Shown here: piece by piece, positions 1 to 32,647 of the stretch | Numbering within the stretch: the first letter of the stretch is position 1 | How the letters are laid out: every line of letters starts with the position of its first letter | Source: a virus | DNA: 32,647 bases | Direction: 5' to 3' (one strand) | IMG/VR virus record: IMGVR_UViG_3300027759_003860 | Coordinates: 1-32,647 of that record | The notes under the pieces: model-generated | Told to the model about the DNA's origin: nothing | Seen by the model: only the letters and a program-made list of their open reading frames with translations | Databases searched by the model: none | Program-made: the position numbers and the translations under genes

Positions 1-330
1 GCGGCTAGCCTCCAAGACATAGAAAATTGCACCGGCATGGCACCGGTCTCCATCGTCCGCGCGGCCACCAAGGCCGTGATCAAGCGATGGAATGATAAAA
101 GGCAGCTCGTGCTGCCATTTCACATCGTCGATGACAGCAAGGCAGACCGACCTCCCAAGACGGTCGAAAAGTCTCAGCCCTACACCGTAAATGCGGGGCC
201 GACTTCCAAAGCAGCCAAGACCCCAATCAACATGATCGCCCTGCCGCCACAAAACATGTGCGAGCCCGATCAAACAACTCATCAGCACACAAAATCTGGC
301 TATGGGAAGAGCCAGAAGAGGAGTGGTTAG
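1..330 (+). CDS. C-terminal part of an unknown protein (open at left edge)
   Basis: The frame is open from base 1 to a TAG at 328-330, giving about 109 residues; an internal ATG at 37 could be a start, but the frame reads through it to the edge. The product is polar and rich in Lys, Thr, Pro and Gln, with no motif I recognise. Support for a real gene is the strong intrinsic terminator 33 bp downstream in the same orientation. There is no homology clue, so it could also be non-coding sequence. It lies outside the proposed attachment core and would then be host DNA. Confidence 0.35.
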   Translation, partial: AASLQDIENCTGMAPVSIVRAATKAVIKRWNDKRQLVLPFHIVDDSKADRPPKTVEKSQPYTVNAGPTSKAAKTPINMIALPPQNMCEPDQTTHQHTKSGYGKSQKRSG

Positions 331-362
331 ACTCGACTAATCATCCCACCAACATCATCAGA

Positions 363-387
363 GGCCCGTGGTAGCACGGGCCTTTTT
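363..387 (+). terminator. Rho-independent terminator
   Basis: A perfect 8-bp stem (GGCCCGTG 363-370, CACGGGCC 375-382) closes a GTAG loop and is followed directly by five T residues. On the + strand this is a textbook intrinsic terminator for whatever is transcribed from the left edge. Read on the minus strand, the same stem follows the stop codon of the GYF_2 gene but has no T-run after it, so it would terminate that transcript only weakly. Confidence 0.85.
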
Positions 388-1067
388 CATGGATCGAGGC
401 CAAACTTCAGCAGCCCCGCCACTTGGGCTGCACCATCTGCTCCTAGAGAGCCATACTTTGCCGTCGTGCGGAACTCCTTCAGCGACTGCATCCAGGCGAT
501 GCTACCAGCATTACTGGAGCTCGAGACAAAATCATTCACCACCGGTCCAGCGAAAGCGTTCTTGCCGCGCAGTCTAATAATACGGTAATACTGCCCCTTG
601 ACCAGCACTGGCTCAGACATGCCCATCAGTTCGGCATCCTTGTCTGCCAGCTCCGTCCTAACCCAGCGCTTAACATCTAGCTGGAGATCATTGGCCTGAT
701 TCACAGAATCATTCATGCTACTGCCGCCATTATCGAGCAGCCGCAGCGCCACCAGCAAGATCACCACACAGCCAACGGCTGTAAGGCAGCCATAGGTGCC
801 AGCGCGGCTTTTCCTCGGCGTCACATACACCACCTGCGCTGGTGCCATTGCAGCACCCGCAGACATTTCATCCGCAGCCTCGATCATGTAACTCGCCTCC
901 ATCCACTCATCGTCACCATGGCGGCAGATTTGGGCATCTGCCGTGATCGTTCCCGCTGAGTGCATCCTCCGAAGCTGGCCAATCGTGAACGGTCCCTCAG
1001 TCTCCATGCCGGGGCTGCGGCATAGCCAGTAAGTCGAGAGTGAGTTCATGCTGGCCATCTTGCGCAT
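387..1067 (-). CDS. GYF_2 (DUF4339) domain membrane protein
   Basis: The product has 226 residues. Residues about 13-57 match the GYF_2/DUF4339 pattern: a YW near the start, EGPFTIGQL in the middle, and a late W in GDDEWMEA. This small domain is common in PVC-group bacteria and is thought to bind peptides. A hydrophobic segment at about 93-111 is a single transmembrane helix, so the C-terminal ~115 residues would lie outside the membrane; I do not recognise that part. Met4 or Met7 are equally plausible starts. It is divergent from the small Cys-rich gene at 1087. It lies outside the proposed attachment core, so it may be a host gene; a phage-borne accessory gene cannot be excluded. Confidence 0.75.
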   Translation of the reverse strand: MRKMASMNSLSTYWLCRSPGMETEGPFTIGQLRRMHSAGTITADAQICRHGDDEWMEASYMIEAADEMSAGAAMAPAQVVYVTPRKSRAGTYGCLTAVGCVVILLVALRLLDNGGSSMNDSVNQANDLQLDVKRWVRTELADKDAELMGMSEPVLVKGQYYRIIRLRGKNAFAGPVVNDFVSSSSNAGSIAWMQSLKEFRTTAKYGSLGADGAAQVAGLLKFGLDP

Positions 1068-1086
1068 TCTTTGTTAGCCTGCAACC

Positions 1087-1275
1087 ATGAACCTTGCACT
1101 CATTATCTCCCTGCTCACCGGCTCTGCCCTTGTTGCCGGGGTCGCCGTGACCCAGCGGAAGCCCCCAGGTCGCTGCCAGCCCTATGCCGAGACCTGCCTC
1201 CACTGCACCGATTGCAGCACCTGCGGCCACTGCTCCATCAGCCACGGCAAGTGCAGCATTTGCGCTGGCCGTTAA
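1087..1275 (+). CDS. Small membrane-anchored CxxC-repeat peptide
   Basis: The product has 62 residues. Residues 2-21 are hydrophobic (signal anchor or signal peptide). The remainder has eight cysteines; C37, C40, C43, C46 and C49 fall at every third position, and C56 and C59 form a further CxxC pair, with C30 ahead. Such dense CxxC spacing suggests metal or iron-sulfur binding, or a disulfide-rich exported peptide; the sequence does not decide. It is divergent from the GYF_2 gene, with only 19 bp between the start codons, so the two may share control. The ATG at 1087 keeps the hydrophobic segment intact. I know no family for it. Confidence 0.55.
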   Translation: MNLALIISLLTGSALVAGVAVTQRKPPGRCQPYAETCLHCTDCSTCGHCSISHGKCSICAGR

Positions 1276-1327
1276 TCAGACGTTAATTATCCGCACCGAT
1301 CCAATGAAACCGTGCCCCTGACACGCA

Positions 1328-1350
1328 TTCGATTCTCGTAGGGGTCGCCA
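1328..1350 (+). other. Candidate attachment core resembling the 3' end of a tRNA gene
   Basis: The 23 bases read as a T-loop (TTCGATT, 1328-1334), the 3' strand of a T-stem (CTCGT), the 3' strand of an acceptor stem (AGGGGTC), discriminator G and an encoded CCA (1348-1350). The matching 5' halves are absent upstream, so this is not a tRNA gene. Such a fragment is what remains when a phage integrates into the 3' end of a tRNA gene, and the integrase starts 128 bp away. If correct, an intact tRNA gene starting GACCCCT should border the other prophage end, outside this window. Confidence 0.4.
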
Positions 1351-1371
1351 CTCCACGTAGGAGAGGCGACC
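1343..1371. repeat. Hairpin overlapping the candidate attachment core
   Basis: GGTCGCC (1343-1349) pairs with GGCGACC (1365-1371), then after an A-A mismatch CTCC (1351-1354) pairs with GGAG (1360-1363) around an ACGTA loop. No T-run follows on the + strand, so it is not a standard terminator. Its overlap with the tRNA-like sequence suggests an integrase or excision site, or a structure in the integrase leader. Confidence 0.55.
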
Positions 1372-1390
1372 GGACGAAGGGGCCGAAAAG

Positions 1391-1441
1391 GGCACAAAAC
1401 GGCACAAAACGGCCTGAATCACGTTAAACGGATGTGAATCA
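1391..1441 (+). repeat. Short direct repeats before the integrase
   Basis: GGCACAAAAC occurs twice in tandem (1391-1400 and 1401-1410). TGAATCA occurs at 1415-1421 and again at 1435-1441, exactly 20 bp apart. Paired short repeats between a core and the integrase gene are typical of integrase arm-type or excisionase sites; that role is inferred from position alone. The stretch 1276-1478 holds no other gene. Confidence 0.45.
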
Positions 1442-1478
1442 AGAGTGGCATCTTTTTGGGGCTGGGTAGTGTGCGGTC

Positions 1479-2588
1479 ATGAACATCCGAGTCAGGACGA
1501 CGAAAAAGGGGACGCGATTCTGGCAGCTCGATCTGGGCATGGTCGAGGGCAGGAGGTTGCAGAAGTCATTTAACTCACTCCAAGATGCTGAGCAGGCACT
1601 GGCTCGGGCGAAAGGAACGAAGAAACGCATGGGGGAAAGCGGGCTGGCGGCTTCGCCGGTGGATATGGCGGAGTTTATGTCGCTGCGCGCCAGGTGCGCG
1701 GGGGCGGGTTGCACGCTGTCTGATGCGGTGAGCTTTTATTTATCACACGGGGCTCGGCTGCTGAAGCCGGTGCAGCTGACGGAGCTGGTGGAGGCGTTCC
1801 TGTGGGCGAAGAATGAGGCCGGGGTGGCGGTGCGCACGCTGCAGACGTATCGCGGCACGCTGCGGGGCCTGGCGCGGATGTATCCTCGGCGGATGGCGCA
1901 TGAGGTGACGCGGGCGGAGATCGAGGCGTGGCTGGGTGCGCAGGGCTGGGAGGCGCGGACGCGGAATGGGGCGCTGGGTCATGCGCGGACGCTGATGAGC
2001 TGGGCGAAGGATCAGGGGCACCTGGTGAATGATGCTTCGGCGGGGATCGCCAGCAAGACGGCGGTGGTGGACGAGATCGGCACGCTGACGGTGGCCCAGG
2101 CGGAGCGACTGCTGCGGGCGGCGGTGCAGCAGCCGAGGATGATGGGCTATGTGGTGCTGGGGTTGTTCGGTGGGCTGCGCAGGGCGGAGATCGAGCGACT
2201 GACGTGGGATGCGATCAATGTGGAGGAGGGCACAGTTATCGTGGGGGCGCGGCTGAGCAAGACGCGGACACGGCGGGTGGTGGATCTGACGCCGAATGCC
2301 TTGGCCTGGCTTGCGGCGGCGGGGGATGAGGCGAAAGGCAAGACGGATCGGGTGGCCCCGGCGAACTTGAAGGAGTTGTGGCCGGAGTTTTGGCCGAAGG
2401 CTGGGCTGGCGCTGTGGCCTAACAATGCGTTGCGACACACGTTCGCTTCCATGCACTATGCGGCGCACCAGGATGAGGCAAAGCTGCAAGTGCAGATGGG
2501 CCACGAGTCGGCGCGGATGCTGCACCAGCACTACCGCGCACTGAAGTCGAAGGCGGAGGCTGCAAAGTTCTGGGCGCTTAAACCGTGA
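1479..2588 (+). CDS. int: Tyrosine recombinase (phage integrase)
   Basis: The product has 369 residues, a normal length for a phage integrase. Residues 1-60 form a basic N-terminal arm-binding region, about 95-180 a helical core-binding (SAM-like) domain, and 195-369 the catalytic domain. The catalytic set is visible: R234 in GGLRRAEI, K261 in the hairpin, R319 in LRHTFAS, H342 in MGHES and the nucleophile Y352 in HQHYRAL. The first His of the usual HxxR box is Asn316, a tolerated variation. It would integrate and excise the prophage at the nearby core. It is the only clear phage gene on the + strand; its last 11 bp overlap the convergent endolysin gene. Confidence 0.95.
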   Translation: MNIRVRTTKKGTRFWQLDLGMVEGRRLQKSFNSLQDAEQALARAKGTKKRMGESGLAASPVDMAEFMSLRARCAGAGCTLSDAVSFYLSHGARLLKPVQLTELVEAFLWAKNEAGVAVRTLQTYRGTLRGLARMYPRRMAHEVTRAEIEAWLGAQGWEARTRNGALGHARTLMSWAKDQGHLVNDASAGIASKTAVVDEIGTLTVAQAERLLRAAVQQPRMMGYVVLGLFGGLRRAEIERLTWDAINVEEGTVIVGARLSKTRTRRVVDLTPNALAWLAAAGDEAKGKTDRVAPANLKELWPEFWPKAGLALWPNNALRHTFASMHYAAHQDEAKLQVQMGHESARMLHQHYRALKSKAEAAKFWALKP

Positions 2589-3072
2589 ATCGGATGCGGG
2601 TCTTGATCTTGGAGAGGTGGCGGGTCTTTTTGAGCACGGCACCGCCTTCGCGTGAGCCTTCGCCATCAGTGTTGCCCTCGACGGTGGAAATAAAGCCAGA
2701 CTCGTTGGGGGCGCTGGTGGCGAGACCGATGTGCGAGAATTTGAAGATGACGATGTCCCCGGGCTGGATGTCGGTGCCAAAGTTGCTGCGAGTCTGAGTG
2801 CTGGCGTCTTGGCGCTTGCTCCAGTTGGCGAAGTCCCAGGCACCGGCGGTGGTGGGTCGCTTAAAGGTGTCGGTTTCGGCGGTCTTGGTTAGGCGGAGGG
2901 CACCGCGCACGCACCAGCAGATGAAGGCGGCACACCATGGCCAGGGCTCGGTGGCGGGCAGGTTGGTGGCGCGTTTGTATTCATTCACGCGGGGGCCGCA
3001 GTTCGTGCCATCGACCTCCTCGGTGCCGATTTCGGCGGTGGCGATCTGGACGAGTGAGAGGGGGAGTTTCAT
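2578..3072 (-). CDS. CHAP-type endolysin (peptidoglycan hydrolase)
   Basis: The product has 164 residues. It looks like a single CHAP-type (NlpC/P60 superfamily) amidase domain: the nucleophile region WPWCAAFICW has C47, H114 lies in KFSHIGL, and the third polar residue would be in VEGNTDG (131-137). Such enzymes cut the peptide or amide bonds of the cell wall at the end of infection. There is no signal peptide or separate wall-binding domain, so it would need a holin to reach the wall. It is the last gene of the lysis cassette and of the late operon, and its stop lies inside the convergent integrase gene. Confidence 0.85.
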   Translation of the reverse strand: MKLPLSLVQIATAEIGTEEVDGTNCGPRVNEYKRATNLPATEPWPWCAAFICWCVRGALRLTKTAETDTFKRPTTAGAWDFANWSKRQDASTQTRSNFGTDIQPGDIVIFKFSHIGLATSAPNESGFISTVEGNTDGEGSREGGAVLKKTRHLSKIKTRIRFTV

Positions 3073-3084
3073 GGCGGGTGGCGG

Positions 3085-3222
3085 CTAGGAGTAGTCATCG
3101 CGCCGAGCTTTGTCCTCACGGTCGGCGATGCGGTCGGCGCAAAAGAAGAGGGCGATGAGGCCGAGCGAGACGATGGCGATGAAGGCGAAGAGGCTGCCGA
3201 GAATAACAGTGAGGATGGTCAT
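3085..3222 (-). CDS. Small membrane protein of the lysis cassette
   Basis: The product has 45 residues: one long hydrophobic stretch (about 2-28), then a charged tail with several Arg and Asp. Its ATG overlaps the TGA of the o-spanin-like gene (ATGA), and the endolysin starts 13 bp after its stop. The layout suits a holin, antiholin or accessory lysis protein with the charged tail on the cytoplasmic side. It has no recognised family and the role is inferred from context. Confidence 0.6.
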   Translation of the reverse strand: MTILTVILGSLFAFIAIVSLGLIALFFCADRIADREDKARRDDYS

Positions 3223-3452
3223 GGCCGGGTGCTGTGCTGGACCTGCTCCATGAAGGCGCCGTGGGAATGCAGGAAGGTATCGGCGGGGACGATGACGAGG
3301 CCATCGGCGGTGGGGATCTCGGTGCCCTTACTGACTCGGAGGACAGGCGGCAGTGAGTAGAGACGCACGATCTCGGCTGTTGTCGGCGAGTGCGTCTTGC
3401 AACTCGGCGAGCAGGCGAGCATTACCAGAATCAGCAGCGGCGAGGATTTCAT
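3219..3452 (-). CDS. Rz1-like outer-membrane spanin lipoprotein
   Basis: The product has 77 residues from the ATG at 3452; a longer frame upstream reads through the neighbouring gene and looks like noise. The N-terminus is a lipoprotein signal: K2, a hydrophobic core and a lipobox-like VMLAC with C14. The mature part is short and Thr/Pro/Ser-rich. It overlaps the i-spanin-like gene by 125 bp in another frame, the well-known Rz/Rz1 arrangement. The pair would fuse inner and outer membranes at lysis. The stop overlaps the next start (ATGA). Confidence 0.7.
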   Translation of the reverse strand: MKSSPLLILVMLACSPSCKTHSPTTAEIVRLYSLPPVLRVSKGTEIPTADGLVIVPADTFLHSHGAFMEQVQHSTRP

Positions 3453-3564
3453 GGCGCAGGGTGCGGGCTTCGTGGCGGAGTTCGCGGCGCTCGCGGATGG
3501 CGGCGCTGCGGCACCACTCGGTGAAGGCCACGATGGCCGCACCGATCAGGCTCAGCGGTTTCAC
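3328..3564 (-). CDS. Rz-like inner-membrane spanin
   Basis: The product has 78 residues, starting at a GTG (3562-3564) that overlaps the holin stop as GTGA. Residues about 4-17 form an N-terminal membrane anchor. Residues 22-70 are charged and helical (many Arg, Glu, Leu and Ala), as expected for a periplasmic coiled coil. It precedes and overlaps an out-of-frame lipoprotein gene, matching two-component spanins. It is shorter than lambda Rz, but gene order and topology agree. Confidence 0.65.
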   Translation of the reverse strand: MKPLSLIGAAIVAFTEWCRSAAIRERRELRHEARTLRHEILAAADSGNARLLAELQDALADNSRDRASLLTAACPPSQ

Positions 3565-3731
3565 TTGCGGGAGAACTTGGCGAGCAGGGTGGCGAGGCTT
3601 GCGATGGCCTTTTCGGGCTGGTCACCCGGGATGAAGGCGAACAGGGCGACCAGGGCGGTGCAGACGCCGGTGATGGCACCGAGCAGACCGAGCCAGTCAG
3701 TGGAGAGGAGGATGGGCAGGAGGTCGTTCAT
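3561..3731 (-). CDS. Putative holin
   Basis: The product has 56 residues, from the ATG at 3731, which sits right behind a CTAACT sequence; an upstream extension to 3770 runs through intergenic sequence. Residues about 12-35 form a strong hydrophobic helix, a shorter amphipathic stretch follows, and the C-terminus is basic (KFSRK). It lies directly ahead of the spanin genes, with translational coupling to Rz. Size, topology and place suit a holin that permeabilises the inner membrane for the endolysin. Confidence 0.6.
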   Translation of the reverse strand: MNDLLPILLSTDWLGLLGAITGVCTALVALFAFIPGDQPEKAIASLATLLAKFSRK

Positions 3732-3780
3732 AGTTAGACTTGGGACTTGGTAATTTGCGACCTGTGTCAAAACATCCGGC

Positions 3781-3945
3781 TCACCGGCGGAGGTTACGGA
3801 TGGCCGAGATGCAGCCGAGAATGCCCGCCAGGGTGCCGACGGCGAGCGAGAGGAGTGTCAGCCAGGCTTCCATGTCAGCATGGGTGGCGAGCGAGCTGAT
3901 GAGAGCTACGACGGAGCCGACAAAGGGCGTGGTGTGGTCATTCAT
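3781..3945 (-). CDS. Small membrane protein, second holin or antiholin candidate
   Basis: The product has 54 residues. A moderately hydrophobic stretch lies at about 8-20 and a clear membrane helix at 28-48, followed by a basic end (RNLRR). The start codon directly follows the TAA of the upstream gene, and the stop is 49 bp before the putative holin start. Paired small membrane proteins before the spanins are often a holin and its antiholin, but the assignment of either is inference. Confidence 0.6.
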   Translation of the reverse strand: MNDHTTPFVGSVVALISSLATHADMEAWLTLLSLAVGTLAGILGCISAIRNLRR

Positions 3946-4110
3946 TTAGTTAGGTTCACAAACAGAGCTATCGTCAGGGATGAGTTCCAGCACTTTCGCC
4001 TTCACTACTTCGCCAGTGGCTTCAATCACGATCTTATTGCCAGTCTGAGCGGCAGCGCCGAATGCTTCGCAGAGCTTCAAGATTTCGTTGCGGATGTCGG
4101 ATGGATTCAT
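3946..4110 (-). CDS. Small hypothetical protein
   Basis: The product has 54 residues, soluble and acidic at the C-terminus, with no motif I recognise. The start overlaps the stop of the preceding gene (ATGA at 4107-4110), and its TAA abuts the next ATG. Tight coupling on both sides supports a real gene in the late operon, between the tail fibre and lysis genes. Confidence 0.55.
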   Translation of the reverse strand: MNPSDIRNEILKLCEAFGAAAQTGNKIVIEATGEVVKAKVLELIPDDSSVCEPN

Positions 4111-4370
4111 GGAAGTTGAGCTTCGATTTGAGCAATGAGAGCTTGGCGTTCAGCGTATGGCAAAGATGCGGCAGTAGTGCCAATGCGTTGCACGGCGGCG
4201 GCGTAGCGTTGGTCAACCAAAGTCTGAATGTAAGATTCAAGCTGCACCAATTTAAGAAACTCAGAAACGGTGATAGCCGTTAAGCCAGAGCCTGCGTTGT
4301 AAAGATTGACGCGATCCTGCAAAGCGTCAGATTGTTCTTGGTCAAGTGTAAGTGTAATTGAGATATTCAT
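4107..4370 (-). CDS. Hypothetical protein after the tail fibre
   Basis: The product has 87 residues from the ATG at 4370; a start at 4385 would overlap the fibre gene by 11 bp and is also possible. It appears mostly helical with a C-terminal Ala/Gln-rich stretch. A small gene right after a fibre gene can encode a fibre assembly chaperone, but no family can be named. Base composition is AT-richer than most of the late operon and matches the end of the fibre gene, suggesting that the two moved together. Confidence 0.55.
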   Translation of the reverse strand: MNISITLTLDQEQSDALQDRVNLYNAGSGLTAITVSEFLKLVQLESYIQTLVDQRYAAAVQRIGTTAASLPYAERQALIAQIEAQLP

Positions 4371-4374
4371 GGGA

Positions 4375-6606
4375 TTAAGCGACAATGGTCAAGATTCCTG
4401 CGTTGCTGTAAACGTCTCCAGAGGAAAGACCTGCAGATGAAGTTGGGATGCCTGCAATGTTGATCACCTTGCGAGCAGCTACGACGGTAAGCACCGTGTT
4501 GAGCGTTCCAATAGCGGTTCCGCTTGTGCCATTGGTTCCGTAAACGCCAAGTCGAAGATCACCTCCAGTGCCTGTTCCAGTGCTTCTTGATCCTGCAATC
4601 GTAAGTGTATTGGTTGGACTATTATTTGTGTCCGTTCCAACACGGCCACCGCCTGCTGCAAGTGTTTGGCTTATCCATCCAGAAGCTGCGGAAGCTCCAA
4701 GCTGTAGAGATGCTGCGGCTGATCTAGAGAGAAAAGCATCACACGCTCCACTGGCATTGGTTGTGCTGCCAAAAGCTAATAAAGAATTTGAACTAATAGC
4801 TAATCCAAATGATCCCATGTAAGCTGAATTACTGTAGGCTAAAAGAGTGCCAGTAATAATGAAATCGCCAGAACTAGTTACAGCTCCCGCTGAAGAGACT
4901 GAAAACTTAGACGATCCAGCCACTTGCAAATCAAGCAAGCGTCCAGCAAATCCAGTTGCCGCATTTGCACCAATCAAAGTTCCACTTGTTGACCATCCCG
5001 TCGATGTCGTGCCCGAAGGCTCAACAACCAAAGTTGGCTTTGTTGTGGTTGCGGTTCCACCTGTGAAGGTCGTGCCTGTTAGGCTTACGACTGGAGCGGA
5101 TGCAGCGCCGTTTGTGCTGTTGATTAGAGCACCCGTGAGAGTGCCGCCAGCGAGTGGGAGCTTAGTCGCGTCTGCAAGTGTGGCAAACTCTAGCGCGGTG
5201 GCTCCTGCATTGGTGCGGAGGACTTGCAGCGCGGTGCCGATGGCGGTTAGACCTGTGCCGCCTTTTGTGGCAGGCACGGTGTCGGAAAGTGTTGAGCCTG
5301 CTGCTGTAACCGTGATGTTGGCCGAGCCGTTGAACGAGGTGCCGTTGATGGTCCTGGCTGTGGTCAGTGTCGCCGCGCTGCCGGTGGTGTTTTGGTTTAG
5401 CGTTGGAAAGTCGGTTAGGCTGGCCGCGCTGCCTGCGGTGGTGAGGAGCGTGCCTGCAATGTTGCCGCCTGCGATGTTAGCGGTGCCCATTGTGAGGCTG
5501 CCCCCGGATTGTGTGTTGATGTCCCCAGCGGCGATTGAGCCATCTGAATTGAGAATGAGCGAGCCGCCCGAGAAAACCCCGGAGCCGCTAGTGTAAAGGC
5601 TGCCGCCGTTGGCTCCTGCATTGCCCGAGGTGGCATGTGTGCCCGCCATGAGGATGTTGCCACTATTGCCGCCAGCCCAAGCCACACCAGCGTTTGTAAA
5701 GCCGTCCCCGCCGTGCATGGAGATCGTCCCTGGCGGTCCGCCCGGCGCTGTCGTCGCGTCTCCGTCGAACATCGAATTACCCGCGAGTAAAAACAACTGG
5801 CTGGTCGGCGACATGGCAAAAGAGCCGCCAGTCATGCTCGATGTGCTGAGTGTGGCGAGCCGCGTCAAATCTGCGTCGAGTGGTTGGTAGGTCGTCGATG
5901 CTAACGTTGAGGTCAGGTAAGCTGCGAGCGATTGGTCGCCTGTGTTGGTGCCGCTGTGCGTGCCACCTGCCAAGGTCGTGCTGGAGGTGATGGCGAGCGT
6001 TTGGCCCGCCGTCTGAGTGACGCTGGCGAACTGGTCGAGGTTGTTGGCGACGAGTGCGTCACCGCTGCCTGCGCCGCCGGTGCTGGCGATGGTGATGACG
6101 CCGGTGGTGGGGTGGACGGTGAGGGTGATGTTGCTGCCTGCGGCGAGCTTTGAGGCTAGCCAGGCATCGGTGGCATCGTCATTGGGATCTGGGGCGGCAT
6201 CGGTGCTGCGGATGTAGGCCTGGCCGACGGCGCACGGGAATGAGACGCGCTCGACGACGGCGCTGCGGGTCCACTCAAGCTCGGCGGTGCAGTCGAGCTC
6301 GGGCTGGTCACCGATGGCGGTGCGGAGCGCGGCGCTGTCGAGCGAGTCGATCGTGAATTTGTAGCCGGTGGCGGTCGCGGTGGCGGTCGAGCTGAATGCC
6401 AGGCTGGTGCCGGTGGCGGCTGACTTTAGCGCGAAGCGAAAGGTGGGCGAGCCAGTGAGCAGGGCGGCGGGAGAGCCCTCGGCGAAGAAGTAAACGGTGA
6501 CGACGAGCTGCGTCTGCAGGCGCGCGAGCAGCACAGGCACCTGCACGCCAGAGATGGCGGTGCGGGCCGCGCGTTGGGTCAAATTGACAAAAAGAGTGGC
6601 ATCCAC
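4375..6606 (-). CDS. Tail fibre / receptor-binding protein
   Basis: The product has 743 residues from a GTG at 6606. Residues 1 to about 150 resemble the other two tail-tip proteins upstream (a strand-rich module ending in a WLASKL-like segment), probably the attachment domain. From about 165 the sequence is Gly, Ser, Thr and Ala-rich with GTNTGDQS, TKGGTGLTAIG and similar motifs typical of trimeric phage fibre shafts. The last ~230 residues form the likely tip. The DNA for that tip (about 4380-5050) is clearly AT-richer than the shaft, as expected for an exchanged host-range domain. No intramolecular chaperone motif is evident. Confidence 0.8.
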   Translation of the reverse strand: MDATLFVNLTQRAARTAISGVQVPVLLARLQTQLVVTVYFFAEGSPAALLTGSPTFRFALKSAATGTSLAFSSTATATATGYKFTIDSLDSAALRTAIGDQPELDCTAELEWTRSAVVERVSFPCAVGQAYIRSTDAAPDPNDDATDAWLASKLAAGSNITLTVHPTTGVITIASTGGAGSGDALVANNLDQFASVTQTAGQTLAITSSTTLAGGTHSGTNTGDQSLAAYLTSTLASTTYQPLDADLTRLATLSTSSMTGGSFAMSPTSQLFLLAGNSMFDGDATTAPGGPPGTISMHGGDGFTNAGVAWAGGNSGNILMAGTHATSGNAGANGGSLYTSGSGVFSGGSLILNSDGSIAAGDINTQSGGSLTMGTANIAGGNIAGTLLTTAGSAASLTDFPTLNQNTTGSAATLTTARTINGTSFNGSANITVTAAGSTLSDTVPATKGGTGLTAIGTALQVLRTNAGATALEFATLADATKLPLAGGTLTGALINSTNGAASAPVVSLTGTTFTGGTATTTKPTLVVEPSGTTSTGWSTSGTLIGANAATGFAGRLLDLQVAGSSKFSVSSAGAVTSSGDFIITGTLLAYSNSAYMGSFGLAISSNSLLAFGSTTNASGACDAFLSRSAAASLQLGASAASGWISQTLAAGGGRVGTDTNNSPTNTLTIAGSRSTGTGTGGDLRLGVYGTNGTSGTAIGTLNTVLTVVAARKVINIAGIPTSSAGLSSGDVYSNAGILTIVA

Positions 6607-6647
6607 GCGGGGGCGAGGATGTCAAACTTTGAGCGGATAACGAATGT

Positions 6648-7406
6648 TTACGGGCTCGGGAATTTACTTTGGAAGAGATCGACCAGCAGGGCCTTATGAG
6701 CGCGGCTGAGGTTCTGGACGGCCTGGCCGAGGGCGGTCACCTCACCCACCGTTGGCGGGTCGGTGAAGGCGGGGCAGGTGTAGGTGGCATAGGCGCCCTT
6801 GTCGTCGGTGCCGGTCCATGCAGCCCAGCCGGTAACGGTGGCGGGCGTGTAGTCGAAAGTGGCGGTGAGTGAGCCGTCGTTTTTGGTCACGATCACGCGA
6901 CTGCCAGAGACGAGCCGAGCCTTGAGCCACTCCCAGGCATCGGGTGAGCTGAGGTCGGGCGCTGCGTCATCAGTTCGGGCGGGGGAGTTGATGATGAGGA
7001 TCTCAAAAGGCAGGGACTTGCGGCGGTTGGAGTCGGTGGAAATGCTCCACTCGATCTGGGCCTGGTAGCGGGCAGAGACCTCACTGCCGATCAGTGCTTG
7101 GAGCTGCACGGAGTTAGCCAGGGCGCTCCAGGTGTAGCGGGTGGTGGCGCCGCTGCCGGTGCTGCCCCAGGTGCCGTCGGGGAGCAGGCCGACAGTGGCG
7201 TCGGGCTGATCCAGGGGCTTCATGGAAAGGCGCAGGCTTGAGGCCGTGTAGCTGGTGATGGCGCCAGGCGTGCCGGAGCTGGTGAAGGCGATGGCAAGGC
7301 CGAGCGTGGTGCCGAGCACCGCGAACAAGGCAGGATCGACCTGCGCGGTGCATTGGGCGGAGACGGTGCCGGTATCCTGGTCGATGTAGATGATTTGTGT
7401 CTGCAT
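6648..7406 (-). CDS. Tail-tip/baseplate protein sharing a module with its neighbours
   Basis: The product has 252 residues from the ATG at 7406; the open frame extends to 7577 but that part is Arg/His/Gln noise. Residues about 25-150 show a strand-rich module (TRYTWSALANSVQLQALIG, then ...AQIEWSIS, then a WEWLKARL segment) that aligns by eye with the N-termini of the proteins on both sides. This pattern resembles BppU-like N-terminal domains that attach receptor-binding parts to the baseplate. The protein ends soon after, without a fibre shaft, so it may be an adaptor. Confidence 0.6.
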   Translation of the reverse strand: MQTQIIYIDQDTGTVSAQCTAQVDPALFAVLGTTLGLAIAFTSSGTPGAITSYTASSLRLSMKPLDQPDATVGLLPDGTWGSTGSGATTRYTWSALANSVQLQALIGSEVSARYQAQIEWSISTDSNRRKSLPFEILIINSPARTDDAAPDLSSPDAWEWLKARLVSGSRVIVTKNDGSLTATFDYTPATVTGWAAWTGTDDKGAYATYTCPAFTDPPTVGEVTALGQAVQNLSRAHKALLVDLFQSKFPSP

Positions 7407-7414
7407 GGTATTGG

Positions 7415-8359
7415 TTAGCTGAGACGGGTGAGGTAGAGGGCTGCACCGGCCTTGGCGACGATGGCCGAGCCGGAGATCTCTGATGCGAAGCGCACCTGCA
7501 GAGTGCCAGAGGCGCTGGGTTTGATGATGCCCTCGACAATGGCGATGTTGCCGGTGGTAAGGGTGTTCAGGTTGCACGCGGAGGGCGTGTCGTAGGCGGT
7601 TAAACCTTCATTAAGCGTCTGCGTGGTGGCGGTCAGCGGGTAGCTGGATCGGTAGGCCAGGTAGGTCGGTGAGGCGGGGCCGGTGATGCTGAAGCGCGCA
7701 CCCGTGGCGGTGGCTGCGGAGGTGTAGGGGATGACGGCGCGGAAGTGATAGAACTGGCTATATTGCACAGCGGCAGACAGTCCGGTGATGTTGGCAATGG
7801 TGTTGGCGGTGCCGTTGTTGTTTGTGACATCAGCGGTGAGGACGGTGGCGGACGGGATGCCGGGGGCAGTGCTGGAGGCCTCCAGTGGCGTGCCGGTGGT
7901 CGGGAAGGTCTCGCTGCCCTTCCAGATGGTATTGTCCACGAAGAACGACTCGATGACCTGGCTGCGCTGCTGGCCTGCGGTGCTGGTGGTGCGCCAGATG
8001 AGTTGGGCGGAGAGCTCCAAGTATTTCTGCTCGTCGGTGCTGGTGGTGGTGGTGTAAAGCTGGGCCGTGAGGGCAGCGACGTTGTAGTCAATATCGGCGA
8101 CCCAGCGGCTGATGTCCGAGGCCCAGGTAAAGGCTGGAGCACCGGCGAGGATGGGGGCGGCTGCGGCATACTTGCCCTTGGCCTTGATTACAAAAGCGAA
8201 TTCCTCAAGGCCGGTCGGGGTCACGGGTGCGCCATCGCGCGTGTCGTAGATTTCAATGCGTGAGCCTTCACCGTAAGTCTGGCGCAGAGTGGTGATGGGC
8301 TGCGTGTAGCCGGGGCTGGTGATGAGCTGGGATGTGGCGCGATCGAGGATGAGTTGCAT
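7415..8359 (-). CDS. Tail-tip/baseplate protein with C-terminal jelly-roll-like domain
   Basis: The product has 314 residues. The N-terminal ~150 residues share the module seen in the next two genes (a strand-rich core, then YLELSAQLIWRTT, then a short WKG linker). The C-terminal ~130 residues have regularly spaced strands with ending motifs such as IAIVEGIIKPSASGTLQVRF, the look of a small jelly-roll found in many phage tail proteins. It probably forms part of the tip that contacts the host. Its TAA lies 8 nt before the next ATG, within a CTAAC sequence. Confidence 0.6.
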   Translation of the reverse strand: MQLILDRATSQLITSPGYTQPITTLRQTYGEGSRIEIYDTRDGAPVTPTGLEEFAFVIKAKGKYAAAAPILAGAPAFTWASDISRWVADIDYNVAALTAQLYTTTTSTDEQKYLELSAQLIWRTTSTAGQQRSQVIESFFVDNTIWKGSETFPTTGTPLEASSTAPGIPSATVLTADVTNNNGTANTIANITGLSAAVQYSQFYHFRAVIPYTSAATATGARFSITGPASPTYLAYRSSYPLTATTQTLNEGLTAYDTPSACNLNTLTTGNIAIVEGIIKPSASGTLQVRFASEISGSAIVAKAGAALYLTRLS

Positions 8360-8398
8360 GAGAGGAAAGAGGGGAATGACAAATGACGAAATCAGCGG

Positions 8399-8797
8399 TT
8401 AGGCGTTAGAGTCTGCTTGTCGTTTTTTACCGATGAGGAAAAGGATGTGCTCGTGCAGGGCCTTCAGGTCGGAGACGAAGACGAGCACGATGGGCAGGCT
8501 GAGCGGGTAGGGGTTCTGCACGGCCTCGGTGCCGAGAGCCTCGAAGACGTGATCCTTGAAGGCGTGCAGGTCGGGGCGCAGCACGAGCCCGGCGGCGCGG
8601 GCGGGGCGGAAGGGCTGGGGTTGTTTGCCCTCGTTGGGGCTTTGCTCGCCTAACGTGAAGTCACGCACGCCCTGCGGCGGGATGTAGGCGGCACCGAGCT
8701 GGGGGAAGAGCCAGCGCATGTATTCGCGCAGCATGGACTGCATCAGCAGGCCAGTGCTGGCGGTCCATTCAAAAGGCTGGGTCTTGCGCGCGGCCAT
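8399..8797 (-). CDS. Hypothetical tail-region protein
   Basis: The product has 132 residues, with a basic C-terminus and a hydrophobic stretch (about 100-122) that reads more like a buried helix and strand than a membrane segment. No family is recognised. It starts 3 nt after the preceding stop (TAA then CC then ATG), so it is co-translated with the tail protein upstream. Its place after the tape measure suggests a tail-tip component. Confidence 0.6.
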   Translation of the reverse strand: MAARKTQPFEWTASTGLLMQSMLREYMRWLFPQLGAAYIPPQGVRDFTLGEQSPNEGKQPQPFRPARAAGLVLRPDLHAFKDHVFEALGTEAVQNPYPLSLPIVLVFVSDLKALHEHILFLIGKKRQADSNA

Positions 8798-8800
8798 GGG

Positions 8801-9685
8801 TTAGAGGGTCGGGATGAAGATCGGGTTGTATTCGTAGGTGTAGGTGTAGAGATAGAGCTCTTTATCGAGCACGCGCTCGGACTGCACACCGCTGAGCTTC
8901 CACCCCGCCGGGTAGTTGTAGGTGAAGCCAGAGGCGAACCAGCGGGTGTCGTCAAAAATGTTGTAAATTGCCGGGATGTATTCAGGCGTGAGAGTCAGCC
9001 CGACGCGGTCAGTGCGTGGAGCAGTGGTGCTGAGCTCGGTCTTGACCAGGTTGACCTTGCTGACATCGAAGGAGCCCTTGCGGCTAGTTGCCCAGCCATT
9101 CCAATTGCCATCTTCATCGGTGAAAGTTTGAGGGGTGACGGAGCCGAGTGTGACGCCGCCGGTGGTGCTGATGTTCTGGCCGTTGACGGTGACTTTCCAA
9201 GTGGCTGGCTTTGGGTTGCCGGAGCCGTCGAGAATGATGCCGCGATAGGTGCAGGTGACGCGCCAGATGTGGCCGTTGAGGTCTTCCTTGGTGTCGAGTG
9301 AGACTAACCAGAGATTGGGCTGCGTGGGGTGGACACTGCCGATGGTATAGGCGTCTGGGTCGGAGGTGAGCCAGACCTGCGGGCCTTCGTCCCAGCCTTC
9401 GGCGGGAGAGGTGAGGCTGGAGCTTTCGAGCTTGTCGCGGCCGCTGCGCAGGCCTTCGGCGGTGATGTCGTGCAGCCAGCCGGGGCCGTCTTTCTTGCTC
9501 ACGCATTCTTTAATGCGCATGTGCGGGAAGGCGGGCAGGGCGCCGCCATCGCGGAAGGTGTCCTCTGCATCGGTGCGGATGGTGCGGCGGAGTGAGTCGA
9601 GCGCGCGGCTGCGTTTAGTGACCTCCAGGGTGGGGAGTTCAAGGTAGCGGGCGTTTCCGTGCTCGATGTAATAAGGAACGCTCAT
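8801..9685 (-). CDS. Putative distal tail / tail-tip protein
   Basis: The product has 294 residues, rich in Trp, Tyr and Thr, with probable beta-sandwich character (many alternating hydrophobic residues) and two Asn/Gly-rich turns. It is the first gene after the tape measure, the place of distal tail or minor tail proteins in siphophages. I see no clear homolog of lambda M, L, K, I or J here or further on. It starts 2 nt after the tape-measure stop, inside CCTAACTATG. Confidence 0.6.
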   Translation of the reverse strand: MSVPYYIEHGNARYLELPTLEVTKRSRALDSLRRTIRTDAEDTFRDGGALPAFPHMRIKECVSKKDGPGWLHDITAEGLRSGRDKLESSSLTSPAEGWDEGPQVWLTSDPDAYTIGSVHPTQPNLWLVSLDTKEDLNGHIWRVTCTYRGIILDGSGNPKPATWKVTVNGQNISTTGGVTLGSVTPQTFTDEDGNWNGWATSRKGSFDVSKVNLVKTELSTTAPRTDRVGLTLTPEYIPAIYNIFDDTRWFASGFTYNYPAGWKLSGVQSERVLDKELYLYTYTYEYNPIFIPTL

Positions 9686-9687
9686 AG

Positions 9688-11415
9688 TTAGGCGGCACCG
9701 GTGAGGGTGGTGAGGATCTGCTGGATGACCTGCAAAGCGGTCTGCTGGGTGGTGGTGTCACCACTGGCCCCAGGCTTGTCAGCACTGGCTGCGGCGGCAC
9801 GGGCGGCGAGGGGATTACCTGCGCCACGGTTTGGATCGGCTCCGTAGAGGTGCTCCTGGCGCTGAAAGGCGCCACCCTGACGGGCGCGGCTGAAGCCCAT
9901 GATCTTGGACTCACCTTCGGGCTTTGCTGTGTCGCCAGGGGTGGTCTGTCCGCGTTGGTCGGCCTTCTCCTGCAGGGATTGCATTTTAGTGGCAGCGGCG
10001 GTGGCTTGGTCCTTGCCGAGCCCGGTCTGCGCCATGATCTGGGCGGTGCGCTGGCGAATGGCTTCCTCCCTTTCGAGAGCTTTCACGAGATTGGTCTGGC
10101 CATTGGCTTTGGCCGCCAGCAGGGCCATCTCACCGGCGAGATCGCGTGAGGCTGCGAGCTGCTCCTGCTTCTCTTTTTCCATGGTTATGGTCTGCTCCCA
10201 CCAGGCTTCTTTCTCGGCGGCTTTGGCCTTGGCTTCGGCCTCGCTGTTGCCTGCGTCTTTTTCACGCATGCCACCGGAGATGGCATTGAGCTGCTCCTGC
10301 ATGGCGAGGATCTGCTGGAGTCGCTCGAAAGTCTTGTCGACACTGCCGGTGCCTGCTTTGAGCTGGGCAGCGGCGAAGGCCTCCATGCCCTGCACGGTGG
10401 CATCAAAGAACTGGCCACCAGAGGCGCGCATCTCGTCGATCTTCTGCTTCTGCATCTCGGTGATGGCGGCGAGCTTTTGCTCGGGGGCCAGGCGAGAGAG
10501 TGCCTGCTGGGTGATGGCTTCCTGGATGGTTTTGACGCGGCCCAGGGCGGTCTCTTTTTCTTTGGCGGCGGCGGCGCTGGTCTTGGCGTCTTCTTTTTCC
10601 TGCGCAGAGGCGGCGGCGGCGACTCGGTTGGCCTCCTGCGCGGAGGCGGCACCGGCGCGGTCTTTTTCACTTTGGACAGCAGCGGCATCTGCACCGTCGG
10701 GGGTGCTAAAAGCATCGGCGAATGAGGCACCGCCGAGCATGGCCCCGACACCCTGACCGAGACCGATCAGGGCACCGACTCCGGCCTTGGTGCGCGAGAT
10801 GAATCCATCGACCTTATCATTGAGCGCGGCCATGCTTTGAACGGCTGAATCTGCCACCACGGGCGCATTGGCAAACATGCCTTCGAGGCCTTCTTTGCCT
10901 GCGGCGAAAAGTGGGATCAAATCGCCTGCGGACTTGCCCATGAGGTCGAGGATGTCGTTGTAGCCGGTGCCGGACTGGCGTGCCTGGCTAAACGCACCGC
11001 TGAGGGCCACGAGCTTTTCATCGAGCGGCATGGCCGCGAGTGACTCGGCGGTTAGACCGAAATGGGCGAGAGCCTCGGCGGCCTTGGTGTTCTCGACATC
11101 GCCCAGGGCTTTTTCCAGCTTCAGGGCCGAGCCAGCGACGGAGTCCATGCTGGTGCCAGCCTGCTCAGCGGCAAAGGTGACGCGCTGGATTGTGTCGGTG
11201 CTTTCACCGAGCTTAAGAGCCGTGTCGGCGAGGTCGTCAAAGTGACCCAAGGTGCCTTTAATGGCGCCACCGAGAGCGCCGAGGCCGAGCATGCCGCTGA
11301 GGTTAGGCATGGCCTTTGCGGCCTTGGCTCCGAAGCCACTGAGCTTGGTTTCGAGCTGAGTGAGACCGCGATCGACCGCGCTGGCATTAAAGCCGAATTC
11401 AATGATGGCCGACAT
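9688..11415 (-). CDS. Tail tape measure protein
   Basis: The product has 575 residues, mostly alpha-helical. Residues 1-130 read like the start of phage tape measures (FGFNASAVDRGLTQLETKL, then a Gly/Ala-rich hydrophobic patch at about 38-53). About 195-240 holds another hydrophobic Gly-rich segment, and 245-480 is a long Ala/Glu/Lys/Gln-rich coiled-coil region. Such proteins set tail length and may help DNA pass the membrane. At about 1.5 A per helical residue the tail would be near 86 nm. It lies downstream of the G/GT chaperone genes as in lambda, though two small genes intervene. Confidence 0.85.
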   Translation of the reverse strand: MSAIIEFGFNASAVDRGLTQLETKLSGFGAKAAKAMPNLSGMLGLGALGGAIKGTLGHFDDLADTALKLGESTDTIQRVTFAAEQAGTSMDSVAGSALKLEKALGDVENTKAAEALAHFGLTAESLAAMPLDEKLVALSGAFSQARQSGTGYNDILDLMGKSAGDLIPLFAAGKEGLEGMFANAPVVADSAVQSMAALNDKVDGFISRTKAGVGALIGLGQGVGAMLGGASFADAFSTPDGADAAAVQSEKDRAGAASAQEANRVAAAASAQEKEDAKTSAAAAKEKETALGRVKTIQEAITQQALSRLAPEQKLAAITEMQKQKIDEMRASGGQFFDATVQGMEAFAAAQLKAGTGSVDKTFERLQQILAMQEQLNAISGGMREKDAGNSEAEAKAKAAEKEAWWEQTITMEKEKQEQLAASRDLAGEMALLAAKANGQTNLVKALEREEAIRQRTAQIMAQTGLGKDQATAAATKMQSLQEKADQRGQTTPGDTAKPEGESKIMGFSRARQGGAFQRQEHLYGADPNRGAGNPLAARAAAASADKPGASGDTTTQQTALQVIQQILTTLTGAA

Positions 11416-11484
11416 GGATGAGGAGGGGGTTCCTCACGGGCGGTGTGTCAAAGAGGGAGCAGATGCTTCCCGGTCTTGAGGTGA

Positions 11485-11865
11485 CTATATGGAAAGTTGT
11501 TCTGGATAATCACTGTTAGCCAGCCTGAGCAGCACGTCCGCGTGGCAGGCCGTTCCCGGCTTGCACCAGCACGCGAGATTCTTGCCGCGCAGTTCTTTGA
11601 GGTTGTCGAGCATCCACTGTTTTCGGTCTGCGATTCCAGCCGTCACGCCTTCGACCGTGAGCCACGTTCTGAACGCGCCGACCGCGAGGGTTTGTGACCG
11701 CTCCGGCGTGACCTTGAATGGGTTTCCCCACTTCGATGGTTGCGAGACGACCACGGTATTCGGCGGCAGTTTCGCGCCAGCTTTCCGCGAGAGTTGCACG
11801 CGATGCGGGCTGGCTAACCACGTGCTGCTGCCAACAGGGTGGGGCGATTGAGTCTCAGTGTTCAT
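11485..11865 (-). CDS. DUF4326 family protein
   Basis: The product has 126 residues from the ATG at 11865. Conserved DUF4326 features are visible: PNTVVVSQPSKWGNPF (about 35-50) and, near the C-terminus, GKNLACWCKPGTACHADVLL (about 94-113) with C99, C101, C107, H108 and D110. The family is common in phages; no function is established that I can cite, though the Cys/His cluster looks catalytic or metal-binding. It sits between the tail chaperone and the tape measure, where lambda has nothing, so it is likely an inserted accessory gene. Local strand composition is less G-biased than its neighbours. Confidence 0.8.
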   Translation of the reverse strand: MNTETQSPHPVGSSTWLASPHRVQLSRKAGAKLPPNTVVVSQPSKWGNPFKVTPERSQTLAVGAFRTWLTVEGVTAGIADRKQWMLDNLKELRGKNLACWCKPGTACHADVLLRLANSDYPEQLSI

Positions 11866-11916
11866 CGTTGCCTTTCTTCGCCCCACCCTGCGGCAGAGCT
11901 TGGTCGTTATGCTGAA

Positions 11917-12126
11917 TCAATAGTTGCCGTCGCATAAGATTCTCACGCCCTCCTCGTCGGTGGTGATAAGCTCCATGTCGATTTCCTCCGCGTCGGCAGG
12001 CAGTCCGTGCGCTTCCAGTTTTGCGTTGAGGATAGCCGTTGCGATGTCCGCCGTGGGAGCCACGATGACAGCGGCGGTTCCCACTGGGTAGAAGCCTGAG
12101 AATTGGTTGTTGGTGTATATGTTCAT
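11917..12126 (-). CDS. Small hypothetical protein (inserted with DUF4326 gene)
   Basis: The product has 69 residues from the ATG at 12126; a longer frame upstream (to 12378) runs antiparallel to nothing real and has shadow composition. The sequence is acidic, with a central Ala/Ile-rich helix and a Cys near the end. No family is recognised. It lies between the GT chaperone and DUF4326, so it probably belongs to the same inserted pair. Confidence 0.6.
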   Translation of the reverse strand: MNIYTNNQFSGFYPVGTAAVIVAPTADIATAILNAKLEAHGLPADAEEIDMELITTDEEGVRILCDGNY

Positions 12127-12172
12127 TTTTCGTGTTTTCGGAGATTTCAAAGAGCATAACTCGACGTTCCAT

Positions 12173-12406
12173 CTACCCTCTTCTCGACTTGAAGAAATCG
12201 GTGATGCGGGACCACCAGCGGCCGCGCTTGCTGAGGGCTGGGTCTGGCCAGATGAGGGGCTCGCCATCGGCGGTGCGGCCTGCGTGGATGAGCTCGCGGC
12301 CGGTGGCGAGGGGGACATGATGGAGGATCTGATCATAATTAAAAAGGCCGGGGGCGGCCCTCGATAGGAGCACCACATAGGATGCCTCAGTCGAGGGCAG
12401 GGCTAG
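12173..12406 (-). CDS. T-like part of the GT tail assembly chaperone (made by -1 frameshift)
   Basis: This frame is open from the slippery site at 12412-12406 to a TAG at 12173-12175, adding 77 residues to G for a 227-residue fusion. It has only a GTG (12376) as a possible independent start and no Shine-Dalgarno sequence, so frameshifting is the better explanation. The part is Trp- and Arg-rich near its end (WPDPALSKRGRWWSRITDFF). In lambda the T portion of gpGT recruits the tail tube protein while G holds the tape measure; the gene order here agrees. Confidence 0.8.
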   Translation of the reverse strand, partial: LALPSTEASYVVLLSRAAPGLFNYDQILHHVPLATGRELIHAGRTADGEPLIWPDPALSKRGRWWSRITDFFKSRRG

Positions 12407-12412
12407 TTTCCC
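12357..12412 (-). other. Programmed -1 ribosomal frameshift signal
   Basis: On the minus strand the last codons of G read CTG GGA AAC TAG. The bases G GGA AAC (12412-12406) form a perfect X XXY YYZ slippery heptamer in the zero frame, one codon before the stop; lambda uses GGGAAAG at the same place. After a 7-nt spacer come GCCCTCGA (12398-12391) and TCGAGGGC (12364-12357), a perfect 8-bp stem with a 26-nt loop that can pair further (AGGCA with TGCTCCT). Slippage by -1 enters the T frame at CTA (12406). Confidence 0.85.
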
Positions 12413-12855
12413 AGGTCGTCCCCCTTTAGGTCGGAGGGTCGGGAGATGGCGCGTGTGGAGTCGGCGGTGCTGAGGATCTGCAGGGCGATCTCGATGGCGG
12501 GCATCTGGTCGGCGCGGGTCAGCTGCTCATCAGCCCATTGCTCGATCTGATCCATAAGCAGGGCGGCATTCCCGCGCATGGGGTTCCAATCCTCCGGCGT
12601 GTGCAGGCAGAGCCAGAGCAGGATGATGGCCTCCTGCAAAAAGGACTCGGGGTGCTTTCTAACCAGATGGATGGGCAGGGAGTCATTGAGGGCGCGGAGG
12701 CGGAAGTAGAGGGTCTCACGGCGGATGCTGAAGGGCTGCAGCGGCGTGCCCTGCCAGGCGTGGGTGGTGAGGACGGCGGTCTGGCGCTCGGCGGCTGCGG
12801 CGTCGGCGAGCTGCTGATCGATGACGTCGTCTTCAAAGGTGGCTTCGGTGTTCAT
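12403..12855 (-). CDS. Tail assembly chaperone G-like protein
   Basis: The product has 150 residues, acidic at both ends with a helical middle (RETLYFRLRALND, then ALQIL). It has no single diagnostic motif, but its place before the tape measure, its acidic helical nature and the frameshift signal at its very end identify it as the G-type chaperone. Ribosomes that do not slip stop at TAG (12403-12405); those that slip make GT. Its ATG directly follows GCCTAAC with no Shine-Dalgarno sequence. Confidence 0.8.
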   Translation of the reverse strand: MNTEATFEDDVIDQQLADAAAAERQTAVLTTHAWQGTPLQPFSIRRETLYFRLRALNDSLPIHLVRKHPESFLQEAIILLWLCLHTPEDWNPMRGNAALLMDQIEQWADEQLTRADQMPAIEIALQILSTADSTRAISRPSDLKGDDLGN

Positions 12856-12875
12856 GTTAGGCTGGCTGTTGATTG

Positions 12876-13634
12876 TTAGGCGATGCGGAAGTGGCTGCGG
12901 ACCTGATCGAGCAGGTGGCCGCTGGGGTTCTCAGGGAGCAAGGCGCGGCGGTTGCTGTGAGGGGATTTGAGCAGGACTTCACGGGCCTGCTTTTTGCAGT
13001 GGGCGAGCAGGCAAGCATAACTGTAGGCGCCCTGGTAGGCGGAGCAGAGCGGGTGCTGCGGCTGGGTGGTCTCTAGCACCAGGGCGGTCTGACCAGGCAC
13101 GGCGCGGCGGATGAGATCGAGGGTCTGCCACTCGGGAGCGGCACGCATGCCATGGGCTGGCAGGCAGTAGAAGCGGCGGCCCTGCTCACCCTGCATGTCG
13201 ATGACGGGGATGCCGATGACGCCGAGCGCGGCGGCGAGTGGCAGGTCGGTGGTGCGGGGGCCGCGCTGGAGTGAGAGTGTGCTGGGCTCGGTGCCGGGCT
13301 CATACTGCCAGGCACCGAGGGCGCAGGAGACGAGGCAGAGCTTGTCTCCGGTGGCCTGAAACTTGAGCAGGGCGCTGTAGTTATGCGCGGCGCGCAGGGC
13401 CTGCAGGAAGGGGTGCAGCGGGTCACTGGCGAGCAAGCTGCCTGTGCCGTAGGCGTTGCGCAGGCCATCGCGGTCTAACTGTGACCACTGCGAGGTGGGG
13501 CTGATGCTGAAGCGCTGCTTCAGGGCTTGGCGCAGCTCGATGATCTCGGTCTGCTGGGAGCGGACGATGAAGCCGCAGGCGGCGAAGGCAGCGGCGAGCG
13601 GGGTGGACGCGGTGGACCAGGTAAAGGCTTGCAT
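12876..13634 (-). CDS. Hypothetical tail-module protein
   Basis: The product has 252 residues from the ATG at 13634; the frame is open to 13694 but that extension is intergenic. It looks globular, with a hydrophobic N-terminus (Ala-rich, 10-25), a central GVIGIPVIDMQG segment and several Cys and His. I recognise no family. It is placed between the tail tube candidate and the G chaperone. Its stop is GCCTAAC. Confidence 0.55.
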   Translation of the reverse strand: MQAFTWSTASTPLAAAFAACGFIVRSQQTEIIELRQALKQRFSISPTSQWSQLDRDGLRNAYGTGSLLASDPLHPFLQALRAAHNYSALLKFQATGDKLCLVSCALGAWQYEPGTEPSTLSLQRGPRTTDLPLAAALGVIGIPVIDMQGEQGRRFYCLPAHGMRAAPEWQTLDLIRRAVPGQTALVLETTQPQHPLCSAYQGAYSYACLLAHCKKQAREVLLKSPHSNRRALLPENPSGHLLDQVRSHFRIA

Positions 13635-13711
13635 GGGCAAGGATGGATGAGGACTGAGTGCAGTGCCGGGAGAGTCCCGACTGAGCCGCTGCACCGGCTA
13701 AGTCTAACCGA

Positions 13712-14122
13712 TTACGCGACCGCGATGAACGGGCGATAAGTGAAGGGCACGCTGATCGTGGTGCCTTCTCCATCCGCATGGTCACGGGTCGGGTTGCCGA
13801 CAATGGTGACATTGTCGGAGTCGATCTCGAAGCCGTGGATGTCATCGCCATCTGCCACATTGAGCAGAGTGGTGGCGGTGCCTGGGTGGATGTTCCCAAG
13901 GCCGTGCGCCTGCCCAAGGGCATTGCGTGAGGGGCGGCCTTTGATTTCACCTTCAAGGCGGGGATCTTCCCAGCGCTCATATTCGACGGCGCGCTGATCA
14001 CCTTTGTGGGTGACTTGGTCGCGCATGGGTTTCAGGCTGACATCGGTGACCATGAGCCCGGTCTCGTCCTTGAGTCCGTAGCTGGGCTTGACGCCGTGTT
14101 CGATGAGGGGTTCAAGGGGCAT
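13712..14122 (-). CDS. Putative tail tube (major tail) protein
   Basis: The product has 136 residues from the ATG at 14122. It is strand-rich with a polar surface (EIKGRPS, then FEIDSDNVTIVGN and TISVPFTYRPF), which suits a tail tube fold. Position also fits: after the U-like terminator and before the G chaperone, where lambda has V. Similarity is not strong enough to name a family, and it is shorter than lambda V, lacking any extra Ig domain. Confidence 0.45.
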   Translation of the reverse strand: MPLEPLIEHGVKPSYGLKDETGLMVTDVSLKPMRDQVTHKGDQRAVEYERWEDPRLEGEIKGRPSRNALGQAHGLGNIHPGTATTLLNVADGDDIHGFEIDSDNVTIVGNPTRDHADGEGTTISVPFTYRPFIAVA

Positions 14123-14160
14123 GAGAGAGAAGTGGCGTGGGGGTGGTCTAACTGAAAGGA

Positions 14161-14634
14161 TTACTGAGCAGCGGCCGTGCCGTGCAGGACGCGAGGCTTG
14201 AGCACGCACTTGGTGGTGGACTTGGCCACGAGGATCAGGAGGGGATACTCACCGACGCTGATGTCTGCACTCGGGGCGATGCCGCCAGCGGTGCCGCTGA
14301 GGACATAGACGGGGGCGGTCATGCTGAGTGTGGCGCCGAGAGTCAGATCGGGATCTTCAGTGACGACATTGAGCGGCTGGCCGGAGCTTGCGTTATGGGC
14401 GGCGACACCGACGATGCCGATGAGAGTGGAGTCGTCCGCATCAGCGAGCACATATTTGCCCGTGCTGGCGGATGTGACGACGACCTGACCTGCGGTGATC
14501 GTGGCACCGGCGATGCCAGTGAGGTATTTAGCCTTTGTGCTGGGGACAAAGTTGGCGGCGGTGATGCTCAAATCAGCGGCGAAGCCGGAGATGCAAGCGA
14601 CGAAGATGAAGAGGAAGGCGAGGATGTTTTTCAT
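14161..14634 (-). CDS. Decoration-like (DUF2190-type) protein with Sec signal peptide
   Basis: The product has 157 residues from the ATG at 14634. Residues 1-20 are a convincing Sec signal peptide: K2, a hydrophobic core LAFLFIFVACI, and a cleavage region SGFAA. The mature part (AGQVVVTSASTGKYVLADAD, then IGIVGVAA and NASSGQPLNVV) follows the pattern of small capsid decoration proteins. A signal peptide on a protein inside the head-tail gene block is odd. It may be exported during infection or lysogeny, or the decoration fold may be reused for a surface role. An alternative start at 14661 would only lengthen the N-terminus. Confidence 0.6.
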   Translation of the reverse strand: MKNILAFLFIFVACISGFAADLSITAANFVPSTKAKYLTGIAGATITAGQVVVTSASTGKYVLADADDSTLIGIVGVAAHNASSGQPLNVVTEDPDLTLGATLSMTAPVYVLSGTAGGIAPSADISVGEYPLLILVAKSTTKCVLKPRVLHGTAAAQ

Positions 14635-14657
14635 GGGGCGGTGATGAGTGGTGGATG

Positions 14658-15107
14658 TCAAAGCGCGAGCACTTGCACGCCGACCTGCAGCGCGGCGAAG
14701 AGGGTGCTGGTGGCGGCCTGCTCGTCACGTTTCACATCATCCGGCGTGGGGTGAGCGATGAAGTGCAGAGTCCAGCCGGTGCGCAGGGTGATGGCGGCGG
14801 TGGCGATGTAATCGTAGAGGGCGGGCTCATCAGCGAGCAGGCTGTTGATGGCCTTCAGCGCGGAGTCGGCGGCGAGCTGCGCGGCGGTGGCGGCGGGCTC
14901 GGGCGCGACATTGACGCTGACGATGATGATGCATGTGCGGAGGCGTGAGCCAGTGCGCTCGTCAGCGCGCACGACGATGCCAGGGGTGATGAGGGTTGTG
15001 CCATCATCCTGGCGGGTGATCGGCCAGGCGGGGACGCCTGCTGCAGTGGCGGCAGCGGTGCCGAGGTAGCCTTGGATAATGGTGGCGAGCTGGGTGGTGA
15101 GGGTCAT
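14658..15107 (-). CDS. U-like tail terminator protein
   Basis: The product has 149 residues. Its pattern of helix, strand, helix and strand with a final AHPTPDDVKRDEQAA segment resembles the minor tail proteins that close the tail tube end. Position between the Z-like gene and the tail tube candidate is that of lambda U. Its TGA stop is part of a TTTGACA motif that stands 27 nt before the next start. Confidence 0.55.
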   Translation of the reverse strand: MTLTTQLATIIQGYLGTAAATAAGVPAWPITRQDDGTTLITPGIVVRADERTGSRLRTCIIIVSVNVAPEPAATAAQLAADSALKAINSLLADEPALYDYIATAAITLRTGWTLHFIAHPTPDDVKRDEQAATSTLFAALQVGVQVLAL

Positions 15108-15113
15108 GGAATT

Positions 15114-15896
15114 TTATGCGGCGCGGAGGGCTTCACGGTTGGCACGCTTGATGGCTCCGCGAATGACGAAGGGCAGGCGAGCAGCGAGCTTTCTCTCACG
15201 AGCCCGTGCGGTGCGGTCGGCGATGGACTGGAGCTGCAGGGCATCACCATAAGGCACATCATTCTGGATGCGGATGGAGTAACTGAGACTGCCGAGCTGG
15301 ATCTGCACGCCGCCGCGTGCGGTGCCGTGGCGCTTGATCCAGGCGGGCAGTTTAACATTGAGCTTATCAGCCGCAGCAGCCCAGCCGGAGGCGAGCTTGC
15401 CGACGTTCTTTTTGCGCGCGGCGATGGCTTTGATAAGCTTCGGTGAGGAGACGTAGAAGGCGGCTTTCTGGCCGCGTGAGATGGTCTTCCGCTTACCTGC
15501 AAAGCGGCGAGCGGCGCGCTCGGCCCAGAGGCTTTCGACATTCGGGTGCAGCTCTTTGGTGGCGACGACGACGGGGTTTTTCAGCGGGTGGCCGAAGGCC
15601 TGCGTGATGGTGCGCTTACCTTTCAAAATGACGCCTGCGAAGATGGCGGAGGCTTCACTGTCGATCTTGGCCTCGGCGGCTTTCTTGGCCTCGGTGCCGG
15701 TGACGGTGGCGAACTTGCCGGGGTTGTCTGGCGCGGGGGCAGATTTGGCATAGAAGGGCGGGGTGGCGAGCACGGCGTCACGCACGAAGCCACGGGCCTC
15801 GGAGTCCACGAGCTCTTTAGCGACCCGCTGAAACTGCCCGGGAATCTTTTTCAGATCACGCAGCAGCGGGGCGAGCTTAGCGGTGACAGTGATCAT
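15114..15896 (-). CDS. Z-like minor tail / neck protein
   Basis: The product has 260 residues and is strongly basic, with an N-terminal helix (LLRDLKKIPGQFQRVAKEL), a Lys/Arg-rich middle and a C-terminal Arg/Ala helix. This matches the general form of lambda gpZ or HK97-gp10-type proteins, which connect head and tail. Gene order supports it (between the FII-position gene and the U-like gene). It starts directly after GCCTAACC. Confidence 0.6.
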   Translation of the reverse strand: MITVTAKLAPLLRDLKKIPGQFQRVAKELVDSEARGFVRDAVLATPPFYAKSAPAPDNPGKFATVTGTEAKKAAEAKIDSEASAIFAGVILKGKRTITQAFGHPLKNPVVVATKELHPNVESLWAERAARRFAGKRKTISRGQKAAFYVSSPKLIKAIAARKKNVGKLASGWAAAADKLNVKLPAWIKRHGTARGGVQIQLGSLSYSIRIQNDVPYGDALQLQSIADRTARARERKLAARLPFVIRGAIKRANREALRAA

Positions 15897-15898
15897 GG

Positions 15899-16228
15899 TT
15901 AGGCGATCGGGAAGCGGATGGCGGTGATAACCCAGGCGATTTCGCAGGCATCATGACCGGCGACGTTGTCGATGCGCCAGTCGAGGTCGTTGCAGCGGAG
16001 CATGGAGCGTGAAGCGGGAGCGGTGGGCAGCAGGCTTTTCAGGATGCTGGTGGTGAGGATCTGGACGGGGGTGAAGCCACGGCCATCAGCCGCCTGGCGC
16101 TGCTCGACGCCGCCGATTTGCACGCCGGTGATGGCGGTGACGCTGCCGATGGTGACGCTGCGCGGGTAATGCGCGGCGAGGGATGAGTGATGGCGTGCCT
16201 TGGCAGCCTGCAGGGCGGTGAGACTCAT
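15899..16228 (-). CDS. Head-tail connector (FII-position) protein
   Basis: The product has 109 residues with no secure family match. It is Ala-rich at the N-terminus and strand-rich later (CNDLDWRIDNVAGHD). It is coupled to the gene before it (ATGA, 16225-16228) and precedes the Z-like gene, the place of lambda FII, which joins head and tail. The role is therefore positional inference. Confidence 0.5.
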   Translation of the reverse strand: MSLTALQAAKARHHSSLAAHYPRSVTIGSVTAITGVQIGGVEQRQAADGRGFTPVQILTTSILKSLLPTAPASRSMLRCNDLDWRIDNVAGHDACEIAWVITAIRFPIA

Positions 16229-16482
16229 GGGCGGAGATCGCTGCGGAAATGCATCTGGCGGAGGGCGGAGACCAGGCTGAGGAGCTGGTCAGAGAGGGCG
16301 GCGTTTCCCAGAGGCGCGGGGCAGGCAGCGAACTGCACGGGCGCGTCATAGACGGCGATGTTTTCCTCAAAACTAAAGGTGCAGGTGACGCGGTCGGAGT
16401 CGTCGGCGGAGGCGATGCGGATGACCCGCTGACCGTTGGCGCGGTCGAGGTCGGTGGTGGTTTCTTCAAGTGTGTGGCGCAT
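16225..16482 (-). CDS. Small head-completion candidate
   Basis: The product has 85 residues. An acidic, strand-rich core (FSFEENIAVYDAP) is followed by a helical end. It is the first gene after the capsid-gene hairpin and is translationally coupled to the FII-position gene. GGGAG stands 3 nt before the ATG, one of few late genes with a Shine-Dalgarno-like sequence, and TTGACA starts 19 nt before the ATG. Family unknown. Confidence 0.5.
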   Translation of the reverse strand: MRHTLEETTTDLDRANGQRVIRIASADDSDRVTCTFSFEENIAVYDAPVQFAACPAPLGNAALSDQLLSLVSALRQMHFRSDLRP

Positions 16483-16510
16483 GGCTCCCGCGCTATGTCA
16501 AAACGCAGGA

Positions 16511-16540
16511 GGGCCACTGCCCAACCAAAAGCAGTGGCCC
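16511..16540 (-). terminator. Hairpin after the major capsid gene
   Basis: GGGCCACTGC (16511-16520) and GCAGTGGCCC (16531-16540) form a perfect 10-bp stem with a 10-nt loop. It lies 51 bp past the capsid stop in the direction of transcription. The T-rich stretch after it is poor (GCGTTTTG), so it is more likely a partial terminator or an mRNA-stabilising 3' hairpin that lets capsid protein exceed downstream products. Confidence 0.7.
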
Positions 16541-16591
16541 CATGCGCTATCAACTAACCAGGAGGAACGCCTGGAAATTTGCCGGGAGAGA

Positions 16592-17743
16592 TTAGCCGAT
16601 GATGAGGGCCAGATGCTCTGGCTTGACCACCAAGACGCCCCACGCCAGGCTGACATGGTAGGTCACCATGCGAAAGCCAGGGTAGCAGGAGATCTCAAAA
16701 GCGAGACCCGTGCGCTCATCGACCACTGTTTCATGCATGCCCAGGTCACCCTCGGCAGGCTTAGCTGGCAGGCGGGTGCCAAGCAAAATGGCGTTGCGGG
16801 CGAAAGCCGTGTTGCGGGCAGAGGTGGCGAAGACGGTGATGGCGCGGGTGGCGGCGCTTTGAGCCTTGCGCAATCCAGGAGCGGCGAGCGTGATGCTGTC
16901 ACCCGAGGCAGGGTTGGCACCGGCGAAGGCTACGCTGGCGACCACATACTTGTTGGTGTCGTTGGCGAAGGTGACGATGTCACCAGCGGCGACCACGCCT
17001 GTGCCTGCTGTTGCCAGCGGGATGACGGTCTGACCGAGAGTGAATGCGGCACTGGAGGAAGTGGCAGAGGCCATGGCACCGGCGGTCGGTGTGACGATCT
17101 GGGATGACTCACGGATGTCCATACCGTAAAGGTTGCCGAGGATGCCTTGGCGGAGCAGGCTAGGATCACCGGACTCGTTGACCTTGTAAAGGTTAGACGT
17201 GCCACGTAGAGCGACACCTGCGGTGGTGTCGATCACACAATGGCGGTCGGACTGCGGCGCGCCATTGTCGTCGAGCACCTTCTTGATCTGAGCGAAGTCA
17301 GCCAGGACAGGAGCTGTGCCAGCGGTGGTGCCAAAGGCGCGGGAAGCACCGAGGGATGCATAGCTGGCGATGTCTGCTTCGACTTCATTGCAGAGGGCGC
17401 GAATGGCCTGGGCGATCTGGTCCTGCTGCATGGTCAGGTAGTTTGCGCCGAGACTGTTCTGCTCTTCACCAGACCAAGAAAAAGGCGCGAAGCGGCTTTT
17501 CTGGATGGTGAAGGCCTTGTTACCGAAGGTCTGGTCCGCTGCGGATGGCAGGGCCATGGCTGGGGTGACATTGCCTGCGGCTGTGTTGGCTGGGGCCACG
17601 AAGCTGCGCATTGTGGCATTGAGCGCGCAGCGGTCAGCGCGGGAGTCACGCTGGACGGCTGGGATGAAGCCGTTGAGCTCGCGGGAAACCACGTCGAGTG
17701 CGGCGACGAAATCAGGGATGAGGGAAGTGAGTGTGTTGGCCAT
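16592..17743 (-). CDS. Major capsid protein (HK97 fold, P22 gp5-like)
   Basis: The product has 383 residues. The N-terminus (NTLTSLIPDFVAALDVVSRE, then FIPAVQRD and FSWSGEEQ) reads like P22-type coat proteins. Residues about 225-308 form a strand-rich insert (VVAAGDIVTFANDTNKYVV) like the P22 coat I-domain, followed by the return to the capsid core (NAILLGTRLP). It builds the icosahedral shell. Position after the protease-scaffold gene agrees. Its leader is AT-rich (ATTCAAATAAAAAGAAT before ATG), unlike other late genes, which would favour strong translation. Confidence 0.85.
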   Translation of the reverse strand: MANTLTSLIPDFVAALDVVSRELNGFIPAVQRDSRADRCALNATMRSFVAPANTAAGNVTPAMALPSAADQTFGNKAFTIQKSRFAPFSWSGEEQNSLGANYLTMQQDQIAQAIRALCNEVEADIASYASLGASRAFGTTAGTAPVLADFAQIKKVLDDNGAPQSDRHCVIDTTAGVALRGTSNLYKVNESGDPSLLRQGILGNLYGMDIRESSQIVTPTAGAMASATSSSAAFTLGQTVIPLATAGTGVVAAGDIVTFANDTNKYVVASVAFAGANPASGDSITLAAPGLRKAQSAATRAITVFATSARNTAFARNAILLGTRLPAKPAEGDLGMHETVVDERTGLAFEISCYPGFRMVTYHVSLAWGVLVVKPEHLALIIG

Positions 17744-17787
17744 ATTCTTTTTATTTGAATGTTAGGGGAGAGACTGGGTGGGGTTGT

Positions 17788-18822
17788 TTATTCGGAAATC
17801 TTGCCGCCAGCGCGGGTGAAGGCGTTGCGGTCGGGATAGCTGAGGGCACGGTATTCTTCGTGCGTGAGGGTCTTTTTCTCAGCGGAAGCAGCAGCACCGG
17901 CGATGGGGGTGCCTGCACCTGCGGAGGCTGCGGCGCCGTTTTTCACCAGGGCTTGCAGCTTGGTGATCTCGGCGGTGAACTCGGCCTTGAGGGCGGTGCA
18001 GCCTGCTGCGACGGCATCGTCGAAGAGCTTCTTGGTTTCGGGGTCTTCGAGGTTCATCTCGACCTTGGGCGCGGCGGGCTTGTAGGCGGCGACGAGGTCG
18101 GCGAGTTGGTCTTCTGTCTCATCACCTTTGACGGTGATGCCGACGAGGGAGGCGAGGGCGAGGAGTGCTTTCATGGGGGAGGGGTCAGTGGAGCTTGGTG
18201 CGATCTCAGGCTGGGTGGTGTCAAACAAAGCGGCAGGCAGCATGGTGAACATGTGCGCCCAGGCGTTCTTGAAGGCCTTGGCCTTGGTGCCGGTGATGAG
18301 GGAGTCTGCGAAGCCTGCGTCGATGGCGTCCTGACCAAAGAACCAGGTGCCCTGCTGGGACTTCATCCAGTCGCGGATGGTGGCTTCTTTCTGCCCGGTG
18401 CGGCTAACATAGAGTGCGACAATGCGGTCCTCAAACTGCGCGGCGATCTTGGCGGCGGCGTCGAGCTCGTCGGCATTGCCCATGGCTCCGGCGGTGACGC
18501 GGTGGATCATGACGCGGCCGTTTTCGGCGATCTTGATCGTGCTGCCCGCGAGCATGATGACGGATGCCATGCTGGCGGCCATGCCGGTGATGTTGACGGT
18601 GACGTCTGCGCCGCTGTTTTTCAGGGCATCGTAAATGGTGAAGCCGTCGCAGCAGTCGCCACCAGGGCTGTCGAGGTTGATGACGAGTGTCTTGGGTGTG
18701 CCTGCGGCTTTGAGCGCATCGGCGAAGGCTTTGGCGCTGACGCCCCAAGCTCCGATCTCATCGGTGATGTCGATGGTTAGGCTGTCATTGGCGGCGGCGC
18801 GGAAAGTGAACCAGGAAGGCAT
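17788..18822 (-). CDS. ClpP-like head maturation protease with scaffold-like tail
   Basis: The product has 344 residues. Residues 1-185 are a ClpP/S49-type serine protease: the glycine loop NLDSPGGD (49-56), nucleophile S84 in GMAASMAS and H107 in VMIHRV; the acidic third residue is not obvious. The remainder (about 215-344) is Ala/Glu/Lys-rich and helical, then low-complexity, like a scaffolding protein. In lambda, gpC carries its scaffold Nu3 as an in-frame C-terminal product from an internal start. Here Met217 (ATG at 18174) is a candidate for the same device, though no Shine-Dalgarno sequence precedes it. The protein would template and mature the prohead. Confidence 0.8.
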   Translation of the reverse strand: MPSWFTFRAAANDSLTIDITDEIGAWGVSAKAFADALKAAGTPKTLVINLDSPGGDCCDGFTIYDALKNSGADVTVNITGMAASMASVIMLAGSTIKIAENGRVMIHRVTAGAMGNADELDAAAKIAAQFEDRIVALYVSRTGQKEATIRDWMKSQQGTWFFGQDAIDAGFADSLITGTKAKAFKNAWAHMFTMLPAALFDTTQPEIAPSSTDPSPMKALLALASLVGITVKGDETEDQLADLVAAYKPAAPKVEMNLEDPETKKLFDDAVAAGCTALKAEFTAEITKLQALVKNGAAASAGAGTPIAGAAASAEKKTLTHEEYRALSYPDRNAFTRAGGKISE

Positions 18823-18837
18823 GAACGCCGCCGGGTG

Positions 18838-20433
18838 TCAATCGACGCCAGCGGTGTCGATGGCGGCGAGCTCGGCGGCGATGTCGTCGGGGGAGAGTGT
18901 GCCTGCCATGCCTGCCATGGCCTGAAGGTGGGCGGGATCAATAGCGAGGAGTGTGGCGATGCTGGCGGGGATCTGGCCGCGATTGGCCAGCGCGAACTGG
19001 ACGTCACCGAGCTTCTCCAGAATGCGGGCCTGACGGACGGCCAGGCCGCTGCCGCCGGTGCGGCGCTCGATGAAGTCTTCCATCGTTTCCGCATTGGCGC
19101 GGAGGCGCTCCATGTCGGCGCGGTGGTCACGACCGAGATCGACGGAGGGGTCGGGATCACAGACGAAGTCGATTTGATTCCAGTCCTCGACAGTGGCGAA
19201 CTGATAGAGCGGGCCACCAGGCTGCATGGCATCGGCGATGACCCATTCCCATGTCCACTGGAGAAGTGGGTAGAGCATGGCGCGGAGGTTTTCATGGGCG
19301 CGCTTGACCTTTTCAATGACGCCACGGAAGGCGGTTCCGCCGAGGCTGCCCATGCCGAAGATCCATTCGATGGGGTAGCCGAGGCCGAAGACGAATGGGT
19401 GGGTGAGTTCCTCCAAGATTGTCTTGAAGGGGATGGCCTCGCCACCCTGGAAGAAGTTCATGGTCTCGCCATCGGCCAGGGGAATCATGACGGCTCCGTC
19501 GGCGATCTCCATGAAGCGCTTCCCGGTGTCTGTGAGTGGGGTGCCGGTCTTCTCTGCGGCCATGGCTTGCTGCATGGCGTTTGGCACTTTTCCATCGCGC
19601 GTGGTGGTGGCTCCGAGGAGGGCGCTGCGGATCTTGGCTGAGTGCTTGCGGATGGCTTTGAGGTCGAGCACGTCGAGCAGGTCTTCGTTGCTGCGGAAGA
19701 TGATGGGCGACCCATGATATTCATTAAACCGTGCTTGGACTTTCAGCTGGAAGACGTTGGCGGCGGAGATGTCGAAGACTTTACCGGAGGTGGTATAACC
19801 GATGGAGTCGTCGAGACGGACGCGGAGCTTGATGAGCTGGTCGAGGGCGTTGTATTGGAGGCCGTCGATCCAGCGGCCTTCTTTGGCTTCGGTGGTGCTG
19901 AGGTTGTTGCTGGTGAGCTGGTCGCGGGTGAGGGTCTGGACCTGTAGGCGGCGGCGGGCTTTGTCTGAGAGTGACCAGGCGAGGGCGAGGTCGCTGATGT
20001 CGGCGACTTTTTGCAGGAAGATTTCGCCATCTCCAAGACAGGCGGCGAGCCAGCGGGACTGAAGGTCGGCGAGGCTGCCTTCCTTTCGCAGATCGACGGC
20101 GCGTGAGTCTGCCCAGGACTGATAGAGGGCGGTGGCTGCGGCTTTGAACTCGGGGCTGGTGGAGCGGGATTTGAGGCCGATGCCTTTGCCGACGGCTTCC
20201 TTCGGCAGGCCGCTGATGCAGTAGCTGACGACGGGGATCTTTTCCTGCAAGAAGCGGCTGATCTGCACGCGGTCGCGGCTGCGTGACATGGTGTCGAGCT
20301 GCTTGCTGGACCAGGGCTGATAGGTGGGCAGCACGCGGTAGGTGCCGGTGCTGGTGGGCAGGGCGGCATTGACGGGACCTGCGGCTTGCTTGGTGCCGGT
20401 GCTGCTACTTTTTGACGCGATTTTTTTGGCCAT
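18838..20433 (-). CDS. Portal protein (lambda gpB-like)
   Basis: The product has 531 residues, the usual length for lambda-type portals. Recognisable stretches include SRDRVQISRFLQEKIPVVSY near the N-terminus, the central FNEYHGSPIIFRSNEDLLDV, and PIEWIFGMGSLGGTAFRGVIE, as in the lambda portal family (phage_portal_2). It forms the dodecameric ring through which DNA enters and leaves the head. It lies between the W-position gene and the protease, as in lambda. TGA overlaps a TTGACA motif starting 19 nt before the protease start. Confidence 0.85.
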   Translation of the reverse strand: MAKKIASKSSSTGTKQAAGPVNAALPTSTGTYRVLPTYQPWSSKQLDTMSRSRDRVQISRFLQEKIPVVSYCISGLPKEAVGKGIGLKSRSTSPEFKAAATALYQSWADSRAVDLRKEGSLADLQSRWLAACLGDGEIFLQKVADISDLALAWSLSDKARRRLQVQTLTRDQLTSNNLSTTEAKEGRWIDGLQYNALDQLIKLRVRLDDSIGYTTSGKVFDISAANVFQLKVQARFNEYHGSPIIFRSNEDLLDVLDLKAIRKHSAKIRSALLGATTTRDGKVPNAMQQAMAAEKTGTPLTDTGKRFMEIADGAVMIPLADGETMNFFQGGEAIPFKTILEELTHPFVFGLGYPIEWIFGMGSLGGTAFRGVIEKVKRAHENLRAMLYPLLQWTWEWVIADAMQPGGPLYQFATVEDWNQIDFVCDPDPSVDLGRDHRADMERLRANAETMEDFIERRTGGSGLAVRQARILEKLGDVQFALANRGQIPASIATLLAIDPAHLQAMAGMAGTLSPDDIAAELAAIDTAGVD

Positions 20434-20439
20434 GGGAGA

Positions 20440-20772
20440 TCAGCCGAGAACGGCGGCGGGGGCTCCGTCAAAACGGAAGCCGAAGGGTTTGGAGAATTGG
20501 CTAGCGACGGCTCCGGCGACCTCGGCCTCGACGGACTCGAAGGCGGCGCGCAGTGCCTGGCGGCGATCCTCTGGTGTGGAGGCGCGGAACTGGGCTGAGT
20601 GGCTGGAGCCGACGAATGAAAGGCTGGTGACTTCTTCACCACTGCGGTCGGCGGCGGCTTCGAGGTAGAGGTCACGCAGCCAGTTAGACTGGGCGGTGAG
20701 GTCGGTGCCGTGACGGAGCCGAGCCTCGAATAAGTAGTCGCTGGTGAGGTCGGAGATGTTGACGGTGGCCAT
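20440..20772 (-). CDS. gpW-position head-tail joining protein
   Basis: The product has 110 residues from the ATG at 20772; an upstream in-frame ATG (20793) would extend into the repeat-containing gap. The middle (TSLSFVGSSHSAQFRAST, then a helix DRRQALRAAFESVEAE) has the strand-then-helix outline of lambda gpW, but the protein is longer and overall similarity is weak. Its place between terminase and portal is that of gpW, which closes the filled head for tail joining. Confidence 0.5.
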   Translation of the reverse strand: MATVNISDLTSDYLFEARLRHGTDLTAQSNWLRDLYLEAAADRSGEEVTSLSFVGSSHSAQFRASTPEDRRQALRAAFESVEAEVAGAVASQFSKPFGFRFDGAPAAVLG

Positions 20773-21012
20773 CACGCGGGATGGGTGTGTCAAAGCTCGC
20801 AGGGCACGAATGTGACGGGGCGGGGGAGATTGTGGCGCTTGCGCCTGATGCGGGCTTGGCTATCACTGACAATGCCCTTATTCTTCCTGATGCTAAGAGT
20901 CTTGGACAAGTGCCTGTTCAAAATGCTGGAACGGCTGTGCTGGTGGTGGGAGAGGCGTCGTCGGTGCCGCAAATGACGAATGACGAGTGACGAATGACAA
21001 ATGTCAGAGGGG
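20773..21012. other. Unusual gap inside the late operon
   Basis: This 240-bp gap between TerL and the W-position gene is by far the longest inside the late operon's head genes. It is richer in A and T and contains two overlapping + strand frames. One (ATG 20848 to TGA 20976) would give a 42-residue peptide with a hydrophobic segment (SLTMPLFFLMLRV) and a Trp-, Cys- and Arg-rich tail. No Shine-Dalgarno sequence supports it, and the minus strand has no convincing frame. It ends in a tandem heptamer repeat next to TerL. It may be a remnant or a small inserted element. Confidence 0.3.
20973..21003 (+). repeat. Tandem RTGACRA heptamer repeat
   Basis: Four direct 7-bp units (ATGACGA, ATGACGA, GTGACGA, ATGACAA) plus a trailing ATG lie just after the TerL stop. 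The same unit occurs twice at 8376-8389 (ATGACAA, ATGACGA), again in a gap between late genes. A shared intergenic repeat in two places suggests a dispersed simple element rather than a slip in one gene. Confidence 0.75.
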
Positions 21013-22815
21013 TCAAAGGAAGCCAGAGGCGCGGGCGATCTGGCTGGCTAGGACGGCGTATTTGCCGCAGTCGCCGTAGTGGTCGTTAGCGATGCGTTTC
21101 CACTTGCCGGTCTGGCGGTCTTTTTGCTGCCCGCTGAGGCCTTGCATGAGGTCGAAGTCGGCATCGACGGGGATGACGATGGGGGGGCCTTTTTTCCTCT
21201 GGATGCGGCGGCCATAGAACTCGTCCTTGAGCTGGGTGTCGCTGTAGGTGTAGAGCTTGAGGTTAGGCCGGGAGGCGGCGCGGGTTTCGTTCCATGTGCC
21301 GACGGCGGCGTCATTTCCTTTCACGGGCCAGAAGAAGCCGCCGGACTTTTCGCAGATGTCGTAGCACTCCTCGGTGGCCCAGCCTGTGTCGATGTAGCCG
21401 ACCTGGGGAATGACGAACTCGGTGGTGCCTGCGATGTAGTAGCGGAGGCTGGAGAGGAAGGCGGCACTGATCAGATCGCGCTCAGAGATGAGGCTGCCCC
21501 AGTCTATATACAGGACGCTCATGTCTGGCATGATGGCGCAGACGGACCAGTGGGTGGCCTTCTCTCCGGGGTCGGCGGTGAGGACGAGCATGCGCGGGCG
21601 GGTAGGGAGGATGCGGCGGGCATAGACGCCGCGCAGGGCGGTGATGTGTTTTTCGCTGACGTTATAGGCGAGGACTGACCAGGGCAGGGCTAACCATGAA
21701 TTATAATAATTCTGGAGCCCTGTGGTGATGAGGTCGCCCTTTTCGAGGAACTCTTTGGCCATGTCGCCAAAGGTGACTTTCGGCGCATAGAAGCTGGGGA
21801 TGCGGAAGCTGCGATCTGAGAGGGGGGCGTTCAGATTATGATGCACTTCTTGGTAGGCGTCGATCATGGCGGGCTTTGATTCATCGGTGATGAGGCAGCC
21901 ATTTTTCGGGCAGACGTAGCGCACGGAGGCGCGCACCTTTTCGACATCCCATGAACCATCGACGCGGCGGGCATCGGGCGACCAGATGAGCGAGCGGTAG
22001 GAGTCTGAGCTGGCGCGCTCCTGCTCGGCTTCGAGGATGTCTTCGAGGTCTTCGTCATCAGAGGCGGTTTTTTTGACCTCGAACTCGAAGGGGAAGTGAT
22101 GGCCGCAGTGCGGGCACGGGACGTGGAAGTGGGTCTGTGTGCCGCGCTCGTAGGTCTGCCAGGCGATGTGGTTCGGGGTGTTCGGGGTGAAGTCCATGAG
22201 CTGGAGCTCAAGGCCTCGGAATTCTTTTGTGCGCTCGAAGGCGAGCTTGATGGGGTGGGCTTCGGGGGCTTGATCGCGCTGGTGCTGGATGACCTTGGCT
22301 GCTTCGCAGACATAGACGATGCCCTGCGTGGAGCCGGAGGTGGAGGTGTCTGAGTTGATGCCCTCGAAGACGATGAAGCCACCAGACATCTCCATGGCGA
22401 GCTTGCGGAACTTGGCGGGGTCGAAGGGCTTGTGGATTCGGAGGGCGTGGTTTTCTTCGATCAATGCGCCTAACCTTTTCTCGCTCATTTCGACGCGCAG
22501 CCAGTCCTCGGAGTTGCCAAGGATGAGGGTGGGCATGGGTGAATGCGGGATGCGATAGGCGAGGATGAGGATGCAGCAGGTGGTCTTTCCCACCTGTGAT
22601 CCGGCGGTGAGGGTGAGTGAACGGACGCCGGACTGGGGGTGGCCGCACTCTAAGATGGAGCGCATGAAGGGCCGACGGCGGACGCTGAAGGGGCCGGAGC
22701 TGGCGGGGGCCATCTTTGCAGGAAGGACGATGTTTTGCTCACACCAGTCGGTGACGGGTGGCGCCTGGGAGAAGGAGAAGTCCTCGCGGAGATAGGTGGC
22801 GATGCGGGAACTCAT
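21013..22815 (-). CDS. Terminase large subunit (gpA-like)
   Basis: The product has 600 residues from the ATG at 22815, which overlaps the TerS stop (ATGA). The N-terminal ATPase has the P-loop AGSQVGKT (71-78); this form matches lambda gpA-type (GpA) terminases. C234/C237 (CPHCGHHFPFEF) and C302/C307 (VCPKNGC) may form a zinc site, as in that family. The nuclease domain starts near 405, with D415 in VLTADPGEKATHWSV and a later D in VGYIDTGWATEE. It packages DNA and cuts it. The expected Walker B acidic pair is unclear; VYVCEAAKV (167-175) is the nearest candidate, with Cys where Asp is usual. Confidence 0.9.
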   Translation of the reverse strand: MSSRIATYLREDFSFSQAPPVTDWCEQNIVLPAKMAPASSGPFSVRRRPFMRSILECGHPQSGVRSLTLTAGSQVGKTTCCILILAYRIPHSPMPTLILGNSEDWLRVEMSEKRLGALIEENHALRIHKPFDPAKFRKLAMEMSGGFIVFEGINSDTSTSGSTQGIVYVCEAAKVIQHQRDQAPEAHPIKLAFERTKEFRGLELQLMDFTPNTPNHIAWQTYERGTQTHFHVPCPHCGHHFPFEFEVKKTASDDEDLEDILEAEQERASSDSYRSLIWSPDARRVDGSWDVEKVRASVRYVCPKNGCLITDESKPAMIDAYQEVHHNLNAPLSDRSFRIPSFYAPKVTFGDMAKEFLEKGDLITTGLQNYYNSWLALPWSVLAYNVSEKHITALRGVYARRILPTRPRMLVLTADPGEKATHWSVCAIMPDMSVLYIDWGSLISERDLISAAFLSSLRYYIAGTTEFVIPQVGYIDTGWATEECYDICEKSGGFFWPVKGNDAAVGTWNETRAASRPNLKLYTYSDTQLKDEFYGRRIQRKKGPPIVIPVDADFDLMQGLSGQQKDRQTGKWKRIANDHYGDCGKYAVLASQIARASGFL

Positions 22816-23543
22816 GCGGCGCGCAGGGCTGGCATGAGGTGGTCTAGCCCTTCGATGCACTGCTGGATCTGTGGGTAGAGGCGGGTGATGAGGTAGTCGG
22901 TGGCGCCACGGATGGCCTGCTGCTGGTTGGTGGGATTGACCAGGGCGGCCTGCTCTGCGGGCATGTTTGAGAGCATATTCCGCAGGGGGATGAGGAAGCC
23001 GGAGCGGAAGGCGTGGAACTCATTGGCGGGGATGAGGCGCCGCTGATCGATCTGCCATTGGGTGTGCTTTTGCAGTGCCTTGTCGTAATCGGCGCGGAGC
23101 TTTATAAGCATGGATGCGTGGACGCAGGCCATGGCATCATCACGGGGGAGGGCGCGGCCTGTGCCCTTTTCATGGCCACCGAGGCACCTTTGCCACATGG
23201 AGAAATGCTCGGCCCACAGTGACCAGGCGGCGGCGAGCATGCGCTCGGGCTCGGCGAGGTCATCACCGGCGCGCTGGAGGGCCGCTGGTGGCGGTGGTGG
23301 GGCGAGGGGTGATGAGTGGGCAAGCACCTGGACCTCGACGTGCGACATGGGCTCACCGGCGGAGCGGCTGACGGCGGAGACCATGGTAGCCTGGCTGAAG
23401 CGCCGCCAGTCATCGGTCTGGCCTTTGGCGTGGCGCTGTGCTGTGCGCAGGGAGATGCCCGCGCTGCTGGCGTAGGCCTTCAGCACGCCAGCGAATGCCC
23501 TGTCCTTGGTGCCGCTCATTGGTGTCGCATTTGAGCCAGACAC
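22812..23543 (-). CDS. Terminase small subunit candidate
   Basis: The product has 243 residues from a GTG at 23543; an ATG at 23519 (Met9) is an alternative. Residues 16-41 look like a helix-turn-helix (VLKAYASSAGISLRTAQRHA), fitting the DNA-binding end of TerS. The rest is helical, with a Pro-rich linker near 80. It directly precedes and is coupled to TerL. Four TGTCGC half-sites lie over and just before its start and could be its own binding sites or operators. Confidence 0.7.
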   Translation of the reverse strand: MSGSNATPMSGTKDRAFAGVLKAYASSAGISLRTAQRHAKGQTDDWRRFSQATMVSAVSRSAGEPMSHVEVQVLAHSSPLAPPPPPAALQRAGDDLAEPERMLAAAWSLWAEHFSMWQRCLGGHEKGTGRALPRDDAMACVHASMLIKLRADYDKALQKHTQWQIDQRRLIPANEFHAFRSGFLIPLRNMLSNMPAEQAALVNPTNQQQAIRGATDYLITRLYPQIQQCIEGLDHLMPALRAA

Positions 23544-23608
23544 GGCATGTCAACGCGCCAGCGACACCGTTGACGCGGCTAAGATGTCGCATTCACCAAG
23601 TCGCGACA
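23523..23608. promoter_or_regulatory. Cluster of TGTCGC half-sites at the TerS start
   Basis: TGTCGC occurs at 23523 and 23585 (both as TGTCGCATT) and inverted as GCGACA at 23561 and 23603. GGTGTCGC (23521-23528) and GCGACACC (23561-23568) make an 8-bp inverted repeat, and GTCGCGAC (23600-23607) is a perfect palindrome. Such an arrangement next to the first late gene suits a repressor or late-promoter operator, or TerS recognition sites. Confidence 0.55.
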
Positions 23609-24038
23609 GCACAAAAGAAGCGTTTGCGACTTTTAACCCGAGTATGGGGGCGGTTGGAGAAAAAGATTCCTTACCCGGTGGGGGTGCAGGGGCACCTTCG
23701 CAGGCAAGCCCTGCCCGTGACGGGCTGTGACGGCTGCGTGACGGCGCTGCCGTCACCGTGGAACGCCGATGTGATCAGGGCTTCGGCTTCTTTGTGACGG
23801 CTGTGACTTTGAATTCTAATCTATAGCCAACCAATACAAAGAAGAGAGATGCACCTTGGCAGACTTTGCGCTTGCTGGCTGGTAACCCGATAGAAATGAC
23901 CGTCACGCCGTCACATGCACGTTCCACGCTTATAGATTGGGCGTTCCACTGTGACGGCGTGACGGGTCACAAGGCGTAACCACCCGTCACACAAGCCGAT
24001 TTTCCGAGGCGCTCACGTCATGGAGAGCACCGACCTGG
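23544..24038. other. Non-coding control region with GTGACGG iterons
   Basis: This 495-bp gap separates early and late modules and has no convincing gene. Ten copies of GTGACGG or its complement lie at 23717, 23727, 23738, 23750, 23794, 23900, 23908, 23951, 23959 and 23984. The first four are 10-12 bp apart, one DNA turn. TGTGACGGCTG is repeated exactly at 23726 and 23793. GTTCCAC occurs at 23921 and 23943, with its complement near 23758. AATCTATA (23818-23825) and TATAGATT (23931-23938) flank the AT-rich middle as an inverted repeat. An origin, a packaging site or a late operator are all possible. Confidence 0.7.
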
Positions 24039-25622
24039 TCAGACTGTAGGCGGCCCGATGAGCCAGCCCTTCCACTCGCGGCAGTCTCCCTTGGAGAGCC
24101 GGATGTCCCTGAAATGCTCGTCTGCATAGAGACGGCCTAACAATGAACTGCACTTATTGTGCTGGAATAATTTCTTAGCCATGGTGGCGATGTTGCAGAA
24201 GTAACCACCCTCACCTGTCAAAAGCATCTGCAGCGTCTCAGCCTTGCCGTGCCAGAGCTTCGCCCCTGTCGCCTTGTCGCCTACCATGTCCCAAAGCTTA
24301 CCTTCTGCGACACTTCCACCCTCTTCATCATCGCTCGGGAATGAACCGCCACGCTTGAACGTCGCCGAGTCGATCAGGCTCATCAGCTGGGCCGCAGGCG
24401 TGTCATCGAAGAGCTCGTCCTTGATGCACGGCGCGTGGTATTCTCTGAATCCGAAGCGCGTGGCATTGCTGCCATCTCCATACGTCTTCAGCTCCTCAGG
24501 GATCACCCACTCATTCAGCAGCCAGTGCAGATAGCACGGCAGCTCCTTCTCCATCACCGCACGGAACTCACGCTGATTCTCGATCGTATTGTCACCGATC
24601 ACTGGCAGCGGCGCACTCGCGCAATGAAACACCAGCACCTTGTCACCAAAGTCAGCCGTGATCACCGGCAAAGAGCGCAGCTTATCCGGGTCATCATTCA
24701 CCGAGATCGTCAGCCGCCAGAACGGGCTCACACTGCACGGCTCCGTTCTCATCAGCCGCATCCGCTGCGCAGGGTTCGCCACCACCTGCTTGATCTTCTC
24801 AGCCAGGCTCGTCCGGTCCACCGTCCGCTGCGATGGGCTCGGGATCTCTGACAGCATCAGATGCTCAGCAGAAAAGACATCCCCATTGAACTCATCCGCC
24901 TCGAAGAGAAACTTCGCCGGGTCAGCGAACCGACCATAGCCACCCAGCAGCGGCGTGATGATCTGCTCCTGCAGTCGGTTCTTCCCACACCCGCGCGGCC
25001 CCGTCAGGATCATCGCATGGCCAGCGCGCCAGTGACCAGGCTGCCCACCTCTGATCGCCTCAGCCGCCACCTTGCACCAGCTGTGGAAGTAGGGCGTCTG
25101 GTCAATGCCACCGCTCGGTCTCCTGTCCAGCCTGCCCTCGATCACCTGCCGCATATTCGGCCACTCACCCGCTACCGGCTCCACCAGCTTCGGCGCATTC
25201 TTCACCAGCACACGCTCGCCCGAGTCTAACAAATGAATGCCGCTCTTGTATCCCGGCAGCGATGGGATCACCTCCTCCAGCGCGCGCGTCTTGCGCACAT
25301 GCAGCAGCACCTGCTTCGCCTCGCTCAGCATCTCATTCTCACGCGCCTTGATTGCGATCATCCGACCCGGCAGCGCGCGCATCGCATCCACCGTTGAGTC
25401 CTTCGTCCATCGCGCCCAGCGCAGGTCATCGCCCTGCATCATGAAGTTGTCACCATCACCCGACTTCCAGAATATCCGCATCTCCTCGCTCACCGCCTCC
25501 GCATCGAATAGCTTCGGCCTGTCTGCACCCCCAGCCTCAAAGGCCGCAGGCGCATCAGGCGCAGGCTTCTTCATCTTGCCACGGCGTGGATTCGCCGGTT
25601 CCTTGGTTTTAGTTGTTCCCAC
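24039..25622 (-). CDS. SF3/D5-like replicative helicase-primase protein
   Basis: The product has 527 residues from a GTG at 25622; Met17 is an alternative. The central ATPase has a P-loop GPRGCGKN (208-215), Walker B-like HLMLSEIP with E259, and a motif-C-like ISVND with N309, the layout of viral SF3/D5 helicases. Walker A ends in Asn where Thr or Ser normally binds magnesium, which is a known minority form in such proteins. The N-terminal ~190 residues resemble regions upstream of D5 helicases. It would unwind phage DNA and works with the primase encoded just upstream. Confidence 0.8.
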   Translation of the reverse strand: MGTTKTKEPANPRRGKMKKPAPDAPAAFEAGGADRPKLFDAEAVSEEMRIFWKSGDGDNFMMQGDDLRWARWTKDSTVDAMRALPGRMIAIKARENEMLSEAKQVLLHVRKTRALEEVIPSLPGYKSGIHLLDSGERVLVKNAPKLVEPVAGEWPNMRQVIEGRLDRRPSGGIDQTPYFHSWCKVAAEAIRGGQPGHWRAGHAMILTGPRGCGKNRLQEQIITPLLGGYGRFADPAKFLFEADEFNGDVFSAEHLMLSEIPSPSQRTVDRTSLAEKIKQVVANPAQRMRLMRTEPCSVSPFWRLTISVNDDPDKLRSLPVITADFGDKVLVFHCASAPLPVIGDNTIENQREFRAVMEKELPCYLHWLLNEWVIPEELKTYGDGSNATRFGFREYHAPCIKDELFDDTPAAQLMSLIDSATFKRGGSFPSDDEEGGSVAEGKLWDMVGDKATGAKLWHGKAETLQMLLTGEGGYFCNIATMAKKLFQHNKCSSLLGRLYADEHFRDIRLSKGDCREWKGWLIGPPTV

Positions 25623-25651
25623 TTGGTTGAGTTGGTTGATTGATTGTTATC

Positions 25652-26866
25652 CTAAAAGTCCCACGACCTGAAAGCCTCACGCACATCCGCGCTTTCCAGC
25701 ACAGACCGCGAGCACCTCGCCAGGTCATTCACATCCTTCACCGGCGCACCGGAGGGCAGAGTCAATCCCGCGTGCAGCACCGGCACCGCAGCCGCCAGCA
25801 CATCACCACGGCCCCAGGCCGCGATGCCAGCCGCCTCATAGATCGGCCCCACGCAGAAAGTCTCCACCGCAGCACCCGCCTCCGTCAGTTGCTCACTCCA
25901 CCGCGCAGCCGCCTCCATGCCAGGCACGCGGCGCTTGCTCGGCGTCTCATCATCCTTCAGCGCATCCGCATCCACCATGATCCGCACCCGCTTCCCAGCA
26001 AAAAGTGGCAGCGCTTCGGATCGTATCCGGTTGCCAGCACCTAGCATGCACACCACCGCCACCCGGTCCAGCTGGCCATGCAGCAGCAGAAAGTGATACG
26101 CCGCCAGCATATCCGGCCCACCCTCCACCAGCATCACTGCCGGTCTGCCAGCCATGTCAGCCGCACCCACAGGCCAGTTCTTCCCGCACGTGCTCCAGCT
26201 CTTGATCGTGCCCCCATCTTGGCGCACATACTTCTCGTTATCCAGTCGCCGAAATTCCGCCACCTTCCGCGTCACATCGATCGCGCACCAGCTCGGCAGC
26301 GCACCGCAGGTCCGTGGCATCCACTCCCCTGCCCGCTCATACAGCGGCCACATCGAGAAAGCCATGCGACCAAAGCGGCGCGCACACAGCCACACCGCCT
26401 CCGGCTCCAGACCCCGGTGCCGCGCGATCTCCTCACATTCAGATCGGCGCAGATGTCTCAGTGGCGGCAGTGACGGCATCGCGTGAGCATCATCCTCACA
26501 CCCAGGCCGCTTTTCCAGAGCCCGCACACGCGGCACCTCAGCCCGAGTCCAGCCCCCATCCGCCCCCATCGGCACCCCGGCCACACCCGCCATGTCAGTC
26601 AGCGCCTGCTTAAAGTCGCAGCCCTTCACACCCATCCAGAAGGCGAAGATGTCACCATCCCACCCGCATCCATAGCAGTGCGCACGATGTTCAAATCCCT
26701 TCTTGCCGCCGATATTAAACGAGCCCGACTTCTCCGCATGGAACGGGCACGGCGCCACCCAAAGCCCAGCCCCAGCCTTCTTCATCACCACCCCGCACAT
26801 TGACGCCACCGTCTGCATGTCCAGCCGGTTCAGCACCTCCGTCTTGATGTCGTCAAAGTCGCGCAT
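25652..26866 (-). CDS. DNA primase (CHC2 zinc finger and Toprim)
   Basis: The product has 404 residues. The N-terminal zinc finger has C40, H43, C64 and C67 in the order CPFHAEKSGSFNI...HCYGCGWDGD. The Toprim domain follows, with E248 in VMLVEGGPDM and D299/D301 in IMVDAD. It makes the RNA primers for phage replication. It is shorter than bacterial DnaG and has no helicase-interaction domain that I can see; the separate helicase gene follows after 29 bp. It is a normal phage primase. Confidence 0.9.
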   Translation of the reverse strand: MRDFDDIKTEVLNRLDMQTVASMCGVVMKKAGAGLWVAPCPFHAEKSGSFNIGGKKGFEHRAHCYGCGWDGDIFAFWMGVKGCDFKQALTDMAGVAGVPMGADGGWTRAEVPRVRALEKRPGCEDDAHAMPSLPPLRHLRRSECEEIARHRGLEPEAVWLCARRFGRMAFSMWPLYERAGEWMPRTCGALPSWCAIDVTRKVAEFRRLDNEKYVRQDGGTIKSWSTCGKNWPVGAADMAGRPAVMLVEGGPDMLAAYHFLLLHGQLDRVAVVCMLGAGNRIRSEALPLFAGKRVRIMVDADALKDDETPSKRRVPGMEAAARWSEQLTEAGAAVETFCVGPIYEAAGIAAWGRGDVLAAAVPVLHAGLTLPSGAPVKDVNDLARCSRSVLESADVREAFRSWDF

Positions 26867-26872
26867 GTCAGC

Positions 26873-27088
26873 TCACACCTCCACCTCCACGATCTTCACT
26901 CGGCGCAGTTGCTCAAAGTGACCCCATGCAGGCGGAGCGCAGCGGCGCTCACCATAACGGCCTAACTGGAAGCAGCGCACCTCGCTGCCCAGAAAGGCCA
27001 CCATCTCGGCGATCTCACCCATCAGGCAGCTCTTACCACTGCCAGGCACGCCACGGATCGTGATCACGATGTCAGGTCCAGTCTCCAT
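26873..27088 (-). CDS. Mini P-loop protein
   Basis: The product has 71 residues. IRGVPGSGKSCL holds a complete Walker A (GVPGSGKS, 13-20), but no Walker B or further ATPase domain follows; the C-terminus is basic then ends in alternating Val and Glu. Too short for a working NTPase of known fold, it may be a subunit, a degraded kinase or ATPase, or a nucleotide-binding regulator. It lies 6 bp after the ParB-like stop and 6 bp before the primase, so it travels with the replication genes. Confidence 0.65.
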   Translation of the reverse strand: METGPDIVITIRGVPGSGKSCLMGEIAEMVAFLGSEVRCFQLGRYGERRCAPPAWGHFEQLRRVKIVEVEV

Positions 27089-27093
27089 AATGG

Positions 27094-28518
27094 TTAGGCA
27101 GCGCGGGCGTTTAGAGCTTCCACATTCAGCCCCAGAGTCTGGGCCATGCGCTTGATGTTATACTCAGGCGCACTGCTCCCGTCCGACTCCGCGCACAGCA
27201 GCAGCATCAGCGCCAGTCGCAGCGGCGCGCGCTGTCTCACATCCTTCGCCATCCAGGCGCGGAGATCATCTGCGTTATTGATCCCCAGCCAGGCCTCCAC
27301 AGCCCCCGCATCCACATCCGTGACCAGGTGCGTCAGGTAGTCATGCAGCAGCTCCCATGGCGGTGAGGTCATCACATCCGTCGGCTTCACGCACAGGTGC
27401 TCATAAATCGCCCCCAGAAAGGTCTTCAAACTACGCGCAAGAGCTTCGTCATCGGCGGCCATTACAAAGCCAGCCTCATCATCCGCTGCCGACCCCAGCG
27501 CAGCGTCCACATCCTCCGCATCCGTGCTCGTCTCACGGCTAGCGCCAGCCGTTGGCGCCGGTGCCTCATCAGGCTTCACCTCCACCGCAGCCCGCAGCAT
27601 CTTCTCGCTAACCAAAAGCACATAGTCGTCCTTGTGCAGCGGCGCAGGCACCACATACACCGGCACGCCCAGACGCAGCGCCCGCTCCTGCCAGCGCTCA
27701 CCATTCACCTCACGCGGGATCAGCCCGTCGCCATACTGATACTCCGGCCACGGCTGACCACTCAGACCCTGCACATAACTGCTCGTTTGATCGTAGTCCA
27801 CATAGCTGTAGCCATCGATCACCTTGAAGCGCTTCTTCAGCGTCACCTGACGCAGCAGCCACTCACGGCGATACTTTGCGGGCAGGATAAACTGCGCCTC
27901 GATCAGATCCTTCGCCGCCTTAAATGCCAGCGGTTCGCCCAGCATGTCATGCAGCACCAGCTGCACCGCCTCACCGCGCTGCTTCTTATCCTCCACACAC
28001 AGCAGCACCTCCGCCACATTCACACTCAGCCGACCATCCGCCAGAGCCAGCCTGGCCGAGTGATTCAGCCCCTCGCCCAGGTCAAACCAAAGCTGCGCCC
28101 GCTCCACTGACACACCCATCGCCGGGGCCAGCTCGTTCACCGACATCCCCAGCTTCACGCCGTTCTCGATCGCCGTGATCTTCTCCTCCGCATTTAGCGC
28201 CACCGTGTGTCCGTGATCCTGCAGCAAGTAGCGGAAAGCATCCGCCTCATGCTCAAAATCATGCACCACAGTCATGCACTCCGCCCAGCCCAGCCGCTGC
28301 ATCGCCGACCACCGGCGGTGGCCCTTGAGCAGATAGTCACCATCGGGCTTCGCCCACACATGGATCGCATCCTGCAGCCCATCCGTCGTCAGCGAGTCCA
28401 TCATCGCCGAGATCTGTAAGTAGCCCTCGCCACTGTGCCTCGGGTTCAGTTCCCACTCCATCACCCGGCTCAGTGAATGCATCACCGGCCCCGTCATCGT
28501 ATGTGTCTCTTTGCTCAT
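27094..28518 (-). CDS. ParB-like DNA-binding protein
   Basis: The product has 474 residues. The N-terminal ParB/Srx domain shows WELNPRHSG (22-30) and the CTP-type box LLKGHRRWSAM (63-73). A helix-turn-helix follows (about 119-145, VNELAPAMGVSVERAQ). Residues about 320-365 are an acidic Ala/Asp/Glu linker, and the rest is a helical domain without a known match. Phage ParB-like proteins may regulate transcription, aid replication or segregate plasmid-like prophages. No ParA is present, so partition is less likely; a transcription or replication role is preferred. The GTGACGG iterons are a possible target. Confidence 0.75.
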   Translation of the reverse strand: MSKETHTMTGPVMHSLSRVMEWELNPRHSGEGYLQISAMMDSLTTDGLQDAIHVWAKPDGDYLLKGHRRWSAMQRLGWAECMTVVHDFEHEADAFRYLLQDHGHTVALNAEEKITAIENGVKLGMSVNELAPAMGVSVERAQLWFDLGEGLNHSARLALADGRLSVNVAEVLLCVEDKKQRGEAVQLVLHDMLGEPLAFKAAKDLIEAQFILPAKYRREWLLRQVTLKKRFKVIDGYSYVDYDQTSSYVQGLSGQPWPEYQYGDGLIPREVNGERWQERALRLGVPVYVVPAPLHKDDYVLLVSEKMLRAAVEVKPDEAPAPTAGASRETSTDAEDVDAALGSAADDEAGFVMAADDEALARSLKTFLGAIYEHLCVKPTDVMTSPPWELLHDYLTHLVTDVDAGAVEAWLGINNADDLRAWMAKDVRQRAPLRLALMLLLCAESDGSSAPEYNIKRMAQTLGLNVEALNARAA

Positions 28519-28551
28519 TGTTCGTTCTTTGCTTTGTTGTTGTTGAAATCG

Positions 28552-29061
28552 TTAGGCCGCACCGACTGCGTGCAGCCCACCGCAGAAAAGCTGGGCGAAC
28601 TTCTGCGCTGCTTTGAATCCCGCAGGCATTGATGGTCCTTTGGGTGTCTTCCTGCCCGTCACTGCCTTAATCTTAAAGACGGTTGTCTTCTGACTCGCTT
28701 CACCAGCCAAGCCAGCCCGAAGTCGCTGCATCCGCTGCTGCTTCTTCAATCGTTGCTGTTCACTTCTAACCGGGTCAGCTTTCAGCCTTTCGCGCCAGAC
28801 CTTCGACTGCATTGCCTTGCGTGCGCGATAGGCCTGATCGGTTTCAGTATCACATGCACGTTTTACATCACGGCGCAGGCGTGTGATGCGGCCTTCTTTT
28901 TTCCGGCCTTGAGAATAGAGCGCATACTCAAGGTCCGACATGGTCGCGAGCTTTTCCCGCTTGCGCAGACATGCCGCTGCGATCTCTTTTTCACGGTTGT
29001 TAAGATACCACTGGCGCAAGTAGGCCTTGCGATCTCTCACGGGTTTTTGTGGCGTATTCAT
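28552..29061 (-). CDS. Basic hypothetical protein of the early operon
   Basis: The product has 169 residues with very many Lys and Arg. The first half has YLRQWYLNNREKEIAAA, a pattern seen in phage HNH-less, DNA-binding-like helical proteins, but no family can be named. The ATG follows GACTAACG, with only 2 nt between the previous stop and this start. High charge suggests nucleic-acid binding. Confidence 0.6.
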   Translation of the reverse strand: MNTPQKPVRDRKAYLRQWYLNNREKEIAAACLRKREKLATMSDLEYALYSQGRKKEGRITRLRRDVKRACDTETDQAYRARKAMQSKVWRERLKADPVRSEQQRLKKQQRMQRLRAGLAGEASQKTTVFKIKAVTGRKTPKGPSMPAGFKAAQKFAQLFCGGLHAVGAA

Positions 29062-29063
29062 CG

Positions 29064-29648
29064 TTAGTCTTGCAGGGCTTGAGCGATTCTGATCAGTTCC
29101 TTGGCGGTCATTTCCACGCAGGCCTTGAACACCACCGTGTGGCGGCGCGTGATCGTGTAGGGCAGCTCTGACATCTGCGGCGGCACCAGCTTCTGCGCGC
29201 GGGACTCCAGCCAGGCGCGCTGCTGGGCCAGATCACGCACGCTGCCGCCAGCGAACACTTGCGACACCTGCTCACGGGTCAGGTTCTTTGCCTCCACCAG
29301 GAGCCTGTCAGTGCCGCCATCTTTCAGGATCAGCACCTCGACGGGTTGATTCAGCAGGCGGTCCTGCTCACTCATGCTCAGACGTTGCAGCGCAGGCACT
29401 GCTGGGTAGTTCGCCAGCAACAGTGAGGCGTTCATCTGGTGGCGTCCGATTCGCTCCAGTTGCCCCAGCACATCGACGGCGATGCCACTGGCGGCTGAAA
29501 TGTCAGGCAGTCTTTGCCCGCTCGTCAGCAGTTCCACCACCAGTGCCCCAGCCGCTTTTAGAGAGTCAATGCCCTCAGAAAAGAGCCGTTGCAGTTTCAA
29601 TCCATCCCTGGTCGTTTCCACCGTCATCTGTTGTGTGTCGCTCATCAT
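29064..29648 (-). CDS. Hypothetical early protein
   Basis: The product has 194 residues, helical and acidic overall, with a region at about 35-75 (GQRLPDISAASGIAVDVLGQ) that could be a helix-turn-helix-like segment. AAGGAA stands 7 nt before the first of two ATGs (29648, 29645). No family recognised. Its end overlaps nothing; the next start is 2 nt away. Confidence 0.6.
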   Translation of the reverse strand: MMSDTQQMTVETTRDGLKLQRLFSEGIDSLKAAGALVVELLTSGQRLPDISAASGIAVDVLGQLERIGRHQMNASLLLANYPAVPALQRLSMSEQDRLLNQPVEVLILKDGGTDRLLVEAKNLTREQVSQVFAGGSVRDLAQQRAWLESRAQKLVPPQMSELPYTITRRHTVVFKACVEMTAKELIRIAQALQD

Positions 29649-29693
29649 TGTTGTTCCTTCTTTCGTTGTTTGGTTGTTCGTTACCCTGAAATC

Positions 29694-30482
29694 TCAAATC
29701 CCCAGCCGACGCCGCTCAGCCTGGTCATGCAGGCCTTGCAGATGGCGGCGTAGCTCCAGCGGTGTCATCGCCGCAAACTTCGCCTGCACGGGCACGCCCT
29801 CGATCCGCTCGGCGTGCTCGGCCTTCAGTTGCTCCGCCGCACTGGTCGTCAGGTCTTCTTCCTGCTTGCGGTTATGATTGCCCATCTGCGCCTTCTCACA
29901 GCGCTCACGGGTCACGCGCTTCTTCGCAAACCACAGCTCGCTGAGTTGCTCATAGTGCCGCTGGCGGAGCTGGCCGCGCTCCACCATCTGGCGCACCGTT
30001 TTATCCATGGCCGCACACACCGCGCTTCTCTGGTTCTTCGCCGTCAGACCCCACAGTCCGCCGATAGATTCAAAGCTCGGCAGCACCGACCGCACCGCAT
30101 CGCCGCGCTCGAAAGCATAGGCCAGCAGTGTCACTCGGCGGCCTAACCGCAAAGGCTGCACCTCCCCGCCGAGCACGATCTCCACCACCCGCTGCCGCTC
30201 CGTCAGTGGCATGTCCAGAGCCTGCACCCGCAGCACTCCGGCACCCTCACGCGCCACACGGCGGAGATGCACCCGCTGCGCGGGCTTCACTCGTGGCAGT
30301 GCCCCTGGGGCCGCATTCTCGCACAGCCACCACGCACGCCAGCCCATGTCAGTCAGCACAGGCCGACCCGCCACACAGCCGGTCAGGATTTGTGAGAGCA
30401 GCGTCATCCGCTCCGAACGCTCCCCTGCCCCATCCGTGCGGCTCGGGTTCAGCGCGGCAATGTCATGCCATTCATTGCTCAT
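29694..30482 (-). CDS. Hypothetical early protein
   Basis: The product has 262 residues from the ATG at 30482, chosen because it overlaps the preceding TGA (ATGA) and has AAAGGAGG 4 nt upstream; an in-frame extension to 30683 lies fully inside the previous gene. It is rich in Arg, Glu and Leu, with a Gln- and Glu-rich helical end. No motif is recognised. Confidence 0.6.
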   Translation of the reverse strand: MSNEWHDIAALNPSRTDGAGERSERMTLLSQILTGCVAGRPVLTDMGWRAWWLCENAAPGALPRVKPAQRVHLRRVAREGAGVLRVQALDMPLTERQRVVEIVLGGEVQPLRLGRRVTLLAYAFERGDAVRSVLPSFESIGGLWGLTAKNQRSAVCAAMDKTVRQMVERGQLRQRHYEQLSELWFAKKRVTRERCEKAQMGNHNRKQEEDLTTSAAEQLKAEHAERIEGVPVQAKFAAMTPLELRRHLQGLHDQAERRRLGI

Positions 30483-30775
30483 GCCGCCTCCTTTCCCGCA
30501 GGCACATCGCCCGCGATTCGTGCCCACAGCTCGAGCGCCGGTTGCAGCATCTGCCGCTGCCGAGCCGCCTCCCTTTTCTGATTCAAAGCCACCACCAGCC
30601 AGGCGCTCGACATCTTCACTTCCATGCTCAGCGCCTCCAGCTCGTCCATAGTTAGACCCGCGCGTGAAAGCATCGTCGCCCATTGGCGCAGTAGCTCGAT
30701 CTGTGCCGCCACCGTGCTGCGCGCCTCAGCCTCCAGCGATTCGGGCTTCAGCTTAAAAAGCAGTTCCTGGCTCAT
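30479..30775 (-). CDS. Small hypothetical early protein
   Basis: The product has 98 residues, nearly all alpha-helical (many Leu, Glu, Ala and Gln), probably a coiled coil. It is preceded by AAAGGAGG and linked by ATGA overlaps on both sides. It ends in KEAA, which is forced by the Shine-Dalgarno sequence of the next gene. Function unknown. Confidence 0.6.
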   Translation of the reverse strand: MSQELLFKLKPESLEAEARSTVAAQIELLRQWATMLSRAGLTMDELEALSMEVKMSSAWLVVALNQKREAARQRQMLQPALELWARIAGDVPAGKEAA

Positions 30776-31164
30776 GCCGCCTCCTTTCCCACACCGTGCG
30801 TGCGCTGGTATTTGCTCATGATCCCCGAGTAGCGCCGAGCCATCCGCAGCACCGTGCCACGACCCGTCGGCACCCGGCCTGCACTGCCACCGGCCACCAC
30901 CGCGTAAAGGCCCTGCACCGCATCGCTGTCCAGCTCATGGGCCAGCTTTAGCTCCTGCGCCGTCAGGGCAGGACTGCCCAGCATTTCATGCGGGTCAGCC
31001 CTCCATCGACGTGCCGCATGGGCTCGGCCCAGATCCTGCGCCAGGCTGATCAGCAGAGCCTGCGCCAGCACCATCGGCACATCCGCCACCGTGAAGTAGC
31101 CACGCGCCACCGTTTTAGAAACTGCCTCGCCTAACTGCAATGTGTGACAAGATGGTTTTCTCAT
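30772..31164 (-). CDS. Small hypothetical early protein
   Basis: The product has 130 residues, helical and basic towards the end (RMARRYSGIMSKYQRTHG). AAAGGAGG lies upstream and the start overlaps the previous stop by one base (TAATG). No family recognised; the basic C-terminus may bind nucleic acid. Confidence 0.6.
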   Translation of the reverse strand: MRKPSCHTLQLGEAVSKTVARGYFTVADVPMVLAQALLISLAQDLGRAHAARRWRADPHEMLGSPALTAQELKLAHELDSDAVQGLYAVVAGGSAGRVPTGRGTVLRMARRYSGIMSKYQRTHGVGKEAA

Positions 31165-31811
31165 TACGCCGCCCTCCTTTCGTTGTAGATGCCTGACTCC
31201 TTCTGTTGATTGACCTCAAGGCACCGCTTCCACAGCGCCCAGTTCATCGCCTGAATCTCACGGCTTTGCGCCGTGCCACGCGGCATCTCCCGCCAGGTCT
31301 TGCCTCGCACAGATCCCTCGGCATCCAGCCGCTTCACAAAGCGCAGCGGCAGCGCCTCATTGCTCACCGCATTCTCGCGGGCCGTCTGCCACACACTCGG
31401 CAGGTCACTCATCTCACGGCGCATCGCCGAGCGCGCATTCCCAGCCACAGCAGCTGCGCCCCGTCGATCATAGCCGCTGGCACTGCCGCCCTCGTAGATA
31501 GCTTTCGCCAGCCGCCGTGCCGGTCGCAGGTCAAAAGCGCCGCCCGACCACTCCACCAAAATCTCGCACAGCTCAGCCGCCGCCGGTGACCGTAAAAAAG
31601 CCACAGCCCCGGCGGGCTGATAGTCATCGTCATCAGAGATCGGCATCTTCAGCACCTTCATCGTCGAGTCCACAAAGCCCGCCCGCATCGCCTGCGTGAT
31701 GTCTCGCTCCGCCTGGGCCACCACCTGCGCCAGCAGCGCCATCAGCCCATCCATCGGCGTCTCCGTGTAGGCCGTCCACCCATTGGTGGGATCTTTCGTG
31801 AGGTCACTCAT
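31164..31811 (-). CDS. Hypothetical early protein
   Basis: The product has 215 residues, helical, with an acidic patch (ISDDDDYQPAG) and an Arg-rich C-terminal half. GGGAGGTG provides a Shine-Dalgarno sequence, and the ATG overlaps the previous TGA. The junction before it is part of a 24-bp repeat also found at the right edge. No family recognised. Confidence 0.6.
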   Translation of the reverse strand: MSDLTKDPTNGWTAYTETPMDGLMALLAQVVAQAERDITQAMRAGFVDSTMKVLKMPISDDDDYQPAGAVAFLRSPAAAELCEILVEWSGGAFDLRPARRLAKAIYEGGSASGYDRRGAAAVAGNARSAMRREMSDLPSVWQTARENAVSNEALPLRFVKRLDAEGSVRGKTWREMPRGTAQSREIQAMNWALWKRCLEVNQQKESGIYNERRAA

Positions 31812-31827
31812 GGCCGCACCTCCCGCG
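31804..31827 (+). repeat. 24-bp direct repeat at gene junction, copy 1
   Basis: These 24 bases are identical to 32615-32638. On the minus strand both copies cover the end of one gene (REVRP and TGA), a GGGAGG ribosome site and the start MS of the next. The pair suggests that junctions in this operon arose by duplication or by recombination between shared junctions. Confidence 0.8.
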
Positions 31828-32311
31828 ACACAGGCTCAGTCACTGCCGCCCATTGATAATCCTGCCAAAGTCCAGACGGCAGCAAGCGCCGCGTGCCATC
31901 CACCAGCTCGATCTCGACAAAGCCCACCGTGCGTGGTCTAACCATCCGCACCGCATCGCCATACACAATCCGCAGCACAGCCGCAGACTCCACCGCTAGC
32001 AGCACCGGCATCTCACTCGGAGCCGCAGCAGCCACCAGGTCCCGCACCGCCGCTGCAGGCGGAGCAAACACCCCAGCCAGCACCGCCTCGCGCAGCTTCT
32101 CCAGTGTCATGCGCTGATACACCAGAGCCGCCTCCACCGTCAGCTCCGCAGGCATCTCCATCCACTCGCCTTTGATCTGACCAGGCTCAAAGACATACAG
32201 GCGCAGATGCACCCGCTTGCCCGTCTCAGTCGTCCAGTCCAGATTAAACCCGTGCTTGCACGGTCTGGTGATGGTCAGCCCATCGTGCTCTAAAATAGGT
32301 TCGTCGATCAT
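31808..32311 (-). CDS. Hypothetical early protein
   Basis: The product has 167 residues: a strand-rich first half (FNLDWTTETGKRVHLRLYVF) and a second half of helix and strand. Linked by ATGA to both neighbours. Its C-terminal REVRP is encoded by the repeated junction. No family recognised. Confidence 0.6.
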   Translation of the reverse strand: MIDEPILEHDGLTITRPCKHGFNLDWTTETGKRVHLRLYVFEPGQIKGEWMEMPAELTVEAALVYQRMTLEKLREAVLAGVFAPPAAAVRDLVAAAAPSEMPVLLAVESAAVLRIVYGDAVRMVRPRTVGFVEIELVDGTRRLLPSGLWQDYQWAAVTEPVSREVRP

Positions 32312-32622
32312 GCCGCTTTTTTGTTCCTCCGGCGTGTGTTGGTTCCGTTGCCGAAATTCTCAGCGGCGATCACGTCACCGAGCATAAAAGTCTGCCCCAT
32401 CCCGGCCGTGCCGGTCATCTTGCGCAGTCCCCAGGCATCGCATCGGCGGCGCAGGTTGCTCAGCCGCAGCGTCTCCGTCTCGCCGCTGATCTGCCAGCGC
32501 ATCATCATCTCCGCAGCCGACAGAGGCCGTGCCTGCTCACTCGGAGCCATAGCCGTGCGCAGCGCATCGATGAGCGTCCGCAGCCCGCGCACCTCCTGGG
32601 TAAGTGCGTCCAGCTCACTCAT
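32308..32622 (-). CDS. Putative DNA-binding protein (MerR/excisionase-like helix-turn-helix)
   Basis: The product has 104 residues. Residues 1-25 are a short coiled coil; 33-87 (LSAAEMMMRWQISG, then LRRRCDAWGLRKMTG and MLGDVIAAE) have the outline of a winged helix-turn-helix of the excisionase/MerR type, in which a short wing precedes an LxDVxA ending. It could regulate the early operon or assist excision, but it is far from the integrase in this window. GGGAGG precedes the ATG, which overlaps the previous TGA. Confidence 0.55.
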   Translation of the reverse strand: MSELDALTQEVRGLRTLIDALRTAMAPSEQARPLSAAEMMMRWQISGETETLRLSNLRRRCDAWGLRKMTGTAGMGQTFMLGDVIAAENFGNGTNTRRRNKKAA

Positions 32623-32638
32623 GGCCGCACCTCCCGCG
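32615..32638 (+). repeat. 24-bp direct repeat at gene junction, copy 2
   Basis: This is the second copy of the 31804-31827 sequence, about 811 bp away. It joins the truncated gene at the right edge to the helix-turn-helix gene. Confidence 0.8.
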
Positions 32639-32647
32639 TCACCACCT
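32619..32647 (-). CDS. C-terminal end of a gene cut by the right edge
   Basis: Nine codons ending in TREVRP and TGA are visible. The end equals that of the 31808-32311 product (SREVRP), and the TGA overlaps the next ATG. It shows that the early operon continues beyond the window. Confidence 0.5.

Follow-up and report, generated by a model that had tools for sequence, protein, structure and literature searches.

The locus at the end of the putative tail chaperone gene G raises the question of how ribosomes reach T, a downstream frame that has no start of its own. A sequence-only reading had placed a −1 frameshift signal at this joint. The window, a virus record of 32,647 bp analysed at its full length, carries its structural genes on the minus strand, in the order terminase, portal, head protease, major head protein, small head/tail genes, G, T and tape measure. 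The three genes that define the locus are as follows.

12403..12855, minus strand: G gene, an open reading frame of 150 aa encoding the zero-frame product, with the tape measure gene downstream
12173..12406, minus strand: T region in the −1 frame, 77 codons from CTA to the stop TAG at 12175..12173
9688..11415, minus strand: tape measure protein gene, matching PHROG families for tail length tape measure (best E 1.8e-13)

The order G, T, tape measure is common to the window and to the relatives L005 and L011. The tape measure gene directly follows T in L005 (within about 330 nt), and two small ORFs intervene in the window. A DUF4326 protein (PF14216, E 7.4e-25) is encoded between T and the tape measure gene of the window, at 11485-11886 on the minus strand; it was not detected in L005. 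Upstream of G, the search for a major tail protein gave nothing, as ORFs 13712-14209 and 12876-13694 match no family. The ORF at 14161-14661 (minus strand) adjoins the head genes, has a signal-peptide-like start MKNILAFLFIFVACISGFA and shows a weak likeness to phage cement/decoration families (PF09956, below cut-off). An Rfam search of the window returned no family.

The joint is very probably a lambda-type −1 programmed ribosomal frameshift that yields the tail chaperones G and G-T. The predicted signal consists of the following elements.

12420..12425, minus strand: AGGGGG, Shine-Dalgarno-like, a possible upstream stimulator ending 7 nt before the heptamer
12406..12412, minus strand: slippery heptamer G_GGA_AAC in the G frame, kept in all homologous joints of the lineage
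12403..12405, minus strand: UAG, the zero-frame stop of G, directly after the heptamer
12399..12405, minus strand: 7-nt spacer TAGCCCT, with a spacing of 6–7 nt conserved
12391..12398, minus strand: outer stem, 5′ arm GCCCTCGA, from folding and covarying
12381..12386, minus strand: inner stem, 5′ arm GGCATC, from folding
12369..12374, minus strand: inner stem, 3′ arm GGTGCT, from folding, pairing with 12386..12381
12357..12364, minus strand: outer stem, 3′ arm TCGAGGGC, from folding, pairing with 12398..12391

The 3′ end of G reads CTG GGA AAC TAG in frame, and the slippery heptamer had been read with the right letters, strand and coordinates (12412..12406, minus strand). GGGAAAC is in phase for tandem tRNA slippage because the −1 frame is open through the joint. 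In-frame heptamers of the form XXXAAAN or XXXTTTN are rare: the window's genes hold 4 across 8,630 codon positions, and this is the sole one at a gene end. In 25 of the 27 non-redundant joints described below, T opens with CTA, a codon that accounts for 4 of 234 Leu codons elsewhere in T; the search pattern left the CTA-determining base free. The obvious gain from this rare Leu codon would be the UAG that it creates in the G frame. A stop one step behind the slip site had been proposed, and this holds for the window and for 25/27 joints but is not universal: in L011, L115, L196 and L209 the G stop falls several codons later.

Close relatives are few. L003/L005 match the window at 81% in G (tblastn match) and 91% in T, and both heptamer and stop are kept. 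No relative was obtained by tblastn of G against public phages. A G-profile scan of genome contigs was empty, and a wider set was therefore sought via the capsid protein. L011 and L086, found in this way, share about 30–44% identity over the aligned stretches of G or T and retain GGGAAAC with the −1 joint. L179 was found by a G-profile scan without any pattern; here LAQP replaces LALP, and GGGAAAC is present. The set of 27 non-redundant joints was mostly gathered by the pattern of heptamer plus LALP and is thus heptamer-conditioned, so that a scan of host-family genomes makes the fair test. This unconditioned scan, with the G profile in 68 genomes from the family of Verrucomicrobiaceae MAG G001, matched 14 places in 11 of the genomes. 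GGGAAAC with T in the −1 frame is present in all 11 of the intact G-T joints. Among the non-intact places, L208 has G without T, and in the prophage G404:C3 the heptamer is gone. In G454, T lies behind another gene and looks like a remnant. The GGGAAAC joints found without conditioning comprise L003, L011, L086, L179 and the 11 host-family joints. Judged by the sequences of these relatives, which show an unchanged heptamer, the shift site is under selection.

The 7-nt spacer and the perfect 8-bp stem downstream of it had been given with correct letters and positions. The 26-nt loop of this outer stem holds the inner stem, and the whole element is therefore a two-tier hairpin; the stem at 12398..12391/12364..12357 is present as described, but the element is larger and more variable than a single stem. 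In the window it folds with −25.2 kcal/mol, and 0/200 dinucleotide shuffles are as stable. Of 5,000 synonymous recodings of T made with the phage's own codon usage, 0.02% produced an unbroken stem of 8 bp or more at a spacing of 5–9 nt. An outer and an inner stem starting 6–7 nt after the heptamer are found in 27/27 joints, in a few of which pairing can be extended toward the heptamer. In the nearest relative, L003/L005, the outer stem contains a T.C mismatch and a G.U pair, and the inner stem is longer. The relatives conserve the heptamer and a covarying hairpin; the eight perfect pairs themselves are not conserved. A terminator-like hairpin with a T run lies inside T at 12343-12362 (minus strand) and overlaps the 3′ arm of the frameshift hairpin; judged by eye, it is not kept in relatives.

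Covariation was assessed on 13 ungapped sequences that share one register, with shuffles that ignore relatedness. Both sides change at 9 of 18 pairs. Double-change cells number 25 against 14.0 expected, and 0/500 shuffles reach either the cell count or the covariation score; registers slid by 1–3 give a lower score. Across lineages the 3′ partner is found at three different places, while the 5′ arm stays 6–7 nt after the heptamer or extends toward it. The outer stem is GCCCTCGA/TCGAGGGC in the window, GCCTGTG/CACAGGC in L187, GCCCGTCT/AGACGGGC in L189 and CTTGCCACCCG/CGGGTGGCAGG in L092. The spacing, rather than a particular stem sequence, appears to be conserved. RNAalifold retains only the basal five outer pairs in the 13-sequence alignment because the inner register varies, and per-sequence folds with counts of named structures were used in place of its consensus. 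A stable stem-loop 5–9 nt past the heptamer with compensatory change is what would be expected of a hairpin stimulator, and these joints show one.

It is unlikely that the hairpin simply reflects GC-rich coding (the LP...RA residues) and has no role in slippage. In favour of that reading, the first four outer pairs, GCCC/GGGC, are invariant in the 13 sequences and encode conserved residues. Neither lambda (z −1.4) nor HCTV-1 (z 0.1) shows a hairpin of this kind in the same structure test, so frameshifting in a G/T pair needs none. However, recoding that preserves the protein gives weaker folds in 27/27 joints, with a mean z of −3.2 compared with +0.1 for control T stretches. The both-side changes and the register shifts at fixed spacing likewise speak against that reading.

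The T region evidently evolves as a protein from the first codon after the slip. The −1 frame reads LALPSTEAS...KSRRG and past the joint continues LALPSTEASYVVLLSRAAPG...; its predicted length of 77 open codons is borne out, ending at TAG 12175..12173. Comparison of the window with L003 in the T frame gives 8/3/23 differences at codon positions 1/2/3. LALP, right after the heptamer, is the only invariant stretch among 16 T proteins, for most of which it belonged to the search pattern. There is only a slim chance that T is a separate gene with its own start, or is translated by reinitiation after the G stop, leaving the heptamer incidental. The window does have GTG at T codons 11 and 12, preceded by GAGG, and relatives with CCCAAAC have an ATG near the G stop. 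Such a start is not conserved, as 4/27 joints lack any start codon within T codons 1–26, and LALP, the most conserved part of T, precedes it. The heptamer is moreover invariant in joints that were found without using it. A conserved start of T combined with a non-conserved heptamer, named beforehand as the outcome that would speak against frameshifting, was looked for in the relatives and not found.

Transcriptional slippage by RNA polymerase is known in some bacterial genes with long homopolymer runs, and it could in principle make the fusion at the heptamer. We consider it highly improbable here: the runs are just GGG and AAA, the codon phase exactly fits tandem tRNA slippage, and the hairpin lies at ribosome-entry distance. 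That G-T reflects a frameshift mutation, or an assembly error, of a single contig can practically be dismissed, since the same G-T joint occurs in dozens of independent contigs and MAGs.

Ribosomal frameshifting at GGGAAAC, the preferred reading, may have a further component upstream. The AGGGGG stretch has a predicted pairing energy with the anti-Shine-Dalgarno tail of −9.1 kcal/mol. At the corresponding place, the pairing energy is in the best tenth of the own gene in 12 of 19 evaluable homologous joints. This statistical signal suggests a dnaX-like upstream stimulator.

Other heptamers occur at −1 G/T joints of capsid relatives and T-profile matches across the order, namely GGGAAAA, CCCAAAC, AAAAAAC, GGGAAAG, AAAAAAG or AAATTTT. 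Excess downstream structure is the usual case with AAC-type heptamers (mean z −2.6, 36 joints), weaker with AAG (−0.8, 10 joints) and absent with TTT (−0.2, 9 joints), in a comparison uncorrected for relatedness whose P values are overstated because the joints are related to each other. The link between AAC and hairpin is not a law, since HCTV-1, also with GGGAAAC, gives z 0.1 and lambda gives −1.4. One candidate explanation for AAC was that hosts with two lysine tRNAs (UUU, CUU) make AAG a poor slip codon. G001, G404 and G407 match both lysine tRNAs by pattern, and the G404 and G407 loci hold both by ARAGORN. The idea fails as a simple rule because the GGGAAAG-prophage genomes G606, G552, G672 and G604 also match the CUU form. 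In L078, two in-frame slippery heptamers, GGGAAAA and AAAAAAG, overlap within GGGAAAAAAG (8596-8605) where G ends, and little structure lies downstream. Capsid relatives with an unrelated T (L059, L063, L072, L076, L081, L083-L085 and L089) all have AAATTTT at the −1 joint; a conserved [YF]-[QKE] stretch comes next, and there is no hairpin.

The prophage without the heptamer has a different arrangement. G404:C3, a 779-kb contig, carries one G gene and then a second G copy, 31% identical, that is fused in frame to T (L231/L228, G404:C3:768013-769039): G is duplicated, the second copy is in frame with T and the slippery heptamer is lost. Judged from this layout, G404:C3 could supply G and G-T from two genes, which is the expected outcome if both products are needed. 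In L225, L229 and L230, longer ORFs of 215–226 aa lack the heptamer and carry a G-like part and then, in frame with it, a T domain; these are possibly fused G-T proteins.

The identity of G and T was approached by sequence and by structure. Neither G nor T had a significant match in Pfam or PHROG. For G, an AlphaFold2 model built from 12 sequences has a pLDDT of 78.5. In a VIA comparison with 97 PDB chains, its best match is the HK97 tail assembly chaperone 2ob9 (Z 3.0, 87 residues), and its second match in BFVD is the N15 tail assembly protein GT (E 0.15, probability 0.80); both are weak and each is below the usual significance. Foldseek of G against the PDB gave no significant match, and T against BFVD no informative match. 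Because both weak structure matches name tail chaperones and a tape measure gene lies downstream, G is a likely, though not proven, tail assembly chaperone. Deep conservation with lambda, as proposed in the sequence-only reading, holds for the arrangement and not for detectable sequence, since G and T match neither lambda G/T nor any Pfam or PHROG family.

The probable PVC host named there is backed by the relatives. Two capsid relatives sit in Verrucomicrobiaceae MAGs on phage-sized contigs of 34–35 kb, and G is present in 11/68 genomes of that family compared with 1/388 sampled across the phylum. Two joints lie on contigs of about 500 and 198 kb, as expected of prophages. A host in Verrucomicrobiota (Verrucomicrobiaceae) is therefore supported by genome context.

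We infer slippage and its efficiency from the signal, and translation would proceed as follows. Most ribosomes would terminate at the UAG that immediately follows GGGAAAC, giving the G protein of 150 aa. A minority would be slowed by the two-tier hairpin starting 7 nt downstream, possibly aided by the Shine-Dalgarno-like AGGGGG, and would slip back one base, with the tRNAs on GGA and AAC re-pairing on GGG and AAA. Slipped ribosomes would translate 77 further codons, giving a G-T fusion of 227 aa. If the lambda model carries over, G and G-T may act as chaperones in loading tail tube protein on the tape measure protein. Sites of the AAC type proved less shift-prone in E. coli than those of the AAG type (A_AAA_AAC compared with A_AAA_AAG; PMC5009743), and predicted slippage at GGGAAAC consequently rests on the hairpin and the host.

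G-T frameshifting is described as widely conserved among long-tailed phages (PMC5009743), and its mechanism, position and near-identical heptamer are already known from lambda. Lambda G/GT uses GGGAAAG in the same gene pair, as the sequence-only reading stated (PMC5009743, PMC7618472). The window shares with it an in-frame X_XXY_YYZ near the G end, a −1 T without a conserved start, the order G before T before tape measure, and the predicted pair of G and G-T fusion. In contrast to lambda, its second codon is AAC and not AAG, its stop is directly after the heptamer, its G and T have no detectable similarity to known families, and it has a strong covarying hairpin at 7-nt spacing, which lambda lacks in the same test. 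The haloarchaeal virus HCTV-1 frameshifts its tail chaperone at an identical GGGAAAC in the same gene pair (PMC5009743), but its host is archaeal and it shows no excess downstream structure. The layout of a Shine-Dalgarno-like stretch, slippery heptamer and downstream hairpin resembles E. coli dnaX (PMC3711429), although dnaX is a cellular DNA polymerase gene with A_AAA_AAG, and the Shine-Dalgarno-like part of the window is only statistical. HK97 gp13, the best VIA match, likewise gains an extension by −1 frameshifting, and in HK97 a 'moron' gene (gp15) is inserted between chaperone and tape measure, where the window too has an extra gene; the fold match is weak and there is no sequence similarity.

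The addition to this picture is that an AAC-type site, in a phage group not characterised before, is accompanied by a covarying hairpin and possibly by a Shine-Dalgarno-like element. A search of the open-access literature yielded no account of covarying hairpins at the shift sites of tail chaperones. We tentatively suggest, with somewhat more doubt than confidence, that the verrucomicrobial joints form a distinct G/GT class, in which an AAC-type shift codon is combined with a strong, repeatedly re-invented hairpin at fixed spacing, and in which the frameshift can be lost only if separate genes supply both products, as in G404:C3. Ordinary gene calling in these phages would probably overlook T and G-T, as T lacks its own start. 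For lambda, G/GT frameshifting is textbook knowledge, but little work has been done on its stimulators; here a putative structural stimulator is backed by covariation in an uncultured phage group. The natural variants, with their different heptamers, shifted stem partners and the separate G and fused G-T genes of G404:C3, make the need for a hairpin at tail chaperone shift sites testable.
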